A DNA stretch of 64,000 nt from Haloprofundus halophilus (GTDB lineage: Archaea > Halobacteriota > Halobacteria > Halobacteriales > Haloferacaceae). Shown here piece after piece: positions 1 through 64,000 of this stretch. The stretch lies in NCBI RefSeq assembly GCF_003439925.1, contig NZ_QQRR01000001.1, forward strand, positions 1,550,001 to 1,614,000, given 5' to 3'. The translations under genes were made by a program, and so were the position numbers. Below the pieces are notes generated by a model. That model had not been told where the DNA came from, searched no databases, and worked only from the letters and a program-made list of their open reading frames with translations. Every line of letters begins with the position of its first letter. Positions within the stretch are counted from its first letter, which is position 1.

Positions 1-699
1 ACCGACCAGCCCGACCCCGACCACGACGGTAAACTCGCCGACCACATCCTGCAGACGAACTACGCGGGCGAGTTGAACACCCAGCGGACGAACCTCACGA
101 CGTCGAACTTCACCCAGAAGGAGGTCGACGCGGTCACCGAGGAGGTGGCGCCGGCCATCGAGGCGGACCTGCTGCGGAAGTACATCGCGTACGCCAAACG
201 CAACTGCTTCCCGACGATGACCGACGAGGCGATGGCGACGATCCGGGAGTTCTACGTCGACCTGCGCGCGAAGGGGGCCGACGAGGACGCCCCCGTCCCG
301 GTCACCGCCCGGAAACTGGAGGCGCTCGTCCGCCTCGCCGAGGCGAGTGCGCGAATCCGACTGTCCGATACGGTCGACGCGGAGGACGCCGAACGCGCGG
401 TCGACCTCGCGCGGTCGACGCTGCAGGACATCGGCGTCGACCCCGAGACGGGACAGTTCGACGCCGACGTCGTCGAGACGGGTCAGTCGAAAACCCAGCG
501 CGACCGGAAGATGAACCTCCGGAAACTCATCGGCGACATCGAGGGCGAGTACGACGGCGGCGCACCGGTCGAGGTCATCCTCGAAGAGGCAGAGGAGAAA
601 CTCGGTATCAGCGAGCAGAAGGCCGAACAGGAGATAGAGGGACTCAAACGGAAAGGCGAACTGTACGAACCGACGCAGGGCCACCTCCGAACGACGTAA
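1..699 (+). CDS. mcm: Replicative DNA helicase MCM, C-terminal part (5' truncated by window edge)
   Basis: Minichromosome maintenance protein, the ATP-driven replicative helicase that unwinds DNA ahead of the archaeal fork. The reading frame is open from base 1, so the start lies outside the window; 232 residues are visible. The visible part begins in the last portion of the AAA+ module (LADHILQTNYAGELNTQRTN), carries the helical sensor-2 region (PVTARKLEALVRLAEASARI, about residues 100-120 of the fragment) and ends in a small charged winged-helix domain. The catalytic Walker motifs are upstream of the window. The stop is followed after one base by the next gene, suggesting co-transcription. 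Identification is secure; only the boundaries of the missing part are unknown. Confidence 0.95.
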   Translation, partial: TDQPDPDHDGKLADHILQTNYAGELNTQRTNLTTSNFTQKEVDAVTEEVAPAIEADLLRKYIAYAKRNCFPTMTDEAMATIREFYVDLRAKGADEDAPVPVTARKLEALVRLAEASARIRLSDTVDAEDAERAVDLARSTLQDIGVDPETGQFDADVVETGQSKTQRDRKMNLRKLIGDIEGEYDGGAPVEVILEEAEEKLGISEQKAEQEIEGLKRKGELYEPTQGHLRTT

Positions 700-700
700 G

Positions 701-982
701 ATGGACCGAATCTCCGCACTCCGGAACGTCGAGGAGGCGCTTCGGGCGTTCGAGGAGGGTGAGGCGGACCTCGAGAGCGCCGAGCGCCGCGTCGTCGCCG
801 TCTTGCGGACGTACGCGACCGAGTTCGAGGTCGACGGCCTCTCGGCGTATCGCGCACGGGGCGACGACCGCGCCGACGGTCTCGTCGTCGTCGCCGACTC
901 CGAACGTGAAGCCGAAGAACGGATTCGGTCGCTGCTCGACGACGAGGGCGGTCTCACGTTCGAGGTCGTCGAGACGAACTGA
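701..982 (+). CDS. Conserved haloarchaeal small acidic protein downstream of mcm
   Basis: A 93-residue acidic protein starting at an ATG one base after the mcm stop, so almost certainly translated from the same mRNA. The N-terminal half (LRNVEEALRAFEEGEADLES) looks helical and the C-terminal half has a beta-alpha-beta look with a run of valines (DGLVVVADSEREAEERI). No cysteines, no membrane segment and no known catalytic motif. I do not recognise a function; its position behind mcm makes a link to replication possible but unproven. Confidence 0.8.
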   Translation: MDRISALRNVEEALRAFEEGEADLESAERRVVAVLRTYATEFEVDGLSAYRARGDDRADGLVVVADSEREAEERIRSLLDDEGGLTFEVVETN

Positions 983-1112
983 CCGTCGAGGGCGGTTCGG
1001 ACGTTCTCCGGGGGATGCGACGAACGAGAAGGGAGACGTGGGACCGATGTGCAAACACTTTAGTCTGTTGCAGCGATACATCAAAAGGACAACGTGAGGG
1101 AGACACTCAGTC

Positions 1113-1733
1113 GTGACAAGTGAGGAGACAGCCGTGGAGAGCGTGTTCGACGGAGCGTCGAGCGTGCTCCTCCTGTCCCCGTCGCTCGACGAAGGCGAGA
1201 GCGACGCGTGTATCGAGTTGCTGCACCCCGACGACGCCGACAAGAACGCGCTGTGGGTGTCGTACACCAAGTCTCCGGACGCGCAACTGCGCCGGTGGCG
1301 AACCCACAGCGAGCATCCGCCGGCGAACGTCGGCGTCGTCAGCGTCGGCGATTCGACGCGCTCCGTTGGCGCGCCTGCCACGGCGGGAGCGGACGAAAAG
1401 CAACTCGACACGGGTGTCAAAACCGTCGCCAACCCCAACGACCTCACGGGGCTCGGCATTAGTATCACCGAACAGCTGAGTCGCTGGCGGGACAACGGCA
1501 ACCGGACCGTCGTCTGCGTCGACTCGCTGACGGCGATGCTACAGTACGTCGAACTCCAGACGGCCTACGAGTTCCTCCACGTCCTCACCGGCCGGCTGTA
1601 CGCCGTCGACGCCGTCGCACACTTCCACATGGACCCCGGCGCGCACGACGAACAGACCGTCGAGACCATCGCCTCGCTCTGTGACGCCGTCGTCGAACTC
1701 CGCGACGACGGGCGACGCGTCAGGTGTCGATAA
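1113..1733 (+). CDS. RecA/KaiC-fold haloarchaeal protein lacking a Walker A motif
   Basis: A 206-residue protein with a GTG start. The order of segments (SSVLLLSPSLDEGE near the N-terminus, and RTVVCVDSLTAMLQYV near residue 135) follows the layout of RecA/KaiC-like ATPase domains, the second segment standing where Walker B would be. There is no GxxxxGK[ST] loop at the N-terminus, so ATP hydrolysis is unlikely. Related haloarchaeal proteins are often found near signalling genes. It is separated from the mcm pair by 130 bp with A/T-rich stretches that could hold its own promoter. Function unknown; the fold assignment is inference from motif order. Confidence 0.8.
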   Translation: MTSEETAVESVFDGASSVLLLSPSLDEGESDACIELLHPDDADKNALWVSYTKSPDAQLRRWRTHSEHPPANVGVVSVGDSTRSVGAPATAGADEKQLDTGVKTVANPNDLTGLGISITEQLSRWRDNGNRTVVCVDSLTAMLQYVELQTAYEFLHVLTGRLYAVDAVAHFHMDPGAHDEQTVETIASLCDAVVELRDDGRRVRCR

Positions 1734-1742
1734 CTCCGAAGA

Positions 1743-1752
1743 TTTTAATTTT
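1743..1752 (+). promoter_or_regulatory. TATA-like box for the 1774-4445 gene string
   Basis: The run TTTTAATTTTA lies about 25-30 bases before the GTG at 1774, the usual spacing for a haloarchaeal leaderless transcript. It supports the chosen start at 1774 over in-frame upstream starts such as 1681 and implies that the following four genes have their own promoter. Confidence 0.6.
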
Positions 1753-1773
1753 AGAACGGTTACAGCTGTATTC

Positions 1774-2112
1774 GTGCTGCTGGTCGTCACGTACTCACAG
1801 GCCGCGCGAGCGACGCTCCGGAACGTCTGCCAAAGCCACGAGGCGACCGTCGTCAGGCGGTTCGGCCGCGCGGCGCTGTTCGAAGCGACCGAGTTGGGCG
1901 CGTTTCTCGCCCTCCGGTTGCGAGCGAAACACGGCGGTGACGTGCAACTGTCGCGGACCGAGCCGTTCAACGAGTTCGCCGAAGTGGAAGCGGATATACG
2001 CGAGGCCGCGACGGCGTACGAAGCCCGCGACTCGCCGAGCACGCCGTACACGAAGTTCGCGGCGGGAACCGACTATCCGAACCCCGAACGGATGCGCGGC
2101 CGAGAGCTGTGA
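1774..2112 (+). CDS. Conserved haloarchaeal protein, first of the MinD-linked gene string
   Basis: A 112-residue protein. The frame is open further upstream to 1681, but the GTG at 1774 gives the N-terminus MLLVVTYSQAARATLRNVC, which fits a compact beta-strand start, and a TATA-like box sits 22-31 bases before it. The sequence contains conserved-looking patches (HEATVVRRFGRAALFEATEL) and no membrane segment. The stop codon overlaps the GTG start of the next gene by four bases, indicating translational coupling. I do not recognise a function; the protein travels with the MinD-like ATPase two genes downstream. Confidence 0.8.
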   Translation: MLLVVTYSQAARATLRNVCQSHEATVVRRFGRAALFEATELGAFLALRLRAKHGGDVQLSRTEPFNEFAEVEADIREAATAYEARDSPSTPYTKFAAGTDYPNPERMRGREL

Positions 2113-2948
2113 GCGTCGTGACGGTCCGCGTCGGCGCGAGGACGTACAGCGGTCGAGCCATCGACCTCAGAACGGAGAACGTCGCGCCCACGGCCGTCTA
2201 CGAAGCCGCTACGGGGGATACGAACGGCCGCGTCGTCGTAGAGAGCCCGGAACCGGGCGAGGGGTACGAGACGCTGTGGTGCATCCGCGAAGAGCCGACG
2301 AGTTCGGTCGTACGCTCGCTGGAGGCGGCGGCGCGGTCGCGCGGACAGACCGCACCCGAAGACGACGAACGGGCGAGTGTCGAAGCGACGCTCGCGGAAC
2401 TCGACGTACCGACGGTCGAGACGACTGCGGCTCGTCGCCGCGTCGCCAGCGTGGGTGCGGACGAGGAGCGGCTTCGAGAACGCGTCGCGGAACTGCGGGG
2501 CAGACTGCAGGCCCGTCGTGAGGCGGGCGAGAGCGTCGACGGCGTCCGGCAGACGCTCTCGGAGGCGGCCGGGCGACTCGCCGAAGTCGAGACGGAGCGA
2601 ATCGCCGCCGAACAGGCGCTCGAACGCGCCGAGCGCGAGGCCGCCGCCGCGCGAGACGCCCGCGAACGGCGACTCCGACTCGAAGACCGCGCCGCAAACC
2701 TCGCACGTGCGGCCCGTCGCCGCCTCGCCGGAGGAGTGTACGACGAGTTCGCGTCGGCGTTGCGGTCGCTGCCCGGCGAAGCCGACCCGGGCGCGACACC
2801 GGCGGAGTTCCGCGGCGACCCCGTAATCGCCCGACTCGCCGCCGTTCGCGTCGCCGACCTCGGCGCGCCCGTCGTCCTGTGTGCCGACCGGTTCGACGAC
2901 GCTGACGCGGCCGCAGAGGCCCTCGACACCTCCGTCGTCCGAGTTTAA
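2109..2948 (+). CDS. Coiled-coil haloarchaeal protein of unknown function
   Basis: A 279-residue protein whose GTG start overlaps the previous stop by four bases (an in-frame GTG nine bases later is an alternative). Residues about 100-205 are rich in Arg, Glu and Ala with heptad-like spacing (RLRERVAELRGRLQARREAG; AEQALERAEREAAAARDARE), predicting a long coiled coil between two small globular ends. The N-terminal domain has a beta-rich look (VTVRVGARTYSGRAIDLRTE). No enzyme motif found. Coupling to its neighbours suggests a subunit or adaptor of a complex with the MinD-like ATPase, but this is inference. Confidence 0.8.
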   Translation: MSVVTVRVGARTYSGRAIDLRTENVAPTAVYEAATGDTNGRVVVESPEPGEGYETLWCIREEPTSSVVRSLEAAARSRGQTAPEDDERASVEATLAELDVPTVETTAARRRVASVGADEERLRERVAELRGRLQARREAGESVDGVRQTLSEAAGRLAEVETERIAAEQALERAEREAAAARDARERRLRLEDRAANLARAARRRLAGGVYDEFASALRSLPGEADPGATPAEFRGDPVIARLAAVRVADLGAPVVLCADRFDDADAAAEALDTSVVRV

Positions 2949-2973
2949 ATACGGTCACGCGGCAGACCGGGGT

Positions 2974-3756
2974 ATGGAGCTCTCTTGGAGCGTCGACCAC
3001 GCCGATGGCATCTCGTTCGTGACCGTCCGAGTGACCAACGACGCGCGTGTCGACCAGCGTATCCGCGTCGAGAACCGACTCGCCGGACCGGTGTTGCCGC
3101 CGCGACGTGCCGGCGTGCCGGAGGCCGGATGGGACGACAGCGGGTACGAGACGGTCGTCCCCGCCACGGAGTCCGCTTCCGTCGGCTACGCCTGCCCGGC
3201 AGACGCCGACGAACCGCCGGTCGAACTCGTCGAAGCGGGTCGTGTAGACGGACCCGAGCGTCGAGACGCGACGCCGACGGCCGAAGAGGCTCTGCGACGG
3301 TGTGGCGTCGCACGTCCGCCGCGCGAAGCAGTCACGGTTCCCGAACCGAACGACGGGAGCGGCGACGAGCACCGGGTCGACGGGCATCGGGTCGACGAGC
3401 GCCGAGTCGACGAGCACGGAACCGACGGACGTGAACGGAGAGGTCCGGAACGGGACGCTGGCCGCGACGGAGCGGAGCGTCGGGCGACTCCGGCCGAAGT
3501 TCCCGAACCGGTCGACGTGTGGTTCGACGGAGTTCGGGCGCGCATCGGACGGGCCGAGACGCTCACCGGCGCGTCCGTGGCGGAAGCGACGACGACGCTC
3601 GAAACGCTCGGCGGCCTCGGGGCCGCGGAGCGACTGCCCGCGCGACTCGAACGCGACGCCGCGGCGTTGCGCGCGATTGCGACGAACGCCGAGCGACTTG
3701 CCGACAGGGTCGAGTCGACGGACGTTCCGGTCGAAGCGCTCGGGAGGTTGGCGTGA
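2974..3756 (+). CDS. Haloarchaeal protein with charged repeat linker, upstream of MinD-like ATPase
   Basis: A 260-residue protein. The ATG at 2974 is preceded 25-30 bases upstream by TTTAAATA (2944-2951), so it probably starts a leaderless message of its own in addition to read-through. The N-terminal about 90 residues look like a beta-sandwich (ISFVTVRVTNDARVDQRIRV). A hydrophilic linker (about residues 130-155) contains short repeats of the type RVDxHRVDERRVDEH. The C-terminal about 90 residues are helical (DVWFDGVRARIGRAETL onward). It overlaps the MinD-like gene by four bases. Function unknown. Confidence 0.8.
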   Translation: MELSWSVDHADGISFVTVRVTNDARVDQRIRVENRLAGPVLPPRRAGVPEAGWDDSGYETVVPATESASVGYACPADADEPPVELVEAGRVDGPERRDATPTAEEALRRCGVARPPREAVTVPEPNDGSGDEHRVDGHRVDERRVDEHGTDGRERRGPERDAGRDGAERRATPAEVPEPVDVWFDGVRARIGRAETLTGASVAEATTTLETLGGLGAAERLPARLERDAAALRAIATNAERLADRVESTDVPVEALGRLA

Positions 3757-4445
3757 TTCTCGCCGTCGTCGGCGGAAAGGGCGGCGTCGGCAAGTCGACG
3801 GTCGCGTACAACCTGACCGCAGCCCTCGACGAAGGTGGCGAGCGGAGACGGAGTCTCGTCGTCGACGCCGACCTCGGGATGGCCGACCTCCCGTCGAAGC
3901 GGGGCCCCGACCTCCACGACGTGCTGGCGGGACGCGCCGACCCGCTCGAAGCGGTTCGAGGTGGACCGGTCGACGTACTCGCGTGCGGGCGGTCGCTGGC
4001 CGGCGCGCGGGCGGCGGACCTCGCGTCGCTGTCGGCGGCGCTGGAACCGGTCGAACGCGAGTACGGAACCGTCGTTCTGGACTGTCCGGCGGGGATGCGC
4101 GCCGACGTGGGAGTGCCGCTGGCGCTGGCGGACGCGTGCGTCGTCGTCGCCTCGCCGAAACCGTTCGCGCTCGCCGACGCGGTTCGGAGCAGAGCGCTCG
4201 CCCGCGAACTCGGTTCGGGCCTCGCCGGCGTCGTGTTGAACCGCGTCGTCGACGCCGCGCCCGAACGGGCCGTCGGCCGAGCGTTGGGCGCGCCCGTCGC
4301 AACCGTCCGCGCGGACCCGCGAGTCGGCGAATCCGTCGAGAGCGAGCGCCCCGTCGTCGCCGCCGCACCGGAGAGCGAGGCGGCGGGGGCGTTCCGGCAG
4401 GTCGCGGGCGCGGTTCGCGCCTGTAACCGGTCCTGTAGGCGGTGA
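3753..4445 (+). CDS. MinD/ParA-family P-loop ATPase
   Basis: A 230-residue SIMIBI-class ATPase. It opens with the deviant Walker A motif GGKGGVGKST (residues 7-16), with the signature lysine, and has the switch/Walker B-like segments VVDADLGMADLP and VVLDCPAGMRADVG. Family members position proteins or DNA, or assemble surface structures, through ATP-dependent dimerisation. The GTG start overlaps the stop of the preceding gene by four bases; starts further upstream in this frame (to 3519) would lie inside that gene and are rejected. No C-terminal amphipathic membrane-targeting helix is obvious. The specific cargo is unknown; the three co-transcribed unknown proteins upstream are the best partner candidates. 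Confidence 0.9.
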   Translation: MILAVVGGKGGVGKSTVAYNLTAALDEGGERRRSLVVDADLGMADLPSKRGPDLHDVLAGRADPLEAVRGGPVDVLACGRSLAGARAADLASLSAALEPVEREYGTVVLDCPAGMRADVGVPLALADACVVVASPKPFALADAVRSRALARELGSGLAGVVLNRVVDAAPERAVGRALGAPVATVRADPRVGESVESERPVVAAAPESEAAGAFRQVAGAVRACNRSCRR

Positions 4446-4466
4446 GGTCGAGAGAAAAAGGCTCGG

Positions 4467-5330
4467 TCAGTCGCGCAGGTCGTAGTAGGTGCTCCGGAGC
4501 GTGACGGGCGTGACGCCCGCGACGTCGGCCGCCTCCTGTTGTGTCACCTGCGCGTCGAATTTCCGGGCGGCCGTGTAGAGACAGGCGGCGGCGACGCCGC
4601 CGGGATTTCGACCCGCCGCGAGACCGCTATCGTGGCTCTCGGCGGCGAGTTCGCGGGCGCGGCGCTCCACCGCCGAGTCGAGGTCGAGCTCGCTCGCGAA
4701 CCGGGGGACGTACTCCGCGGGCGAGATGGGGCCGACCGGAAGCCCGAGGTCGCGGTTGAGGGCGTCGTACGCCGCGCCGTGTTCGTTCTCCGTCGCGCGG
4801 GCGACGTCGAGCACTTCGTCGACGGTCCGCGAGACGCCGGCGACGCGGCAGGCGGCGTAGACGCACGCCGAGGAGAACCCCTCCAGCGAGCGTCCGCGAA
4901 GCAGGTTCTCGTTCTGCGCGGAGCGAAACAGCGAACAGGCGTGGTCGCGGACGCGGTCCGGTAGCGACAGCGCGCCGGTCACTCGCCGGATTTCGGTGAA
5001 CGCGTACACCTGATTGCGCTCGCGCTTCGAGGAGATGCGCGCGCGGTTGTGCTGTCGACGCATCCGCGTCAGACGGCGACGCTTACGGCCTTTGACTCGG
5101 GTCGACCGGCCGATTTCGGTAGTGAGGCCGCGGTCGTGTCGCGAACGCGTCAGCGGCGCGCCGGTCCGCTCGGGGTTCGTCTCGTCGTCGGCGAACGACC
5201 GCCACTCGGGGCCGTGGTCGATGTGGTCGGCGGCGACGACGAGGCCGCAGTTCGCGCACACGGTCTCGCTGCTATCCTTCCGCAGTCGGCCGTCGCATTC
5301 GGGGCAACCGGTCGCTTGTGTCTTGCTCAT
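4467..5330 (-). CDS. tfb: Transcription initiation factor IIB (TFB)
   Basis: A 287-residue archaeal TFB that bridges TATA-bound TBP and RNA polymerase. The N-terminal zinc ribbon is visible (CPECDGRLR near residue 9 and CANCGLVVAADH near residue 26), followed by the B-reader/linker region (ADDETNPERTGAPLTRSRHD) and a basic stretch, and then two cyclin-like repeats (about residues 100-190 and 195-285). Haloarchaea carry several TFB paralogues with different promoter preferences, so this may be a specialised one. A strong TATA box 24-32 bases upstream indicates a leaderless mRNA. It is divergent from a predicted HTH gene across a 27-bp palindrome that may control one or both. Confidence 0.95.
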   Translation of the reverse strand: MSKTQATGCPECDGRLRKDSSETVCANCGLVVAADHIDHGPEWRSFADDETNPERTGAPLTRSRHDRGLTTEIGRSTRVKGRKRRRLTRMRRQHNRARISSKRERNQVYAFTEIRRVTGALSLPDRVRDHACSLFRSAQNENLLRGRSLEGFSSACVYAACRVAGVSRTVDEVLDVARATENEHGAAYDALNRDLGLPVGPISPAEYVPRFASELDLDSAVERRARELAAESHDSGLAAGRNPGGVAAACLYTAARKFDAQVTQQEAADVAGVTPVTLRSTYYDLRD

Positions 5331-5353
5331 ACTCGAAACTCGGTCCCGATGGA

Positions 5354-5362
5354 GTATTTAAA
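5354..5362 (-). promoter_or_regulatory. TATA box of tfb
   Basis: Read on the minus strand the sequence is TTTAAATAC, centred 28 bases before the tfb ATG, giving a leaderless transcript. Confidence 0.75.
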
Positions 5363-5402
5363 CACGGGAGAAATCGGCGGGAATCGGAGTGTGACGGCTC
5401 GA

Positions 5403-5429
5403 AGAGCGTATCGGTCACCGATACGCTCT
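5403..5429. promoter_or_regulatory. 27-bp perfect palindrome between tfb and the divergent HTH gene
   Basis: Two 13-base arms (AGAGCGTATCGGT and its exact reverse complement) flank a single C at 5416. It lies roughly midway between the TATA boxes of the two divergent genes, about 40 bases from each. Such symmetry and placement suggest a binding site for a dimeric regulator; an RNA hairpin role is less likely because neither expected transcript includes it. Confidence 0.65.
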
Positions 5430-5463
5430 CGTTCTGTTTTATTGAATACTCTCCTACGTCGAT

Positions 5464-5472
5464 AACTTTTAG
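5464..5472 (+). promoter_or_regulatory. TATA-like box for the gene at 5500
   Basis: AACTTTTAG lies 28-36 bases before the ATG at 5500, consistent with a leaderless or nearly leaderless message. Confidence 0.5.
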
Positions 5473-5499
5473 TGTGGAGGGGAAGCACCTGCCGCCAGA

Positions 5500-6015
5500 A
5501 TGGGACTGGCTGACATCGCCGCGGGCATCGAGGTGACCGCCGAGCAGGACGCGCGGGGCGTCCCCACCGTCGACGACACCGGCGTCGACCTCCGAGAGCG
5601 GTTCGACGCGCACGCCGAGGCGCTCCCGTGCGACCCCGACGCGGCCGCAACGGTGTTCGACGCGTACGCGGGCGGCGCGAGCGTTGGCGAGAGCGCACAC
5701 GAGGCGGGCGTCGCGCCGATGACCGCCGCGAAGACGCTACACCGCTGCGGCGTGTCAGGCGTGACGCCGCTGAGTCCGACGGCACGGGAGATTCTCCGGG
5801 ACTGGCTCGACGGCGAACTCCCCCGGACGGAGGCGCGGACGCTCACCGGAGCGTCGAAGACGGAGTTCGCGCTCGCGGCGTACGTCGAGACGCACGACCC
5901 GGTCGAGGAGTTGGCCGACGCGACGGCGGGCGAACTGACGCCCGGCACGAACGCGACGGTGGCGAAGCGGGACGCGCTGGCGGAGACGATGAGCGACGCG
6001 AGCGAGTTCTTCTGA
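5500..6015 (+). CDS. Predicted HTH-containing haloarchaeal protein divergent from tfb
   Basis: A 171-residue protein of unknown function. Residues about 48-85 (ATVFDAYAGGASVGESAHEA then GVAPMTAAKTLHRCG) have the helix-turn-helix spacing seen in sigma-region-4 and HTH_23-like domains, and a second helical pair follows (ILRDWLDGELPRTEARTL, SKTEFALAAYVET). No catalytic motif or membrane segment. Its position opposite tfb across a palindrome makes it a candidate autoregulated DNA-binding protein; this is inference. It ends five bases before the stop of the convergent MinD-like gene. Confidence 0.75.
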   Translation: MGLADIAAGIEVTAEQDARGVPTVDDTGVDLRERFDAHAEALPCDPDAAATVFDAYAGGASVGESAHEAGVAPMTAAKTLHRCGVSGVTPLSPTAREILRDWLDGELPRTEARTLTGASKTEFALAAYVETHDPVEELADATAGELTPGTNATVAKRDALAETMSDASEFF

Positions 6016-6019
6016 GTCG

Positions 6020-6778
6020 TTACTTCGTCAACCGCCGCAGCGACGACGGGAGATAGCCGTCGACGCCGGCGAGAACGCTCTGCTCTTCGAATTCGAGGTC
6101 GAGTTCGGTCGCGACGACCACCTCCGCGGCGTGAGCGACCGTCGGCGCGAACTCCCCGGAGGCGTCGAGCGACGCCGGGAACGACGCGTCGGTGGCGGGG
6201 ACGAACGCGTCGGCCGCCTCGAACCGCCCGCGAGTGGCGATGGTCGCGTGGCTCTCGATACCGAGGTCGGCGAGTCTGTCGCGGATGCGACGGTTCGCCT
6301 CCGCGCCGCGGTCGGTCGCGGGTGTAACGGTGACGACCCGTTGGGCAGCGTCAGCGGCCGCGATAGACTGGTTGGCGGCGACCGGCGGCACGTCGAGGAG
6401 GACGTGGTCGAAGGCGTCGGCGGCCTCGGTGACGCGCGTCTCGAATCGACGAGCGGCCTCGGCAGTCTTCGCGCGGGCGAAGCGCTCGAACGGCGCGCTG
6501 GCGGGGACGCAGGCGACGCGTCCGGCGACGGCGTCGGGGAGCGGCACGTCGACGAGTCCGGCCTCTAACGGCGTCTCCGGTTCGACCAAGAGCGTCGTCA
6601 TGTCGGTGTCGAGTCGGCCGTCGAGGTAGTCAGCGAGTCCCTGCGTCGCGAACGCGGCGTCGAGTATGGTGACGTCGCGGCCGTCGTTTGCGAGCGTCGC
6701 CGCCAGTTCGAGCGTCGTCCGCGTCGTCCCCGCGCCGCCGGTCGCCCCGACGAGCGCAGCGGAGACCGTGTCAGACAT
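6020..6778 (-). CDS. MinD/ParA-like P-loop protein with altered Walker A
   Basis: A 252-residue protein with the overall pattern of MinD/ParA ATPases: N-terminal loop GATGGAGTTRTTLELAATLA, DVTILDAAFATQGLADYLDG after strand two, and the Walker-B-like FDHVLLDVPPVAANQS. The loop aligns with KGGVGKTT but both lysines are replaced by threonine, with an arginine two positions later, so normal ATP hydrolysis is doubtful. The ATG at 6778 (MSDTVSAALVG) is preferred over one 21 bases upstream because it starts directly at the first strand. Possibly a regulatory partner of true MinD proteins. The family is clear; the role is not. Confidence 0.85.
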   Translation of the reverse strand: MSDTVSAALVGATGGAGTTRTTLELAATLANDGRDVTILDAAFATQGLADYLDGRLDTDMTTLLVEPETPLEAGLVDVPLPDAVAGRVACVPASAPFERFARAKTAEAARRFETRVTEAADAFDHVLLDVPPVAANQSIAAADAAQRVVTVTPATDRGAEANRRIRDRLADLGIESHATIATRGRFEAADAFVPATDASFPASLDASGEFAPTVAHAAEVVVATELDLEFEEQSVLAGVDGYLPSSLRRLTK

Positions 6779-6872
6779 ACGCCGAGTTGGTGCCGCCATC
6801 CGGCTAAAAATCTACGGTTCTCTGGACAGTTCGACTCGGAAGCGAGTTTCGCCGCGAGACGGCGCGACCGAC

Positions 6873-7292
6873 TCACCCGGCGATGTCGTCGGCGATGGCG
6901 TCGAGTTCCTCGTCCGAGAGCTCGGGTCGCTCGCCCGCGACGGCGTGAATCGGGCCGCCGCCGTCGCCCTCGAAGCGCGGCACGAGGTGGACGTGAACGT
7001 GCGGTACCTCCTGTCCGGCGGCGCTGCCGTCGTTGACGCCGACGGTGACCGCGTCGGCGTCGACGGCCGACTCGACGCGCGGGGTGAGTTCGTGGACCGC
7101 CGCGAACAGGTCGGCGGCTTCGTCGTCGGAGAGGTCGTCGAGTCGCTCGGCGTGGTCCTTGGGGACGACGAGCGTGTGCCCCGCTGCGAGGGGGTTGGCG
7201 TCGAGGAACGCCAGTACCGTGTCTGTCTCGTAGACGGTGCGTCCGGGAATCTCGCCCGCGACGATTTTGCAGAAGATACAGTCGTCGGCCAT
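6873..7292 (-). CDS. HIT-family nucleotide hydrolase
   Basis: A 139-residue histidine-triad protein with the catalytic signature HVHVHLVP (about residues 89-96) and the N-terminal zinc-type pair in DCIFCKIVAGEIP. HIT proteins hydrolyse nucleoside phosphoramidates or dinucleotides such as Ap4A and AMP-lysine adducts in the cytosol. The ATG at 7292 gives the typical MADDCIFCKI start; a start nine codons upstream is possible but lacks similarity to the usual N-terminus. Located between the MinD-like gene and a uracil-DNA glycosylase, all on the minus strand but with gaps of about 70-100 bases, so probably separate transcripts. Confidence 0.93.
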   Translation of the reverse strand: MADDCIFCKIVAGEIPGRTVYETDTVLAFLDANPLAAGHTLVVPKDHAERLDDLSDDEAADLFAAVHELTPRVESAVDADAVTVGVNDGSAAGQEVPHVHVHLVPRFEGDGGGPIHAVAGERPELSDEELDAIADDIAG

Positions 7293-7361
7293 AGTGTGAG
7301 CGTCTCTCGCCGTCGGCAAGAAAGTTCGGACGGAGGCGAGACGGGTCGCCTCGGCGGCGGC

Positions 7362-7979
7362 TCAGGGCAGGTGCTCGGCGACTGCGTCGCGGTACGCCTC
7401 CGCCGTGTAGCCCAACCGCGAGAGCCACACCTCCTGATACGACGGGTGCAGGAGCGGCAGCACCCTGACGTCCAGCGCCTCCGAGTCGAACGGCTCCAAC
7501 ACCCGGTCGAGGAAGCCGTCGAGACGTTCGTCGTCGAACGCGAGAAGAGTCGCCGTCGCGTGTCTCCCGGTCGTGACCACGAGGTCGGGCGACACCGCTT
7601 CGAGTTCGGTTTCGAGGTGGACGCGGCAGTTGCGGCGCTCCTCGGGCGTCGGTTCGCGGTTCGACCCGTCTTCGCCCTCGGGGAAGCAGTTCACGGCGTT
7701 CGTGTAGTACGTCCGGTCGGCGTAGCCGAGCGACTCGAACAGCGACCGAACGCGACGGCCGGAGTGTTTGGAGGTGTAGGCGAACCCGGTGTGGTTGCCG
7801 CCCTTCCAGGTGTCGGCGTCGGGGTCGCCCGCCCCGGGCGCTTCGCCGACCACGACCACGTCGGCGTCGGCGGGTCCGTTCCCCCACGAGATGCAGGTGC
7901 GCGACTCGACGAGGGCGGGACAGCGCGCGCAACCAGGTTCGAGTACGTTCTTCTCTGATTCGTCCGGATGGGTCGGCAT
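7362..7979 (-). CDS. Uracil-DNA glycosylase, family 4-like (Fe-S)
   Basis: A 205-residue uracil-DNA glycosylase that removes uracil from DNA at the start of base-excision repair. Motif 1 is VVVGEAPGAGDPD (about residues 41-53) and motif 2 is the C-terminal LLHPSYQ. Four cysteines placed as in the [4Fe-4S] family-4 enzymes are visible: the CARC pair near residue 17, the cysteine in NAVNCFPEG near residue 97 and the one in ERRNCRVH about 20 residues later. Length fits the family. High GC makes cytosine deamination a real burden for such genomes. The substrate-loop tyrosine or phenylalanine position (TGFAYTSK) differs somewhat from bacterial members, so substrate range is not certain. Confidence 0.88.
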   Translation of the reverse strand: MPTHPDESEKNVLEPGCARCPALVESRTCISWGNGPADADVVVVGEAPGAGDPDADTWKGGNHTGFAYTSKHSGRRVRSLFESLGYADRTYYTNAVNCFPEGEDGSNREPTPEERRNCRVHLETELEAVSPDLVVTTGRHATATLLAFDDERLDGFLDRVLEPFDSEALDVRVLPLLHPSYQEVWLSRLGYTAEAYRDAVAEHLP

Positions 7980-8046
7980 GACGCTAACGTGGAGTTGTCT
8001 GCGGGTCGGCCGAACGGCGAATCCGGCGTGGTCGCCGTCGTCCCGT

Positions 8047-8256
8047 TCAGCGGCCTCGGTGGCGGTCTTCTATCTCTCGCGCCTGTTCGTCGATTTTCGA
8101 GAGTTCGCGTACGACCTCGTCGTCGCGTCCTCCGTGGGCGGTCCGAACCGACAGGTCCAGCGGCGACGGGACGAACCGGGGGTCCTCGTCTTCGCCGGAG
8201 TCGTCGTCTCCGCGTCCGACGAGAGCGAGAAACACCTCCCAGAGACTGCGAGCCAT
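8047..8256 (-). CDS. Small conserved haloarchaeal acidic protein
   Basis: A 69-residue protein starting MARSLWEVFLALVGRG, an amphipathic or membrane-associating start, followed by a very acidic segment (DDDSGEDEDP) and a charged helix (DDEVVRELSKIDEQAREIED). A TATA-like GCTTATCAA lies about 26 bases upstream on the minus strand, supporting expression as a leaderless mRNA. Function unknown. Confidence 0.65.
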   Translation of the reverse strand: MARSLWEVFLALVGRGDDDSGEDEDPRFVPSPLDLSVRTAHGGRDDEVVRELSKIDEQAREIEDRHRGR

Positions 8257-8377
8257 ACCACCAGTTCACGGTCGGCAGTTGATAAGCGTTCGCGCCGGAC
8301 CGACCGGCCGAAACCCGCTTCGCTCCCACCCCTCGGGAGCGAAAGAGTGAGGTGGAAGAGGGGCGGAGAGGAGGGAG

Positions 8378-8632
8378 ATGCTCGAATCACTCCTCGAACT
8401 GCTGCCGGAGTTCTTCTCGGTGTTGTTCTTCGCCAGCGGCGCTGCCGCCCTCTCGACGCTCGGCGTCTACATCGAGCGGCTCGCGCTCGAAACGATGGCC
8501 ACCGGCGACACCGTACTGGCGCTGTGGCTCGCCGTTATCGGACTGATGGCGTTCTACTTCGGTCCGTATCTGATGGGACTCACCGAAGCGCTTCCGCGCG
8601 GGAGACGGCTGCTCGCTCGTCTGACCGAGTAG
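8378..8632 (+). CDS. Small two-TM membrane protein
   Basis: An 84-residue protein with two predicted membrane segments (about residues 10-30, PEFFSVLFFASGAAALSTLG, and 45-66, LALWLAVIGLMAFYFGPYLM) and a basic C-terminal tail (RGRRLLAR). A purine-rich stretch GGAGAGGAGGGAG lies directly before the ATG and could act as a ribosome-binding site. It ends nine bases before the stop of the convergent PRPP synthetase gene. No recognised function. Confidence 0.65.
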   Translation: MLESLLELLPEFFSVLFFASGAAALSTLGVYIERLALETMATGDTVLALWLAVIGLMAFYFGPYLMGLTEALPRGRRLLARLTE

Positions 8633-8641
8633 CTCCCGAGC

Positions 8642-9493
8642 TCAGAGCGCGTCGGCGACGACTGGCGCCACGCTGACGGCGCTCACGTCTCGTTCGACCG
8701 TGTCGGTTCCGTACACTGCTTCGATTCCCGCGGCGGCGAGCTTCGTCCGCGCGTTCCCCGTGAGCACCGGGTGGACGCAGGTAGCGAAGACGTCGTTCGC
8801 CCCCCGGTCGGCGAGCGCGCCGACCGCTTCGCTCATCGTCGACCCGGTGGCGATGATGTCGTCGACGACCACTACGTCCCGGTTTTCGACGGAGGCGTCG
8901 CTCGGTCGGACGCTCACCTCGCCGGTGTCGTAGTCGCGCGTCTTCTCGAAGTAGTCGGTGTCGCCCGCGCCGTAGACGTCGCGGACGCGTTCGGCGAGTT
9001 CCTGAGCGCTCTCGTCCGGACCGAGAAACAGCGGCTCGTCGAGGTCGTCGGGGAGGGGGTCGGCGAGCAGCGACGAGGCGTCGACCGACTCGCACGGAAC
9101 CTCGAAGAAGTCGGCGACGCTCTCCTCGTGCGGGGTCACGAGCACGACCCGGTCGGTGCCGGAGCTGATGGCGCGAGCGACGGCGCGAGCGGAGACCGGC
9201 TGTCCGGGTTTGAACGCGCTGTCCTGACGGCTGTACCCCATGTACGGGACGACCGTAACGATCTCCGCCGCGCCGGCCTCCCGCGCGGCGTCCTGCAGCT
9301 GCAGCAGTTCGAGGTGCGCGTCCGACGAGGTGGTCGCGCAGACGACGACGGCGCGGTTGTCGTCGAACGTCGGAACCGAGGCGAGCAGTTCGCCGTCGGG
9401 GAAGCGGTCGTACTCCGCGACGGCCAACGACTCGCCCGTCTCGGCGGCGAGTGCGGCCGACAGCGCCTGCGAGGTGGAACCGGACAGTATCAT
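8642..9493 (-). CDS. prs: Ribose-phosphate diphosphokinase (PRPP synthetase)
   Basis: A 283-residue enzyme that converts ribose 5-phosphate and ATP to PRPP, the precursor for purines, pyrimidines, histidine and tryptophan. Key motifs: the flexible FPDGE loop (YDRFPDGELL near residue 30), the ATP-binding region YMGYSRQDSAFKPGQPVSAR, and the PRPP-binding loop VVVVDDIIATGSTM near residue 205. The length matches the short archaeal class (about 280-290 residues). Single-gene transcription is likely. Ribose 5-phosphate could be supplied by the rpiA encoded at 52848-53534. Confidence 0.95.
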   Translation of the reverse strand: MILSGSTSQALSAALAAETGESLAVAEYDRFPDGELLASVPTFDDNRAVVVCATTSSDAHLELLQLQDAAREAGAAEIVTVVPYMGYSRQDSAFKPGQPVSARAVARAISSGTDRVVLVTPHEESVADFFEVPCESVDASSLLADPLPDDLDEPLFLGPDESAQELAERVRDVYGAGDTDYFEKTRDYDTGEVSVRPSDASVENRDVVVVDDIIATGSTMSEAVGALADRGANDVFATCVHPVLTGNARTKLAAAGIEAVYGTDTVERDVSAVSVAPVVADAL

Positions 9494-9568
9494 AGGTGCG
9501 TCTCCTCGTCCCGGCCTAAACCCGTTTTCGTTACCGCCGCGCGGTGGGACGGTCTCTCGGTGATCCGC

Positions 9569-10387
9569 TCACTCCTCGACGAACCGGTGGGCGACGCCCG
9601 CGATGCCGTCGAGGCCGAGCGCCTGCGAGCGCCAGCCGTCGCCCGCGTCCAGCAGTAGCGTTCCCGACTCGGTGACGGCGTACGTCGCCGGGCCGTGGGT
9701 CACGCCGACGATCCGTTCGTCGACCGGCGCGTCGACGGCCTCCCACTCGTTCTCCTCCGTGCGCGAGAAGACGCGACCGTCGCCGACGGCGTGAGCGCGC
9801 CGACCGTCGCTGGCGACGACGCGGAACGACCCCGAGAGCGCGTCCATCCAGCCGTTTCCGAGCGCGTAGAGGCCGGACCCGGTCGCCGCCAGCGGGACGC
9901 CCGCCGCCGACACGTCGCGCGCGTCGTCGAGTCCGACGTGCGAGAGGCCTCCGTCGTCGGCGCGGTGGACGCCGTCGGCGGCCGCGACGAGCGCGCCGTC
10001 TATCGCTCGCGGGTTGTCGACCTCTCCCGCGGCGGTCCACGAGTCCGGGTCGGTCGCCGCGGCGACGGAGCAGCGCGCGACGCGGCCGGATCCGTCGGCG
10101 GCGAGCAGCGTATCGCCGTCGAATCCGACGGCGACGGCCGAACCGAACCCTACCTCCTCGAACCCCTCGCCGCGGCCGTCGTCGAGGAGTGTCGCCTCGT
10201 CGGTGGCGACGGCGATTCGCCCGCCCTCGCCGGCGACGTCGAGCGCCGTACATCGGCGTTCGACGCCGAACCCACCGATTCTGTCGTCGGAGACGTCGAC
10301 GGCGACGACGCCGAGCGCCGCGGCGACGAACAGCTCCGTCTTGCCGCTCTTGTCGGCGTAGACCCGCTTCTCGTCGATGGTTGACAT
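9569..10387 (-). CDS. HVO_0234-family beta-propeller protein
   Basis: A 272-residue protein starting MSTIDEKRVYADKSGKTELF, the recognisable N-terminus of a haloarchaeal family named after Haloferax volcanii HVO_0234. Repeating blade-like units of about 40-45 residues, rich in Gly, Asp and Ala with alternating beta strands (VAVATDEATLLDDGRGEGF; PLAATGSGLYALGNGWMDAL), suggest a beta-propeller. No signal peptide or membrane segment, so cytosolic. No enzymatic motif; propellers of this type usually bind proteins or ligands. Divergent from the zinc-ribbon gene at 10570. Confidence 0.85.
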   Translation of the reverse strand: MSTIDEKRVYADKSGKTELFVAAALGVVAVDVSDDRIGGFGVERRCTALDVAGEGGRIAVATDEATLLDDGRGEGFEEVGFGSAVAVGFDGDTLLAADGSGRVARCSVAAATDPDSWTAAGEVDNPRAIDGALVAAADGVHRADDGGLSHVGLDDARDVSAAGVPLAATGSGLYALGNGWMDALSGSFRVVASDGRRAHAVGDGRVFSRTEENEWEAVDAPVDERIVGVTHGPATYAVTESGTLLLDAGDGWRSQALGLDGIAGVAHRFVEE

Positions 10388-10569
10388 ACGTCCGTAGTCG
10401 ACGCCGGTGTGCGAAAACGTTCCGTCTTCGAACTCCCCACGCGGACAAAGTGTAAACCGTATGATTGAAGCGACGAGAGAACGTCAGCAGTCTGAGAGTA
10501 GATAGAGAGGAATCGAATCCGCGCGAGGCCGCATCGCGCCGACACCCCCCGACAACACACATACCAGCC

Positions 10570-10722
10570 GTGTCACAGAAAGTACTGCTCATCTGTCAAC
10601 ACTGCGACCGGGCGCTGCCCGGCGAGAAACGCGACGACGGGACGCTCCGACCGTACGGAGTGAGAGACTGTCCCGACTGCCAGCGAGCCGACTTCGAGGT
10701 CAGAGGGTTCGAGAACTCCTGA
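10570..10722 (+). CDS. 50-residue zinc-ribbon protein
   Basis: A tiny protein read from the GTG at 10570, the start that places the first residues (MSQKVLLICQHCDRALPGEK) just before the metal site; the frame is open further upstream but that part looks non-coding. Two CxxC pairs (CQHC and CPDC, about 25 residues apart) predict a zinc ribbon. Haloarchaea encode many such single-ribbon proteins of unknown role, often suspected to bind nucleic acid or partner proteins. It converges with the SWIM-domain gene twelve bases away. Confidence 0.75.
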   Translation: MSQKVLLICQHCDRALPGEKRDDGTLRPYGVRDCPDCQRADFEVRGFENS

Positions 10723-10734
10723 CCGGGAGGTCGC

Positions 10735-11091
10735 TCAGAGGAACTCGCGGACGTCGGAGTACCACATGTCGTGGTGGTCGACGAGTTCCAGCGCGTCGGC
10801 GATGTCGACGGCGAGCGCGTGCCAACACCGCTGGTCGGGGTCGTCCGGGTCGAGGTTGTACGAACTGTCCTTGCAGGTGCAGCTTCCCTCCTCGACGACG
10901 TACTCCTCGGCGTAGCCGACGACGACGGTGAAGTCCCGGTAGCGCTTGACGCGGCGCTCGGAGACGGCTTCGATGGCCTGTGTCGCGCGCGTCCCGTGCG
11001 CGGAGACGAGCGTCTCGACTACCGGCCCGGTGAGCTTTCCGGCCTCGGTAAGTGCGGCCTGCCAGTCGTCGTCGCCGTCGCCGTCGTTCAC
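10735..11091 (-). CDS. SWIM zinc-finger protein
   Basis: A 118-residue protein with a SWIM-type CxC...CxH motif: CTCKD near residue 80 followed about 16 residues later by CWH. SWIM domains bind DNA or protein partners and are common in haloarchaeal small proteins. The GTG at 11091 ([11 protein letters not shown]) was chosen because a TATA-like TTTTGTGG lies about 25 bases upstream on the minus strand; an ATG at 11118 in the same frame would lie inside that box. The middle segment ([20 protein letters not shown]) is the strand region preceding the zinc site. Function unknown. Confidence 0.82.
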
Positions 11092-11162
11092 GACGCCGGA
11101 TTCTCGGGGGCCCCACAAAACGCGTTCGGTGCGGGCGGCGGCAGGGTAGGGCAGCGGCGGGG

Positions 11163-11227
11163 CAGGGCGGCGGCGGGACGGGGCGGGGCAGGGCGGCGGC
11201 AGGGCGGCGGCGGGACGGGGCGGGGCA
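11163..11227. repeat. 28-bp GC-only direct repeat pair upstream of trm1
   Basis: Two exact copies of a 28-base G/C-rich unit at 11163-11190 and 11200-11227 sit inside a wider run (about 11140-11230) made of GGGCGGCGG and GGGGCGGGG blocks. The run lies between the divergent SWIM and trm1 starts and codes for nothing I can support. Such sequence is prone to slippage and G-quadruplex formation. Confidence 0.8.
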
Positions 11228-11294
11228 GCGACCGAACCCGAGCGAAGCGAAACCGGACCGCGCCACTTTTCGCCGCCGCCGGGCGACTCCGAGT

Positions 11295-12419
11295 ATGCAG
11301 ATACGCGAAGGCGGCGTCGACATCGAGGTCGCCGACTCCCGCGACGGAGCCAGCGAGGGCGCGGGCGACGGGGTGTTCTTCAACCCGACACAGGAACTGA
11401 ACCGCGACGTGACGATAGCGGCGCTACGCGCGTACGAGGAGCGAGAGCCGCGCGCGGAGACGTACCTCGACGCGATGACGGCCAGCGGGATTCGGGCGGT
11501 CCGCGCCGCCGCCGACGGCTGGCGCGTCACCGGCGCGGACATCGATTCCGAGGCGGTCGAACTCGCGCGGTCGAACCTCGAACGCAACGGATTGGAGGGA
11601 GAGATACTCGAACAGAACGTCAACGCGCTGCTGTACGGGGACCGAGAGGTGTACGACGTGGTCGACGTCGACCCGTTCGGGACGCCCATCCCCTTCGCCG
11701 ACGCGGCGCTGTCGAACGCGCGGAACATGGTCTGCGTCACCGCCACCGACACCGCGCCGCTGTGCGGAGCGCACCAGAACAGCGGGATTCGGAAGTACTC
11801 GACGCTCCCGCAGAACACCGACTTCCACGCCGAGATGGGCCTTCGCGTCCTCCTGTCGGCGCTGATTCGGACCGCCGCTCGCTACGACGTCGCCGCGAAG
11901 CCGATTCTCTCGCACGTGTCGAGACACTACGCGCGGACGTACCTCGAACTTGACCACCGCGCGACCAGCGCCGACGCGCTCGTCGAGCAGTTGGGCTACG
12001 TCCACAGCTGCGAGGACTGTCTCAGCCGAACCCACGAGTTCGGCCTGTTGTCGCATCCGCCGGAGGAGTGCCCCGCTTGCGGGAGCAACCGTCTGCTCTC
12101 TGCGGGACCGATATGGCTCGGTCAGACCGCAGAGAGCGACTTCGCCCGCTCGGTTCGCTCGCATCTCGACGACGGGATGGGAACGAAGAAGCGCGCGTCG
12201 CGGATGCTGTCGACCATCGCCGAGGAGATAGACCGGCCGACCCACTACGACCAGCACCGCCTCTGCAAGCAGTGGAACCGCTCGGCGAACGCGATGGACG
12301 AGTTCCTCTCGGACCTCCGCGAGGCGGGCTTCGAGGCGTCGAAGGCGCACTACAGCGGCACCGCGTTCAAGACGGACGCGAGCGTCGCCGAGATGCGCGA
12401 GGCGACGCGGCCGGAGTGA
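11295..12419 (+). CDS. trm1: tRNA (guanine(26)-N(2))-dimethyltransferase
   Basis: A 374-residue SAM-dependent enzyme that dimethylates G26 in the tRNA hinge. The ATG at 11295 gives the typical N-terminus with the substrate motif [13 protein letters not shown] (residues 26-38). The methyltransferase core follows: motif [17 protein letters not shown], motif [13 protein letters not shown], and then the C-terminal domain with a zinc-site pair CEDC and CPACG (about residues 239 and 262). Length fits archaeal Trm1 (about 370-380). Upstream in-frame codons run through G/C repeats and are not coding. Confidence 0.95.
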
Positions 12420-12464
12420 ACCGACTCGGGGTGTCGGAGCGGGCGACGACGCCGACTCCGATAC

Positions 12465-12512
12465 GCTGACGCTCCGGTGCGCTGACGCTCCGGTGCGCTG
12501 ACGCTCCGGTGC
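12465..12512. repeat. Three tandem 16-bp repeats downstream of trm1
   Basis: The unit GCTGACGCTCCGGTGC occurs three times head to tail (12465-12480, 12481-12496, 12497-12512), and its core ACGCTCCGGTGCGCT reappears once more near 12532-12546. The block lies between the trm1 stop and the GTG of the next gene and has no coding potential I can support. Confidence 0.85.
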
Positions 12513-12603
12513 GCTGGCGCGCTACCGTAACAACGCTCCGGTGCGCTCGCTGTGGCTGATAGTGTCCATCGATTACTTGTAGATTGTTACCGAACGTTGC
12601 CAC

Positions 12604-13881
12604 GTGTCATCGGCATCTCTCAACACGTCTTCCGGTTACCTCGGTACCGTGCGGGCCGTCGTAACGGAGGTGCAGGAGCGCGAAGTGACGTTTCTGGCGG
12701 CGAGCATCTCCTACTACGCGTTCGTCTCGCTGATACCGCTGTTGGTGCTCGCGGTCGTCCTCGCGGGGCTCGTCGGCGGCGAAGCGCTGCGAGGCGAAGT
12801 CATGACGCTGGCCGAGCAGTATCTCGTCCCGTCGGCGCAGGACGCGGTTCTCAGCGCGATGACCGACCAGGCGGCTCAAGGCGGCCTCGGCGTCGTGAGT
12901 CTCCTCCTCACGACGTGGGGGGCGCTCAAGCTGTTTCGCGGCGTCGACACCGCGTTCTCGCGGGTGTACGGCTCCGAGACCGGCGGCATCGCCGACCAGG
13001 TGAAGGACGGCCTCATCGTCCTCGGTGCCATCGGCGCGGGCGTCGTCGGCGTCATCGCCGTCAGCGCGGTTATCGCCCTGCTGCCGATTCCGTACATCGG
13101 CCTCATCGGGCCGGTCATGCTGCTCTTGACGCTCTGTGCGGCGTTCTTCCCGCTGTACTACGTCTTTCCGGACGTGGGCGTCACCCCCCGAGAGGTGCTC
13201 CCGGGAACGGTGTTCGCCGCCGTCGGGTGGTCGGTTCTCGGCGCGGTGTTCGGCATCTACGCCGCCGCCTCCAGCGGCGTCGGCGGACTGCTCGGCGGTA
13301 TCTTGCTGCTTCTCACGTGGTTCTACTTCGGCGGCACCATCATCCTCGTCGGCGCGGTGGTGAATGCCGTTCTCTCGAACCGTCTCACGGACCGGCAGGT
13401 ACAACAGGAAGGGGCCCGACAGGAGAAACCAAGCGACATGTCCGAGGAGGAGGCACGACGAGAGACGGAAGCGCGACGAGACGAGGACGTAGAACCGAGC
13501 GGCGCGCCCGACATCGCCGAACTGTCGCGCCAAGTCGAGGAGCTACAGGCGGAACTCGACGCCTTCGAGTCGGACGTGAACGAGCGGACAGTCGACAAGC
13601 CGAAACTCGAAGCGGAACTGAAACGCTACGTTCGCGGACGGATGCGACGCGGGAAAGCCCGCGGATGGGGGCCGTACCTCGTGCTCCTCTACGGGACGGT
13701 GCTGACGCTCGGCGCGTTCTACTACCTCGGCGAAGCGCCGCTCGTCGCCGTGCTGGCGATGCTCATCATCTTCCTGTCGACGCTCGGCCTCTACGTCGTC
13801 TTCGTCGTCGTCGGCGTCGGCCTCAACGCCCTCGGCGTCCCGAGTCGAGCAGCCGACTGGGTCCGCAAGCGACGCTCCTAA
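12604..13881 (+). CDS. YihY/BrkB-family inner membrane protein
   Basis: A 425-residue integral membrane protein of the YihY/virulence-factor BrkB family (not an RNase, despite its old name). The family start is clear (VTEVQEREVTFLAASISYYA), followed by about six membrane segments up to residue 265. Unlike the basic bacterial form it continues with a long charged cytoplasmic segment (residues about 265-345, including a predicted coiled coil LSRQVEELQAELDAFESDVN) and two further C-terminal membrane segments (about 362-415). The GTG at 12604 is the first plausible start. Its transport or structural role is not established. The next gene, a PAP2 phosphatase, begins 25 bases later and is probably co-transcribed. 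Confidence 0.88.
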   Translation: MSSASLNTSSGYLGTVRAVVTEVQEREVTFLAASISYYAFVSLIPLLVLAVVLAGLVGGEALRGEVMTLAEQYLVPSAQDAVLSAMTDQAAQGGLGVVSLLLTTWGALKLFRGVDTAFSRVYGSETGGIADQVKDGLIVLGAIGAGVVGVIAVSAVIALLPIPYIGLIGPVMLLLTLCAAFFPLYYVFPDVGVTPREVLPGTVFAAVGWSVLGAVFGIYAAASSGVGGLLGGILLLLTWFYFGGTIILVGAVVNAVLSNRLTDRQVQQEGARQEKPSDMSEEEARRETEARRDEDVEPSGAPDIAELSRQVEELQAELDAFESDVNERTVDKPKLEAELKRYVRGRMRRGKARGWGPYLVLLYGTVLTLGAFYYLGEAPLVAVLAMLIIFLSTLGLYVVFVVVGVGLNALGVPSRAADWVRKRRS

Positions 13882-13906
13882 GCGAATCGAACCGCAACAA
13901 CGACCG

Positions 13907-14830
13907 ATGCGTGGACTGGGATTCACTGAGACGCTCTCGAACCTCCCGGAGCCGTTCGTCGCCGCGTTCGCGCTCGTCACCCAACTCGGCGACGTGTGGT
14001 TTCTCTTTGCGACGCTCGGGCTTCTGTACTTGCTCGCCGGCGAGCGTATCGCCCGCCACCCGCGTCGGACCGGGGCGCTCCTGGTCGCGCTCTCGGTCGG
14101 TGCGCTGGCGACGACGCTCGCGCTCAAGGCGGCGTTCGGGTTTTCGAGGCCCCCCGACGCCGGGACGGCGTCGATTCCGCCGTGGTTACCGCCGATGCTG
14201 GAGACGGTGTATCTCAACGCCGCGACCGGTGACGGGCTCGGCTTTCCGAGCGGCCACGCCATCGGGACGACCGTGGCCTACGGCGGCGCAGCGGCGGTGC
14301 TCGACGTGTGGAACCGACGGAAGCGGACGCTCGTCGCGGGGACGCTGGTCGGCCTCGTCTGCCTCGCGAGGCTCGTCCTCGGAGTCCACTATCTCGTGGA
14401 CGTCGTCGCCGGCGTCGCCGTCGGTCTCGCCTATCTCGCAGTGGCGCTCCGAGTCGCCGACGGCGACCCCGCCCGCGCGTTCGGCGTCGCCGCAGTCGCG
14501 GCCGCGGCGGGACTCGCCGTAGTGGTGTTCCGCGGAGTCCCTTCCGAACTCGGTCCGATGGCGACGGCGCTGGGTGCGGGCATCGCCGGCGGGGTCGTGT
14601 GGCAGCGCCTCGACGCCTCGCAGCTGTCGAACCCCGTCTCGGTGCCCGTCGCCGTCGTGGGTATCGCGCTGTCGGGTCTGCCGTGGGTGAGCGCGTATCT
14701 CGTCGAACCGGGGCCGGTCGTCTCGCTCGTCGCAGGGGCGACGGGGCTCTCGATTCTCGTCGCGCTGCCGGCGCTGTCGGGGCGTCTCGGCGGCGAAAAG
14801 AGCGGCGGGGAAACGTCTCGGGCGGCCTGA
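13907..14830 (+). CDS. PAP2-superfamily membrane phosphatase
   Basis: A 307-residue polytopic membrane protein with the three PAP2 catalytic motifs: KAAFGFSRP (KxxxxxxRP), GFPSGHAIG (PSGH) and ARLVLGVHYLVD (the SRxxxxxHxxxD position, with Ala-Arg). These enzymes dephosphorylate lipid phosphates or isoprenyl diphosphates at the membrane face. In archaea, recycling of dolichyl or polyprenyl diphosphate is a likely substrate, but the sequence cannot show that. The last about 100 residues form extra membrane helices with low conservation. Likely in an operon with the YihY-type gene; it converges with glnA, ending ten bases from its stop. Confidence 0.9.
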   Translation: MRGLGFTETLSNLPEPFVAAFALVTQLGDVWFLFATLGLLYLLAGERIARHPRRTGALLVALSVGALATTLALKAAFGFSRPPDAGTASIPPWLPPMLETVYLNAATGDGLGFPSGHAIGTTVAYGGAAAVLDVWNRRKRTLVAGTLVGLVCLARLVLGVHYLVDVVAGVAVGLAYLAVALRVADGDPARAFGVAAVAAAAGLAVVVFRGVPSELGPMATALGAGIAGGVVWQRLDASQLSNPVSVPVAVVGIALSGLPWVSAYLVEPGPVVSLVAGATGLSILVALPALSGRLGGEKSGGETSRAA

Positions 14831-14839
14831 GCCGGCCGT

Positions 14840-16210
14840 TCAGAACGTCTCGAGGTAGCGCTCGACTTCCCAGTCGGAGACGTCGACGCGGTACTCGTCG
14901 TACTCCTGCGTCTTCGCTTCGATGAACTTCTCGCAAATATGTTCGCCGAGCGCTTCCTGAACGTCTTCGTCCGCTTCGAGCGCGGCCACGGCTTCGCCGA
15001 GGTTGCCCGGAAGCGTCTCGATACCGTACTCCTCGCGCTTCTGCTCGTCGAACTCGTAGATGTTGTCTCTCACCGGGTCGGGCGCTTCGAGTTCCTGCTC
15101 GATGCCGTCGAGACCCGCGTGAATCATCACGGCGAGCGCAAGGTAGGGGTTGCACGACGGGTCGGGCGAGCGGAGTTCGATGCGGGAGGCGGCCGGGACG
15201 CGCGCGGCCGGTTTGCGGATGAGCGCCGAGCGGTTGCGGTCGGACCAGGCGACGTAGACGGGGGCCTCGTAGCCGGGGACGAGACGCTTGTAGCTGTTGA
15301 CCGTCGGGTTGCAGATGGCGGTGATGGCGGGCGCGTGTTCGAGGATACCCTGGAGGAACTGCTTCGCGGTCTCCGAGAGGTCGAACTCGTCGTCGTCGTC
15401 GTGGAAGGCGTTCTCGCCGTCTTCGAACAGCGAGATGTGGGTGTGCATCCCCGAGCCGTTGATCTTCGCGATGGGCTTGGGCATGAACGTCGCGTGCAGG
15501 TCGTGTTCGGCCGCGATGGCGCGAACGACCGTGCGGAACGTCCCGACGTTGTCGGCCGTGGTCAGCGCGTCGTCGTAGGTGAAGTTGATCTCGTGCTGGC
15601 CCTCGGCGACCTCGTGGTGGCTGGCTTCGATCTCGAAGCCCATCGATTCGAGGCCGTAGATGATGTCGCGGCGGACGTCTGAGGCGAGGTCTTTCGGCGC
15701 GAGGTCGAAGTAACCGCCGGCGTCGTTGGTCTTTCTCGTCGCGCGGCCCTCCTCGTCCTCCTCGAAGAGGAAGAACTCGGGTTCGGGCGCGGCGTTGATG
15801 TCGTATCCCATCTCCTCGGCGCGGGCGATCGCCTGCTTGAGGACGTAACGGGGGTCACCCTCGAACGGTTCGCCCGTCGAGGTGTCGATGACGTCGCAGA
15901 TGAGGCGGGCCGACGCGCCGCCCTCCGTCTTCCTCCACGGGAGAATCGCAAAGGTTTCGGGGTCCGGCTTGAGGCGCATGTCGGACTCCTGGATGCGGAC
16001 GAACCCTTCGATGCTCGAACCGTCGAAGTAGATGCCTTCGGTGAACGCCTTCTCGGCCTGCGTGGCCGGAACGGCGACGTTTTTGACCGTACCGAGAATA
16101 TCGGTGAACTGGAGGCGGAGGAAGTCGACGTTTTCCGACTCGATCTCGTCGATGACTGCCTGCGCTTCAGTGCTCAACCCCCCGTCTGGAGATGCGTTTT
16201 CGTCCGTCAT
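14840..16210 (-). CDS. glnA: Glutamine synthetase, type I
   Basis: A 456-residue GSI enzyme that condenses glutamate and ammonia using ATP, the main ammonium-assimilation step. Motifs seen: the N-terminal beta-grasp region ([20 protein letters not shown]), the active-site stretch [37 protein letters not shown] near residue 240 with the metal/glutamate ligands, and the conserved [10 protein letters not shown]. The adenylylation tyrosine loop of beta-type bacterial enzymes is not evident. The ATG at 16210 was preferred to one nine codons upstream because a TATA box lies 31-38 bases before it. An Lrp-family regulator is divergent 126 bases away. Confidence 0.97.
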
Positions 16211-16240
16211 GTTTCTGGACAGTCTATGCGTGCACACCCA

Positions 16241-16248
16241 GTATAAAG
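16241..16248 (-). promoter_or_regulatory. TATA box of glnA
   Basis: On the minus strand the sequence reads CTTTATAC, centred about 34 bases before the ATG. Confidence 0.65.
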
Positions 16249-16284
16249 ACGTTGTCGCTTACCGCAAAACACCCGCCAACGTTC

Positions 16285-16310
16285 TAGAATTGGATATTCG
16301 TTAAATTCTA
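16285..16310. promoter_or_regulatory. Candidate regulator site: TAGAAT-N14-ATTCTA between glnA and lrp
   Basis: Six-base inverted half-sites at 16285-16290 and 16305-16310 enclose the TTAAATT element that probably serves as the TATA box of the Lrp gene. The 5' half-site is itself part of the palindrome TTCTAGAA (16282-16289). Placement suggests autoregulation by the Lrp-type protein; short arms mean chance is not excluded. Confidence 0.4.
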
Positions 16311-16336
16311 ATGCCCCCAGTGTGTGCGTGGGTGTA

Positions 16337-16795
16337 ATGACGTACGAAAACCTCGATGCAAAACTCATCAATGCACTGCTTGGCGACGGACGCGCGAGCC
16401 TTCGTAGTCTCGCCGAAGAACTCGACGTGTCGGTCACGACCATCTCGAACCACCTCCGCGACCTGGAGGCGGAAGGCGTCGTCGAAGGCTACACGCCCAT
16501 CGTCAACTACGACGCGCTCGGCTACGACGTGACGGCCGTCATCCAGTTGAAAGTCGAAGGCAGTGCGCTCCCCGACATCACCGAGCGACTGCAGGAGCAG
16601 AAGCAGATGATATCGGTGTACGAGGTGACGGGCGACTACGACGTCATCGCCATCGGCAAGTTCACGGACACCGACGGCATGAACCGGCAGATCAAGGAGT
16701 TGCTCACCGACGCGGACATCCGCGAGTCGAACACGAGCGTCGTGCTCAACGCCGTCGTCGAGAACCAGCAGTTCGAACTCGACGTCGAAGAGTAG
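16337..16795 (+). CDS. lrp: Lrp/AsnC-family transcriptional regulator
   Basis: A 152-residue regulator with an N-terminal winged HTH ([20 protein letters not shown] and [20 protein letters not shown], residues about 4-52) and a C-terminal RAM/AsnC effector domain ([19 protein letters not shown] to the end) that binds amino acids and forms octamers. The ATG at 16337 gives the family start; the GTG 15 bases upstream adds nothing conserved. It is divergent from glnA with a shared 126-bp control region, so control of glutamine synthetase and itself is likely by analogy with other haloarchaea; effector unknown. Confidence 0.93.
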
Positions 16796-16932
16796 GCGGA
16801 GTTCGACTCGTTCTCGGCGTTCATCCGGCCGCGAGCGACGGCTTTGCGGCATTCCGGCTCTACGACGCTTCGGCTCTGGCCGGCAGGACTTCCCAGAGAA
16901 AGCTTATCGTGCATTGACCAGTCTGGTACGCT

Positions 16933-17364
16933 ATGCGTCTGGATAGACTCTCGATAGCTCTCGCGGCCGTGAGCGGGTTGATGTCTCTCATCGCTCTCGT
17001 TTACGGTCTCTACACTCTCTCGACTATTCCTGCCGACCCGCCGGGCGACGGCTTCGCACACGGACTCGCAGAAGGGTTCGCAATTGGTGCGACGTTCGTC
17101 GGTGTTCTCACTGCACTCTCCGTCACAAATCTGCTTCGTGAACGACGTCAGACGATGGACCGCCGTCGGCGAGTTCTTCTGTGGGTCGGCTGTGTGTTCT
17201 GTACCGTCGGTACGGTCGCGTTCGTCGGGTCGCTTCTCGTCCCGGCGGTCGGCAGTTTCACTGTCGTTCTCTCTAGTGCTGGAGTCGTTTTTGTCGGATG
17301 GGCAGTCTCGATGCTCACCGAGTACACACTGTGGGCAGAGCGTCACGACCCGGACGTAGTGTAG
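16933..17364 (+). CDS. Four-TM membrane protein of unknown function, less GC-rich
   Basis: A 143-residue protein with four predicted membrane segments (about residues 8-28, 45-67, 83-103 and 108-130) separated by a short basic loop (RERRQTMDRRRR). No enzymatic motif. The base composition is visibly less GC-rich and codon use more mixed (for example TCT, ATT, GTT codons) than in the neighbours, which hints at later acquisition. A TATA-like GCTTATCG about 30 bases before the ATG supports expression. Function unknown. Confidence 0.65.
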   Translation: MRLDRLSIALAAVSGLMSLIALVYGLYTLSTIPADPPGDGFAHGLAEGFAIGATFVGVLTALSVTNLLRERRQTMDRRRRVLLWVGCVFCTVGTVAFVGSLLVPAVGSFTVVLSSAGVVFVGWAVSMLTEYTLWAERHDPDVV

Positions 17365-17417
17365 CGACGACCGTCCGAACACCGAAGAGAAAAGGAGGTG
17401 CGAGCGCGCAGGCTGTT

Positions 17418-17646
17418 TACTCGAAGTCTTCCTCGAATACGAACGTCACAGTTCCACCTTTTGCTCGCTCACTCGCGTTCGCTCGCAAAAGCTGGACCAA
17501 AAGCCGCCAACTCCTCTACTCGAAGTCCTCTTCGAATACGAACGTCCCAGTTCCACCTTTTGCTCGCTCACTCGCGTTCGCCCGCAAAAGCTGGACCAAA
17601 AGCCGCTAACTCCTCTACTCGAAGTCCTCTTCGAATACGAACGTGC
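17418..17646. repeat. 99-bp tandem repeat that duplicates the 3' end of the aminopeptidase gene
   Basis: Two nearly identical 99-base units (17418-17516 and 17517-17615) lie directly behind the aminopeptidase. The first about 31 bases of each unit match the last codons and stop of that gene (17616-17646), which forms the third, partial copy. The rest of the unit is a spacer with TTTTGC...GCAAAA arms around the common haloarchaeal CTCACTCGCGTTCGC sequence. The units differ at about five positions. No protein of its own is supported here. Confidence 0.9.
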
Positions 17647-18700
17647 CGTTGCGCTGCACGACTTCGCCGTCGAGTTCGATGGTCGAGTTCTCGCTCATGT
17701 CGACGATCATGTCGACGTGTTCGGCGGACTCGTTGACCTCGTTCTCCTCGCCGACGCACTCGGCGTAGGCGCTGCCGACGGCCATGTGGACGGTGTCGCC
17801 CATCTTCTCGTCGAACAGCATGTTGTAGGTGAACTGGTCGATGGCGCGGTTCATCCCGATGCCGAGTTCGCCGAGGTAGCGAGAGCCCTCGTCGGTGTCG
17901 AGGATGCTCGTGAGTAGCTCTTCGTTGCGTTCGGCGCTGTGAGAGACGACCTTTCCGTTCTCGAACGTCAGGCGCGCGCCCTCGATTTCGCGGCCGTAGC
18001 GGTACAGCGGCAGGTCGAAGTAGACGTCGCCCTCGACGCTGTCCTTGACCGGCGCGGTGAACACCTCGCCGCCGGGGAGGTTCGCCTCGCCGTAGTCGTT
18101 GATGGTCTCGTTGCCCGCGAGGCTCATCGTCACGTCCGTCTCCTCGCCCGAGGTGATGCGCACCTCGTCGGCGTCGTTCATCAGGTCGACCATCTGCTGT
18201 TGGAACTCGCGCTGGGCGTCCCAGTCGAGCGTGACGGCGTCCCAGACGAAGTTCTCGTAGCCCTCGGTGCTCATCCCCGCGAGCTGGGCGTGACCCGTCG
18301 TCGGGTACTGGGTGAGACACCACGTCTTCGAGAGGCGCTCGTGGAGGATTTCTTGCTCTGCGCGGCGGAACGCGGCGTTCGTCTCGGGGGCCACGTCGGC
18401 TTTCTCGGAGACGTTACCGCCGCTTCGGGCGACGATGTACACGTCCATCTCCTCGTAGAGCGCGAGCTTGTGCGCCGGGGTGTCGAACTCGTCCTCGCGC
18501 GCGCGGAGGAACGCCCGCTCGGCGCGGTCGGAGTTGTTCAGGAAGATGGGGTTCGCGCCGCGGTCGCCGATGAGTTCGTGCAGCGCGACGGCGAGGTCCT
18601 CGGCCTCGCTCGGCACGTGGACGACGACGTTGTCGCCCGCTTCGATATCCGTCGAGTGGTCGACGATGGTCTGTGCGTGTTCGCGGATACGCGGGTCCAT
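17615..18700 (-). CDS. M29-family (thermophilic-type) metallo-aminopeptidase
   Basis: A 361-residue aminopeptidase of MEROPS family M29, a cytosolic dimetal exopeptidase that releases N-terminal residues from peptides. Family features are visible: the N-terminal Rossmann-like domain (GDNVVVHVPSEAEDLAVALH), metal-site segments EGARLTFENGKVV, YLGELGIGMNRAI and MGDTVHMAVGSAY, and the C-terminal VDMIVDMSEN. The ATG at 18700 fits the usual start (MDPRIREHAQTI); in-frame codons further upstream are not conserved-looking. Its last codons and stop are the origin of the tandem repeat immediately downstream. Substrate preference cannot be read from sequence. Confidence 0.93.
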   Translation of the reverse strand: MDPRIREHAQTIVDHSTDIEAGDNVVVHVPSEAEDLAVALHELIGDRGANPIFLNNSDRAERAFLRAREDEFDTPAHKLALYEEMDVYIVARSGGNVSEKADVAPETNAAFRRAEQEILHERLSKTWCLTQYPTTGHAQLAGMSTEGYENFVWDAVTLDWDAQREFQQQMVDLMNDADEVRITSGEETDVTMSLAGNETINDYGEANLPGGEVFTAPVKDSVEGDVYFDLPLYRYGREIEGARLTFENGKVVSHSAERNEELLTSILDTDEGSRYLGELGIGMNRAIDQFTYNMLFDEKMGDTVHMAVGSAYAECVGEENEVNESAEHVDMIVDMSENSTIELDGEVVQRNGTFVFEEDFE

Positions 18701-19046
18701 GACACGGGGTTCTTGCGGTGAGTGGATACGGTTTTCGAAGTTGTCGTCTGGATTTCGTGATTTCGCGGCGTGGGCGGCGAGTCGGTGAGTGACCGCTGAC
18801 CCGAGAACTGGGACAGAGAGCGGAGCTGCCGGTGAAGAGGAGGTGTGTTTCTGCTGCCGGGCGCGCCGAGAGACCGCACCACAGCCTCCCCATCCGATTC
18901 GCTCACTTCGTTCGCTCATCCCTCGCGCGCGACCCGTCGCCACGGAGGGCGACTGAGCCGCGCGCCATCGTATTCGCTTCACGGCCGTCTGCCCCTCCGT
19001 TTCCGCCACCACCGACTATTTCTCGCTGCGCCGGTATCGCCGTTGT
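18701..19046. other. 346-bp intergenic region between divergent aminopeptidase and ltaE
   Basis: No protein or RNA gene is supported here. It holds a weak A/T-richer patch near 18730 that may be the aminopeptidase promoter, a haloarchaeal-type TTCGCTCACTTCGTTCGCTC run near 18898, and an ACTATTTC element near 19013 at the right distance for ltaE. Confidence 0.5.
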
Positions 19047-20072
19047 ATGATAGACCTCCGGAGCGACACCGTCACGATGCCGAGCGACGAGATGCGCGAG
19101 GCCGCCCGCGACGCCGACGTCGGCGACGACGTCTACCGCGACGACCCGACCGTCAACGAGCTCGAACGCCGCGCGGCCGACCTCGTCGGCAAAGAGGCCG
19201 CGCTGTACGTCCCCTCGGGGACGATGGGCAACCAGATCGCCATCAGAGTCCACACCGACCGCGGTCAAGAGATCCTCTGCGACGAAGAGGCCCACGTCGT
19301 CAAGTGGGAACTCGGCGGCATCGCCCAGCTCTCGCAGCTCCAAGTTCGAACCATCGACTGCGGCGACCGGTGCGTCCCGACGCCCGAACAGGTCCGAGAG
19401 CGCTACGTCGAGGAGGACCTCCACCGACCCGGCACGGGTCTCCTGTCGCTCGAAAACACGCACAACAGTCGCGGCGGCGTCGCCGTCCCCAAAGAACACG
19501 TCGACGCCGCGGCGAGGGCGGCTCACGACCTCGGCGTCCCGGTCCACCTCGACGGCGCGCGCGTGTTCAACGCCGCCGTCGCCCTCGACGAAGACCCCGA
19601 ATCCCTGGTCGAGAACGTCGACAGCGTGATGTTCTGTCTCTCGAAGGGGCTCGGCGCGCCCGTCGGCTCGATTCTCGCCGGCGACGAGGAGTTCGTCGAC
19701 CGCGCCCGACGGACCAGAAAACTGCTCGGCGGCGGGATGCGTCAGGCGGGTATCATCGCCGCGCCCGGCCTCCTCGCGCTCAACAACGTCGACCGACTCG
19801 CCGAGGACCACGAGAACGCCCGGACGCTCGCGGCCGGACTGGACGCCATCGACGGCCTCCGCGCGCCGACGCCCGACTCGAACATCGTCGTCGTCGACGT
19901 CGCCGGCGCGGGGCTGACCGCCGACGAGTTCGTCGACGCCTGCGTCGACGAGGGCGTCGCCTGCGGGGCGTTCGGCGAGACGACCGTCCGACTCTGTACG
20001 AACTGGGACGTCTCCGCGGCCGACGTCGAGGAGGCGCTCGACCGCATTCCCGTGGCCGTCGAGTCGGCGTAG
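19047..20072 (+). CDS. ltaE: Low-specificity L-threonine aldolase
   Basis: A 341-residue PLP enzyme of fold type I that cleaves L-threonine or allo-threonine to glycine and acetaldehyde. The family start MIDLRSDTVTMPSDEMREA and the segments DDPTVNELERRAADLVGKEA and YVPSGTMGNQIA are clear; the PLP-binding lysine is in MFCLSKGLGAPVGS and the aspartate that contacts the pyridine nitrogen is in VHLDGARVFNAAV. A TATA-like element about 30 bases before the ATG suggests its own promoter. Length fits the family (about 340). Confidence 0.95.
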   Translation: MIDLRSDTVTMPSDEMREAARDADVGDDVYRDDPTVNELERRAADLVGKEAALYVPSGTMGNQIAIRVHTDRGQEILCDEEAHVVKWELGGIAQLSQLQVRTIDCGDRCVPTPEQVRERYVEEDLHRPGTGLLSLENTHNSRGGVAVPKEHVDAAARAAHDLGVPVHLDGARVFNAAVALDEDPESLVENVDSVMFCLSKGLGAPVGSILAGDEEFVDRARRTRKLLGGGMRQAGIIAAPGLLALNNVDRLAEDHENARTLAAGLDAIDGLRAPTPDSNIVVVDVAGAGLTADEFVDACVDEGVACGAFGETTVRLCTNWDVSAADVEEALDRIPVAVESA

Positions 20073-20123
20073 ACGGGGTGCGGACGCCGGACGAGCGCGG
20101 TGCTCCGAACGAATCAGTACCGC

Positions 20124-22538
20124 CTACTCGCCGCGCGGACCGCTGTTCGTTCCGAGCGTCGGAAACGCCTCCTCCGAGAGGTCCGCGCCGGATTCGCCGG
20201 ACTGGTCGTCCGCTTCGTGGGTGACGAAGTGGAAACAGGCACCGCCCTCGGGGCTGTCGCAGACGGTCACCGACCAGTCGTGCGCCTCCGCGATAGTGCG
20301 GACGATGTGGAGACCGACGCCGATGCCGTCGCCGCCGGTCGAGAAACCCCGGTCGAAGACGCGTTCGCGGTCCGCCTCGTCGACGCCGGGTCCGTCGTCG
20401 GCGACGAAGAAGCCGTCGTCGACCGGACCGACCGAGACGGAGACCGCGTCGCCGCCGTGTTCGACGGCGTTGCGAAAGAGGTTTTCGAACAGTTCGCGCA
20501 GTCGGCTCTCGTCGGCGTCGACGGCTATCGGCCCATCGGAGTGAAGCGTCGCGTTCGAGGTGTCGACGCCGCCCCACGCCCGCATCGCGATATCGGCGGC
20601 GTCCAGCGGCGTCCGCTCTTCGACGGTTCGGCCCGCCCGCGCCAGCGACAGCAGGTCGTCGATGAGGTCGTCCATCCGGCCGAGCGAGCGTTCGACGGCG
20701 TCGAGCGACTCCTCGGCGCCGGTCTCGCGCGCGATAGAGAGGTGGCCGACGGCGACCGACAGGGGGTTTCGGAGGTCGTGCGAGACGATGTGTGCGAACT
20801 CCTCTAACTGTTCGTTCTGCCTGGCGAGGCGCTTCTCGCGGCGGGTTCGCTCGGTGATGTCGGTGTAGATAGCGAAGCCCGCGACGTTCGTCTCGCCGAT
20901 GGCCAGCGGGACCACGTGGAGGAGGAACTCCCGCGGACCGTCGGCGGTGAGTCGTCGGCACTCGCGGCGGAGGCTCTCGCCGTCCTGTAGCTGCCGGTTG
21001 AGCCGCGAGGCGGAACTCGGGTCGGTCCCGTCGACGCCCTCCCCGACGATGTACTCGTCGACGTTCTCGCCGACGATACTGTCGGCGTCGTAGCCGAATA
21101 TCTCCTCGAACGCCGAGTTGACGCGCCGGACGATGGGTTCGCCGTCGACGAACTCGTAGGCGACGGCGGCGTCGGGGACGTTCTCGAACAGCGCGCTGAG
21201 TCGGTCGCGCTCGGCGGTGAGTTCGCGTTCGCGCGCGCGGAGCGTCCGCTCGGAGCGAATCCGGGAACGGGTCGTCCGGACGTACGAGACCAGAATCTCG
21301 GCGAACTCCAGGTCGCGCTCGTCGAAGGCGGCGGGTGTCGCCGAGAACGCCTGAAACACGCCCGCGTCGCCGATGGGGGTGCTGAGCACCGCGTGGTAGT
21401 TGTTGCTCACCGGTTGGGATTTGGCGTCGGTCTGGGCGTCGTCCACCAGGTACGAGCGGCTCTCGCGAAGCGTCCACCCGGAGAGGCCGTGGTCGACCGG
21501 AATCGTCTGTATCTCCCACTCGTGGTCGGTGTCGGACTCCGCGCGTATGCGGAACTCCCCGTCTTCGACCATCCGGATGTAGCAGGAGTCGAACGAGAGG
21601 ACGTTCTCGGCCGTCTCGATGGCCCGTCGGTACAGTTCGTCTTCGTCCGTGCAGCCGACGAGGTCCGTCGTCGCCTCGTGGAGACGGGCGATTTCCTCGC
21701 GGCGCCGTCGCAGTGCCTCCTCCGAGCGGATACGCGACAGCGTCTCCGTCGCGTACGTCACCAGCAACTCGGCGAGGTGGAGGTCCGTCTCGTCGAACGC
21801 GTCGGGCTGCGTCGAGATCGCCTGGAAGACGGCGTCGTCGCCGAGCGCGACGCTGAGACCCGACTGGTAGGCGACGTCCGAGGGTTCGGCCACCGGATGC
21901 GCGTGCAAATCGTCGATGACGAGCGACTCGCCGGTTCGGTACGTCCGTCCGGCGACGCCGCGCGACACCGGCAGTTCGTCGACGTGCGCCGAGGAGGGAC
22001 AGATCGCCTCCGGAACGACCCACTCGTCGCCGTCTGCGACGTCCTGGCGGTCGGCCGTCGGGTCGTCGGTGACGACGCCGACGTAACAGGTGTCGAACGC
22101 GAGCACCCGAGAGGCGATGTCGATCGTCGACTCGTACAGTTCGGCGGCGCTTCGAGCGCCGATGAGCGTCGCCGCGCCCCCGTGCAGTTTGGCGATTCGA
22201 CGGCGGTTCGCGCTGTCGTTTCGACGCGTCGCCCACCGAATCTGCGCCGGCAGCACCGACGGGGTCTCGGCGGGCGCGAACGCGTCGTACCGCTGCGGAC
22301 TGTCCACCGCGGTCGGCGAACCGTGCGTACAGAGAACCGTCGGAATCTCGCGCGCGGCACCCGAGAGCGAGAACGTGTCGGTGAGAACGAGGCAGTCGAC
22401 GCCCGCGAGGTTCTCGTCCACGGCGTCGAAGCCGCACCGCCGGACCGAAACCGTCTCCTCGGCGTCGAGAACGGCGTCGACGTTCTCGGCGGGGGCGTCC
22501 GCGACGAGAAGCACCTTGACCGACGATTTGGTTGGCAT
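20124..22538 (-). CDS. Multi-sensor histidine kinase (receiver-like, GAF, GAF, PAS, HisKA, HATPase)
   Basis: An 804-residue soluble sensor kinase. Order: a short receiver-like N-terminal domain (VKVLLVADAP..., residues about 8-100) lacking an obvious phospho-acceptor context; GAF 1 (about 115-265, ASRVLAFDTCYVGVV); GAF 2 (about 275-430, AENVLSFDSCYIRMV), clearly a paralogue of GAF 1; PAS (about 445-560, RVNSAFEEIFGYDADSIVGE); HisKA with the phosphorylated histidine in FAHIVSHDLRNPLSVA (about 590); HATPase with N box LRELFENLFRNAVEHGGD and G boxes DDGPGVDE and GIGVGLHIV. No membrane segment, so it senses cytoplasmic signals. No response regulator gene is adjacent; as often in haloarchaea the partner is elsewhere. 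Confidence 0.93.
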   Translation of the reverse strand: MPTKSSVKVLLVADAPAENVDAVLDAEETVSVRRCGFDAVDENLAGVDCLVLTDTFSLSGAAREIPTVLCTHGSPTAVDSPQRYDAFAPAETPSVLPAQIRWATRRNDSANRRRIAKLHGGAATLIGARSAAELYESTIDIASRVLAFDTCYVGVVTDDPTADRQDVADGDEWVVPEAICPSSAHVDELPVSRGVAGRTYRTGESLVIDDLHAHPVAEPSDVAYQSGLSVALGDDAVFQAISTQPDAFDETDLHLAELLVTYATETLSRIRSEEALRRRREEIARLHEATTDLVGCTDEDELYRRAIETAENVLSFDSCYIRMVEDGEFRIRAESDTDHEWEIQTIPVDHGLSGWTLRESRSYLVDDAQTDAKSQPVSNNYHAVLSTPIGDAGVFQAFSATPAAFDERDLEFAEILVSYVRTTRSRIRSERTLRARERELTAERDRLSALFENVPDAAVAYEFVDGEPIVRRVNSAFEEIFGYDADSIVGENVDEYIVGEGVDGTDPSSASRLNRQLQDGESLRRECRRLTADGPREFLLHVVPLAIGETNVAGFAIYTDITERTRREKRLARQNEQLEEFAHIVSHDLRNPLSVAVGHLSIARETGAEESLDAVERSLGRMDDLIDDLLSLARAGRTVEERTPLDAADIAMRAWGGVDTSNATLHSDGPIAVDADESRLRELFENLFRNAVEHGGDAVSVSVGPVDDGFFVADDGPGVDEADRERVFDRGFSTGGDGIGVGLHIVRTIAEAHDWSVTVCDSPEGGACFHFVTHEADDQSGESGADLSEEAFPTLGTNSGPRGE

Positions 22539-22690
22539 GAGAGAGAGTATTACTCAGATTAGTGTTTCAGCCCCAACATAACGATTCCGGAGCCAATCGG
22601 ACGGCGAGAAAATCCAGATTCACGGAGCCTCTGCCCCGGAAGGTGAGTGTTCGGTCGGTCGGGGAGTCGATGACGAATCGCCGGGGACCG

Positions 22691-23209
22691 TTACAGCATC
22701 GGGGCGAGCGAGGTATTCAGCCGCCAAATTTCGAAGTTGAGAACGGCGGCGAACGACGCCCAGAGCAGATAGGGGACGAGAAGCGCCGCCGCGCGGCGGT
22801 CGACGCGGGCGAACAGCGCGATGGTGACCACGACGGCGACCCAGAGTGCGACGATGATACCGAAGGCGACGAGCGGCAGCTGGAGCGCGAAGAACGCGGG
22901 TGTCCACGCGAGGTTCAGGACGAACTGCGCGGCGAAGGCGGCGTACGCGGCTCGAACCGCCGACGAGGGGCGGCGCTCCCACAGCAACCAGAGGGCGATT
23001 CCCTGCAGCGTGAACAGCGCCGTCCAGACGACGCCGAAGGTGATGGGCGGCGGGTAGAACCACGGTTTCTCGAGCGAGGCGAACCACGCCGTGTCCGGGC
23101 CGGCGAGCAGTGCGGGCGCCGCACCGACCGCGTTGACGAGGACGACGAACCCCAGTGCAGTCGCGAGCGAGCGTCCGTCCGGGAGCGTTCGGCTTTGCGT
23201 GCGTTCCAT
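22691..23209 (-). CDS. TspO/MBR-family membrane protein
   Basis: A 172-residue five-helix membrane protein of the TspO/peripheral benzodiazepine receptor family. The signature stretch is PALLAGPDTAWFASLEKPWF with YPPPITFGVVWTALF after it, and the C-terminal helix pair contains LLVPYLLWASFAAVLNFEIW, close to the family's tryptophan/asparagine-rich end. Homologues bind tetrapyrroles or carotenoid-related ligands and respond to light or oxidative stress. The ATG at 23209 is preferred to a GTG two codons earlier. Function here is inferred from the family only. Confidence 0.9.
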   Translation of the reverse strand: MERTQSRTLPDGRSLATALGFVVLVNAVGAAPALLAGPDTAWFASLEKPWFYPPPITFGVVWTALFTLQGIALWLLWERRPSSAVRAAYAAFAAQFVLNLAWTPAFFALQLPLVAFGIIVALWVAVVVTIALFARVDRRAAALLVPYLLWASFAAVLNFEIWRLNTSLAPML

Positions 23210-23319
23210 ACTCACCGTGAGGGACGCCGGGAGCCTAACGCTTCTCCCGACAAACCGATGGCGAAACGCCGCCCGGCGTTCCCGAATCCTTTTAGCCGGT
23301 CATCGGCCAAACAGAACCA

Positions 23320-26088
23320 ATGAGCAGCCTCGAATCGGAGTATCGTCTCGACTATTTCGAAGAGAACGACTTCGAACGCAAGGAGTGCGTCTCCTGCGGT
23401 GCCCACTTCTGGACGCGCGACCACGACCGCGAGACGTGCGGCGAACCGCCGTGCGACGAGTACAGCTTCATCGGCGACCCCGGGTTCGCCGAATCGCACA
23501 CGATGGAGGAGATGCGCGAGGAGTTCCTCTCGTTCTTCGAGGAGAACGGCCACACGCGTATCGAACCGTATCCGGTCGCGGCGAACCGCTGGCGCGACGA
23601 CGTGCTGCTGACGCAGGCGTCCATCTACGACTTCCAGCCGCTCGTCACCTCGGGCGAGACGCCGCCGCCGGCGAACCCGCTCTGCATCAGTCAGCCGTGC
23701 ATCCGAATGCAGGACATCGACAACGTCGGCAAGACGGGCCGCCACACGATGGCGTTCGAGATGATGGCCCACCACGCGTTCAACGCCCGCGAGGAGGTCG
23801 GCGACCGGTACGCCTACGAGGGCGAGGTGTACTGGAAGGACGAGACGGTGCAGTACTGCGACGAGTTCTTCGAGAGCCTCGGCGCGAACGTCGAGGAGAT
23901 AACGTACATCGAGGACCCGTGGGTCGGCGGCGGCAACGCCGGTCCCGCCATCGAGGTCATCTACAAGGGCGCGGAGCTGGCGACGCTCGTCTTCATGTCG
24001 ATGGAGCAGGACCCCGACGGCGAGTACGAACTGAAGGACGGCAACCGGTACTCGCCGATGGACACGTACATCGTCGACACCGGCTACGGTCTCGAACGCT
24101 GGACGTGGATGAGCCAGGGGACCCCTACGGTGTACGAGGCGGTCTACCCCGATATGATCGCGTTCCTCAAGGAGAACGCCGGCATCGACCACACCGACGA
24201 GGAGGAGGAACTCGTCCACCGCGCCGCGAAACTCGCCGGGGCGATGGACATCGACGAGGCCGAGGACATGAAGACGGCTCGCTCCGAAATCGCCGGGCGA
24301 CTCGACGCCGACGCCGACGAGTTGACCGAACTGATGCGGCCGCTCGAAGACATCTACGCCATCGCCGACCACTGTCGGACGCTCGCGTACATGTTCGGCG
24401 ACGGCATCGTCCCCTCGAACGTCGGGACGGGCTACCTCTCGCGGATGGTGCTTCGACGAACGAAGCGACTGGTCGACAACGTCGGCGTCGACGCGCCGCT
24501 GGACGAACTCGTCGACATGCAGGCCAAGCGCCTCGGCTACGAGAACCGCGACACGGTTCGCGACATCGTCCGCACCGAGGAGCGCAAGTACCGCGAGACG
24601 CTCGAACGCGGCGGTCGGCGCGTCCGCCAGTTGGCCGAGGAGTTCGCCGAGAAGGGCGAGCCGATTCCGACGCAGGAGCTCATCGAGCTGTACGACAGCC
24701 ACGGCATCCAGCCCGACATGGTGCAGGAGATAGCCGACGAGCGCGACGTCGACGTGGAAATTCCCGACGACTTCTACTCGCTCGTCGCCGCGCGCCACGA
24801 GACGCCCCAGCAGACCGAGGCGGCCACGGAGCGCGACGAACGGCTCTCGGACCTCCCGGAGACCGAGCGACTCTACTACGACGACCAGGAGCGCACGGAG
24901 TTCGAGGCCGTCGTCCTCGACGTGTTCGAGCGCGAGGACGGCTACGACGTCGTGTTGGACCAGACGATGTTCTACCCAGAAGGCGGCGGTCAACCCGCCG
25001 ACCACGGCCATCTCGTCTCCGACGACGGCTCCGTCGAAGTGAGCGACGTGCAGCGTCGCGACGGCGTCATCCTCCACCGGACCGACGCCGACCCCGGCAA
25101 GGGCGAGTTCGTCCGCGGGCAGGTCGACATCGAACGTCGCCGCAGCCTGATGCAACACCACACCGCGACGCACATCGTCGGCTACGCGGCCCGAGAGGTC
25201 GTCGGCGACCACGTCCGACAGGCGGGCGCGCAGAAAGGCGTCGAGCGCTCGCGTTTCGACGTCACCCACTACGAGCGGCTCACGCGCGAGCAGGTCGAGG
25301 AGATAGAGCGCGTCGCCAACCGACTCGTCCGCGACAACGTCCCGGTGAAACAGGAGTGGCCCGACCGCAACGACGCACAGGAGAAGTACGGCTTCGACCT
25401 CTATCAGGGCGGCATCCCGCCGGGCGAGCAGATTCGACTCATCCAGGTCGCCGACGACATCCAGGCCTGCGGTGGCACGCACGTCAAGCGGACCGGCGAC
25501 ATCGGCACGATCAAAATCCTCACCACCGAGCCCGTGCAGGACGGCGTCGAGCGCATCATTTTCGCGGCGGGCGACGCCGCGATTCGCGCGACTCAGGAGA
25601 CGGAGAACTACCTGCGCGACGCGGCCGAGGTGCTCGACGTCAACCCCGAGGACGTGCCGGACACCGCCGAGCGGTTCTTTACCGAGTGGAAGGAGCGCGG
25701 TAAGCAGATAGACCGCCTGAAGCAGGAACTCGCCGAGGCTCGCGCCGCGGCCGAAGCCGAGGAGATAGACGTGGGCGGGACGCCCGCCGTCGTCCAGCGA
25801 CTCGACACCGACACCGACGAACTCCGCGCGACGGCCACCGCGCTCTCAGAGGACGGGAAGGTCGCCGTCCTCGGCAGCGGCGCGGGCGGCAGCGCCCAGT
25901 TCGTCGTGAGCGTCCCCGACGGCGTCGCCATCAACGCCGGCGAAGTCGTCGGCGAACTCGCCGGGAGGGTCGGCGGCGGCGGCGGCGGTCCCGCGGACTT
26001 CGCGCAGGGCGGCGGCCCGGACGTCGACAGCCTCGACGAGGCGCTCGACAGCGCGCCCGACGTGCTTCGGAACGTTCTGAACGCGTAG
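23320..26088 (+). CDS. alaS: Alanyl-tRNA synthetase (archaeal type)
   Basis: A 922-residue class II synthetase that charges tRNA-Ala. It has the archaeal N-terminal extension with a cysteine-rich zinc-like segment ([11 protein letters not shown]), class II motif 2/3 regions in the catalytic domain ([27 protein letters not shown]), the editing domain metal ligands HHTATHIV (HxxxH, about residue 610) and [11 protein letters not shown] (CxxxH, about residue 720), and the C-terminal oligomerisation domain ending in a glycine-rich hinge ([18 protein letters not shown]). The ATG fits the usual start. Confident identification. Confidence 0.98.
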
Positions 26089-26172
26089 GCTCGCGGACGG
26101 TCGGTCCCTCTGTCTCTTTCTCCGCGACTCGCAGACGTAACGCTGACAGTGTCGAGAGACGAGCATCCGTCA

Positions 26173-26961
26173 ATGACTACCGCAACGAACGGCGGCGTCT
26201 CGCTTCACTACCAGACCGACGGTGACGGCGAAACCGTCGCGTTCGTCGGCGACGCGGGCTACGGCGCGTGGCAGTGGGGCTGGCAGCACGCCGCCGTCGC
26301 CGGGCCGTTCGAGAGTCTCGTCTACGACCAGCGCGGCGTCGGTCGCTCGGACGCCCCGGAAGGATCGTACACGGTCGGCGAGCTCGCACAGGACCTCGAA
26401 GTCGTCCTCGCCGACCACGGGGTCCGGAAAGCGCACCTCGTCGGCGCGGGTCTCGGCGGGATGGTCGCTCTCCAGACGGCGCTCTCGTCGAACCGCGTGG
26501 CGAGTTTGACACTGGTGGCGACGGCGGCGACGGGCGCCGAACTGGGGGTAGACTCGCTGCGCGCGGACCCGAGGAACCCCGAGGAACTCCGCCGGGCGAC
26601 CGAAGCGGCCCTCTCGGCGGCGTTCGTCGAGCGACACCCCGACGTCGTCGACCGAATCGTCACGTGGCGGGCCGACGAGGACGCGTCGCCGCGGGTGTGG
26701 GACGCACAGACGACCGCCGTAGAGCGGTTCGACGCGAGCGACCGACTGTACGAGATTACGGCTCCGAGCCTCGTCCTCCACGGGACCGCCGACTCGGCGT
26801 GGCCCGTCGAACGAGGGCGGAGACTCGCAGACGACCTCCCGCGCGGGACGTTCGAGGCGGTCGACGGCGCGGGTCACCTCGTCGGCGTCGAAACGTCGAA
26901 GGACGTCAACGACCGCCTCTTGGCGTTTCTGGAAGAGCACTCCGACGTGGAGTATCTCTGA
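26173..26961 (+). CDS. Alpha/beta-hydrolase-fold protein with glycine at the nucleophile position
   Basis: A 262-residue alpha/beta hydrolase. The fold is clear: oxyanion-side FVGDAGYGAWQWGWQH, LVYDQRGVGRSDAPEG, the elbow HLVGAGLGGMVALQ, the acid-loop region LVLHGTADSAWPVERG and the C-terminal histidine GAGHLVGVE. At the elbow the expected G-x-S-x-G is GAGLGG: the codon at the serine position is GGT (Gly). So a classical esterase or haloperoxidase mechanism is not possible as written. The ATG at 26173 is preferred over an upstream GTG. It may be a non-hydrolytic binding protein or use another nucleophile; see findings. Confidence 0.85.
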   Translation: MTTATNGGVSLHYQTDGDGETVAFVGDAGYGAWQWGWQHAAVAGPFESLVYDQRGVGRSDAPEGSYTVGELAQDLEVVLADHGVRKAHLVGAGLGGMVALQTALSSNRVASLTLVATAATGAELGVDSLRADPRNPEELRRATEAALSAAFVERHPDVVDRIVTWRADEDASPRVWDAQTTAVERFDASDRLYEITAPSLVLHGTADSAWPVERGRRLADDLPRGTFEAVDGAGHLVGVETSKDVNDRLLAFLEEHSDVEYL

Positions 26962-27035
26962 GACCCACCCCATAGACGTCGGCAGGATTCGCCCGGACGC
27001 AACGCCTTTGACCCCCGAGAGACTCAGTCTCCAGC

Positions 27036-27740
27036 ATGAGCAGACTTCGCTTCGCGCTTCTCGACGCCTCTCACGGCAGCGGAAGCACCAGACGGAACTT
27101 CAGACGCGAACTCGACGCCGACCTCGTGGAGTTCGCCGCCAGCGAGGGAGAGCTTCCCGACGGCTACGAGTACGACGGCGTCGTCGTCACCGGCTCTCGG
27201 GCCTCCGTGTACTGGGACGAAGAGTGGATACCGCCGCTCGTCGACTACGTCGCCGAAGCCGCCGGGCGTGGGATTCCCGTGCTCGGCGTCTGCTACGGCC
27301 ACCAGGTGCTCGCCGAGGCGCTCGGCGGGCGCGTCGGCGGCATGGACGACTTCGAAATCGGTTACAACGAGGTCGAGCATCTCGACAACGACCCGCTGTT
27401 CGAGGGCATCGACGACCGGTTTACCGTGTTCACGACCCACGGCGACGCGGTCCTCGAACTGCCGCCGGGCGCGGAGCTACTGGCGAAAAACGAGTTCGGC
27501 GTCCACGCCTTCCGTACGGGCGACAGCTACGGCGTGCAGTTCCACCCCGAGTACGACGTTGAGACGGCGCGCGAGGTGACCGAGGGCAAGCGCGAGCGAC
27601 TCGGCGACGAGCGGGTCGACGAGGTGCTCTCCGGTATCACGAGCGAGAAGTTCGACGCCGCCTGCGAGGCCAAGCAGTTGTTCGACAACTTCGTCGCGCA
27701 CGCGAAGCGCGTTCGCGAGGGGCAGGCGGCGGAAGTCTGA
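27036..27740 (+). CDS. Class I glutamine amidotransferase-like protein
   Basis: A 234-residue stand-alone class I GATase domain. The catalytic cysteine is in VLGVCYGHQVLAEALGG (about residue 86) and the His-Glu pair is in YGVQFHPEYD (about residue 170). Related proteins are often annotated GMP synthase-like or gamma-glutamyl-metabolism enzymes; without an attached synthetase domain the acceptor is unknown. The C-terminal about 50 residues extend the domain with a helical region (EKFDAACEAKQLFDNFVAHA). It lies between the hydrolase and the acyl-CoA dehydrogenase, all on the plus strand. Confidence 0.88.
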   Translation: MSRLRFALLDASHGSGSTRRNFRRELDADLVEFAASEGELPDGYEYDGVVVTGSRASVYWDEEWIPPLVDYVAEAAGRGIPVLGVCYGHQVLAEALGGRVGGMDDFEIGYNEVEHLDNDPLFEGIDDRFTVFTTHGDAVLELPPGAELLAKNEFGVHAFRTGDSYGVQFHPEYDVETAREVTEGKRERLGDERVDEVLSGITSEKFDAACEAKQLFDNFVAHAKRVREGQAAEV

Positions 27741-27822
27741 GCCATCTCGGCGGCGGGTGCGTCAACAGGCAACAGGCAACACTTACGAACACTTTTTCAC
27801 ACGACGCCGCGCAGAGTCCTAC

Positions 27823-29040
27823 ATGCTCGATTACGTAGATTTGGAGGCCGACCTCGACGAGGAGGAGCGGATGATTCGCGACACCGCCCGCAGGTTCGTC
27901 GACGAGAAGGTCAAACCGGAGATCGGCGACCACTACGAGGCGGGGACGTTCCCCGAGGAGCTCATCCCCGAGATGGGCGAACTCGGCTTCTACGCGCCGA
28001 ACCTCGACGGCTACGGCCTCCCGAACGTAGGCGAGCGCGCCTACGGACTGCTGATGCAGGAACTGGAGGCCGGCGACGCGGGCATCCGGTCGATGGCGAG
28101 CGTGCAGGGCGCGCTCGTGATGTACCCCATCCACGCCTTCGGCAGCGACGAGCAGAAAGAGCGCTGGCTCCCGGAGCTCGGGACGGGCGAGGCCGTCGGC
28201 TGTTTCGGTCTCACGGAGCCGAACCACGGGTCGAACCCCTCGGGGATGGAGACGCGTGCGGAGCGCGACTCCGCCGAGGAAACCTCGGCTGACCCCCGAG
28301 AAGCGACGAACGCTTCTCGGGACGGCGACGAGTACGTCCTCAACGGCTCGAAGACGTGGATCACGAACTCGCCCATCGCGGACGTGGCCGTCGTCTGGGC
28401 GCGCGACACCTCCGCCGACGGGTCGCCGATTCGCGGGTTCCTCGTCGAGACCGACCGAGACGGCGTGACGACGAACAAGATAGACGAGAAGCTCTCGATG
28501 CGCGCGTCCATCACGGGCGAGATCGGCCTCAACGACGTCCGCATCCCCGAGGAGAACGTCCTCCCGGGCGTCGAGGGGCTGAAAGGCCCGCTCTCGTGTC
28601 TCACGCAGGCGCGGTTCGGTATCGCGTGGGGCGCGGTCGGGTCGGCGCGCGACTGCTTCGAGACGGCGCGGCAGTACGCGACCGACCGCGAACAGTTCGG
28701 CGGCCCAATCGCACGCTTCCAGATTCAGCAGGAGAAACTCGCGGAGATGGCGACGCAGATCACGACGAGTCAGTTGCTCGCGTACCGCCTCGCCGACCTG
28801 AAAGAGCGCGGCGACCTCCGACCCGAGCAGGTGTCCATGGCCAAGCGCAACAACGTGCGGATGGCGCGCGACCAGGCGCGAATCGCCCGCGAGATGCTCG
28901 GAGGCAACGGTATCACGACCGACTACTCGCCGATGCGGCACCTCTCGAACCTGGAGACGGTGTACACCTACGAGGGAACCCACGATATCCATACGCTGGT
29001 CCTCGGGAAGGATCTCACCGGGATTGCGGCGTTCGAGTAG
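27823..29040 (+). CDS. Acyl-CoA dehydrogenase (glutaryl-CoA-dehydrogenase-like)
   Basis: A 405-residue flavoenzyme that oxidises acyl-CoA to enoyl-CoA, passing electrons to ETF. Visible features: N-terminal helical domain (DEEERMIRDTARRFVDEKVK), the FAD-contact segment CFGLTEPNHGSNPSG, LNGSKTWITNSPIADVAVVW, the catalytic glutamate region TVYTYEGTHDIHTLVLGK and the C-terminal GIAAFE. The form of the last segment resembles glutaryl-CoA dehydrogenases. About 18 extra residues (around residue 145-165, SAEETSADPREATNASRD) interrupt an otherwise conserved stretch and are encoded by two adjacent perfect DNA hairpins. The ATG at 27823 is the natural start. Its 3' end is copied twice more downstream. 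Confidence 0.93.
   Translation: MLDYVDLEADLDEEERMIRDTARRFVDEKVKPEIGDHYEAGTFPEELIPEMGELGFYAPNLDGYGLPNVGERAYGLLMQELEAGDAGIRSMASVQGALVMYPIHAFGSDEQKERWLPELGTGEAVGCFGLTEPNHGSNPSGMETRAERDSAEETSADPREATNASRDGDEYVLNGSKTWITNSPIADVAVVWARDTSADGSPIRGFLVETDRDGVTTNKIDEKLSMRASITGEIGLNDVRIPEENVLPGVEGLKGPLSCLTQARFGIAWGAVGSARDCFETARQYATDREQFGGPIARFQIQQEKLAEMATQITTSQLLAYRLADLKERGDLRPEQVSMAKRNNVRMARDQARIAREMLGGNGITTDYSPMRHLSNLETVYTYEGTHDIHTLVLGKDLTGIAAFE
28273..28321. repeat. Two adjacent perfect hairpins inside the acyl-CoA dehydrogenase gene
   Basis: GCCGAGG-AAA-CCTCGGC (28273-28289) and CCCGAGAAGCG-ACGAA-CGCTTCTCGGG (28295-28321) lie five bases apart, in frame, and encode the extra residues in the enzyme. Both arms are exact. 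Confidence 0.85.
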
Positions 29041-29187
29041 TCTTCGAGAAATATCGCAATCGCGGTGAGAAACCGGGATTGCGGCGTTCGAGTAGCTTTT
29101 CGAGAAATATCGCAATCGCGGTGAGAAACCGGGATTGCGGCGTTCGAGTAGTCTTCGAGAAATATCGCAATCGCGGAGAGAATAACC
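29020..29187. repeat. 55-57-bp tandem repeat duplicating the 3' end of the acyl-CoA dehydrogenase gene
   Basis: Three units at 29020-29074, 29075-29130 and 29131-29187. Each begins with the last about 21 bases of the gene including its stop (GGGATTGCGGCGTTCGAGTAG) and continues with a spacer that contains TATCGCAATCGCGG. Within each unit GATTGCG and CGCAATC can pair. Only the first copy is coding. The remaining stretch to 29341 is A/T-richer and likely holds the promoter of the next gene; nothing else is seen there. Confidence 0.92.
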
Positions 29188-29341
29188 AGTTCGACTATCT
29201 TACAGTCAATTTCTGAATCAGTTTTCGCAGAGACGCCGCAGACGTTGGAAATCGAGCACCTATACCGGTTAGGGATGTACGTTTCGGTTGTGACACGGAC
29301 GGGGAGGCTTTACCTGTCGACGACGTAGCGTCGGGCGAGCC

Positions 29342-29629
29342 ATGACCACTCCAGCGTACAACGGCTCAGCCGAACTCGACCTCACGCACGCCGAGTCGTG
29401 GGTCGTCCACGCCGCCGTTCTCGCGGCCATCGAGCGCACGCTCGACACCGGGCAGAAGCCGATGCAGGAACACGCCCTCCGCGAGAAGGTCGAAGAGGAC
29501 GAAACGTTCACCGACAGCGAACTCCGGAGGCTCCGACAGATGCTCGCGACGTATCTGGAGTCCGCACCCGAACGCGACGTCGAACCCGGCGAAGCCGTAC
29601 TCGGCTACATCCGCCGAACCATCGAATAA
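29342..29629 (+). CDS. Conserved haloarchaeal 95-residue protein
   Basis: A small, mostly helical protein (LDLTHAESWVVHAAVLAAIE; LREKVEEDETFTDSELRRLR; LATYLESAPERDVEPGEAVL). It has no cysteines, membrane segments or catalytic motif. The family appears widespread in haloarchaea as I remember it, but no function is known to me. It is transcribed toward the convergent DCC-family gene, 51 bases away. Confidence 0.75.
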   Translation: MTTPAYNGSAELDLTHAESWVVHAAVLAAIERTLDTGQKPMQEHALREKVEEDETFTDSELRRLRQMLATYLESAPERDVEPGEAVLGYIRRTIE

Positions 29630-29680
29630 CTGGCCCTCGGTCCCCGAACCGGGCGAACGCGCCGCCGTCTCGCCGCCCCG

Positions 29681-30037
29681 TCAGACCGACGACCGACTGA
29701 CGAACCGTCCCCAGACCGCCCGTCGGTCGGCGGCCCACCGATAGAGTCGCTCGCGGAGCGACGGGTACGCCGGCACTCGACGGAGTACCGAAAACACACC
29801 GTCGAAGACGGGATGCAACGCCGCGAGCACTCGCTCCGCGGCCGCTCCGCAGGAGTAGACAGTCTCGTCCGTGAGCAGATGCGCACAGTTCTCGTAGTCC
29901 GCCGGGAGGCGCGCGAGCTGGTCGTCGGCGAGTTCCGCGAAGCCGATCAACTCGAACTCGCCGTAGCGGTCGGCGACGACGGCACACCACGTGCAGAAGC
30001 CGCAGTCGTCGTCGTAGACGAGACGTGGCGCGGACAT
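29681..30037 (-). CDS. DCC-family thiol-disulfide oxidoreductase-like protein
   Basis: A 118-residue protein with the family motif DDDCGFCTWC near the N-terminus (residues 9-18), the redox-active DxxCxxC of the DCC (DUF393) group, and the typical C-terminal region LRRVPAYPSLRERLYRWAAD. Such proteins resemble glutaredoxin-like redox carriers but their substrates are not known. The ATG at 30037 lies 43 bases from the stop of the cupin gene on the same strand. Confidence 0.88.
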   Translation of the reverse strand: MSAPRLVYDDDCGFCTWCAVVADRYGEFELIGFAELADDQLARLPADYENCAHLLTDETVYSCGAAAERVLAALHPVFDGVFSVLRRVPAYPSLRERLYRWAADRRAVWGRFVSRSSV

Positions 30038-30079
30038 ACGCTCCCGTTCGACGGCCGCCCCCTTAGTGTTCCCCGTTTT

Positions 30080-30556
30080 TCACCCCTCCCAGTAGCCGAC
30101 GGTGTCGTCGCGGCGGTAGTAGCCCTCGACGACTCGCGGGGCGTCGCTGCCGGGAGCCGACCCGGCGAAGATGCCGACCTTCCCCGAATCCGGGTAGACG
30201 CTCACGTCCGGGTCGTCCATCGTCGACAGCATCAGATAACGGAGCGTCCCGCCGCCGTCGCTGCCGACTCGGTGGGCGCTCTCCTCGCCGGCCGGCAGTG
30301 CGACGTAGTCGCCTTCTCGCAGGTCGTACTCGTCGCCGTCGAGACGGAGCGTGCCGCGACCGGAGAGTACGTAGATTGCCTCCTCGTTGCCCGTGTGGAA
30401 GTGATAGGGCCACGAGTTTCCGCCGGGCGGGAGTTCGTAGAGACTGCAGCCGAGGCGGTCGCCGCCGGCGGCGCTGGCGAGTTTCTTCCGTCGGAAGTGG
30501 GTGTCGTCGCGCTCGGTCTCGGTCCAGTCGATGTCGGCTTCGTTGACGGGTTCCAT
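30080..30556 (-). CDS. Cupin-domain protein
   Basis: A 158-residue single-domain cupin. The two cupin motifs are visible: PGGNSWPYHFHTGNEEAIYV (HxH and E metal ligands, about residues 45-64) and LPAGEESAHRVGSDGG (the second-motif histidine). Between them lies the strand GRGTLRLDGDEYDLREGDYV. The fold binds a metal and either small ligands or sugars; bacterial relatives include uncharacterised or mannose-6-phosphate-isomerase-like proteins. The ATG at 30556 (MEPVNEADIDW) is the best start. Function not assignable beyond the fold. Confidence 0.88.
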   Translation of the reverse strand: MEPVNEADIDWTETERDDTHFRRKKLASAAGGDRLGCSLYELPPGGNSWPYHFHTGNEEAIYVLSGRGTLRLDGDEYDLREGDYVALPAGEESAHRVGSDGGGTLRYLMLSTMDDPDVSVYPDSGKVGIFAGSAPGSDAPRVVEGYYRRDDTVGYWEG

Positions 30557-30721
30557 ACGCCGGCTTCGCGGGCGGTGGCTATCAAACCGGGTCGAAACGA
30601 ATCGGACGCCAAAGGCAGTAATGGGGTGACGACGCCACGAGCCGTTCGCTCGCGGAGACGCCATCAGACTCGTCCGACTCGGCTGACGAGCCATCTGCTC
30701 ACGCCGTTCGCAGAGACGTGC

Positions 30722-30731
30722 CCTTAAGTAG
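30722..30731 (+). promoter_or_regulatory. TATA box of the ferredoxin gene
   Basis: CCTTAAGTAG centred about 27 bases before the ATG at 30754, predicting a leaderless transcript. Confidence 0.65.
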
Positions 30732-30735
30732 CTGA

Positions 30736-31074
<339 letters not shown>

Positions 31075-31173
31075 GCCGCCGTCCGTCGCCGCGGACCTCC
31101 TCTCGAAGACGAGAGTCCCCGAGAGCGACCGGTACCCAGTTAGATAACGTCGGATGTGGCACTCACTAGTGTA

Positions 31174-31629
31174 ATGACCTCGCAAGAAGTCACGGACACG
31201 CTAAAGCAGGCGTACATGGACGAGATAGAGACGGTGATGAACTATCTGACGAACTCTATCGTGCTCGACGGCGTCAGCGCCGAGGAGGTCAAGGAGTCGC
31301 TCCGCGAGGACATCCAGGAGGAGCTCGGCCACGCGGAGATGCTCGGCGAGCGGCTCAAACAGCTCGACGAGCAGCCGCCGGGCTCCGCCGAGTTCGAACC
31401 CCGACAGGAGACGCTCCAGCCGCCGGAGGACACGACGGACGTGTACTCGGTCATCGACGGCGTGCTCGACGCCGAGGAGGACGCTATCGAGACGTACCGC
31501 TCGCTCATCGAGCAGGCCGAGGAGGCCGGCGACCCCGTCACCGAGGACATCGGCGTGACCATTCTCGCCGACGAGGAGGCCCACCGCACCGAGTTCCGCG
31601 GCTTCAGAAAAGAGTACAAGGGCGACTGA
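31174..31629 (+). CDS. Ferritin-like (rubrerythrin/DUF892-type) diiron protein
   Basis: A 151-residue four-helix-bundle protein with two ExxH-type metal motifs, EELGHAEMLG (about residue 48) and ADEEAHRTEFRG (about residue 135), and further acidic ligands at YMDEIETVMNY and DAEEDAIETY. This pattern is that of ferritin-like diiron proteins involved in iron storage or peroxide detoxification. The ATG at 31174 is preferred to one six codons upstream. It lies 99 bases behind the ferredoxin on the same strand with a possible promoter between them. Confidence 0.88.
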   Translation: MTSQEVTDTLKQAYMDEIETVMNYLTNSIVLDGVSAEEVKESLREDIQEELGHAEMLGERLKQLDEQPPGSAEFEPRQETLQPPEDTTDVYSVIDGVLDAEEDAIETYRSLIEQAEEAGDPVTEDIGVTILADEEAHRTEFRGFRKEYKGD

Positions 31630-31667
31630 GAGCGGCGTCGTAGACGACGCAGACGGCGTGGGGCGAC

Positions 31668-33893
31668 TCAGTCGGCCGTCGCCGGACGTGCGTCGTCGGC
31701 TGCGGTCGCCGTCTCCGCCTTCGCGTCGAGCGCTTCGATGAGCAGTTCGGCGACGTCGACGATTTCGATGTCGTCCTCGAAGTCGCCCGTTTTCCGCCCG
31801 TCCTCGTACATCGTCATGCACATCGGACAGGCGACGACGAACTTCTCGACCGCCGAACCCGCGTCGGTGTCTTCGAGCGCCTCGCGGAGTCGCTTTTCGC
31901 TGGGTTTCGGCTCTTCGTCGAACTCCATCCAGAGCCCGCCGCCGCCGCCGCCGCAGCAGAAGGAGTCCGCGCGATTGCGCGGCATCTCGTGGAGGTCGCA
32001 GCCGGTCGCTTCGATGATGTCTCGGGGTGCTTCGTACACGTCGTTGTAGCGGCCGAGGTGACACGGGTCGTGGTAGGTGACGGTGTAGTCGAGTTCCGTC
32101 CCGTCGAGGCCGAGGCGGCCGTCGGAGACGAGTTGTTCGACGACCTGCGACCAGTGGTACACCGGAATCTCGCCCTCTTCGTTCCAGTACTCGTCGTACT
32201 CGAACGGCATCACGGGGTCGTCGGCGAACTCGCCGAAGTCGATCTCCGGGTACTCGTTCTTCATCGTGTTGTACGAGTGCGGGTCCGTGCAGACGATTTT
32301 CTCGAACTCGCACTCCTCGAACGTCTCGACGTGGTGGCCGGCGAGTTCGAGGTAGAGGAACTCCTCGCCGACGCGTCGGATGTCGTTGCCGTCGAACTTC
32401 TCGTCGTCGAAGAGGATGCCGAAGGAGACGCCCGCGCGCTCGAACAGCGTGGCGAGCGAGCGCGCGACCTTCTTGTTTCGGTCGTCGTAGCTCGGGTAGT
32501 CGCCGACGTACCAGAGGAACTCGACTTCCTCCTCGCGGGCGTCGGTGAGGTCGAAGTCGAGGGTATCGGCCCAGTCGGCGCGCTTGCGCGGCGGGTCGCC
32601 AAACGTGTTGCCCTTCTGCATCAGGTTGCCGAAGACGTCCTGCATGTTCGACTGGACCGCGCCCTCGTCGGTGAGCTGGCGGTTCATCCGTGTGAAGGAG
32701 TTGAGGTGCTCGATTTCGACCGGGCAGGCGTCCATACACGCCATACACGCCATGCAGGACTCCATCGTCGAAGCGTCGATGACGGCGTTACCGCCGTCGG
32801 CGATTATCGGCTTCGACTCCGTCTCGCCGGCGTCGAGCGACTCTCTGTAGGATTTGAGGTCGAGAATCACGTCGCGCGGGTCGAGCGGCCGGCCGGACGC
32901 TTTCGCCGGGCAGACCGACGAACAGCGGCCGCACTTCGTGCAGGCGTCCTGGTCGAGAATCTCCTTCCAGGAGAAGTCGTCGATGGACTCGGCGTTGACG
33001 TGGTCCAGGTCGGCGGGGACGCCCGGAAGCCGACTCCCGGCTCTCTCGTCGCGGGTGACGACGTTGGCGAACGACGAGAGCATGTGAAACGGTTTGGCGT
33101 AGGGAATCCACGCGATGAACCCCAGCGCGAGAAGCGAGTGGCTCCACCAGCCGAACCAGTACAGCGACTCGGCCTGTCCGGCGGACATCCCCGCGGCGTC
33201 GAACACCAGCGCGAGGAAGTACCCGACGAAGCTCACCGTCTCGAACTCGGGAAAACCGGTGCCGGCGATGCGGAGCCCCTCGATGAGGTAGCCGCCGACA
33301 CCGAGCAGAAACAGCGTCCAGACGAACGCGTCGTCCTCCGTCGAGGTGTGTTTCCCCCAGAGTCGGTCGTGGCGGACGGCGTAGCGTCGGTACAGCGCCA
33401 TGGAGACGCCGACGACGAACAGAAAGCCCATCGCGTCCATCACGAGCGAGTACGAGAGGTAGAAGTCCCCTCGGAAGAACGACCCCTGTCCGAGCAGTTT
33501 CGTCCAGATGTCCATGTCGAACGCGAGGATGGAGGTCCCGATGAACAGCGTCAGAAAACCCCAGAGGATGAACGCGTGCATCACACCCGCGTAGAGGTCG
33601 CGGTCGAACTGCTTCTCGTTCGAGAGGGCGATTCGGGCGGCGGTCCCGACTCGCTCGGGGAGTTCCGCGAGGCGGTCGACGGGTTCGTCGCTCCCGCGGG
33701 TGTAGCGGGCGAACCGCTCGTACACGCCGTAGGCGAAGACGAGAATGACCAACGCCGCCAGCCAGTAGAAGACGACCTCGCCGACGTGGCTGATAGTCCA
33801 GAACGTCGGACGCGTCGGCGCCTCCGCCTGCAGGAGCGCCGCTGGAACGCCCGGAGACGGCGCGAACGCGCCGCCCACCTGCAAATCTGTCAT
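31668..33893 (-). CDS. HdrD-like membrane iron-sulfur oxidoreductase (NarI-like + 2[4Fe-4S] + two CCG domains)
   Basis: A 741-residue fusion. Residues about 30-290 form a NarI/HdrE-like membrane unit of six helices with candidate haem-ligand histidines (AGVMHAFILWGF; FGWWSHSLLALGF). Then come two [4Fe-4S] sites CTKCGRCSSVCP (about 325) and CMACMACMDACPVE (about 382), and two CCG domains (YHDPCHLGRYNDV; SFCCGGGGGGLWME with CPMCMTMYED) as in HdrD, GlpC and GlcF. It probably moves electrons between a soluble donor and the quinone pool; the donor dehydrogenase is not adjacent. The ATG at 33893 is preferred to a TTG two codons upstream. Haloarchaeal relatives are annotated heterodisulfide-reductase-related; there is no CoM/CoB chemistry in these organisms. 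Confidence 0.9.
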   Translation of the reverse strand: MTDLQVGGAFAPSPGVPAALLQAEAPTRPTFWTISHVGEVVFYWLAALVILVFAYGVYERFARYTRGSDEPVDRLAELPERVGTAARIALSNEKQFDRDLYAGVMHAFILWGFLTLFIGTSILAFDMDIWTKLLGQGSFFRGDFYLSYSLVMDAMGFLFVVGVSMALYRRYAVRHDRLWGKHTSTEDDAFVWTLFLLGVGGYLIEGLRIAGTGFPEFETVSFVGYFLALVFDAAGMSAGQAESLYWFGWWSHSLLALGFIAWIPYAKPFHMLSSFANVVTRDERAGSRLPGVPADLDHVNAESIDDFSWKEILDQDACTKCGRCSSVCPAKASGRPLDPRDVILDLKSYRESLDAGETESKPIIADGGNAVIDASTMESCMACMACMDACPVEIEHLNSFTRMNRQLTDEGAVQSNMQDVFGNLMQKGNTFGDPPRKRADWADTLDFDLTDAREEEVEFLWYVGDYPSYDDRNKKVARSLATLFERAGVSFGILFDDEKFDGNDIRRVGEEFLYLELAGHHVETFEECEFEKIVCTDPHSYNTMKNEYPEIDFGEFADDPVMPFEYDEYWNEEGEIPVYHWSQVVEQLVSDGRLGLDGTELDYTVTYHDPCHLGRYNDVYEAPRDIIEATGCDLHEMPRNRADSFCCGGGGGGLWMEFDEEPKPSEKRLREALEDTDAGSAVEKFVVACPMCMTMYEDGRKTGDFEDDIEIVDVAELLIEALDAKAETATAADDARPATAD

Positions 33894-33987
33894 ACTCAAT
33901 CACCGGGGTACGGACCGGTTAAATCTTGCCACCCGCTTCGCCGCGCGAGAGAGCACGAACGGGGCGGAGCGGTAGACGGCGCGAGGG

Positions 33988-34692
33988 TCAGACGACCGCC
34001 CACGCCGCAAGAACTGCCGCGACGGTAAACCCGAGCCAGTCCAGACGGGCGAACCGGAGCATCGGCAACGTCGGGTTCCAAGCGAAGCAGCGAGCGCGGA
34101 GTGCGAGCGACAGTCGGTCTGCGCGCCCGAACGCGCGACCGAGGCCCGCTATCGCCGTGAGTTCGATGCGCTCGACGACTGGTCGCTCGTCGCCGAGTCG
34201 GGCGGCCATCGCCTCGCGGGTGCGCCGCAAATCCGAGAGCAAGAGCGGGAAGAATCGGAACACGAGCGCGATTCCCGTACCGAGGAACTGTCCGAATTTC
34301 CCGGGCACGGTGCGCTGGACGGCCGCTCGCGTCTCGCGGACGGGCGTCGACCGGACGTAGGCGGCGGTGACGAACAGTACGAGGAGGGCGCGATAACTGG
34401 CGAGCGCGGGGTCGATGGCGTCCGCGAAAACGACCCACGGCGGGCCGAGCGTCAGCGCCGAGACGAGCGGCCCGGCGGCGAGAAACGGGAGCACGAAGCG
34501 GTACCCCCGCAGCGCGGAGAGGGGCGAGAGACCCGAGGACGACAGAAGTGCGGCGGTCACACCCGAGAGCACGAGCAGGCCTCGGGGCGTCTCGTGGGCG
34601 AACGCGGCACCGACGAAAGCGAACTGCACGAGGAGTTTCGTCCGCGGGTCGAGGCGGTGGGCGAGCGAGTCGCCCGGCGAGTACGTCAGCAC
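33988..34692 (-). CDS. bioN: ECF transporter transmembrane component (EcfT/BioN)
   Basis: A 234-residue membrane protein with about five or six helices and the EcfT coupling-helix motifs RLGDERPVVERIE and AFGRADRLSLALRARCF, which contain the Ala-Arg-Gly-like sites that grip the ATPase. It transmits ATP hydrolysis to the substrate-binding BioY. Start is GTG at 34692, inside the last codons of bioM (7-base overlap), so the three genes form one translationally coupled operon bioY-bioM-bioN. It could serve other S-components as well, as shared EcfT proteins do. Confidence 0.9.
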   Translation of the reverse strand: MLTYSPGDSLAHRLDPRTKLLVQFAFVGAAFAHETPRGLLVLSGVTAALLSSSGLSPLSALRGYRFVLPFLAAGPLVSALTLGPPWVVFADAIDPALASYRALLVLFVTAAYVRSTPVRETRAAVQRTVPGKFGQFLGTGIALVFRFFPLLLSDLRRTREAMAARLGDERPVVERIELTAIAGLGRAFGRADRLSLALRARCFAWNPTLPMLRFARLDWLGFTVAAVLAAWAVV

Positions 34693-35405
34693 GGGTCAAC
34701 CGGTGGGACGCGCACGTCGAGGTCCGCGAGCGACTCGCGGGTCGACGCCGATTCGGGGTCGCCGTCGACGACGACTCGACCGTCGGCCATCGCCACCACG
34801 CGGTCCGAAAGCGAGAGGAGGTCCCGCAGGTCGTGGGTGACGACGACGACGCTCGTCCCGTCGGCGCGGAGCGCCCGGAGACGGTCGAGCACCGAGCGCC
34901 GCGCGGGTTCGTCGAGACCGGTGAACGGTTCGTCCAGCACGAGATGCGTCGGTTCCATCGCCAGCGCGCCCGCGATGGCGACGCGTTCGCGCTCGCCGCC
35001 CGAGAGGTCGGCGACGCGTTCGTCTTCCCGTCCTACGAGGTTCACCGCCGAGAGCGCGGCGTCGACGCGGCGGTCGATTTCGGCGTGAGAGAGGCCGAGG
35101 TTCTCCGGGCCGAACGCCACGTCGGCGCCGACGGTGGCGGCGACGAGCTGGTCCCGCGGGTCCTGAAACACCATGCCGACGGCGACACGCGCGGCGACGA
35201 GGTCCTCGTGGACCGCTCTGCCGTCGACGGACACCTCGCCCGAATCCGGTTCGAGCAGACCGTTGAACTGGCGGACGAGCGTCGACTTGCCGGAGCCGTT
35301 CGCGCCGACGAGCACGAGGAACTCGCCGTCTTCGACGGTGAGCGACACGTCGTCGACGGCGACGGTGTCGCCGTAGCGGTGCGTGAGGTTGCGGACCGTT
35401 ATCAT
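34686..35405 (-). CDS. bioM: ECF transporter ATPase (EcfA/BioM)
   Basis: A 239-residue ABC ATPase with Walker A GANGSGKST (about residue 34), Q-loop MVFQDPRDQLV, signature LSGGERERVAIA, Walker B HLVLDEPFTGLD and the switch histidine VVVVTHDL. Q-loop sequence FQDPRDQ is typical of ECF-type ATPases for vitamin uptake. Its start is one base after the bioY stop. Acts as a homodimer on the cytoplasmic face with BioN. Confidence 0.94.
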   Translation of the reverse strand: MITVRNLTHRYGDTVAVDDVSLTVEDGEFLVLVGANGSGKSTLVRQFNGLLEPDSGEVSVDGRAVHEDLVAARVAVGMVFQDPRDQLVAATVGADVAFGPENLGLSHAEIDRRVDAALSAVNLVGREDERVADLSGGERERVAIAGALAMEPTHLVLDEPFTGLDEPARRSVLDRLRALRADGTSVVVVTHDLRDLLSLSDRVVAMADGRVVVDGDPESASTRESLADLDVRVPPVDPC

Positions 35406-35406
35406 C

Positions 35407-35991
35407 CTATGCGGCGGCGACGGCGTCCGAACGGACGATACCGACGGCGGCGGCGATCTTCAGCGCCTCGGCGGGCAGAAAGGCGGCCGCGCCGACGGCG
35501 AACGCCTCGCCGACGCCGACACCGAGTGTCAGCATCAGCCCGACCATCCCGAAGGCGTAGACGACGACGGTGCCGGCGACCATCGCGCCGACGAGCAGCG
35601 GCGTGCTCGCCTCGCGGTACTCTCGGAGCGAGAGGCCTCGGTGGACGACGACGCCGACGAGCGCGGCGGCGACGGGGTACGACCAGAGGTAGCCGAGCGT
35701 CGGGTCGGCCAGCAGTGAGCCGAAGCCGGCTCCACCGCCCGTGAAGACGGGGACGCCCGCCGCGCCGGCGGCGAGATACAGCACCATCGCCGCGCCGCCC
35801 CAGACGGGGCCGAGCATGATTCCTGCGAGGAAGACGCCGAGGACCTGCAAGGTGACCGGCGCGGGCGACACTGGGTTCGGAAACGAGACGTACGCGAACG
35901 CGCCCACCAGCGCCGCGAACAGTGCGGCGCGGGCGACGTTCTTCGCCGTCTCGTCGCCGACGAGTTCGACGTTGTCTGTCGATGTGGCCAT
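35407..35991 (-). CDS. bioY: Biotin transporter substrate-binding subunit BioY
   Basis: A 194-residue six-helix S-component that binds biotin. Diagnostic stretches are SFPNPVSPAPVTLQVLGVFL (close to the BioY P-x-PVT-x-Q motif), GPVWGGAAMVLYLAAGAAGV, PVFTGGGAGFGSLLADPTLG and LWSYPVAAALVG. The ATG at 35991 (MATSTDN) has a TATA element about 27 bases upstream that lies between the two arms of a BirA-type operator. First gene of bioY-bioM-bioN. Import of biotin would serve biotin-dependent carboxylases. Confidence 0.96.
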   Translation of the reverse strand: MATSTDNVELVGDETAKNVARAALFAALVGAFAYVSFPNPVSPAPVTLQVLGVFLAGIMLGPVWGGAAMVLYLAAGAAGVPVFTGGGAGFGSLLADPTLGYLWSYPVAAALVGVVVHRGLSLREYREASTPLLVGAMVAGTVVVYAFGMVGLMLTLGVGVGEAFAVGAAAFLPAEALKIAAAVGIVRSDAVAAA

Positions 35992-36003
35992 GGTTCGATT
36001 GTT

Positions 36004-36035
36004 TCGTAAACCCACTTTAACACCACGGTTTACGA
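36004..36035. promoter_or_regulatory. BirA-type operator overlapping the bioY promoter
   Basis: TCGTAAACC (36004-36012) and GGTTTACGA (36027-36035) are exact 9-base inverted arms separated by 14 bases. They match the known BirA repressor site TTGTAAACC-N-GGTTTACAA except at one position per arm. The spacer carries the minus-strand TATA-like GTTAAAG (36015-36021), so repressor binding would block TBP. Confidence 0.85.
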
Positions 36036-36098
36036 CATTCCGTACCCCGTGTGAGTTGGCAGTAGGCTTTTGTACGGCAGGGATGTCTAATAGCCACC

Positions 36099-36698
36099 AT
36101 GGACGAGAAGACGGCGGAACTCCGGGACATCTTCATCGATGCCACCGGCTCGGATACCGTCACGGAGAGTCAGGAGGAGGGGCGGGGGTCCCTGACCGAG
36201 GACGAGGAGAACATCGAGCGACGACTCGACGAACTCGTCACGACGATGCGGAACCGGTACGAGTTCGCGAACGACCTCGAAACCGCGACGCTCGTGCAGG
36301 TCGTCCGCGGATTCTACGACGAGCAGTCGGACGAGGAACTGGCCGCGGAGCTGAATCTCGACGAGTCGGAACTGTTCGACGCGCGAATGGACCTCCACCT
36401 CGTGAGCGAGTCGGACCGCGACGCGCCGTTCGCACTCGACGAACTACGGACGCTCGTCGTCGACGACGTGCCGATGAGCGACCGGGCCGCCGAACTCGAC
36501 AGCGACGAGTCGACCGTCCGCCGGTACTCGGCGGTCGTCGAGGCCGACCAACGCTCGACGCGGGCGAACGACCGGTTCCGCGACGAGTTCGCCGAACTGC
36601 TCACCGATTCGGACCTCTCGGCGCGCCTCGTCGAGACCGCCCGCGAGGACGGCCTGAAAGAGGCAACCGAAGATATCGAGACGAACGTCTCCTTCTGA
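36099..36698 (+). CDS. Conditioned medium-induced protein 4 homologue, predicted HTH protein
   Basis: A 199-residue, very acidic protein of the haloarchaeal family first named as conditioned-medium-induced in Natronococcus. The N-terminus (MDEKTAELRDIFIDATGSDT) and the segment VVRGFYDEQSDEELAAELNL are characteristic; residues about 75-100 and 125-150 (VPMSDRAAELDSDESTVRRY) have HTH-like spacing, suggesting a sigma-region-4-like DNA-binding unit. No membrane segment. The biological role is unknown; induction by spent medium hints at cell-density or stress response. Followed by a stable hairpin. Confidence 0.85.
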   Translation: MDEKTAELRDIFIDATGSDTVTESQEEGRGSLTEDEENIERRLDELVTTMRNRYEFANDLETATLVQVVRGFYDEQSDEELAAELNLDESELFDARMDLHLVSESDRDAPFALDELRTLVVDDVPMSDRAAELDSDESTVRRYSAVVEADQRSTRANDRFRDEFAELLTDSDLSARLVETAREDGLKEATEDIETNVSF

Positions 36699-36704
36699 CG
36701 CACC

Positions 36705-36752
36705 TTTTTACGCCTCGGGTTCGCGCAGAGCGCGAACCGCTCGGCGCAAAAA
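36705..36752 (+). terminator. Long hairpin with T and A tracts downstream of the conditioned-medium-induced gene
   Basis: GGTTCGCG (36718-36725) pairs with CGCGAACC (36731-36738) around a 5-base loop; the outer arms TTTTTACGCC and GGCGCAAAAA extend the symmetry. It begins seven bases after the stop codon. Archaeal termination relies mainly on T tracts, so the TTTTT at 36705 may matter more than the stem. Confidence 0.55.
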
Positions 36753-36894
36753 TCTGCACCAAAAAGGCCGCTCGCTCGGCCTCGCGGCCTCACTCGCGGT
36801 CGAACGGCTCGGCGAACCGCTCCGCACAGCACGATACTGCACAGCACCGAACCGGGCCGTAGATTCAAATACCGGAACGGGACCAACCCGCCGC

Positions 36895-37563
36895 GTGCCG
36901 ACGTTCACCGACCTCTCGCGGGCGACGTACTGTCCGCGACAACTGTACTACGCTCGCCGCGACGAAGACCGCGGACCGCCGTCGGAGGTCGCCGACGTTC
37001 GCGAGTTGGCGTTTCGCTACGAGGAACTGGTCGACGCCGACGACGAGGCGATTCGAGGGCTTCCCGTCGCAGTCGAACCCGACGAGTATCGGCGTGCGCT
37101 CGACCGACTCCGCGAACGCGACGAGTGGACGAGTCTCTGTAACCCCGCAGAGCGCGACCGCCTGCTTCGCGGGAGGGACGCGCGGGGAATCGCGCACAAG
37201 ATTCTCCCGGACGAGTCCGAAGACGACCCGCCGATACCGACGCTCGTCTCGCCCGGCCACCCGCCGGAGCAGGGGGTCTGGAAGCCGCAGAAAGTGCGTG
37301 CCGTCGCGGCGGCGAAGGCGCTCTCGTGGGAAGAAGAGCGCGAGGTACCCCGAGCCCTCGTCGAGTATCCGGCAGTCGGCGCCGTGCGGACGGTCCGGCT
37401 GACGACCCGCGCGAAGGCGGCGTACCGAACCGCGGTTCGGACAGTGCGGTCGATGGACGGCCCGCCGCCGCGACTCCGCGGCAGCGACAAGTGTTCGTCG
37501 TGCGAGTACCGGAGTCGATGCGGGGTCAAGACGCGGTCGCTCCGGTCGTTACTCGGACTGTGA
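36895..37563 (+). CDS. Stand-alone Cas4-like protein
   Basis: A 222-residue protein with the cysteine layout of Cas4/Dna2-type nucleases: one cysteine in ATYCPRQLYYARRD near the N-terminus and three in KCSSCEYRSRCGV near the C-terminus, which would hold a [4Fe-4S] cluster. The usual nuclease core (GxxxH, D, ExK) is not clear: GIAHKILPDE and RALVEYPAVGAV occupy the approximate places but lack a textbook ExK. The GTG at 36895 sits about 25-30 bases behind the TATA-like TTCAAATA. No CRISPR array or other cas gene is in the window, so a housekeeping DNA-repair role is more likely than adaptation. Confidence 0.78.
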   Translation: MPTFTDLSRATYCPRQLYYARRDEDRGPPSEVADVRELAFRYEELVDADDEAIRGLPVAVEPDEYRRALDRLRERDEWTSLCNPAERDRLLRGRDARGIAHKILPDESEDDPPIPTLVSPGHPPEQGVWKPQKVRAVAAAKALSWEEEREVPRALVEYPAVGAVRTVRLTTRAKAAYRTAVRTVRSMDGPPPRLRGSDKCSSCEYRSRCGVKTRSLRSLLGL

Positions 37564-37581
37564 GCGCCGATTCCGGAGGAG

Positions 37582-38169
37582 TCACTCCCGCTTCAGCCAC
37601 GCCTCGATGTCGTCGGCGCGCGCGCCGCGGCGGTGAACGACGTTCTCGCCGACGTCGACCACCGTGCTCTCCGCGCCGGGTGCCTCGCCGTCGTCGAGCA
37701 CCGCGCCCACCGCGTCGCGGATTCGGGAGTCGAGTTCGTCGATACGGCGGACGCTTCCGGCCCCGCTCCGGTTCGCACTGGTCGCCGTCAGCGGCGTCGG
37801 CGCGAGTTCCGAGAGGAGTTCGAGCGCCAAGTCGTGGTCGGGGACCCGGATACCGACGCGCTCGCGTCCGGCGGTGAGCGCGTCGGGAACCACCTCTCGG
37901 CGGGCGGTGACGACGGTCACGGGTCCGGGGAGGAACTCGCGCATGAACCGAATCTCCCGGTCGGTCGGGTCGATGTACGAGAGCGCCGCGTCGACGCTCG
38001 GAGCGCCGAGCGACAGCGGCTTGTCGCGAGCGCGGCCCTTCAACTCGAACACGCGTTCGACAGCGTCGGCGTCAAGCGCGTCCGCGCCGAGTCCGTACAC
38101 CGTCTCCGTCGGATAGACGACCGCCTCGCCGCGTTCGACCGCGGCGACGGCGTCTGCGACTGTGTCCAT
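37582..38169 (-). CDS. Threonylcarbamoyl-AMP synthase (Sua5/TsaC)
   Basis: A 195-residue YrdC-domain enzyme that makes threonylcarbamoyl-AMP from threonine, bicarbonate and ATP for the universal t6A37 tRNA modification. Motifs: GEAVVYPTETVYGLGADA, KGRARDKPLSL, the nucleotide-binding FLPGPVTVV and TATSANRSGAGSV. This is the short TsaC-like form without the Sua5 C-terminal domain. The ATG at 38169 is the natural start; the frame upstream runs into the next gene. It converges with the Cas4-like gene 18 bases away. Confidence 0.94.
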   Translation of the reverse strand: MDTVADAVAAVERGEAVVYPTETVYGLGADALDADAVERVFELKGRARDKPLSLGAPSVDAALSYIDPTDREIRFMREFLPGPVTVVTARREVVPDALTAGRERVGIRVPDHDLALELLSELAPTPLTATSANRSGAGSVRRIDELDSRIRDAVGAVLDDGEAPGAESTVVDVGENVVHRRGARADDIEAWLKRE

Positions 38170-38224
38170 AGCCGTGGGTAGGCGCTCGGATAAAAAAGCG
38201 TGCTGCGTTCGGTCGTCGCTCGGC

Positions 38225-38734
38225 TCAGACGAGGTCGTCGATAGCCGCCTCGACCTCGTCGTAGTCGGGGAAGTCGGGCCACTCGCTGGCGACCCACGCG
38301 TACTCGACGGTGCGCTCGTCGTCGAGCAGGAACACCGCCGGGCGCGCCTCGGCCACGCCCGCCATCCCGTCGAGGTCGTTCTCGACACCGTACTCGGCGG
38401 CGACGCCGTTCTGCGGGTCCGAGAACAGCGAGTACGACATCTCGCGTTCCTCGATGAACGTCTTGTGTTCGTATGGCGAGGAGATGGAGAGGCCGACGAC
38501 GGTGAGCGTGTCACCCCAGTTACGGTCGCGGATCTCGTTCCACACGTACGTCGCCGGGAACGCGCCGTCCATCGTGTAGAACACGAGGAGGACGGGCCCG
38601 TCGGCGGTGAGTTCGGACAGCGACGCGTCCTCCCAGTACTCGGCGTCGACGAGCGGTCGGGTGAAGTCGGGCGCCGTGTCGCCGACGTCGACGTGGTCGG
38701 TCTCGGGGAGTTCGACGACCTCGAAGTCGACCAC
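38225..38734 (-). CDS. Redoxin-fold protein without cysteines
   Basis: A 169-residue AhpC/TSA-like protein with the thioredoxin-fold layout VGDTAPDFTRPL, LLVFYTMDGAFPATYVWNEI, TLTVVGLSISSPYEHKTFIE and ARPAVFLLDDERTVEYAWVA. In peroxiredoxins the second segment carries the peroxidatic cysteine (PxxxTxxC); here the protein has no cysteine at all, so it cannot act as a peroxidase. The GTG start overlaps the stop of the glutaredoxin-like gene by one base, so the two are coupled. A binding or chaperone role with that CPYC partner is possible but unproven. Confidence 0.85.
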   Translation of the reverse strand: MVDFEVVELPETDHVDVGDTAPDFTRPLVDAEYWEDASLSELTADGPVLLVFYTMDGAFPATYVWNEIRDRNWGDTLTVVGLSISSPYEHKTFIEEREMSYSLFSDPQNGVAAEYGVENDLDGMAGVAEARPAVFLLDDERTVEYAWVASEWPDFPDYDEVEAAIDDLV

Positions 38735-39033
38735 TACGCCGCACCTCCGTTGTCGGCGTCCACACCGCCGTCGGTCGCCGCCTCGCCGTACGTCTTGTCG
38801 AGATACTCGACGATGTTCGCCGACTCCGACATCGTCAACCCCGTGTTCTCGTCGACGATGGCCGGAACGGTCCGCTTGCCGGAGATTCGCCTGACGACGT
38901 TGCGCTCGGAGTGCATCGGTTCGACGAACCGCGACCGGTAATCGAGGTCGTACTCCCGGAGTTTACGGACGACGCGCTCGCAGTACGGACACGCCTGTAA
39001 TCGGTACAGGGTGATAGCTGGGTCGTCGGACAT
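38734..39033 (-). CDS. Glutaredoxin / GST N-terminal-domain protein
   Basis: A 99-residue thioredoxin-fold protein with the dithiol motif CPYC (ITLYRLQACPYCERVVRKL, residues 15-18) and the GST-N features KRTVPAIVDENTG (cis-proline) and MSESANIVEYLDKTYG. It could reduce disulfides using the low-molecular-weight thiols of haloarchaea (gamma-glutamylcysteine) rather than glutathione. Forms a two-gene unit with the cysteine-free redoxin downstream. Confidence 0.9.
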   Translation of the reverse strand: MSDDPAITLYRLQACPYCERVVRKLREYDLDYRSRFVEPMHSERNVVRRISGKRTVPAIVDENTGLTMSESANIVEYLDKTYGEAATDGGVDADNGGAA

Positions 39034-39136
39034 GCGTTCCAGTACGAGCGTTCGCGGCCTAAGCGCTTCGCTCGCGGCACCTCCCTGACGGGGAGGACAA
39101 CTCTTAATTCAGGGCCAAGATAAGAATACGTGTCAC

Positions 39137-40555
39137 ATGGGTTTGCCGCTGCTACACACGGCCTATTTTCCGCCTCATCAACCCGCGCAGGCGATTGGTC
39201 CTATCCCGATCAACTCGACGACTGTCGCCGTCGCCGGTGTCGTCACCATCGGGATTCTCGTCACGCTCTCGGCGTTCTTCTCCTCGTCGGAGATAGCGAT
39301 GTTCTCGCTGGCGAAACACCGCGTCGATTCGCTCGTCGAGGACAACGTCCCGAACGCGGAGACGGTGCAGGCGCTAAAGGAGAACCCACACCGGCTCTTG
39401 GTGACGATTCTCGTCGGCAACAACATCGTCAACATCGCGATGTCCTCGATCACCACCGGGTTGCTGTCGTACTACAACTTCAGCGGCCTCGAGTCCGTGC
39501 TCATCTCGACGCTCGGCATCACGACGCTCGTGTTGCTGTTCGGCGAGAGCGCGCCGAAGTCCTACGCGGTCGAGAACACCGAGTCGTGGGCGCTGCGTAT
39601 CGCTCGCCCGCTGAAGTACTCCGAGTACGTCCTCTACCCGCTGGTGGTGTTCTTCGACTATCTCACGCGGACTATCAACAAATTCACCGGCGGGCAGTCC
39701 TCCATCGAGTCGTCGTACATCACCCGCGACGAGATTCAGGACATGATCGAGACGGGCGAGCGCGAGGGCGTCATCGAGGAGGAGGAGCGCGAGATGCTCG
39801 ACCGCATCTTCCGCTTCACCAGTACTATCGCCAAGGAGGTGATGACGCCGCGTCTCGACGTGACCGCCGTCCCGAAGGACGCGACCATCGAGGAGGCCAT
39901 CGAGACGTGCGTGCAGGCCGACCACGAGCGTATCCCCGTCTACGACGGCAACCTCGACAACATCATCGGTATCGTCAACGTCCGCGACCTCGTCCGCGAG
40001 CAGCACTACGGCGAGGGCGGTAACGGCCTGAGCGACGTGGTCAACCCGACGCTGCACGTCCCCGAGTCGAAGAACGTCGACGAACTGCTGGCGGAGATGC
40101 AGGACAACCGCCTCCAGATGGTCGTCGTCATCGACGAGTTCGGCACCACCGAGGGCATCATCACGCTCGAAGATGTCGCCGAGGAGATCGTCGGCGACAT
40201 CCTCGAAGGCGACGAGGAGGAGGCGTTCGACCCCGTCGACGAGCGGACGACGCTCGTCCGCGGCGAGGTCAACATAGACGAGGTGAACGAAGTGTTGGAA
40301 CTCGAACTCCCGGAGGGCGAGGAGTTCGAGACGCTCGCGGGCTTCATCTTCAACCGCGCGGGTCGCCTCGTCGAAGAGGGCGAGAAGATCGAGTACGACG
40401 GCGTCGTCATCCACATCGAAGAGGTCGACAACACCCGCATCATGCGCGCGCGCATCACGAAACCGGAGTCGCCGACGACCGAGAACGAGGAAGAGGCCGA
40501 GCAAGAGGGAGACCACGAACAGCCCTCCGAAACCGACCAACCGAGTCGAACGTAG
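39137..40555 (+). CDS. CNNM/HlyC-CorC family membrane protein with CBS pair
   Basis: A 472-residue protein: DUF21/CNNM membrane domain (about residues 28-210, with IGILVTLSAFFSSSEIAMFS and GNNIVNIAMSSITTGLL), two CBS domains (about 230-350, VMTPRLDVTAVPKDATIEEA and MQDNRLQMVVVIDEFGTTEG) and a CorC/HlyC transporter-associated domain (about 370-450), ending in an acidic tail. Relatives are sodium-dependent magnesium exporters or Mg/Co homeostasis factors in which CBS domains bind Mg-ATP. Promoter-like TTAATTC lies about 36 bases upstream of the ATG. Transport substrate inferred from family. Confidence 0.93.
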   Translation: MGLPLLHTAYFPPHQPAQAIGPIPINSTTVAVAGVVTIGILVTLSAFFSSSEIAMFSLAKHRVDSLVEDNVPNAETVQALKENPHRLLVTILVGNNIVNIAMSSITTGLLSYYNFSGLESVLISTLGITTLVLLFGESAPKSYAVENTESWALRIARPLKYSEYVLYPLVVFFDYLTRTINKFTGGQSSIESSYITRDEIQDMIETGEREGVIEEEEREMLDRIFRFTSTIAKEVMTPRLDVTAVPKDATIEEAIETCVQADHERIPVYDGNLDNIIGIVNVRDLVREQHYGEGGNGLSDVVNPTLHVPESKNVDELLAEMQDNRLQMVVVIDEFGTTEGIITLEDVAEEIVGDILEGDEEEAFDPVDERTTLVRGEVNIDEVNEVLELELPEGEEFETLAGFIFNRAGRLVEEGEKIEYDGVVIHIEEVDNTRIMRARITKPESPTTENEEEAEQEGDHEQPSETDQPSRT

Positions 40556-40764
40556 TACGTGTCGGGCGACGACGGGGACGGTACCCGGACCGACCGCGAC
40601 GGCTCATCGGCCGCCACCCGACGAACGTCGACGACACTCCCAACCGTCGTAATCCAGTCCGGGGCCGCAGACGTCGGAGTCGCGCTGGCGCCGCCGAGTC
40701 TACCGCCGTCGTCTCGGCGGACGCCGAGGACGGTATCGGGGGCGACAGCGACGGAGAGACGGTC

Positions 40765-41967
40765 TCAGGGCGACAAGAGCAGGTCGACGCCGGTGAAGAT
40801 TCCGTACCCTAACGCGAGTGCCAGCGCCAGCGACCCGACCCACGCCAGCACCGTGTACAGCATCTTCTGCCGACTCACGCCGCTCCCGCCGGCGGCGTAG
40901 CCGCTGCCGATGATGGCGCTGACGATGATCTCGTTGAACGAGACGGGGATGCCGAAGGCGACGGCCGCCTGCGCGATGGCGAACGAGGGGATGAGCGCCG
41001 CGATGGAGCGCCGCGGCCCGAGCGAGGAGTAGTCCTGTGCGATGGCTTTTATCATCCGCGGCGCGCCCGTCCACGACCCGGCCAGGAGCCCGAGACCCCC
41101 GCCGACCAGGACGACGACCAGCGGAATCGGCGTCGCCGGGCCCAGGAGCGGCACGAGCGGTCCGATGGCGAGGCCGACCTGACTGCCGCCGGCCGAGAAG
41201 GCGACGAGGCCGCCGAGCGCCAGGAGGAACCGTCGCTGGCCGGCGGCGGCGTCGCGTCGCATCTCCCGGTACAGCGCGGCGGTGACGAGCGCCGCGAGGG
41301 CGAGTGTCACGACGAGACGGCCGACGGGAACGCCGGACACCGACGGGATGCCGAGTCGGGTCGCCGCGGCGGTTGCGATGCTCGCCCCGGCGCTCCCCGG
41401 ACCAAGCACCGAGAACTGGACGTTGGCGACGAGCGCGCCGACGAGGCCCGCGAGGAACGGTACGGCGGTCCGTTCGGCGACACGTTCGGACCGGAGGGTC
41501 TTGGCCGTCGCGTAGGCGATGCCGCCGCCGACGAACGGCGTGAGAACCCACAGCGCCACGATTTCCTGGTACTTCGCCCACGCGGGAGCGCCGCCGAGAG
41601 CGAGCCCCACGCCGACGACGGCGCCGGTGACGGTGAACGCCGTGGCGATGGGGTAGCCGGTGAAGACGCCGACGGCGACGAGCGCCGCGGCGGTCAGCAG
41701 TCCGACTATCGCCGCGATGGCCGACAGTTGGACGCCGACGATGAGCTCCGTGCCGACCGCCTCGGTGACGCTCGCGCCCTGCAATACGGCCCCGGCGAAC
41801 CCCAGGATGCCGACGATGAAGCCCGCCCGCATCACGGAGATGGCGTTGGCTCCGACGGCGGGGGCGAACGGCGTCGACCCCGACGACCCGGCACCGATGG
41901 CCCACGCCATGAACAGGCTGGCGATGGCCGCTACGACGAACGTCGCGAGGGTTTCGACGGCTACCAT
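40765..41967 (-). CDS. PiT-family inorganic phosphate transporter
   Basis: A 400-residue membrane protein with about eleven helices and the duplicated PiT signature: GANAISVMRAGFIVGILGFA in the N-terminal half and VSFNEIIVSAIIGSGYAAG in the C-terminal half. These carriers import phosphate with cations at low affinity. It is preceded on the same strand by a 62-residue single-TM protein 91 bases upstream. The membrane-anchored HTH gene at 42355 is divergent from that pair. Roughly 200 bases between the CNNM gene and this stop (40556-40764) hold nothing I can identify. Confidence 0.93.
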   Translation of the reverse strand: MVAVETLATFVVAAIASLFMAWAIGAGSSGSTPFAPAVGANAISVMRAGFIVGILGFAGAVLQGASVTEAVGTELIVGVQLSAIAAIVGLLTAAALVAVGVFTGYPIATAFTVTGAVVGVGLALGGAPAWAKYQEIVALWVLTPFVGGGIAYATAKTLRSERVAERTAVPFLAGLVGALVANVQFSVLGPGSAGASIATAAATRLGIPSVSGVPVGRLVVTLALAALVTAALYREMRRDAAAGQRRFLLALGGLVAFSAGGSQVGLAIGPLVPLLGPATPIPLVVVLVGGGLGLLAGSWTGAPRMIKAIAQDYSSLGPRRSIAALIPSFAIAQAAVAFGIPVSFNEIIVSAIIGSGYAAGGSGVSRQKMLYTVLAWVGSLALALALGYGIFTGVDLLLSP

Positions 41968-42058
41968 TCTGGTCTCTCCTGCGCGCGCAGTTTACAAGTG
42001 CCTACCGGGAACCGGCGAGTTTCGGCACGAACTCGTCTCGTCGGTGACACGGGTCGGA

Positions 42059-42247
42059 TCAGCGTCGGCGTCCTTCCTGGTACCCCTGCTGGAGACCGGT
42101 GACCGTCCGCCGGACGAAGAGATACGCGAAGAAGACGAAGAGCAACATGGCGACGACGAGACCGACGAACACCGGGTCGTTACCGAGCGCGTCGACGACG
42201 GTGTCGACGAGGGAGCCCTGGACGACGACGGACGACGAATCGGACAT
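42059..42247 (-). CDS. Small single-TM protein upstream of the phosphate transporter
   Basis: A 62-residue protein with one strong membrane helix (DPVFVGLVVAMLLFVFFAYL, about residues 26-46) followed by a basic tail (RRTVTGLQQGYQEGRRR). The ATG at 42247 is preferred to a start three codons upstream. It probably shares a transcript with the phosphate transporter, 91 bases downstream, and might be an accessory subunit. No homologue recognised from memory. Confidence 0.65.
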   Translation of the reverse strand: MSDSSSVVVQGSLVDTVVDALGNDPVFVGLVVAMLLFVFFAYLFVRRTVTGLQQGYQEGRRR

Positions 42248-42354
42248 AGCGACCACTCGCCGCGGCGGCCCTATAGCCGTTTCGCCCGGGAGGGACGAGG
42301 AGACGCCGAGGTGAGGGGGAACGCTCTTGTGTACCGCCTCGGAATCGGGGGTAG

Positions 42355-43344
42355 ATGGCCGGTCTGTTGCCCTCCAGCCCCGACACCTCCGACGCGGACC
42401 CCGGCGACCCGCGTGTCATCGGCCTCGACAGCGACGCCGCCGACGAACTGCTCTCGGCGCTGTCGTCGCGGACTGCCCGACGCGTCCTCGCGGCGCTGCA
42501 CGAGGAACCGACGACGCCCGCCGCCCTCGCCGAGCGCGTGGACACCTCGTTGCAGAACGCCCAGTACCACCTCGGCAGTCTCGAAGAGGCGGGTATCGTC
42601 GAAGTCGTCGGTACCGCCTACTCCGAGAAAGGCCGCGAGATGAAGGTGTACGGTCCCTCCGACAGGGCCCTGGTCGTCGTCGCCGGCCGCGAGGAGGAGA
42701 CGAACGGGCTCCGGGCGCTCCTCTCTCGACTCGTCGGCGGTGTCGGTGTGCTCGGGGTCGCCAGCCTCGTCGTCGACCGACTGCTCGGCGGCCCGACCGC
42801 CGAGTTCTCGCCGTTCGCCATGGGGTCCGACGGCGGGGCGGAGGGACAGAGCGGCGAGTACACCGCGGAGGCGGGTGATGGCGGCAGTGCGACCGGCGGA
42901 GGTGGTGCAGACGGCGACGCAGGAGACGACGCGGACAGCAGCGACACAGGAGACGACGCGGGCGACGACGCCGGAGAGTACGACGCGAGCGCCGACGGTA
43001 ACGAGAGTGTGACGGTCTCGGAACCGACCGAGACCGCGGACGGGACGACCGCCGGGGTACAGACGGAGGCGACTGTCGAGGAGGGTGCGGCGACGCAGAC
43101 GCCGACGGAGACGGCCCGGTCCGACGCGGCGACGGAGACGTACGCCGAGACGGCGACGGCGGCCGACGACGGGGGAACGACGACGCAGACGGCCGCCGAC
43201 GCCGCGACCGAGGTTTCGGGCGGCGTCTTCGACGCCGGCGGGCAGTCGCTCGTCGACGTCCTCGTCGCCTCGCCGGGGTTTCTGTTCTTTCTCGGCGGCG
43301 TCGCGGTGCTTCTGGTCGCGCTGTACGTCCGCTCGCGGCGATAG
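42355..43344 (+). CDS. Membrane-anchored winged-HTH regulator
   Basis: A 329-residue protein. The N-terminal about 115 residues form an ArsR-like winged HTH (ELLSALSSRTARRVLAALHE; DTSLQNAQYHLGSLEEAGIV). It is followed by a hydrophobic segment at about 120-142, a long low-complexity Gly/Ala/Asp/Thr linker (about 155-295, almost no hydrophobics) and a C-terminal membrane helix (SPGFLFFLGGVAVLLVALYV) with a basic end (RSRR). This architecture, DNA-binding head joined to the membrane, is common in haloarchaea and fits signal-dependent transcription control. Targets are unknown; the divergent phosphate-transport pair is a candidate. Confidence 0.85.
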   Translation: MAGLLPSSPDTSDADPGDPRVIGLDSDAADELLSALSSRTARRVLAALHEEPTTPAALAERVDTSLQNAQYHLGSLEEAGIVEVVGTAYSEKGREMKVYGPSDRALVVVAGREEETNGLRALLSRLVGGVGVLGVASLVVDRLLGGPTAEFSPFAMGSDGGAEGQSGEYTAEAGDGGSATGGGGADGDAGDDADSSDTGDDAGDDAGEYDASADGNESVTVSEPTETADGTTAGVQTEATVEEGAATQTPTETARSDAATETYAETATAADDGGTTTQTAADAATEVSGGVFDAGGQSLVDVLVASPGFLFFLGGVAVLLVALYVRSRR

Positions 43345-43573
43345 GTGAAACGGGCGTTTGACCTTACGGTGCGTATTTGACACTTGGACCGGTAGACGAG
43401 AGTGCAACCGCCTCGCTTCGGCCCACCGTGACCGTCGTCTTCCCTCGACGTCGCGCCGGTCCGCGTGCTGACCGAACGGACCGACGAGGCGGTTCGCGGC
43501 CCTCCAACCCTCCGACCCTCCGTTCGCCCTCCTCCCTCTCACCCTCAACGCCCGAAAGCCGCGGTTACGTCGG

Positions 43574-44086
43574 TTACCTCGGGTCGATACGGAACGTCTC
43601 GAACACGTCGCCGTCCGGCGTGCAGAGACGACCACGGAGGCCGTCGCCTTCGGGTGTCAACTCGGCGTGCGCCGCTCGGTAGCCGCGCGGTTCGGCGTGA
43701 CTGCCCGGGTTCAGAAGCGCCAGCGGCCCCGTCGCGTCGAACCCGGGCCGGTGGCTGTGGCCGAAGATGACCGCGTCGGCGTCGCGTTCGCGTCCGAACA
43801 GCGTGAGCGCCGTGTCGCCGCCGCGACGCGTGTGCGTGACCGCGAATCGGACTCCGGCGTACTCGACGGTCCGGGCGGCGGGGAGTCGCTGGCGAATCCC
43901 GGCGTCGTCGTTGTTGCCGCAGACGCCGCGGAACGTCGCGGCCTCGTCGACGAACGCGTCGAGCACCGTCTCGGTCACGAAGTCGCCGGCGTGGACGACC
44001 ATCTCGGCGTCGCGGACGGCCCGCAACGTTCTGCCTCGCAGTCGATGCGATTCGGTCGCGTGTGTGTCAGAGACGACGGTGAGCAC
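43574..44086 (-). CDS. YfcE/MJ0936-type metallophosphoesterase
   Basis: A 170-residue calcineurin-like phosphoesterase with motifs VVSDTHAT (DxH), VVHAGDF (GDxxx), GVCGNNDDAG (GNxD) and IFGHSHRPG (GHxH). The GH(D/E) motif position reads VTHTRRGG, a little unusual. Dimetal phosphodiesterases of this small type act on cyclic nucleotides or generic phosphodiesters; the physiological substrate is unknown. GTG start at 44086. The 229 bases between the HTH gene and this stop hold only a pyrimidine-rich run near 43500-43550. Confidence 0.92.
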   Translation of the reverse strand: MLTVVSDTHATESHRLRGRTLRAVRDAEMVVHAGDFVTETVLDAFVDEAATFRGVCGNNDDAGIRQRLPAARTVEYAGVRFAVTHTRRGGDTALTLFGRERDADAVIFGHSHRPGFDATGPLALLNPGSHAEPRGYRAAHAELTPEGDGLRGRLCTPDGDVFETFRIDPR

Positions 44087-44178
44087 AGCGGGTGTAAGTG
44101 CCGGTGGATACTGAAACCACCCGCTGGCTTGCCGGTGCGGGCAAAACGGCTATTAGTTAGCGCCGTGACCGGTTGGCT

Positions 44179-45123
44179 ATGGCAGGAAGCAAGTCGGTCG
44201 TCATCGCCGCGCTGATAGCCAACGGGGCGATCGCGGTGATGAAGTTTCTCGGCTATCTGCTGACCGGCAGTCCCTCGATGCTCTCCGAGACGTATCACTC
44301 CATCTCCGACACCGGTAATCAGGTGTTCCTGCTGGTCGGTATCCGCTACAGCGGGAGAGACCCGAGCAGACAGCACCCGTTCGGCTACGGCAAATCGCAG
44401 TTTTTCTACAGTTTCCTCGTCGCGGTGATGCTGTTCGGTATCGCCGGATGGGAGAGCCTCAAACACGGTTACGGCGCTATCATGCATCCCGGACACGGAG
44501 CCGAGTATCAGGTAATCGACTTTCTCGGATTTAGCTTCAACTCCGTCTGGGTGAACGTCGTCGTCCTCGTCGGCGCGATCGGCTTCGAGACGTATGCGTT
44601 CGTGAAAGCAAACGGGGAACTCCAGCGACAGATAGACGAGTACGGCTGGAGCGGCGTCCCCGAGGCGTTCCGCAGGACCAGCGACGTGACGACGCTGACG
44701 GCGTACACCGAAGACGCCATCGCGCTCGGCGGTGCGGCCATCGCGCTCGTCGGTGTGCTGCTGTCGTACTTCCTCGACGCACCCATCTACGACGCCGTCG
44801 CGTCGCTCGTCATCGGGTTCCTGCTGATGGGCTTCGCCGTCGCGCTGGCGTGGGAGAACAAGCGTCTGCTCATCGGCGAGAGTCTGCCGTCGGACGTCGA
44901 AGAGAAGCTCGAAGCGGTCATCGCCGAGCATCCGGGCGTGACGGGAATTGACAGTTTCCGCTCGGTGTTCGTCGGGGCGCAGAAGGCGCTCGTCACCGCG
45001 GAGGTGCAGTTCGACAAGGACTTCGACACCGGCGACCTCGACGCGGACATCGCGGAGATAAAGTCGAAACTCGAAGCGGCGGACAACCGCGTCTCGTACA
45101 TCAACATCGAACCCGAGACGTGA
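44179..45123 (+). CDS. Cation diffusion facilitator (CDF) transporter
   Basis: A 314-residue CDF exporter. The N-terminal membrane part has helices with the metal-site pattern SETYHSISDTGNQVFLLVG (HxxxD) in TM2 and TAYTEDAIALGGAAIALVG (the second binding helix), and a histidine-containing loop (PSRQHPFGYGKSQFFYSFL). The C-terminal about 90 residues form the cytoplasmic ferredoxin-like domain (VEEKLEAVIAEHPGVTGIDS). Likely exports zinc, manganese or iron. The ATG at 44179 is chosen over a TTG two codons upstream; a TATA-like CTATTAGTT lies about 30 bases before it. Confidence 0.93.
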   Translation: MAGSKSVVIAALIANGAIAVMKFLGYLLTGSPSMLSETYHSISDTGNQVFLLVGIRYSGRDPSRQHPFGYGKSQFFYSFLVAVMLFGIAGWESLKHGYGAIMHPGHGAEYQVIDFLGFSFNSVWVNVVVLVGAIGFETYAFVKANGELQRQIDEYGWSGVPEAFRRTSDVTTLTAYTEDAIALGGAAIALVGVLLSYFLDAPIYDAVASLVIGFLLMGFAVALAWENKRLLIGESLPSDVEEKLEAVIAEHPGVTGIDSFRSVFVGAQKALVTAEVQFDKDFDTGDLDADIAEIKSKLEAADNRVSYINIEPET

Positions 45124-45262
45124 GCGGTTCGGAGAGACCCGAGACGAACGAGCCGCTGGCTCGTCTCGGTGAACGCGAGAAAAACGCACTTGGTACGACA
45201 ACTGTCGCACCGAGGCGTCGGTGTCCGACTATCGACACCACCCCGTTTCCGGATACCACGGG

Positions 45263-45272
45263 TCGATATATA
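45263..45272. promoter_or_regulatory. Orphan strong TATA box between CDF transporter and rfcS
   Basis: GATATATAAATTC lies in the 222-base space between two convergent genes, where no promoter is expected. It could drive an antisense transcript into the 3' end of rfcS (plus strand) or into the 3' end of the CDF gene (minus strand). Confidence 0.35.
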
Positions 45273-45345
45273 AATTCTGCTGACGTTCTCAGTGGCAGAA
45301 ACGTGTCGTCGCGCGGAGGACGCGAGACGGAGGCGAGACGAGCGG

Positions 45346-46314
45346 TCAGTCGTCGAGCGCCAGCGACGCCAGAAGCGCCTCCAACTGCACCTGTTCGTTC
45401 GCGCCCTCGGTGATGCGGTAGTCGGCCTCGCCGATGCGTTCCATGAGGCGGACCGCCGCGCGGTCGTCGAGACCGAACTCCCACACCGAACGGTGCAGTT
45501 GGTCGATGATGTCGCCGCCGGCCATCCCCACGTCGGTGAGCAGGTGGTCGAGTTTCGACCGCGCGGCCGCGAAATCGCCGTCGAGCGCCCGCGTCACCAT
45601 CTCCTCGATATCCTCGGGGCGGGCGGTGGAGGTGATAGCGTAAACCGCCTCCTCGTCCACCGTCTCGCCGGTCGTCGCCGCCGCCTGCAGCGAGTTGATG
45701 CCGCGGCGCATGTCGCCGTTGGCCGCGTAGACGAGCGCGTCGACGCCGTCGTCGGTCACCTCGATGCCCTCCGTCTCGGCGATGTGGCGGACCGTCTCCT
45801 CGACGGCGTCGTCGCCCAGCGGCGAGAACCGGAAGACGGCGCACCGCGACTGGATGGGGTCGATAATCTTCGAGGAGTAGTTGCACGAGAGGACGAAGCG
45901 GGTGTTGTCGGCGAACTGCTCCATCGTCCGGCGCAGCGCCGACTGGGCGTCGTTGGTCAGCGAGTCGGCCTCGTCGAGGAAGATGATTCGGTAGTCGTGG
46001 CCGCCGAAGGAGGCGCGCGCGAAGTTCTTGATGCGGTCGCGCACCACGTCGATACCGCGTTCGTCGGAGGCGTTGAGTTCCAGGAAGTTGCCGCGCCAGT
46101 CGTCGCCGTACACCTCGCGGGCGATGGCGGTGGCGCAGGTCGTCTTCCCGACGCCCGCCGGCCCCGCGAACAGCAGGTGCGGCAGGTCGCGCTGTTCGAT
46201 GTAGCTCTGGAGGCGCTCGACGATTCGGTCCTGTCCGACGACCTCGTCGAGCGTCTGCGGGCGGTACTTCTCTATCCAGATTTCGCGACCCGGCGTTCCC
46301 TCGGCCTCGCTCAT
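45346..46314 (-). CDS. rfcS: Replication factor C small subunit
   Basis: A 322-residue clamp-loader subunit that opens the PCNA ring onto primed DNA. Family start [19 protein letters not shown], Walker [10 protein letters not shown] (about residue 50), Walker [15 protein letters not shown] motif [12 protein letters not shown] with the arginine finger, and the C-terminal collar domain. The ATG at 46314 is the natural start; upstream in-frame codons are not conserved. No intein is present, which is worth noting because haloarchaeal rfc genes often carry them. Confidence 0.97.
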
Positions 46315-46420
46315 ACCATAGCAAGGAGTCGGTCGCCCCATAAACTCCCCGAGACGACCGCGAGGTGAGAGGAAAGCGCCGGACGGAAACGCTGAAACCG
46401 CCCCGGAACCCACCGCGCGT

Positions 46421-46621
46421 ATGGACGTGAGCGTGGAGATAGTCGGGGAGGAGAGCCGCGAGGTGGCCGTCGACGACGACGCGACGTACGCCGACCTCGT
46501 CTCGGCCGTCGGCCTCAGCCCCCACGAGGTGTCGGTGCTCGTCGACGGCCGGCCGGTGCCCGAGGACCAACCCGTCGAGGCCGACCGGGTGAAGGTGCTT
46601 CGACTCATCAAGGGCGGATGA
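46421..46621 (+). CDS. samp2: SAMP2-type ubiquitin-like small archaeal modifier
   Basis: A 66-residue beta-grasp protein ending in the diglycine tail RLIKGG needed for activation by the E1-like UbaA. Very similar along its length to the Haloferax volcanii SAMP2 as I remember it ([39 protein letters not shown]). SAMP2 is conjugated to proteins and also supplies sulfur for tRNA thiolation of the wobble uridine. A GNAT gene starts 19 bases downstream. The lysine just before the diglycine is the site where SAMP2 chains form in Haloferax. Confidence 0.95.
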
Positions 46622-46640
46622 GAGACGCCGAGGGCCAGCC

Positions 46641-47036
46641 GTGACCGACCGAGAGCGAGCGGCGACTGTCAGAGTCGCCGACGGCGACGAACTCGTCGAC
46701 GTGATGCGCGTCCTCGACGGCGCGGTGCTCGAACTCGACGCCGAGACGGTCGAAGCCGGACTCGGCACCGACTCGGTACTCGTCGCCGAACGGGGCGGCC
46801 ACGTCGTCGGCGCGCTCGTCCGCGACGACGACCACGTCGAAGCGGTCGCGGTTCGACGACAACACCGAGCCGAAGGGATAGGCGGTGCGCTCGTCCGCGA
46901 CGCGCTCTCTCGAACCGGCCACCTCACGGCGGAGTTCGACCCGCGGGTGCGCGAGTTCTACGAGTCGCTGGGGTTCGAGATACGCGAGCGGAACGGGCGA
47001 CTGTGGGGAGAGAAGCGAAATCGCGCGCGCGACTAA
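46641..47036 (+). CDS. GNAT-family N-acetyltransferase
   Basis: A 131-residue GNAT-fold protein with the acetyl-CoA loop [19 protein letters not shown] (R/QxxGxG/A at about residues 76-81) and the C-terminal [23 protein letters not shown] start 19 bases after samp2, so probably co-transcribed with it. The acceptor is unknown. Its last four bases overlap the last four of the convergent acetyltransferase gene. Confidence 0.85.
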
Positions 47037-47515
47037 TCGGTCCGACCGCCGTCGCGGGCGGCTTCGAGGACCGCCGCGGTCTGAGCGCGCATGCAGACGG
47101 CCGATTCGGGACAGAGGTCGGCGAACTGTGTCGTCTCCCGTATCGGCGCGGGGGCGTCGTCTCGTTCGCACCGTCGGAAACCGAGCGACTCGAAGTAACC
47201 GGCCGCGGTCTCGGTGAGGAGATACAGCGTCTCGACGTCCCGCTCCGCGGCGTGGTCGGCGGCCGCAGCGGCGAGGACGCGTCCGTATCCCCTCCCGCGG
47301 GCGTCCGCTTCGACGGTCACCGAACGGAGAAGGGCGGCGTCCCCGTGCAGTTCGACCCCGCTGACGCCGACGGTCTCGCCGTCGACGGCGGCGACGAAGA
47401 ACTGCGCGGGCGCGGTCCGCACGTCGTCCGCCGGGAGGCCGGCCCGTCGGAGCATCGACGCGACGGAGTCGAGCGCCGACTTCGAGGCCGGTCGGACAGA
47501 GAGGTTGCGAGACAT
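47033..47515 (-). CDS. ArsN2-like GNAT acetyltransferase
   Basis: A 160-residue GNAT protein. LLRSVTVEADARGRGYGRVL gives the acetyl-CoA-binding loop and LYLLTETAAGYFESLGFRRC is the strand-helix signature seen in ArsN2-type proteins linked to arsenic resistance. No ars genes are nearby, so a general role is as likely. It is on the opposite strand from the previous GNAT gene; the two stop codons overlap tail to tail. The phosphohexomutase gene starts upstream on the same strand, with a gap of nine bases between its stop and this ATG. Confidence 0.87.
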   Translation of the reverse strand: MSRNLSVRPASKSALDSVASMLRRAGLPADDVRTAPAQFFVAAVDGETVGVSGVELHGDAALLRSVTVEADARGRGYGRVLAAAAADHAAERDVETLYLLTETAAGYFESLGFRRCERDDAPAPIRETTQFADLCPESAVCMRAQTAAVLEAARDGGRTD

Positions 47516-47524
47516 CGGTCGCCC

Positions 47525-48895
47525 TCAGACGAAGGACGCGACGAGTTTCCGCCCCTCGACGAGCAGGTCGGTGACGCTGTCGGCGCTCTCCGACTCGGCG
47601 TAGACGCGCATCTTCGGCTCCGTCCCGCTCGGGCGGACGAGCAGCCACGACCCGTCTTCGAGCAGCAGTTTGAACCCGTCGAGCGTGACGACTTTCGACA
47701 CCTCGCGGCCCGCGACCTCGTCCGGAATCTCGTCGGAGAGGTCGTCGAGGACGCGGGCTTTCTCGGAGTCGGGACAGTCGACGCTCACCTTGTCGGCGTG
47801 AATCTCGCCGTGTTCGGCTTCGAGGCGGTCGACCCGCGAGTCGAACGGCTCCTCGGCGGCGATGGCGGCCGCGAGAAGCGAGACGAGGACGCCGTCTTTC
47901 TCGCGGATGTGGCCGCGGACGCTGAAGCCGCCCGACTCCTCGCCGCCGACGAGCGCGTCGTGTTCGCCCATCGCCTGCGCGACCCACTTGAAGCCGACCG
48001 CCGTCTCGAACACTTCCTCGCCGTGGGCCTCGGCGATGCGGTCGATGAGGAACGTCGTCGACACCGTCCGAATCGCGGGGCCCGAGTCCGCTTCGAGCAG
48101 CGCGTCGTACAGCGCGGCGAAGAAGAGGTTCTCGTCGAGGAAGCCGCGTTCGGGCGTGACGACGGCGAGCCGGTCGGCGTCGCCGTCGTTGGCGATGCCG
48201 AGGGCCGCGTCGCGTTCGGAGACGGCGTCGACGAGGTCACCGAGTAGTTCCTCGCTCGGCTCGGGCGACTCGCCGCCGAACGTCGGGTCGTCGTCGCAGC
48301 GGAGGCGGATCACCTCGGCCCCGGCGGATTCGAGCAGGGCGTCGGTGACGCCGCGGCCGCTGCCGTGCATCGCGTCGTAGACGACGGTCGTCCCCGAGAG
48401 GTCGGCTTCGACGAGGTCGCGGGCGTGCTCGGCGTGCTCGGTGACGAAGTCGACGCGCCGCACCTCGCCGCGGTCGTCGACGGGGTCGCGCGGCTCGGCG
48501 AGGCGCTCCTCGACGGCCGTCGTCACCTCGGGGAGCGCGGGCGCGCCGTCCTCGGGGATGAACTTCACGCCGTTGTACTCCGGCGGGTTGTGCGACGCCG
48601 TCACCATCAGCGCGCCCGAGAGGCCGCGCGAGACGATGTTCCACGCGAGAACGGGCGTCGGGCAGTCGCGCTCCGGCAGCAGTACGTCGAAGCCGTTGTC
48701 CGCGAGCACCTCGGCGAGGCTCTCGGCGAAACCGGGCGAGGACTCGCGGGCGTCGTAGCCCACGGCGACGGGGTCGTCGTACCCCTCGTCGCGGAGGTAG
48801 TCGGCGACTGCCTGTCCGACGATGCGGACTCGGTCGTCGGTGAACGTGTCGAGCGTCGCTCGCCATCCGTCGGTGCCGAAAGAGATCGCGTCCAT
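47525..48895 (-). CDS. Phosphoglucomutase / phosphomannomutase family protein
   Basis: A 456-residue alpha-D-phosphohexomutase. The phosphoserine loop is VTASHNPPEYNGVKF (about residues 96-110), the metal-binding loop is ANDGDADRLAVV, the sugar-binding loop GGEESGGFSVRGH and the phosphate loop RPSGTEPKMRVYAE. It interconverts hexose 1- and 6-phosphates (glucose, mannose or glucosamine forms cannot be told apart here), feeding nucleotide-sugar synthesis for S-layer glycosylation. Likely co-transcribed with the ArsN2-like gene downstream. Confidence 0.95.
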   Translation of the reverse strand: MDAISFGTDGWRATLDTFTDDRVRIVGQAVADYLRDEGYDDPVAVGYDARESSPGFAESLAEVLADNGFDVLLPERDCPTPVLAWNIVSRGLSGALMVTASHNPPEYNGVKFIPEDGAPALPEVTTAVEERLAEPRDPVDDRGEVRRVDFVTEHAEHARDLVEADLSGTTVVYDAMHGSGRGVTDALLESAGAEVIRLRCDDDPTFGGESPEPSEELLGDLVDAVSERDAALGIANDGDADRLAVVTPERGFLDENLFFAALYDALLEADSGPAIRTVSTTFLIDRIAEAHGEEVFETAVGFKWVAQAMGEHDALVGGEESGGFSVRGHIREKDGVLVSLLAAAIAAEEPFDSRVDRLEAEHGEIHADKVSVDCPDSEKARVLDDLSDEIPDEVAGREVSKVVTLDGFKLLLEDGSWLLVRPSGTEPKMRVYAESESADSVTDLLVEGRKLVASFV

Positions 48896-49063
48896 ACGGC
48901 TACGTCCCGGGCAGCGGCAAAAAAACCACCTGCAGGCTTCGAGTCGAAACGGTGGGCGACGGGGGGAAACGCCGCGGCGTCGACGGCCCCCCGAATGTCA
49001 GCGTAGTTACCCATTCTGCGGGCGTTCAACGTCCTTTTGAGCGTCCGCATCCAAACGAAATCA

Positions 49064-49651
49064 ATGACACGCGTCGTCGCAGTGTCCGGGAGCCGTCGTG
49101 ACGGCAGCTACACCCGCGAGGCACTGAAGTACGCCCTGAACGCCGCCGCCGACGTCGGCGTCGAGACCGACTTCATCGACCTCGGTGCGGTCGACCTCCC
49201 GCTGTACCACCCCGACGAGGACGAGCAAGGCGAGTCCGCCGACCTGATGCGTCGGATGCGCGAGGCCGACGGCGTCCTCCTGGGGTCGCCCGTCTACCAC
49301 GGCTCGTACTCGTCGGCGTTCCGCAGTTTCCACGACTACTGCTCGTTCGACGAGTACGAGGATACGGTCGTCGGCCTGCTGGCGACGGCCGGCGGCGGCT
49401 CCTACGGCAGCACGCTCGAACACATGCGCAGCACGGTCCGCGGCGTCCACGGCTACGTCGTCCCACACCAGGTCGGCATCCGAAAGGCCTACGAGAAGTT
49501 CGAAGACCGCGCGGAGCCGGCGGCGAACGGCCAACCGGCGTACGAACTCGTCGACGAGGCTATCGAAGAGCGAATCGAGAAACTCGGCCGGACGGTGGCC
49601 GAGCACGCAAAACAGGTGAGCGCCGGAAACAGTCCGTTCGCGAACGAGTAG
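49064..49651 (+). CDS. NADPH-dependent FMN reductase-family flavoprotein
   Basis: A 195-residue flavodoxin-like reductase. FMN phosphate loop VVAVSGSRRDGSYTREAL at the N-terminus, GVLLGSPVYHGSYSSAFR for the isoalloxazine contact, and VVGLLATAGGGSYGSTLEHM. The ATG at 49064 is about 27 bases downstream of a TATA-like CCTTTTGAG, indicating a leaderless message, and removes nine non-conserved upstream codons. Typical functions are reduction of quinones, azo compounds, chromate or free FMN. Confidence 0.93.
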   Translation: MTRVVAVSGSRRDGSYTREALKYALNAAADVGVETDFIDLGAVDLPLYHPDEDEQGESADLMRRMREADGVLLGSPVYHGSYSSAFRSFHDYCSFDEYEDTVVGLLATAGGGSYGSTLEHMRSTVRGVHGYVVPHQVGIRKAYEKFEDRAEPAANGQPAYELVDEAIEERIEKLGRTVAEHAKQVSAGNSPFANE

Positions 49652-49691
49652 GTTCCCGAGCGCAGTGAGCGGCTCGGGCCGTCGGTCGGCG

Positions 49692-50099
49692 TCAGTACGT
49701 CCGTTCGGTGGCGACGACGTCGGAGAGCGTGGCGGTCAACTGGGCGACGCTCGCTTCGACGGCCTCCTCGTGGAGTCCGCGTACCTCACGCGCCCCGGCT
49801 CGGTAGTCGAGCAGCCCCGCGTCGTCGAGTTTCGGAAGGTGCGTGTGGTGAAGTGCGAGCTCGAGCCGTTCTGCGGCTTCGGGGTCCGCGTCCTCGGGAT
49901 CCGCGTCCTCAGCGTCGGCGCACCGTTCGGCGAGTTCGGCCGTCGAGACGGCGGGCCGAGACACGGAGTACAGATACGAGAGGGTCCGTCGGCGGACCGG
50001 GTCCGCGAAGGCGTCGAGCAGTTCCTCGTCCGTACGGGAGACTGTTCGGCTTCGGATTACCCTCGACAGAGGGTCGGTAGGAACCGCGTCATCCGACAT
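49692..50099 (-). CDS. Haloarchaeal HTH-domain regulator (DUF7344-like)
   Basis: A 135-residue protein with a winged-HTH pattern LDAFADPVRRRTLSYLYSVS ... LALHHTHLPKLDDAGLLDYR, the haloarchaeal variant that starts with LxxPxRRxxLxYL and ends with the wing (KLDDAGLLDYRAGAREV). The linker EDADPEDADPEAAE is a short acidic repeat. No sensory domain. Target genes unknown. Confidence 0.85.
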   Translation of the reverse strand: MSDDAVPTDPLSRVIRSRTVSRTDEELLDAFADPVRRRTLSYLYSVSRPAVSTAELAERCADAEDADPEDADPEAAERLELALHHTHLPKLDDAGLLDYRAGAREVRGLHEEAVEASVAQLTATLSDVVATERTY

Positions 50100-50267
50100 G
50101 GATGCAGTGACGGTATCGAGCCCGTTAATCCGGCGGGTAGTTGCAACAAGGCCCTCTTGTGAGACGGCGGCGACCGGTCGTCGACGGCGGTCGGCGGTAC
50201 TCCGAAGACGGAGCCTCGCCCGAACAAGCGCGTCTGTCCCTGTCCACTTCCGTCGACGCCGCCGGCG

Positions 50268-50927
50268 TCACGCGTACAGTTCGTCGGCGAACAGGTGTTC
50301 GAGCAGTTGTTCGTTGCCGCGGCGGATGCGCTGTGAGAGCGCCTGCTGGGTGATTTCGAGTTCGTCGGCGAGTTCCGTCAACGTCACGCGACTCGGCGAG
50401 TCGAAGTAGCCGCGCTCGAACGCCAGAAACAGCGCTTCGCGCTGTTCGTTCGTCAAGTCGATGCGTTCGTCGCGGAGGTTCGCCTCGCTCAGCGTCTGTA
50501 AGCGACCGAGCGTGAACGGAACGTCGTGAGCCAGGAAGTAGTCGTGAAACGACGAGAGCCGCTCGTGGGAGTGAAACAACAGACGGAAGTTCCAGCTCTG
50601 GTCGTCGTAGCCGCGCGCGTGGAGAATCACGCCGTTGGCCTCCGCCAACCCGTCGACGAAGCCGTACACGTCGGAGTTCCAGACGACGGAGTAGAGCGTC
50701 CGCCCCTGGACGCGCTCGACGACAGTCAGGTCGTCGACGAACCGACTCGAACGGACGCGGGACTCGAACGAGTCGAACTCGCCGCCCCACGCCCAGAAGA
50801 TGGGGAGCACCTGTCCGCCCGCCGGGACGAGGCGCTCGAACTCGACGTGGAACTCGTCGTTCGCGGTGAGCAGCGTCCCCAGCGGGAACGAATCCGACGC
50901 GACGTGGAGTTCGGTGACGACGGCCAT
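50268..50927 (-). CDS. Bacterio-opsin-activator-like HTH-10 regulator
   Basis: A 219-residue protein with an N-terminal beta-rich sensory domain (FPLGTLLTANDEFHVEFERL to about 155) and a C-terminal HTH-10 DNA-binding domain (LTNEQREALFLAFERGYFDS; LTELADELEITQQALSQRIR), as in Bat of Halobacterium. Such proteins activate genes under redox or light control, or are general haloarchaeal regulators. The ATG at 50927 (MAVVTELHVASDSF) is the natural start. The gene is single; neighbours give no clue to its regulon. Confidence 0.92.
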   Translation of the reverse strand: MAVVTELHVASDSFPLGTLLTANDEFHVEFERLVPAGGQVLPIFWAWGGEFDSFESRVRSSRFVDDLTVVERVQGRTLYSVVWNSDVYGFVDGLAEANGVILHARGYDDQSWNFRLLFHSHERLSSFHDYFLAHDVPFTLGRLQTLSEANLRDERIDLTNEQREALFLAFERGYFDSPSRVTLTELADELEITQQALSQRIRRGNEQLLEHLFADELYA

Positions 50928-51054
50928 CGGTCGCGTCGAGCTACAGCGCGAGGTTAGAAGAAAGACGGGACACGACGCTCGAAGCGAACGTTCGGTTCCG
51001 CGAACGGAGCGCAGATAGCCGAACTGCCGTCGGGTCGAACCGACACCGCCCACC

Positions 51055-51294
51055 TCAGCCGTCGACGAGTCGTTCCTTCTGTCGCCGCGAGAGCTGTTTG
51101 ATCTCGTACTCGCGGCTCATCGCCGTCGACTTCGACGCGTACGTCTCCGAGTGGACGAGTTCGACGGGGGTCCGTCCGCGGGTGTACTTCGCGCCGTCGC
51201 CGGCGTTGTGCTGTTCGACGCGGCGCTGCACGTCGGTCGTGTACCCGGTGTAGTAACTGCCGTCGGCGCACTCGACGACGTAGACGTAGTGCAC
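51055..51294 (-). CDS. GIY-YIG-domain protein (UPF0213/YhbQ-like)
   Basis: A 79-residue single-domain GIY-YIG protein. The signature is [20 protein letters not shown] (with VYVV-TGY in place of GIY-YIG), the conserved arginine is in [20 protein letters not shown] and the metal-binding glutamate in [18 protein letters not shown]. Bacterial relatives bind or nick structured DNA; cell function is not settled. GTG start at 51294. Confidence 0.92.
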
Positions 51295-51384
51295 GAGTCG
51301 ACGCAGGCAGCGGCGACGCTAAACGGCGTCGGTTCCGCGCAGAAGGCTTCGCGTGGTGGTTATCGATTCGTTACCCGACAGTGG

Positions 51385-51534
51385 TTACGCGTTGCGGGCG
51401 CGATGTCGCGCGACGTCCGCGATACCGGCGTTCGCCGAGCAAGCTGGACAGGCCATTAGACGCCCGTACTCGTCGGCAAACACCCGCGCGAAACGTTCGG
51501 AGACGTGCGACCCGCAGTGGTCGCAGGTTGGCAT
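51385..51534 (-). CDS. 49-residue zinc-finger protein
   Basis: A small protein read from the ATG at 51534: MPTCDHCGSHVSERFARVFA with a second pair CPAC about 25 residues later, predicting a single zinc site. This N-terminus is shared by a large haloarchaeal family of mini zinc-finger proteins. Many such proteins affect growth or biofilm formation in Haloferax, but the mode of action is unknown. It lies between the GIY-YIG gene and larB, all on the minus strand. Confidence 0.8.
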   Translation of the reverse strand: MPTCDHCGSHVSERFARVFADEYGRLMACPACSANAGIADVARHRARNA

Positions 51535-51638
51535 TGTTCGGGTCCGGCATCCACCAGTCAGCCGGTGTCTCGCCGTACGTGACCGAGGCACATGAAAGTG
51601 TTGCGCACGTGCGCGCGGCGGACGAGCGGGGTCGAACG

Positions 51639-52406
51639 CTACGCCCCGCGCGCGGCGGAGACGGCACGCGCGACGAGACCGGCCTGCGCGCCCGCGACGA
51701 AGCCGGCGTCGACGTTGACGACAGAGAGCACCGAACACGACTGGAGCATCCCCGCGAGCGCCGCGTCCCCATCGCCGCCGAAGCCGTAGCCGACGGCGAC
51801 GGGCAGCGCGATGACGGGGGCGTCGACCATCCCGGCGACGACGGTGGGCAGCGCTCCCTCCCGCCCGGCGGCGACGACGAGCACGTCGGCCGCGCGGAGC
51901 GCCTCGCGCTGGTCGAGCACGCGGTCGATGTTGGCGACGCCCACGTCGTCGATGCAGTCGACCGTCGCGCCCATCTCGCGGAGCACCGTCGTCGCCTCGC
52001 CCGCCGCTGCCGCGTCGGAGGTCCCGGCGGTGACGACCGCGACGGTGGCATCGAGCGACGGACGCTCGTGGTCCGGCGCGCGCGCCACGAGTGTCCGCGC
52101 GCGCTCGTCGGTCTCGACTGTCGCGTCGGGGGCCTCCGCGTCGACGCGCGCGCGGACGGCCGCGACGTCGGCCTCGTCGGTGCGGGTGACGAGCGCTCGG
52201 CCGGTCGTTTCGAGCGCCGTGAGCACGAGCGACGCCGTCTCCTCGGGCGTTTTGCCGTCTGCGAGAATCGCCTCCGGCACGCCGCGTCGGTGCTCGCGGG
52301 CGGCGTCGAAGCGCCCCGCGTCGGTACTCGCGTAGCCCGACAGTCGGGCCTCGGCCGTCGCCGGCGAGAGTTCGCCGGCCGCGACTGATTCCAAAATGTC
52401 TCGCAT
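51639..52406 (-). CDS. larB: LarB, pyridinium-3,5-biscarboxylate synthase for nickel-pincer cofactor
   Basis: A 255-residue LarB-like protein: carboxylates and hydrolyses nicotinic acid adenine dinucleotide in the first step of nickel-pincer nucleotide synthesis, the cofactor of LarA-type racemases. The C-terminal AIR-carboxylase-like domain is clear (VAVVTAGTSDAAAAGEATTV; VVAAGREGALPTVVAGMVDA; VIALPVAVGYGFGGDG). N-terminal region MRDILESVAAGELSPATAEA is typical of LarB. LarE, the sulfur-transfer step, is encoded at the end of this window; larC and a larA-like gene are not visible. Confidence 0.93.
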   Translation of the reverse strand: MRDILESVAAGELSPATAEARLSGYASTDAGRFDAAREHRRGVPEAILADGKTPEETASLVLTALETTGRALVTRTDEADVAAVRARVDAEAPDATVETDERARTLVARAPDHERPSLDATVAVVTAGTSDAAAAGEATTVLREMGATVDCIDDVGVANIDRVLDQREALRAADVLVVAAGREGALPTVVAGMVDAPVIALPVAVGYGFGGDGDAALAGMLQSCSVLSVVNVDAGFVAGAQAGLVARAVSAARGA

Positions 52407-52536
52407 AGCCGACGCTCCGCCCGCAGGGCACTCGTAACTGTCGTTTCCGGCCCATCGACCCGGGAGTACTTAAATCCAACGGGGGATTTGGTCGCGAACG
52501 ACCGCGTGGGGGGCTGACAGCGCGATTTGGGAAATC

Positions 52537-52547
52537 TTATTAATAAG
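52537..52547 (+). promoter_or_regulatory. TATA box of the histone-fold gene
   Basis: CTTATTAATAAG lies about 26 bases before the ATG at 52568; it is itself a palindrome. It predicts strong leaderless transcription. Confidence 0.7.
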
Positions 52548-52567
52548 GCCCCGGTAGCCACGCTTGC

Positions 52568-52735
52568 ATGGCAGACCTTATCGTCAAGGCAGCTGTTAAG
52601 GAAGCGCTCGATGACAAAAACGTCGCGTCGGACTTCTACGACGCGCTCGACGAGGAAGTCAAAGAGCTCCTCGACGACGCCGCCCGTCGCGCCGAGGCTA
52701 ACGACCGAAAGACGGTCCAGCCGCGCGACCTCTAA
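52568..52735 (+). CDS. 55-residue DUF1931-type histone-fold protein
   Basis: A very short gene: MADLIVKAAVKEALDDKNVA at the start, then FYDALDEEVKELLDDAARR and the C-terminal NDRKTVQPRDL. The three-helix layout and the final RKTVQPRD match the histone fold of the archaeal DUF1931 family. Codon use is less GC-biased at the 5' end, as in highly expressed genes. Histone-fold dimers bind DNA in many archaea; this short acidic form may instead bind proteins or be a transcription factor, since in haloarchaea classical histones do not appear to package the genome. ATG preceded by an excellent TATA box. Confidence 0.92.
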   Translation: MADLIVKAAVKEALDDKNVASDFYDALDEEVKELLDDAARRAEANDRKTVQPRDL

Positions 52736-52847
52736 GTCCGGCGAGCAACCACCATTTTTTCGCGCCCGCGACCGAGAGCGACGGCGTTCGGGTCGGAGTC
52801 GCGTCGTATCCGCGAGCGGTAGCGGTAGCGCGTCGCACGCGGCGGCG

Positions 52848-53534
52848 TTAGCGCGTCTCGACGCGCACGCCGTCGTCGCTACCGACGTGAATCTCGTCTG
52901 CGAGGCCGACGAACAGGCCGTGTTCGACGACGCCGGGGACCGCCGAGAGCGTCCGCGACAGCGCCGCAACGTCGGTTATCTCGCCGAACTCGCAGTCGAG
53001 CACGACGTTGCCGTTGTCGGTGACGACCGGCCCGTCCTTCCGCTCGGCCTCCCGGAGCGCCGGGTCGCCCCCGGCGTCGGAGACGGCGGCGGCGACGGTC
53101 GAGCGCGCGTCCGGCAGCACCTCCACGGGAACCGGGTGCGAGAGCGTCTCCGCGAGTTTGGAGGGGTCGGCGACGACGACGAACCGGTCGGCGAACGTGT
53201 CGACGACTTTCTCGCGGGCGTGGGCCGCGCCGCCGCCCTTGACGAGGTCGAACCCCGCCACCTGGTCCGCACCGTCGATAGCGAGGTCGACGCCGTCGAC
53301 GTCGTCGAGCGTGACGAGCGGGACGCCCACTTCGCGGGCGAGTTCCCGCGACGCGAACGAGGTGGGGACGCCGCGCACGTCGAGTCCGGCGTCGACCGCT
53401 CGTCCGAGCGCGCGAATCGCGTGCGCCGCCGTACTGCCCGTCCCGAGTCCGACGACCATCCCGTCGGCCACGAGGTCGGCCGCACTCTCGCCCGCGCGTC
53501 GTTTCGCCTCGTCGCTGCCGCCCGTCGTCTTCAT
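52848..53534 (-). CDS. rpiA: Ribose-5-phosphate isomerase A
   Basis: A 228-residue isomerase that interconverts ribose 5-phosphate and ribulose 5-phosphate. Motifs: GMVVGLGTGSTAAHAIRALG (substrate loop), DLAIDGADQVAGFDLVKGGG with the catalytic aspartate, AHAREKVV (catalytic Glu/Lys region) and VVVADPSKLAETL. The ATG at 53534 gives MKTTGGSDEAKRRAGESAA, the normal start. It feeds PRPP synthetase, encoded earlier in the window. Divergent from the TIM-barrel gene with 177 bases between them. Confidence 0.96.
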   Translation of the reverse strand: MKTTGGSDEAKRRAGESAADLVADGMVVGLGTGSTAAHAIRALGRAVDAGLDVRGVPTSFASRELAREVGVPLVTLDDVDGVDLAIDGADQVAGFDLVKGGGAAHAREKVVDTFADRFVVVADPSKLAETLSHPVPVEVLPDARSTVAAAVSDAGGDPALREAERKDGPVVTDNGNVVLDCEFGEITDVAALSRTLSAVPGVVEHGLFVGLADEIHVGSDDGVRVETR

Positions 53535-53711
53535 GAACGAGGCTTCGGCGACGACGGCAAAAACGCTCCGGGGTTCGGCGACGACGGGCGTCCGGCGTTC
53601 GAGTCGGTACGCCGCCGGAGACAGTCCGCTCGCGGAGTCACTCAGTGCGACCGACGAGTAGTCAACCGCCTGACCTATATGGCCGCACACGAAATCAGGG
53701 CTGAACAGGCA

Positions 53712-54500
53712 ATGACCGACATCAGATGCGGATTCGTCACGCAGACGCACTCGGGCGACGTGACAGCGTCCGAGGCTGTCGAGCAGGCCGACTCGTTCGG
53801 CTTCGACTTTCTCGAACTGTACATGGACGGCGCGACGGAGCGAACTCGACTGGACCGCGAGTCGTTCGCCGCCGCCGTCTCCGACGCCGCTCTCGACCTG
53901 CTCGTCCACCTCCCGTTCGTCGACCTCGACCTCGGGACGCCGCGCGACGGAGTCCGGGACGCCGCGCTGGACGAACACCGCGCGTGTCTCGACGCCGCCG
54001 CGGAGATGGGCGCGGAGAAGGCCGTCCTCCACGCGAGCACGCGCGCGACGTACCCCGAGTGGGACGCCGAGACGACCCACCCGCGGATGCTCGACGCGGT
54101 ACGACAGTTGGACGAACACGGCCGAGACGTCGGCGTCGAGGTGTGTGTCGAGAACCTCCCCGGCGTCTCGTTCACCGTCCACGAGTTCGACCGCGTGTTC
54201 GAGGAGACCGACGCCTCGATGACGTTCGACACGGGGCACGCCCGCGTCGACGGGATGGACGCCGAGGCGTCGGCGGCGTTCTTAGACACGCACCGCGACC
54301 GCGTCTCGCACGTCCACGTCAACGACGCCCGCGGCCCGAGAGACGAGCACGTCCCGACCGGCTCCGGAACCACGGATTTCGAGACGATTCTCGCGCCGCT
54401 TCTCGACGACTGGACGGGAACCGTCTCCGCGGAAGTGTACACGTTCGACGCCGACTATCTCGAACTCAGCAAGCGAAAACTGGACGAGGTACTCGCCTGA
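53712..54500 (+). CDS. Sugar phosphate isomerase/epimerase (AP-endonuclease-2-like TIM barrel)
   Basis: A 262-residue TIM-barrel protein of the xylose-isomerase-like superfamily. Metal-site-type stretches are visible: FLELYMDG, LLVHLPFVDLDLG, AVLHASTRATYP, VEVCVENLPGVSF (conserved Glu), MTFDTGHARVDGM and HVHVNDARGPRDEH. It isomerises or epimerises a sugar or polyol phosphate; the exact substrate is not readable. The ATG at 53712 fits a TATA-like CCTATAT near 53672. It is followed by the TagB-like gene after only two bases, so the two are co-transcribed. Membership in the glycerol-phosphate cluster is inferred from this linkage. Confidence 0.88.
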   Translation: MTDIRCGFVTQTHSGDVTASEAVEQADSFGFDFLELYMDGATERTRLDRESFAAAVSDAALDLLVHLPFVDLDLGTPRDGVRDAALDEHRACLDAAAEMGAEKAVLHASTRATYPEWDAETTHPRMLDAVRQLDEHGRDVGVEVCVENLPGVSFTVHEFDRVFEETDASMTFDTGHARVDGMDAEASAAFLDTHRDRVSHVHVNDARGPRDEHVPTGSGTTDFETILAPLLDDWTGTVSAEVYTFDADYLELSKRKLDEVLA

Positions 54501-54502
54501 GG

Positions 54503-55840
54503 ATGCGAGACGAGGAGCTGCCGCCCGGCGAGGTCACGGGTGGACGCGACGAACCGGAGGCGAACGGCTCGAAGACGGACGAGCGGAACCGATCCGAGCG
54601 GCCGGACCAGTCGGACCACGTACGCGAGGGGAACGGCACGGAGGGGCGAACCCGCGGCCAACGGTGGCTCTACTACGTCTCGCTGTTCCTCGAGACCGTC
54701 GCCGTCGCCGTCGTCGGCGCGGTCACCCGACGGGTCGGCCGCGACGACTCGCTGTGGGTGTTCGGCGCGCGCGGCGGCGCCGACTTCTGCGAGAACAGCA
54801 AGTATCTCTACCTCTCGGTCGCCGCCGACAAACCCGACGTTCGGCCCGTCTGGGTGACGAAGAACCGAGCGATCGTCCGCGAACTCCAGCGACACGGCTA
54901 CGAGGCGTACCACGCCTTCTCCCCGCGCGGCGTTTGGCTCCAACTCCGCGCGGGAACCGTCTTTCTGACGCACAACCTCAAGGACGTGAACCGCTTCGTC
55001 GTCGGCGGGTCGACGCTCGTGATGCTCTGGCACGGCGTCCCGCTGAAACGCATCTCGTGGGACGCCGAACTGGCCGAGCGCCCCCGACCGGTGCGAGCGC
55101 TCTCGCGCTACCTCTACGACCAGTACGACCTCGTCTCGCTCACCGGGTCGGGCGCGCGCGAGTCGTTCCGGACGGGGTTCGGCCTCCCGGACGACCGACT
55201 CGTCGTGACGGGCTATCCGCGGACCGACGTGTTCTTCGAGTCGGTGCCGGGGGCGACGCTCTGCACCGACGAGACGGAGCTGCAGCGGGTGCAGCGTCTC
55301 GCGGAGGAACACCGGGTGTGGCTCTACATGCCGACGTTCCGCGAGAACCCCTCGGCGCGGGCGTCCGAGCACGTCGACTTCGCGGCGCTCGAACGGGTGT
55401 TGGCCGAACGCGACGCCTATCTCGTCGTCAAACTCCACCCGAAGGAACGGCTGGACGCCGACCTCTCGACGTTCGACCACCTGCTCGAACTCCCCGCGGG
55501 CGTCGACGTCTACCCGCTGTTACCGGCGACGGACGGCCTGATCACGGACTACTCGTCGGTGTTGTTCGACTATCTGCTCCTCGACAGACCGGTGATACGC
55601 TACGCGTACGACCTGGAGGCGTACCGGGCCGGGCGGGGGTTCTACTACGACTACGAGGAGCTGGCGGCCGGGCCGACCGTCCGGACGTTCGACGACCTGC
55701 TCGACGCGCTGGAACGGAGCCTCGACGGTGACGACGACTACGCGGCCGAGCGCCGCGCCGTCCGCGACCGGTTCTTCGACGACGCCAGCGGTGGCTACGC
55801 CGACGCCGTGTACCGGGTGGTGAGCGAGCGACGTGGCTGA
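54503..55840 (+). CDS. CDP-glycerol glycerophosphotransferase-like (TagB/TagF family) polymerase
   Basis: A 445-residue glycosyltransferase-B-fold enzyme of the family that moves glycerol phosphate (or ribitol phosphate) from CDP-polyol to a lipid-linked or growing polymer in bacterial teichoic acid synthesis. After an acidic 50-residue head and a short hydrophobic stretch (about 55-76) the key motifs appear: VMLWHGVPLKRISWD, the VVTGYPRTDVFF region, KLHPKERLD and LITDYSSVLFDYLLLDRPVI. There are no signal peptides, so it acts on the cytoplasmic membrane face. The donor is probably made by the nucleotidyltransferase domain encoded at 57058. Archaeal polymers of this kind are poorly described. 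Confidence 0.9.
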   Translation: MRDEELPPGEVTGGRDEPEANGSKTDERNRSERPDQSDHVREGNGTEGRTRGQRWLYYVSLFLETVAVAVVGAVTRRVGRDDSLWVFGARGGADFCENSKYLYLSVAADKPDVRPVWVTKNRAIVRELQRHGYEAYHAFSPRGVWLQLRAGTVFLTHNLKDVNRFVVGGSTLVMLWHGVPLKRISWDAELAERPRPVRALSRYLYDQYDLVSLTGSGARESFRTGFGLPDDRLVVTGYPRTDVFFESVPGATLCTDETELQRVQRLAEEHRVWLYMPTFRENPSARASEHVDFAALERVLAERDAYLVVKLHPKERLDADLSTFDHLLELPAGVDVYPLLPATDGLITDYSSVLFDYLLLDRPVIRYAYDLEAYRAGRGFYYDYEELAAGPTVRTFDDLLDALERSLDGDDDYAAERRAVRDRFFDDASGGYADAVYRVVSERRG

Positions 55841-56009
55841 CAGTCGACCGAAAAGTAAAGAACGGGGTACGAACGAACTCGGTTGTGAACCGCTACGACG
55901 GGCCGTGACGGGTGGCACACTCCGGAGAGATATAGTCAAGTATGAGAGGTATGTACACGAACAGAGATAGTTTGATGTACGTGACGGTACACAGTTCAAA
56001 CACGAACGC

Positions 56010-56951
56010 ATGGCACAGCTAGCAGGGCAGGAAACGACGACCGGGAGGGAGGCGGACGTATCGCTCATCGCCCACCGCGGGTTCGCCGGCGTCTACCCGG
56101 AGAACACGCGGGCGGCGTTCGGTCGCGCCGTCGGCGTCGGCGGAACGACGGTGTCGCCGCAGGCCGACGTCGTCGAACTCGACGTGATGCCGACGGCGAC
56201 GGGGGAAGTCGTCGTCTTCCACGACACCGACCTCGGGCGGCTGACGAACGCGCCGGCCGCGCTGGCTGACCAGAAAGTGTGGGAGACGCCGTACGAGACG
56301 CTTCGGAAACTCGACGTGCTCGGCACCGGCGAGTCGGTGCCGCTGCTCGCCGAGATACTCGAACTGATTCCCGAGTCCGTCGGCGTCAACGTCGAGTTCA
56401 AGAACCCCGGCGTCGACGACGTTCGGTACGGCTCGCTCGACGCCGACGAACTCGTGGAGCGGCGCGCGGTGTGGAAACCGTTCGTCGAACGCACGCTCTC
56501 GGAGTTGACCGCCCACTCCCACGACGTGCTGCTGTCGTCGTTCCACGAGGGGGCGCTCGCCGCCGTCCGGGAACTGGACGACTCGGTTCCTATCGCGGCG
56601 GTGTTCTGGGACGACATCGAAGCGGGCTTTCGGACCGCCAGACGACACGACTGCGAGGTGCTGCACGTCCCGTGGAACATGGTACACGGCACCGACCTGT
56701 TCAACGCCGACTACCACGCCGGCCCGTTCGACCCCATCGACCTCGTCGAACTCGCCCACGAGGAGGGGAGACGCGTCAACGCGTGGACCGTCGAGAGCTG
56801 GTATCAGGCCGACCAGCTCCGTCGGGCGGGCGTCGACGGCATCATCGCCGACTACCCGAACCTCCTCCAGTACGGGTCGTCCGGCGGCGTGACGGCCGAC
56901 TCGAACGCGGTGAACCCGTCGCTTCGGTCCCCGGACGCGCCGCCGCAGTGA
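56010..56951 (+). CDS. glpQ: Glycerophosphodiester phosphodiesterase (GlpQ-like)
   Basis: A 313-residue GDPD TIM-barrel. Catalytic motifs: SLIAHRGFAGVYPENTRAAF (HRG and PEN), VVELDVMPTATGEVVVFHD (ExD and H), and the metal-bound VGVNVEFKNPG. It splits glycerophosphodiesters into glycerol 3-phosphate and an alcohol. No signal peptide is visible, so it acts inside the cell; it could recycle phospholipid head groups or trim a poly-glycerol-phosphate chain. The ATG at 56010 follows a 169-base A/T-richer region that probably holds its promoter. Member of the glycerol-phosphate cluster. Confidence 0.94.
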   Translation: MAQLAGQETTTGREADVSLIAHRGFAGVYPENTRAAFGRAVGVGGTTVSPQADVVELDVMPTATGEVVVFHDTDLGRLTNAPAALADQKVWETPYETLRKLDVLGTGESVPLLAEILELIPESVGVNVEFKNPGVDDVRYGSLDADELVERRAVWKPFVERTLSELTAHSHDVLLSSFHEGALAAVRELDDSVPIAAVFWDDIEAGFRTARRHDCEVLHVPWNMVHGTDLFNADYHAGPFDPIDLVELAHEEGRRVNAWTVESWYQADQLRRAGVDGIIADYPNLLQYGSSGGVTADSNAVNPSLRSPDAPPQ

Positions 56952-57026
56952 GTGTTCGAAATCGACGTACGTCACGTCTCCACGACTTACTCCCCGCGGC
57001 TTAATTCCGTTACTCGTTAACCCTCA

Positions 57027-57034
57027 CTTATTGT
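57027..57034 (+). promoter_or_regulatory. TATA-like box for the nucleotidyltransferase-HAD gene
   Basis: ACTTATTG is centred about 27 bases before the ATG at 57058, consistent with a leaderless transcript. Confidence 0.5.
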
Positions 57035-57057
57035 CCCTCGCGTGGTACACACCGAGA

Positions 57058-58581
57058 ATGACATATCCGAACACTGCAGTCATTCTCGCCGCGGGCATCG
57101 GATCTCGACTTCGGCCAATAACGCTCCGCAAACCGAAGTGCAGCGTCAGCGTCGACGGCACGCCGATTCTGGAGTATCAGCTCCGCGCGTACGCCGAGGT
57201 GGGTCTCGACGAAACCGTCGTCGTCGCCGGCTATCTGAGCGAGAAGACGCGGGCGTTGGCCGAACGCGTCGCCGCCGACTACGAGGGGTTCTCCGTCACC
57301 GTCATCGAGAACGAGGTGTACGCCAACACGGACAACATGTACTCGCTGTCGCTCGTCGAACCGCTCCTCGACGGCGAGCCGTTCTTCCTGAGCAACGGCG
57401 ACGTGGCGTTCGAACGGGAGGTCGTCGAGCAGCTGGCCGACGCCGACGCCGACAGCGCCATCGCCTGCGACACGTCGCTGTTCTCCGAGGAGGCGATGAA
57501 GGTGACCGCCGACGAACGCGACTGCATTTCCAGCATCTCGAAGGAGTACACGGACTCGGAGGCACACGCCGTCTCCATCGACGTCTACCGGTTCTCGGGG
57601 GCGTTCTCGGCGGCGCTGTTCGACGAGATCGAACGGAGCGTCGAACAGCACGGCGAGTACGGCGGGTGGACCGAACTCGCCATCGACCGGCTGCTCAAAA
57701 GCGGCCGTTTCGACGTCGACCCGGTCGACATCGCCGGCGCGCGCTGGGTCGAGATAGACAACCTCGACGACCTCGCGGAGGCAGACCGGCGGTTCGCCTC
57801 GCTGAGCCCGCTCGGCGAGAAGCGGGCGGCGTTCTTCGACCTCGACGGCACCGTCTACCTCGGCGACGAACTCATCGCCGGCGCGGCCGAGGTGGTCGCC
57901 GAACTCCGGGAGGCGGGCGTCGACGTGTTCTTTCTCTCGAACAACTCCTCGCGGTGGAAACCCGGCTACGTCGAGAAACTCCGGAGTCTGGGCATCTCGG
58001 CGACGCAGGAGTCGGTCATCCTCTCGACCGACGGCGTCATCGCGTACCTCGAATCGGTCGGCACCGACGAGACGTACGTCGTCGGTACCGAGGCGATGCG
58101 CGACGCGCTCCGCGAACGCGGGTTCGCCGTCGAGTCCGACGACCCGACGCACGTCGTCGTCGGTTTCGACACCGAACTCACCTACGAGAAGGTCCGCCGC
58201 GCGACGCTCGCCATCCACGACGGGGCCGAGTTCCTGCTCGCGCATCCCGACGCGGTCTGTCCGACCGACGAGGGGCCGATTCCCGACTGCGGGTCCATCG
58301 GCGCGCTCGTGGAGACGGCCGTCGGTCGTCCACCGGCGCACGTCTTCGGGAAACCCAACGCGGAGATGCTCCTGCCCACGATGGAGGAGTACGGCTACGA
58401 ACCCGACGATGTGGTCGTCGTCGGCGACCGGTTGGAAACCGAACTCCGGATGGCCGAGCGAATCGGCTGTGAGTCCGTCTGCGTGCTCACCGGCGACGCC
58501 GACCGCGCCGACGTCGAGGCCAGCGACATCGTCCCGTCGCTGGTCGCGCCGTCGATAGCGACGCTCTCGGAGTTTCTCTGA
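57058..58581 (+). CDS. Fusion of sugar/polyol-phosphate nucleotidyltransferase and HAD-IIA phosphatase
   Basis: A 507-residue two-domain enzyme. Domain 1 (about 1-245) is a nucleotidyltransferase: AVILAAGIGSRLRPITLRKP (GxGxRLxPxTxxxPK signature), FFLSNGDVAFE and GGWTELAIDRLL, most like the cytidylyltransferases that activate choline, ribitol or glycerol phosphates. Domain 2 (about 262-507) is a NagD-type HAD phosphatase: FFDLDGTVYLGDELIAGA, VFFLSNNSSRWKPGYVEKL, HVFGKPNAEMLLPTMEEYG and VVVVGDRLETELRMAERIG. The ATG at 57058 is preceded by a TATA-like box and removes nine upstream codons. Substrates are not settled; making an NDP-polyol for the TagB-like transferase is the most economical role. 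Confidence 0.9.
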   Translation: MTYPNTAVILAAGIGSRLRPITLRKPKCSVSVDGTPILEYQLRAYAEVGLDETVVVAGYLSEKTRALAERVAADYEGFSVTVIENEVYANTDNMYSLSLVEPLLDGEPFFLSNGDVAFEREVVEQLADADADSAIACDTSLFSEEAMKVTADERDCISSISKEYTDSEAHAVSIDVYRFSGAFSAALFDEIERSVEQHGEYGGWTELAIDRLLKSGRFDVDPVDIAGARWVEIDNLDDLAEADRRFASLSPLGEKRAAFFDLDGTVYLGDELIAGAAEVVAELREAGVDVFFLSNNSSRWKPGYVEKLRSLGISATQESVILSTDGVIAYLESVGTDETYVVGTEAMRDALRERGFAVESDDPTHVVVGFDTELTYEKVRRATLAIHDGAEFLLAHPDAVCPTDEGPIPDCGSIGALVETAVGRPPAHVFGKPNAEMLLPTMEEYGYEPDDVVVVGDRLETELRMAERIGCESVCVLTGDADRADVEASDIVPSLVAPSIATLSEFL

Positions 58582-58666
58582 GGGCGGAGACGGCGAACCG
58601 CCGAACACGCGGTGAGAATCGGCGGGGGTAATTAGACGGTCGACGACCGAACGAAGAACGAGTACC

Positions 58667-59242
58667 ATGTTCAGTTGGACGAGGACTGAAACCGAGATAG
58701 CCGTCTCGTGGCTGCTGGTCGCCTGTCTGGTCGCGGCGGGCGCCGTCGGACTCCGGAGCGGTGCGTATCCGATGGCGGTGTTCGCGCTCCTCTCGGCGGG
58801 GCTGGCCGCCGCGCCAGCGGTTTTCACGCGGGAGCGCCGCGCGACGCTCCCGTGGCCCGTCGTCGGACTGGCCGCCGTTGCGGCGCTCGGGCAGCGGTTC
58901 ACCCAGTTCGACGGCGTGGCGACGTACGTCTGGGTCGTCGCGGTGACGCTCATCCTCGTCGTCGATCTGCAGGCGTTCACCGACGTCGAGATGTCGTCGC
59001 GCTTCTCGGCGGCGTTCGTGACGACGACGACGATGGCGGTCGGCGCGGTCTGGACGGTGCTGCGGTGGGTCTCCGACGCGTTCTTCGGTACGTCGTACCT
59101 CGGCGGCGTCGACCCGGTGATGTGGGAACTCGTCGGCGCGACGGTCGTGGGGGTGGTCGTCGGCGTCGCGTTCGAGTACGGTTTTCACGGTGTCATCGAC
59201 GCAGGCGTCGAGCGCCGTCTCGACCGGGGTGAGCGCCGATGA
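58667..59242 (+). CDS. Polytopic membrane protein, partner of the YjdF-like protein
   Basis: A 191-residue protein with about five membrane segments (WLLVACLVAAGAVGL; MAVFALLSAGLAAAPAVF; VVGLAAVAALGQRF; YVWVVAVTLILVVDLQAF; WELVGATVVGVVVGVAFEYG). No catalytic motif. The stop overlaps the ATG of the next gene by four bases (ATGA), showing translational coupling, so the two are expected to act together. Starts 86 bases after the nucleotidyltransferase-HAD gene. It may be a membrane component of the surface-polymer cluster, but nothing in the sequence proves that. Confidence 0.78.
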   Translation: MFSWTRTETEIAVSWLLVACLVAAGAVGLRSGAYPMAVFALLSAGLAAAPAVFTRERRATLPWPVVGLAAVAALGQRFTQFDGVATYVWVVAVTLILVVDLQAFTDVEMSSRFSAAFVTTTTMAVGAVWTVLRWVSDAFFGTSYLGGVDPVMWELVGATVVGVVVGVAFEYGFHGVIDAGVERRLDRGERR

Positions 59243-59871
59243 CGGTGTTGGAAGAGCGCTTCGGGATTCCCGCCGCGTACCAGCGTATCGCGGCGCGACT
59301 GATGCAGCTCGTCTTGGCCGGAATCGCCGGTTACGGGCTCGTCAGCGGCCAGTTCGGGCTCGTCGTCAACGGGACGCTCCCGCTCCTCATCACCTTCCTT
59401 CCGGCGGTGTTGCGCCGCGACTACGGGTTGCCGATGAACGCCGGGTTGACGCTGTGGGTGACGGCGGCGGTGTTCCTCCACACGCTCGGGATGGTCGGCC
59501 TCTACGACGCCTTCGGCTGGTACGACCAGCTGACTCACGTGCTCTCCGGCAGCGTCGTCGCCGGCTGCGGCTACGCGGTCACGCGGGCACTGGAACTGCA
59601 CTCCGACGACGTGGAGTTTCCCGAGGAGTTCGTCTACGTCTACATGTTCGTCTTCGTGCTCGCGTTCGGCGTCCTCTGGGAGATAATGGAGTTCTCGACG
59701 GAGGTGGGGGCGCGGGTGTTCGGCGGGCGGGCGTACCTGGCGATTCACGGCGTCCGCGACATCGCGCTCGATTTCGCCTCGAACGGCGTCGGGGCGGTCG
59801 TCGTCGCGTTGGTCGTCCGCGAGGTCAGAACGCGGTTCCCGGCGGCGCTGGCCCGCGAGATGGACGAGTGA
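59239..59871 (+). CDS. YjdF/DUF2238-like membrane protein
   Basis: A 210-residue membrane protein with about six helices. The stretches GLYDAFGWYDQLTHVLSGSV and AFGVLWEIMEFSTEV are typical of the DUF2238/YjdF group, which keeps acidic and histidine residues inside the membrane. Function of the group is not known. Start overlaps the previous stop by four bases; the gene converges with orc1, ending three bases from its stop codon. Confidence 0.85.
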   Translation: MTVLEERFGIPAAYQRIAARLMQLVLAGIAGYGLVSGQFGLVVNGTLPLLITFLPAVLRRDYGLPMNAGLTLWVTAAVFLHTLGMVGLYDAFGWYDQLTHVLSGSVVAGCGYAVTRALELHSDDVEFPEEFVYVYMFVFVLAFGVLWEIMEFSTEVGARVFGGRAYLAIHGVRDIALDFASNGVGAVVVALVVREVRTRFPAALAREMDE

Positions 59872-59874
59872 GCA

Positions 59875-61002
59875 TCAGTCGAGGCGGTCCAGCACCGCGT
59901 CGGGGTCGTACGACAGCGTCAGCGTCCGCGAGCGACCGCGACCCTCGATGCTGGCGTAGTCGGCCTCGATGACGCCGAGTTGGTCGAGTTTGTTGATGAT
60001 CTCGGAGTAGCGCGTGTAGCCGAGGCCGGTGTCGGCGTGGAACGCCTCGAACACCTCGCCGGCCTGTCCGCCGTTGTGTTCGGCGAGCACCTCGACGAGC
60101 GCGCGTTCGGAGTCCGACAGTCCGCGGAGGCTGCGGGAGAGGTGAACGTACTTCGACTTGTCGTAGGCGCGTTCGACGTCCTCGAGCGTCACCGTCCGCG
60201 AGGCGCGCATCTCGGCGTTGAGTCCCGCTCTGCGGAGCAGATCGATGCCGACGCGCAGGTCGCCGCTCTCGGCGGTGAGTTCGGCGACGCGGTCGAGTTC
60301 CGGCGCGCCGATGACGCCGTCGTGGAACCCGATTCGGGCGCGCTCGCGGAGGATGTCGACGATCTCGTCGATGTCGTAAACGGGAAAGTACACCTCCTCG
60401 GGACGGAAGACGCTCTGGACGCGCGTGTCCAGTTCGTCCATGATGTCGAGCGAGAGGTCCGAGGAGATGATGATGACGCCGATGCGCGCGCCGCTGTGCG
60501 CCTCGTGAGCGCGGAGCAGCGAGTACAGCGTGTCAGAGGCCTCGTTCTCGTAGAACAGGTAGTTCACGTCGTCGAGCGTGACGACGAGCACGTCGTCCTC
60601 CTCGACGAGTCGGTCGGTGATCTGACCGAACAGCTTCTTGAACGAGATTCCCGACGACGGGGGTTCGTACTCGAAGATGCTCTCGAAGAGCCGGGAGAAG
60701 ACGGCGTAGCGCGTCGAGTCGACCTGACAGTTGACCCGGACCGTGCGCACGTCCGTCTGCCCGCGAAGCTCGCCGAACAGTTTCTGGACGGCGGTCGTCT
60801 TGCCGGTTCCCGGCGGGCCGCGGACCATCGTGTTGAGCGGGCGTGCACCGCGAACGGCCGGACGGAGCGCGTACTGCAGGCTCTGCAGCTGGCTCTCACG
60901 GTGTTGGAACGTCTCTGGGACGTAGTCGATCTCGAAGACGTGTTCGTCTCTGAACACCGTCTCGTCCCACGAGAGCATCCCCCCGTCGGGGTCGTCAGCC
61001 AT
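59875..61002 (-). CDS. orc1: Orc1/Cdc6-family replication initiator
   Basis: A 375-residue AAA+ initiator. N-terminal VFEIDYVPETFQHRESQLQS, Walker A GPPGTGKTTAVQKLF (about residue 60), Walker B VLVVTLDDVNYLFYE, sensor-1 RIGVIIISSDLSLD, sensor-2 SGDLRVGIDLLRRAG and a C-terminal winged helix (LGYTRYSEIINKLDQLGVIE) that would touch origin DNA. The ATG at 61002 lies about 26 bases downstream of a TATA-like GGTTAAGTAG, so in-frame upstream codons are rejected. Haloarchaea have many Orc1 paralogues and only some mark an active origin; no typical origin recognition boxes were seen nearby. Confidence 0.95.
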   Translation of the reverse strand: MADDPDGGMLSWDETVFRDEHVFEIDYVPETFQHRESQLQSLQYALRPAVRGARPLNTMVRGPPGTGKTTAVQKLFGELRGQTDVRTVRVNCQVDSTRYAVFSRLFESIFEYEPPSSGISFKKLFGQITDRLVEEDDVLVVTLDDVNYLFYENEASDTLYSLLRAHEAHSGARIGVIIISSDLSLDIMDELDTRVQSVFRPEEVYFPVYDIDEIVDILRERARIGFHDGVIGAPELDRVAELTAESGDLRVGIDLLRRAGLNAEMRASRTVTLEDVERAYDKSKYVHLSRSLRGLSDSERALVEVLAEHNGGQAGEVFEAFHADTGLGYTRYSEIINKLDQLGVIEADYASIEGRGRSRTLTLSYDPDAVLDRLD

Positions 61003-61060
61003 CACTTTCACCACGCTTCGGTGGCTACTTAACCGTTTGCCAACCCCGAAGTGAAAGTGA
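61002..61060. promoter_or_regulatory. 10-bp inverted repeat flanking the orc1 TATA box
   Basis: TCACTTTCAC (61002-61011) and its reverse complement GTGAAAGTGA (61051-61060) lie on both sides of the TATA element at about 61026-61032 (minus strand). The near arm touches the start codon. It may be an operator for autoregulation or a weak initiator-binding pair. Confidence 0.5.
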
Positions 61061-61129
61061 AACTGGTCGCCAGCGGCTCTCTCGCGGACGCCAAGCACTG
61101 TTAAAACGACGAGAATGTTCGACGAGCGT

Positions 61130-63148
61130 TCAGAACTTCTCCAACAACCGCGCGTAGAACCCGCGGCGCGAGACCGCCCCGTCGCCGCTCCCGTTTGCTC
61201 GCTCGGCGTCGTCTCGGGCCTCGCCGGCCAACTTCTCGACGATGAGTTCGGGCGTCGAGCGCGCGAGGTGGCCTTTGACGGGCGAGCGGTTCACCCGGAG
61301 TTCGCCGTCGACGAGGCCGACGGCTTCGATACCGTCGACGGCGACGTCGAAGTCGGCGGCTTCGCGTATCTCGTCGGCGAGGTGCGAGACGAACACGCCG
61401 GTGGTCCCCTGTTCGTGGAGCGCTTCCAGGATGCCAGCGATGATGCGGGCGCTCGCACCGGGTTCGGTGATGCTCTCCAGTTCGTCGACGAGGACGAGGC
61501 GGCCGGACGCTCCGTGGGCGAGCGTCGCGAAGTCGCGGAGCGTGCTCTCGAACGCGCCCGCGTCGAGGGTCCCCTGACTCTTCGCGTAGTAGTGCAGTTC
61601 CGAAACGCGTTCGAGGCGGGCGCGCTCGGCCGGGACGGGGAGCCCCATCTGTCCGAGGATGACGACGACGGCGACCAGGTCGAGCGTCGACGTCTTTCCG
61701 CCGCTGTTGACGCCCGACAGGAGCGTCACGCCGGAGACGCCGTAGTCGACGGGGTCGACCGCGTCGAACGAGACGTCCAGGAGCGGTGACCGACCGGCCT
61801 CGAACTCGAATCCGGTTCCCGAGAACTCGGGGAGCACGCAGTCGAAGTCGGCGGCGAACCGGGCGACGGCGAGCTCCACGTCGAGTTCCAACGCGTCGGC
61901 GACGAGCGTCTCGACAGGCTCTCTGAGCGCCGCCAAATCGTCGGCGAGGTCGGCTTTCAGCGTCGCCGCGCGGCGGTCGCGGCCGGCTTTCAGTTCGGTT
62001 CGCAGGCGCGAGACGGCCTCCTCGTTGTGGCCGACCGGGAACGTGGGGTCGCCGCCGAAGACGCGTTCGGCGAGGTCGTACTCGCCCTCCTCCAGCGAGA
62101 GCGCGTCCGCGAGGTGTTCGCGGGCCGTCTCGACGGCGGTGTCGTACTCGTCGGCGAGTTCGCGCGAGAGGAGGCTGTCGACGCGCGCGCCCTGTTCGAC
62201 CAGCGAGAGGAAGTCCTGGCCCTGGATGGTCACGTCCTGCTCGCTGATAGCCCTCCTGAGGTGGTCGTTGGCGGCCGATTCGGCGGTCGAGACGGCCGCG
62301 TCGAGGTCGTCGACGGCGGCGGTGAGCCGGTCGAGTTCGTCGTCACCGACGAGTTCGCCGCTCTCGTCGACGCGCGTCAGTGCGTCTCGGAGGTCGGCCG
62401 GCGAGCACGCCGGGTCGAGGTCGGCCGTTTCGTGGACCGAGACGGCCGCGAGCAGTCGTTCGCGGTTTGCGGCGAAGAAGGCGAGGAGGCGCTCGGGGAC
62501 GATCTCCTCGGGGTGTTCGGCGGCGTCGGGGCGGACGCGCACGTCGCCGTCGACGTCGACGCCCGCGAACGCCTCGTCGAGGGCGACGACCGTCGAGTAC
62601 GACCGCGCGAGTTCGGCGAGTCCGTGAGTATCTTCGACGATTTCGACCGACAGTTCCGGGAACGCGGCTTTCGCCTCGGCGTAGCGCTCGGCGTCGACCG
62701 TCGCGAGACAGCGCTCGCGGACGCGGAGGTTCGGCGGCGCGCGCAGCGCCTCTACGTCGACGAGGGCGTCGAGGACCGCCGGGTCGGGGTCGCGTTCGAG
62801 CGCCGACTCGACGAACGTTCTGACTTCCTCGACTCTGGACTCGGAGGCGGTCGGAAACAGCGTCTCCAGGCGTTTCTCGGCGTACTCGGTGACCGCGCGC
62901 TCCTGCAGCAACCCGAGGACGTCGCGGTAGAGTTCGCGGGCGCGGTCGGTCGCCAGAAAGTCGCCGTCGTCGCCGTGGTCGGCTCGAATCGCCGCGCGGG
63001 CGATGGCCGCCGCTCGACCCTCGGTGATACCGGGAGCGCGCGAGAGCGTCGCCACGTCGCCGTCTCTGAGCGCCGACTCGGCGTCGTCGAGTTCGGCGAG
63101 CGAGGCGGCGGTCTTCTCGCCGACTCCCGGGATGGCCTCGAACTCCAT
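61130..63148 (-). CDS. MutS2/MutS5-like DNA-binding ATPase
   Basis: A 672-residue MutS-family protein of the archaeal MutS5 type, without the mismatch-recognition N-domain. It opens with a helix-hairpin-helix pair (FEAIPGVGEKTAASLAELDD; LSRAPGITEGRAAAIARAAI), then long helical core and clamp regions, and a C-terminal ABC-type ATPase: Walker A GVNSGGKTSTLDL (about residue 500), Walker B LVLVDELESITEPGA and the D-loop histidine VSHLADEI. No Smr nuclease domain at the end. Roles in recombination or repair have been proposed for such proteins in haloarchaea, but they do not replace classical mismatch repair. A TATA-like TTTTTATC lies about 27 bases before the ATG. Confidence 0.93.
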   Translation of the reverse strand: MEFEAIPGVGEKTAASLAELDDAESALRDGDVATLSRAPGITEGRAAAIARAAIRADHGDDGDFLATDRARELYRDVLGLLQERAVTEYAEKRLETLFPTASESRVEEVRTFVESALERDPDPAVLDALVDVEALRAPPNLRVRERCLATVDAERYAEAKAAFPELSVEIVEDTHGLAELARSYSTVVALDEAFAGVDVDGDVRVRPDAAEHPEEIVPERLLAFFAANRERLLAAVSVHETADLDPACSPADLRDALTRVDESGELVGDDELDRLTAAVDDLDAAVSTAESAANDHLRRAISEQDVTIQGQDFLSLVEQGARVDSLLSRELADEYDTAVETAREHLADALSLEEGEYDLAERVFGGDPTFPVGHNEEAVSRLRTELKAGRDRRAATLKADLADDLAALREPVETLVADALELDVELAVARFAADFDCVLPEFSGTGFEFEAGRSPLLDVSFDAVDPVDYGVSGVTLLSGVNSGGKTSTLDLVAVVVILGQMGLPVPAERARLERVSELHYYAKSQGTLDAGAFESTLRDFATLAHGASGRLVLVDELESITEPGASARIIAGILEALHEQGTTGVFVSHLADEIREAADFDVAVDGIEAVGLVDGELRVNRSPVKGHLARSTPELIVEKLAGEARDDAERANGSGDGAVSRRGFYARLLEKF

Positions 63149-63196
63149 TCGGCCGCGATTACCGCGCCGGGTGATAAAAACGTTCGCGGAGCGACG

Positions 63197-63328
63197 CGAC
63201 GAGAGCAGGAAGTGGTCGGCGATCTCCGAGAGGTCGTCCGTCTCGAAGTCGTTCTCCTGCCGCGCGTCCCACTCTCCCTCCGTCGTCCCCGAGAACGCGG
63301 GTTCGTGTAGCTCGTCGTCGGTCGTGGC
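63197..63328 (-). pseudogene. Possible relic of an acidic haloarchaeal protein
   Basis: Read on the minus strand this non-annotated stretch gives about 44 residues of strongly protein-like acidic sequence (TTDDELHEPAFSGTTEGEWD, then DFETDDLSEIADHFLLSS) in the same frame as, and directly upstream of, the mutS-type gene. There is no start codon between an upstream TGA and the mutS ATG, and the sequence collapses into the promoter region after FLLSS. Best read as the decayed 5' part of a gene; a search is needed to confirm. Confidence 0.4.
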
Positions 63329-63448
63329 ACGCGCGAAACCGGCCCACGTCGAGCGTCTTCAGCGCTGGGTCCGCAGAGGAGATTCGAGATTCGTCGCCGA
63401 CGTGCCGGGGACAACGCGCTTTTGACGCGGCGCGGCCAACGACGGTGC

Positions 63449-64000
63449 ATGGACCTCGAAGGGAAGATAGACGCCGTCGTCGACGACCTCAGAGAGCGCG
63501 ACGGCGTCGTCGTCGCGTTCTCCGGCGGCGTCGATTCGAGCGTCGTCGCCGCGCTCGCCCGGGACGCGCTCGGTGACGACGCGGTCGCCTGCACAGCCAA
63601 GAGCGAGACGCTACCGGCCGAGGAACTCGACGATGCGAAGCGCGTCGCCGAGGAGATCGGCATCCGGCACGAGCTCGTCTCCTTTTCGGAACTCGACAAC
63701 CCCGACTTCGTCGCCAACGACGGCGAGCGGTGTTACCACTGCCGGACGATGCGCCTCGGCAAGATGTACGAGACGGCCCGCGACCTCGGAATCGGCACCG
63801 TCTGCGACGGAACGAACGCCTCCGACCCCGGCGAGGGACACCGACCCGGCCTCCGCGCGGTGAAGGAGTTGGAGGTGTTCTCGCCGCTTCTGGCCCACGA
63901 CATCACGAAGGCGGAGGTCAGAGAGATCGCCGACCGCTACGGGCTTTCGGTCGCGGACAAACCGTCGATGGCCTGCCTCTCCTCGCGGATTCCGACCGGT
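63449..64000 (+). CDS. larE: LarE, ATP-dependent sacrificial sulfur transferase (3' truncated by window edge)
   Basis: The first 184 residues of a PP-loop ATPase that adenylates the carboxylate of the nickel-pincer precursor and replaces oxygen with sulfur from its own cysteine or a cluster. The PP-loop is VVVAFSGGVDSSVVAALARD (residues about 21-40); further family stretches are KSETLPAEELDDAKRVAEEI, GERCYHCRTMRLG with two cysteines, GTNASDPGEGHRPGL and the C-terminal visible PSMACLSSRIPTG, which holds the cysteine present in family members. The stop is beyond the window. Works with LarB (51639-52406). Confidence 0.95.
   Translation, partial: MDLEGKIDAVVDDLRERDGVVVAFSGGVDSSVVAALARDALGDDAVACTAKSETLPAEELDDAKRVAEEIGIRHELVSFSELDNPDFVANDGERCYHCRTMRLGKMYETARDLGIGTVCDGTNASDPGEGHRPGLRAVKELEVFSPLLAHDITKAEVREIADRYGLSVADKPSMACLSSRIPTG

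Follow-up and report, generated by a model that had tools for sequence, protein, structure and literature searches.

A conserved palindromic operator at a fixed distance upstream of a haloarchaeal TFB gene and its probable DUF7858 regulator

Based upon sequence comparison, the 27-bp palindrome that lies between a TFB gene and a divergently transcribed DUF7858 gene in Haloprofundus halophilus is well supported as a true conserved operator, and the identification of this TFB gene as its target is likewise well supported. The DUF7858 protein is probably a helix-turn-helix (HTH) regulator that binds this operator, a role to which the co-occurrence of the two points. Haloarchaea carry many TFBs, which are thought to select promoter sets, and to our knowledge little is known about how the haloarchaeal TFBs are themselves controlled. 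For one TFB, in about 60% of the haloarchaeal genomes sampled, the results presented here provide a defined operator together with its target and a candidate regulator, and they offer a testable function for DUF7858, a family that has none. DUF7858 is present in the genetic model Haloferax volcanii, which served as a control. The features of this locus, numbered within the 64-kb stretch of DNA that was analysed (referred to as the window), are as follows:

4467..5330, minus strand: TFB gene, 287 aa, with Pfam TFIIB repeats and a zinc ribbon
5333..5349, minus strand: second conserved promoter element, TCGGGACCGAGTTTCGA, at about -18 to -2 between the TATA box and the TFB start, from promoter comparison
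5355..5362, minus strand: strong TFB TATA box (minus-strand sequence TTTAAATA), separated from the palindrome edge by 40 bp
5403..5429, no strand: palindrome (operator), a perfect 13+1+13 inverted repeat
about 5466..5472, plus strand: weak TATA-like element of DUF7858, from the window sequence and a logo of DUF7858 promoters
5500..6015, plus strand: DUF7858 (PF25257) gene, 171 aa, the proposed operator-binding regulator, function unassigned in Pfam

The start codons of TFB (5330, minus strand) and DUF7858 (5500, plus strand) are separated by 169 bp, within which the palindrome at 5403-5429 reads AGAGCGTATCGGT-C-ACCGATACGCTCT, consisting of two 13-nt arms that are 100% complementary and a 1-nt spacer. 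The original prediction had described a near-perfect palindrome midway between two divergent leaderless promoters. The first part of this description was an understatement, all 27 bp being perfect, and the remainder agrees with the distances of 72 and 70 bp to the start codons of TFB and DUF7858, respectively, and with the TATA boxes at 5355-5362 and about 5466-5472, both genes looking leaderless from their sequences. No second perfect repeat having 13-nt arms and a spacer of 0–8 was found in the window, for which the chance expectation is 0.06 per 64 kb (based upon first-order Markov copies of the window). In the 3.47-Mb genome only one copy of the 27-mer was found at ≤3 mismatches, and a looser consensus led to just one additional place, at 3 mismatches. 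The runner-up operator-like site in the window (41997-42023), which scored 10.8 bits vs 30.5 bits for the palindrome, is probably due to chance. MinD/ParA-like ATPase genes are present on either side of the TFB/DUF7858 pair (window positions 3756-4442 and 6020-6799).

Seed sites for the operator family were taken from 16 named genomes, loci from the coded genomes being added afterwards, and the resulting consensus is rAACsTACCGGT-n-ACCGGTAsGTTy. When a matrix built from the 16 named loci alone was applied to held-out divergent TFB/DUF7858 promoters, 87 of 89 scored higher than the 99.9% point obtained with shuffled promoters, and 83 of 89 higher than any of the 8,900 shuffles; the two that fell short (L096 and L120) carry symmetric variants of the palindrome. 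Where a full DUF7858 gene lies beside TFB, the lowest training score was reached in 102 of 103 distinct loci, by a matrix trained on most of the loci scored and with identical 160 bp upstream of DUF7858 counted once, the remaining locus being the symmetric variant L096. The expectation that the palindrome would be conserved in relatives keeping the gene pair was thus borne out. The positions of the two arms also vary in step: at half-site position 6 (n = 108), the pairs C/C and G/G were observed 49 and 43 times, respectively, as against 9 mixed C/G pairs and 7 others. In one locus (L270, from G127) the core is altered in both arms together (ACCTAT/ATAGGT), and its DUF7858 closely resembles the one in a sister genome with the usual core. 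Over the entire set of 391 genomes, the consensus at ≤1 mismatch was found in 139, in 133 of them as a single copy.

The position of the palindrome indicates to which of the two genes it belongs. The distance from its edge to the TFB TATA box is 40 bp in 94 of the 104 distinct loci and 39–42 bp in all of them, when ties are taken towards 40 and duplicate loci removed; without the tie rule and with duplicates included, it is exactly 40 bp in 100 of 114. The distance from the palindrome to DUF7858, on the other hand, varies from 44 to 276 bp. Additionally, in seven genomes from five genera (G160, G274, G228, G314, G036, G128, and G141) where the two genes are apart, the palindrome was found upstream of TFB and was absent upstream of DUF7858, and hence DUF7858 could act in these genomes only in trans. 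As the spacing is fixed to TFB only and the palindrome follows TFB when the genes separate, the operator is that of TFB, and the suggestion of a shared bidirectional switch for both promoters was not sustained. Further DUF7858 loci without an adjoining TFB were seen in G305 (whose genome has no such TFB), G345 (where TFB lies on a different contig), and G261 (a weak match). Comparison of the TFB promoters also revealed the second conserved element between the TATA box and the start (TCGGGACCnAGTTTCGA), which matched at 12 or more of its 17 positions in 57 of 103 promoters bearing the operator vs 1 of 56 DUF7858-negative promoters and 1 of 23 paralogue promoters, and which bears no resemblance to the palindrome.

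The TFB of the window belongs to the TFB/TFIIB family, matching PF00382 in two stretches (E 9.4e-42) and PF08271 (E 4.4e-12). Its score of 276.8 bits is under the curated cut-off of 384 for the NCBIfam TFB subfamily PRK00423, and it is therefore a divergent TFB. Ten TFB matches are present in the genome, the next best paralogue being 51% identical, and the simple global switch envisaged in the original prediction would thus act through one of about ten TFBs. In a protein tree (69 operator-bearing, 31 DUF7858-negative and 18 paralogue rows) the clade of the window TFB is separate from the TFB paralogues sampled. The sampled TFBs from DUF7858-negative genomes share one clade with the operator-bearing TFBs, apart from the paralogues (SH-aLRT 99).

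DUF7858 was found in 242 of the 391 genomes sampled from the class and in 49 of 86 genera, and its divergent linkage with TFB spans families. The consensus at ≤1 mismatch occurs in 138 of the 242 DUF7858-positive genomes vs 1 of the 149 DUF7858-negative genomes (G174, picked from the table by eye as the sole such match), where the copy lies away from TFB. Of these 149 genomes, 120 have kept a TFB at E ≤ 1e-95, whereas the other 29 lack one at this threshold. Promoters were fetched for 56 of the 120, the rest being covered by the 1-mismatch scan only, and two of the 56 scored with the held-out matrix, both being degenerate; these sites (L275 and L237) come from two species of one genus without DUF7858 and are found at the same place upstream of TFB. 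None of the 23 TFB paralogue promoters scored with this matrix. As the DUF7858-negative genomes mostly keep the TFB but not the palindrome, the TFB outlives the operator, and the operator rarely occurs without DUF7858. Matches to a 3-mismatch pattern in the DUF7858-negative genomes were mostly chance-like among the matches listed and were set aside. The independent losses are few (2 on the starred branches and 4 on the best tree), so that a sign test cannot reach significance; the paired test, in which palindrome and DUF7858 were given the same label, shows only this scarcity of independent changes. A tblastn search of plasmids detected no DUF7858, and the plasmid TFBs were of <60% identity. 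In two genomes of the window's genus (G055 and G099; loci L116 and L117) and in G239 (L121), only 3' remnants of DUF7858 were observed; these three genomes also lack a TFB at E ≤ 1e-95, and the TFB and DUF7858 unit seems to have been lost together from them.

The protein encoded by the neighbouring gene matches DUF7858 over residues 1–168 with 263 bits, compared to a gathering cut-off of 27. Its AlphaFold model consists of two three-helix units with a confident core (mean pLDDT 80, pTM 0.67), in which residues 73–82 could form a recognition helix; the conservation of these residues is 3.47 bits vs an average of 2.90. A weak match to HTH_28 was found in 32 of 105 DUF7858 members (best E 2.8e-4), and many of the weak partial fold matches of the model are to HTH proteins. 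Fold searches with the model gave no Foldseek match at E ≤ 0.001 and VIA Z ≤ 4.9, a PDB profile search gave two weak matches (E 0.3), and no paper on DUF7858 or the operator was found in open PubMed Central. The idea of the original prediction that this neighbour is a dedicated regulator thus gains from its co-occurrence with the palindrome and from the weak HTH signal, which make it the candidate binder.

In the reading that we favour, and which we consider probable, a putative DUF7858 dimer binds both half-sites and regulates TFB from a fixed upstream position. The DUF7858 protein, probably as a dimer, would occupy the two 13-bp half-sites of the palindrome; TFB transcription would be set from this fixed site, whose centre lies about 85 bp upstream of the start and whose nearer edge is 40 bp above the TATA box; and the dimer would make stereospecific contact with the initiation complex. 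Such contact is suggested by the rigid spacing and by a location outside the expected footprint of the TBP/TFB initiation complex, and it is from this that we infer the sign, activation of TFB being somewhat likelier than repression. The fixed 40-bp distance from operator to TATA box offers a well-defined setting in which to examine how an archaeal regulator makes contact with the initiation complex. More tentatively, and with less than an even chance in our judgement, DUF7858 may be the founder of a family of haloarchaeal activators that act stereospecifically from upstream and gate a single general transcription factor, where DUF7858, the operator, the second element and TFB form one accessory regulatory unit that is gained or lost together.

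The main alternative, less likely than not, is that DUF7858 binds the palindrome but represses TFB, e.g., by assembling into a higher-order complex or forming a loop to the element between the TATA box and the start, with relief by a signal. The location of the second element at about -18 to -2 and its enrichment in operator-bearing promoters would fit this, whereas the 40 bp separating the palindrome edge from the TATA box makes simple occlusion of TBP/TFB unlikely, and the second element is unlike the palindrome. The binder could instead be another HTH regulator of similar distribution acting on the same operator and target, with DUF7858 a linked gene of other function. This is in keeping with the covariation of residues and half-sites, in which DUF7858 columns performed no better than TFB columns; however, DUF7858 is still present where it is unlinked from an operator-bearing TFB, it has an HTH-like signal (HTH_28 and the model), and its divergent linkage with TFB recurs across families, and we regard a different binder as unlikely.

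Autoregulation by TFB through the palindrome, with DUF7858 being incidental, would account for the operator following the TFB gene, and TFBs are DNA-binding proteins. Nevertheless, it is very improbable in view of the persistence of the TFB clade without the palindrome in most of the DUF7858-negative genomes examined, and a symmetric site of 27 bp does not resemble a BRE. Although the complementary arms make an RNA stem possible, the palindrome lies between divergent promoters, outside both of the apparently leaderless transcripts, and its position and sequence are conserved; the probability that it is a hairpin, a terminator or a chance occurrence is thus negligible. Among these possibilities, regulation of TFB by a DUF7858 dimer bound at the palindrome remains our preferred reading.

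HTH regulators that are encoded divergently from their targets and act at palindromic operators are a known arrangement, which the present locus resembles in that a small putative HTH protein is encoded next to the target, with an operator in between. It differs in that the spacing to the target TATA box is fixed, at 40 bp, and in that the promoter of the regulator itself no longer has the operator once the genes part. RosR controls tfbB in Halobacterium salinarum via a palindromic site (PMC4287449). The two cases are alike in involving a sequence-specific haloarchaeal regulator (here the putative binder DUF7858), a palindromic site and a TFB gene target; however, RosR has many targets and the consensus TCGnCGACGAGnTCGnCGAC, whereas the operator described here has a ACCGGTnACCGGT core and usually occurs once per genome. 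The possibility that 5403-5429 is itself a RosR site was rejected, as by inspection it does not conform to TCGnCGACGAGnTCGnCGAC as given there (PMC4287449). Another relevant case is TfbA of NRC-1, a TFB of a single-copy family, whose deletion affected heat tolerance as well as about 18% of genes (PMC2121645). One member of this family was reported in each of five haloarchaea, and tfbA homologues in 74 of 80 isolates (PMC2121645, PMC4230888), a breadth close to the 362 of 391 genomes observed here, the latter being an upper estimate in which every DUF7858-positive genome is counted as TFB-bearing. Breadth and single copy, the only points of likeness, suggest that the window TFB is TfbA-like; the difference is that the available portions of these papers name no dedicated regulator of tfbA (PMC2121645, PMC4230888).

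Two other observations concern individual lineages. The DUF7858 gene is split over two frames in L119 (G340) and L120 (G158), in both cases near residue 87, and also in L228 (G141), which may reflect sequencing error, decay or something else; in G141 the operator is nonetheless intact. Lastly, one genus carries 4–7 operator copies, with seven in G140 (L197, L203, and L220-L224) and four in G032 (L198, L204, L225, and L226). Two of these are found at matching places in both species, viz. L220/L226, near a metallo-hydrolase-like gene, and L221/L204, and the extra operators of this genus possibly constitute a lineage-specific regulon.

Follow-up and report, generated by a model that had tools for sequence, protein, structure and literature searches.

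Introduction

In archaea, the pathways to diglycerol phosphate and glycerophosphoinositol comprise a cytidylyltransferase, a CDP-alcohol-dependent transfer, and a phosphatase step. Both products are known archaeal solutes, and solutes of this kind occur in Archaeoglobus (PMC1224877). Activation with CTP of small phospho-alcohols or phosphonates, destined for surface tailoring, is carried out by LicC and PntC (PMC6697681). Polyol-phosphate chemistry on archaeal surfaces and lipids is almost undescribed, and the four-gene set reported here, of which we found no published description in the open-access literature (which misses most subscription journals), offers a small, experimentally tractable way into it.

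Results

The window analyzed is a 64,000-nucleotide stretch of the Haloprofundus halophilus genome, in which six ORFs, all on the + strand, together span exactly positions 53712-59871; structured RNAs and tRNAs were looked for in this region and none was found. The initial annotation had treated the six as one set of ~6 kb running in one direction. The common direction holds for all of them, but only the first four (A-D) travel together, and the cassette is made up of these four genes, with E and F lying outside it. E (58667-59242, +), a membrane protein with no Pfam family, and F (59239-59871, +), a membrane protein related to DUF2238 at a Pfam score below cut-off, overlap by 4 bp and form a syntenic flank. 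They go with the flanking rpiA...orc genes and are missing from nearly all cassettes elsewhere; E, which moves with rpiA/orc, is not beside the cassette in Halohasta, Haladaptatus, or nearly all Halorussus copies. A six-gene cluster was rejected because E and F do not accompany A-D in other genomes, and the two membrane proteins, initially counted as cluster members, belong instead to the rpiA-orc neighborhood. A short-chain dehydrogenase adjoining several cassettes was also rejected as a fifth member, since the proteins concerned fall into unrelated subfamilies (27% identity).

Genes A and B nearly abut, A ending at 54500 and B starting at 54503 (TGAGGATG). Upstream regions conserved in the genus precede both C (a 170-bp gap) and D (a gap of ~106 bp), so that a single A-D transcript is not implied. 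Each of these regions contains GGTACACA, a candidate shared regulatory element on the + strand, at 55986-55993 upstream of the C start codon and at 57044-57051 upstream of the D start codon. The window holds three copies of it against 0.31 expected, and GGTACAC is kept in most of five Haloprofundus genomes.

That related genomes keep the genes together, as the initial annotation had proposed to check, was found for A-D. Elsewhere the order is A-B-C-D or B-C-D-A, or single genes are missing or moved; because the grouping recurs in ~10 genera with flanks that differ between them, it is not due to chance. The fusion gene D occurs in 26 of 391 haloarchaeal genomes, and all 26 have a B homologue (Fisher p = 7e-26, uncorrected for the relatedness of the genomes), three Halorussus genomes having B unlinked from D. 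A is missing from some cassettes, and C is missing or located elsewhere in some, and the invariant core consists of B and D, A and C being the variable members. Since the composition-based gene caller miscalled some antisense frames, neighborhood families were read only where tblastn or Pfam confirmed them.

B (54503-55840, +; 445 aa) is a TagF-like polyol-phosphate transferase (PF04464 Glyphos_transf, 1.4e-68), as first proposed, scoring 231.9 bits over the catalytic domain against a cut-off of 22.1. Its catalytic residues H177 (WHG) and H312 (KLHP) and the TDYSS motif (D349-S352) are invariant in orthologues, and both histidines align in register with those of S. epidermidis TagF. The N-terminal segment is hydrophobic and conserved among orthologues, suggesting that B is probably membrane-anchored. 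In other haloarchaea, 16 sister B's adjoin a stand-alone nucleotidyltransferase, and among the neighbors sampled are GT2, GT4, Wzy-type, flippase, and sulfatase proteins. In the B tree, these sisters enclose a single clade (97/94) of cassette B's, with two exceptions: the B of G185, a genome with D, is a distant homologue outside the clade, and the B of L065, which has no D, lies inside it. As relatives of B elsewhere sit in polysaccharide clusters, a surface-glycan ancestry of B is plausible. The haloarchaeal TagF-like enzymes fall into two kinds: the compact cassette type, and a type with a stand-alone nucleotidyltransferase next to it, many members of which lie in glycan clusters.

D (57058-58581, +) joins in one ORF a LicC/PntC-type cytidylyltransferase (~residues 1-250; NTP_transf_3, 2.3e-15) and a HAD-IIA phosphatase (~252-507; Hydrolase_6, 4.4e-25), which confirms the nucleotidyltransferase-HAD fusion seen initially. 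The best solved relative of the nucleotidyltransferase (NT) half is LicC (1jyk, 2.3e-15), and 4jd0 and 6pd1 both rank within the top four. LicC was also the best solved relative of the one stand-alone partner NT tested, PntC and IPCT-type enzymes following closely for both; the AglF and Arch_glmU models match the NT half of D as well, under cut-off. By sequence, this half is nearest to enzymes that activate small alcohol phosphates with CTP. In the NT tree (where row o_L089b duplicates II_L089), one clade (96/98) unites the fused NTs and a second (94/97) the stand-alone partners, except for the long-branched L066/L067 pair; owing to the long branches between the clades, sisterhood of the two gets no support. 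The HAD half scores above cut-off against the HAD-IIA model TIGR01460 (122.3 vs. 100.15), and its motifs DLDGT, SNNS, FGKP, and GDR are conserved. Stand-alone HAD-IIA relatives lie near other GDPD genes at three loci, two of them with PhnC/D/E-type transporter genes, which ties this HAD type to glycerol phosphate.

C (56010-56951, +; 313 aa) belongs to the glycerophosphodiester phosphodiesterases (PF03009 GDPD, 2.9e-31), and the motifs HR, ExD, HD, and ExK are invariant, in keeping with its initial assignment as a phosphodiesterase. None of the 26 cassette C copies has a TAT signal, which 19 of 20 other haloarchaeal GDPDs have; since it carries no export signal, C is probably cytosolic.

A (53712-54500, +; 262 aa) is a TIM-barrel protein of the AP_endonuc_2 family (Pfam 3.5e-32). 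While the barrel family of the original label "TIM-barrel isomerase" stands, its isomerase part is doubtful, given the retained endonuclease IV metal ligands and CbiR as best NCBIfam match. The metal-ligand positions H66, H107, E147, D173, H176, H202, D211, H213, and E241 are conserved in 11 orthologues, and eight of the nine align with ligands of Mtb endonuclease IV, E241 falling outside that alignment. The isomerase UlaE, when aligned, lacks several ligands that A has. Scores were below cut-off for both CbiR, the top NCBIfam model (84.1 bits vs. 105), and the endonuclease IV family (39.1 vs. 244). With the predicted structure (AF2, pLDDT 90.5), fold comparison (Foldseek, VIA-align) ranked epimerases as high as MJ1311 and endonuclease IV only at rank 50 (Z 22.5), and did not separate hydrolase from isomerase. 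Elsewhere, relatives of A adjoin a PfkB-type kinase-like gene at six loci, an arrangement that would suit an isomerase. Tentatively, A is a probable metal-dependent phosphodiesterase or hydrolase and probably not a sugar isomerase.

Discussion

Our tentative reading, held at somewhat less than even confidence, is that A-D form a dedicated module for CTP-driven transfer of an alcohol phosphate, probably glycerol phosphate, and its cytosolic turnover. Sequence evidence backs the families and catalytic residues of the proteins, the B-D linkage, the missing TAT signal of C, and the origin of B; glycerol as the alcohol, the membrane acceptor, the direction in which C and the HAD half work, and the chemistry of A are what we infer in the following scheme. 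The NT half of D would make a CDP-alcohol from CTP and the phosphate of a small alcohol, most likely glycerol. D is the obvious donor source because the genome has no TagD-type enzyme above cut-off (best 33.9 bits vs. 165.4). Anchored through its hydrophobic N-terminus to the inner face of the membrane, B would then pass the alcohol phosphate on to a hydroxyl group of an acceptor in the membrane (a lipid, glycolipid, or lipid-linked glycan). In the cytosol, C would release glycerol phosphate from glycerol-type phosphodiesters, to be dephosphorylated by the HAD half of D or reused by its NT half, and A might be a second, metal-dependent hydrolase acting on the same bond type. The cassette B descends from B's that work with a separate nucleotidyltransferase as neighbor, and many of these B's lie in polysaccharide clusters.

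Several observations count against such a module. If phosphatase and cytidylyltransferase act on one and the same alcohol phosphate, it is odd to find them fused; phosphocholine and phosphonates are also among the substrates of the LicC/PntC family; and the set has no starter, polymer-length, or export gene. The PfkB-type neighbors of A relatives, the cassettes without A or C, the distant B of G185, and the deep split of cassette NTs from stand-alone partner NTs belong here also.

The initial annotation had placed the locus in a teichoic-type pathway, in which B would polymerize glycerol phosphate on a lipid-linked primer to yield a surface polymer. B does align with the polymerase TagF across the catalytic domain, sister B's occur in surface-glycan clusters, and the NCBIfam models that fit B best are TarL and TarF, although its scores lie far under their curated cut-offs (TarL, 98 vs. 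1000). The set has a single transferase, without TagF's extra domains, and no TagA/TagO-like starter, and no starter, primase, or ABC exporter gene was found beside the cassette in the neighborhoods read. Moreover, teichoic sets are not known to include a cytosolic GDPD and HAD. A polymer seems unlikely. We judge equally improbable a soluble phosphodiester solute, for which D would activate one alcohol phosphate with CTP, B would join it to a second, the HAD half would strip the extra phosphate, and C and A would degrade the product. This would explain a phosphatase and a phosphodiesterase in one set, agrees with a cytosolic C, and has its precedent in the Archaeoglobus solutes. However, a TagF-like B with a conserved hydrophobic N-terminus and sisters in polysaccharide clusters points to a membrane acceptor, and salt balance in Halobacterium is achieved mainly with potassium (PMC1224877).

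Activation of a different alcohol has a slightly better, though still low, chance of being correct. Phosphocholine, phosphoethanolamine, a phosphonate, or a sugar-alcohol phosphate would be put on a lipid or glycan and the head group processed by the GDPD and HAD, consistent with LicC (phosphocholine) and PntC (2-aminoethylphosphonate) being among the nearest solved relatives of the NT half; against this, B is a member of the CDP-glycerol/ribitol transferase family, and C as well as the context of the HAD points to glycerol phosphate. It is from this family and context that we take glycerol to be the alcohol. Least probable is salvage, with C, A, and the HAD half degrading imported glycerophosphodiesters and B and the NT half a side branch. 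Although GDPD, HAD-IIA, and PhnC/D/E-type transporter genes cluster elsewhere, it is B and D that are constant and C and A that vary, the C of the cassette probably stays inside the cell, and the cassette has no linked transporter. The boldest reading, again short of even odds, is of an undescribed, self-contained phosphodiester system, present in several haloarchaeal lineages, that may add CDP-activated glycerol (or similar alcohol) phosphate to a membrane lipid or lipid-linked glycan and take it off again in the cytosol, using a new cytidylyltransferase-phosphatase fusion and a transferase whose family is found elsewhere in surface-polysaccharide clusters.

Compared with TagF, TarF, and TarL (PF04464; S. 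epidermidis TagF, 3l7i), B matches the full catalytic domain, both histidines, and TDYSS, but is a single short protein with a hydrophobic N-terminus, has no partner TagD/TagA/TagB set, and scores far under the TarF, TarL, and TarB cut-offs. The NT domain of D resembles LicC and PntC, its NTDNMYSL region recalling LicC's YNNFYSL; the PntC of 6pd1 is also a fusion, but to an aminotransferase rather than a HAD-IIA phosphatase. With the HAD-IIA enzymes NagD, Rv1692 (a glycerol phosphate phosphatase), and archaeal Pho2, D shares DxD, SNN, GKP, and GDR, although here the phosphatase is the C-terminal half of a cytidylyltransferase. C has the family and catalytic motifs of GlpQ/UgpQ without the export signal common among other haloarchaeal GDPDs. 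A shares zinc ligand positions of the endonuclease IV type (cf. CbiR and MJ1311; PF01261), yet falls under both the CbiR and endonuclease IV cut-offs and is not set apart by fold from ketose epimerases. Finally, the cassette has the same step types as the diglycerol phosphate and glycerophosphoinositol pathways, but draws on other enzyme families, and its acceptor is likely in the membrane whereas their product is soluble.

Locus organization and cassette membership

The open reading frames found between 53712 and 59871 number six, end exactly at these two positions and all lie on the + strand, in agreement with the single-direction array described by the initial annotation. The flanks, rpiA/larB upstream and orc1/cdc6 with a MutS-like gene downstream, are on the - strand. 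Pfam assigned AP_endonuc_2 to gene A (53712-54500), Glyphos_transf to B (54503-55840), GDPD to C (56010-56951), NTP_transf_3 plus HAD-IIA to D (57058-58581), nothing to E (58667-59242) and, weakly, DUF2238 to F (59239-59871). Genes A and B are almost contiguous, with two bases between stop and start, while the B-C (170 bp) and C-D (about 106 bp) gaps contain blocks kept within Haloprofundus. The motif GGTACACA precedes the start codons of C (55986-55993, +) and D (57044-57051, +) at sites largely conserved among Haloprofundus genomes; with a third copy at 42328-42335 on the - strand, three were seen in the window vs. 0.31 expected. The Haloprofundus marisrubri locus is collinear with the window.

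The expectation that the whole set would be conserved together across haloarchaea held for A-D and failed for E and F, which follow the rpiA/orc flank. The same family yielded ten other loci, and in each of them A-B-C-D keep one order and direction and are 44-93% identical to the window. The window, other Haloprofundus species and Halegenticoccus have the rpiA and orc flanks in common; in the remaining four loci (L019-L022, with two Halohasta species among them) the flanks differ and A-D are still linked. E and F are present only alongside the rpiA/orc flank, often with other genes between them and D, the exception being one distant F-like match in Halorussus marinus, 7 kb from D. E and F are thus neighbours of the cassette, not members. 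In Haloprofundus and Halegenticoccus soli, the two coupled membrane genes E and F (58667-59871) accompany the rpiA...orc1 region, independent of the cassette; other species have different genes intervening between D and E. Directly 3' of D, three Haloprofundus genomes carry short-chain dehydrogenase genes of unrelated subfamilies (L013 13724-14497, L014 14025-14732, L015 13737-14462); none occupies that place in the window.

Distribution among haloarchaea

A scan of named genomes found fusion gene D in haloarchaea only, namely Haloprofundus, Halegenticoccus, Halorussus, Haladaptatus, Natronomonas, Halomarina, Halohasta and one unclassified MAG. The gene order is A-B-C-D or B-C-D-A, with variants lacking A (B-C-D; a Natronomonas MAG and Halomarina), with B elsewhere (C-D-A; two Halorussus), with B-C elsewhere (D-A; Halorussus halobius), B-D with C convergent, and A-B-D without C. 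Across 391 genomes from 86 genera, sampled class-wide, D (E <= 1e-90) occurred in 26 genomes and 10 genera and B (E <= 1e-25) in 54 genomes and 24 genera. B was present in 26/26 D genomes and, without D, in 28 (Fisher exact p = 7e-26, descriptive since the genomes are related and kinship was not corrected for). Three Halorussus genomes (H. amylolyticus, H. marinus and H. halobius) have B unlinked from D, with a strong B (500-546 bits) elsewhere in the genome. Cassette-type A (over 400 bits) occurred in 19 genomes, every one a D genome. GDPD genes were widespread (184 genomes at E <= 1e-70), so that C by itself does not mark the cassette. In genome G185 (L089 8177-11466), the D fusion has a transposase-like gene and a second nucleotidyltransferase nearby, and the sole B is a distant homologue about 28 kb from D.

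Predicted activities of D, C and A

For the N-terminal nucleotidyltransferase (NT) half of D the best match was LicC (2.3e-15); further nucleotidyltransferases came next, among them 4jd0 from Thermotoga and PntC. CTP is used by both LicC and PntC (PMC6697681), with a small alcohol phosphate or phosphonate as the other substrate. The C-terminal half scored above the NCBIfam HAD-IIA cut-off, and its model matches, among others, p-nitrophenyl phosphatases and the glycerol phosphate phosphatase Rv1692. In the NT tree, cassette sequences form one clade deeply split from stand-alone partner NTs, so the donor of the cassette may differ from that of the stand-alone loci.

The catalytic GDPD motifs of C are conserved. 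A twin-arginine signal was found in 19 of 20 other haloarchaeal GDPDs examined vs. 0 of 26 cassette copies, and C is therefore probably cytosolic, as judged from sequence. Stand-alone HAD-IIA genes (sharing 33-39% identity with D's HAD half) lie near a non-cassette GDPD at three loci: adjoining it at L087 3094-4715, and with a TAT-exported GDPD and PhnC/D/E-type transporter genes nearby at L121 4883-9396 and L139 4626-10977. The latter layout suggests external cleavage, glycerol phosphate uptake and dephosphorylation, resembling a glycerophosphodiester scavenging locus, and this arrangement ties the HAD type of D to glycerol phosphate.

A had been labelled a TIM-barrel isomerase, and two results are consistent with a sugar isomerase or epimerase: ketose epimerases ranked as high as archaeal MJ1311 in the fold comparison, and a PfkB-type sugar-kinase-like gene (family assigned by eye from sequence) adjoins A relatives in 6 of the 14 loci read. 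However, all nine metal-ligand positions of endonuclease IV are kept in cassette A orthologues (eight align with the Mtb enzyme), MJ1311 has the same ligand pattern and the isomerase UlaE lacks several of these ligands. The best NCBIfam model was moreover CbiR (84 bits; cut-off 105), a metal-dependent phosphodiesterase (PMC7733943). We lean towards a hydrolase for A. At the six kinase-adjoining loci (L107, L110, L111, L113, L117, L118), some of them also near a permease-like gene, the A relatives have the same metal-ligand residues as A.

In the probable scheme, D would produce a CDP-alcohol, B would transfer the alcohol phosphate from it to a membrane acceptor, C and the HAD half would process cytosolic glycerol-type phosphodiesters and monoesters, and A might cleave the same bond type as C. 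Tool results underlie the family assignments, the residues, the link between B and D, the missing export signal of C and the ancestry of B; which alcohol and acceptor are used, in which direction the reactions run and how A acts chemically are inferred.

Transferase B and its relatives

A stand-alone NT adjoins B at 16 loci of B-only genomes. Pfam runs on ten neighbour proteins from four of these regions (L066, L067, L071, L076) matched eight to GT2, GT4, GT61, O-antigen ligase, polysaccharide flippase or sulfatase families, and relatives of several are found again close to B at many but not all of the loci; neighbour family 4 is sulfatase-like by eye only, its tested member having no Pfam match. 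Cassette B's form one clade (97/94), nested among those with a stand-alone NT. At L084 (G161), three TagF-like stretches lie within 8 kb (9813-10949, 14424-15209, 16801-17313), near a nucleotidyltransferase-like gene.

The NCBIfam models ranked TarL, TarF and TarB for B, all far below their cut-offs, which places B in the family but in no particular pathway. The searched genome contains no TagD-type enzyme above cut-off. These results do not demonstrate a polymer, and hence do not justify the name teichoic. The TDYSS and GYPR motifs are conserved, and all 11 aligned orthologues have a hydrophobic stretch N-terminal to the catalytic domain. An 11-sequence profile of B searched against PDB returned Staphylococcus epidermidis TagF first (4e-43), then TarL, Cps3D and Bcs3. 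Together with the Glyphos_transf match, this upholds the call of a TagB/TagF-like transferase, as does the alignment, in which the WHG histidine and second histidine of B are in register with TagF, the second aligning with the histidine position changed to alanine in the TagF entry 3l7m.
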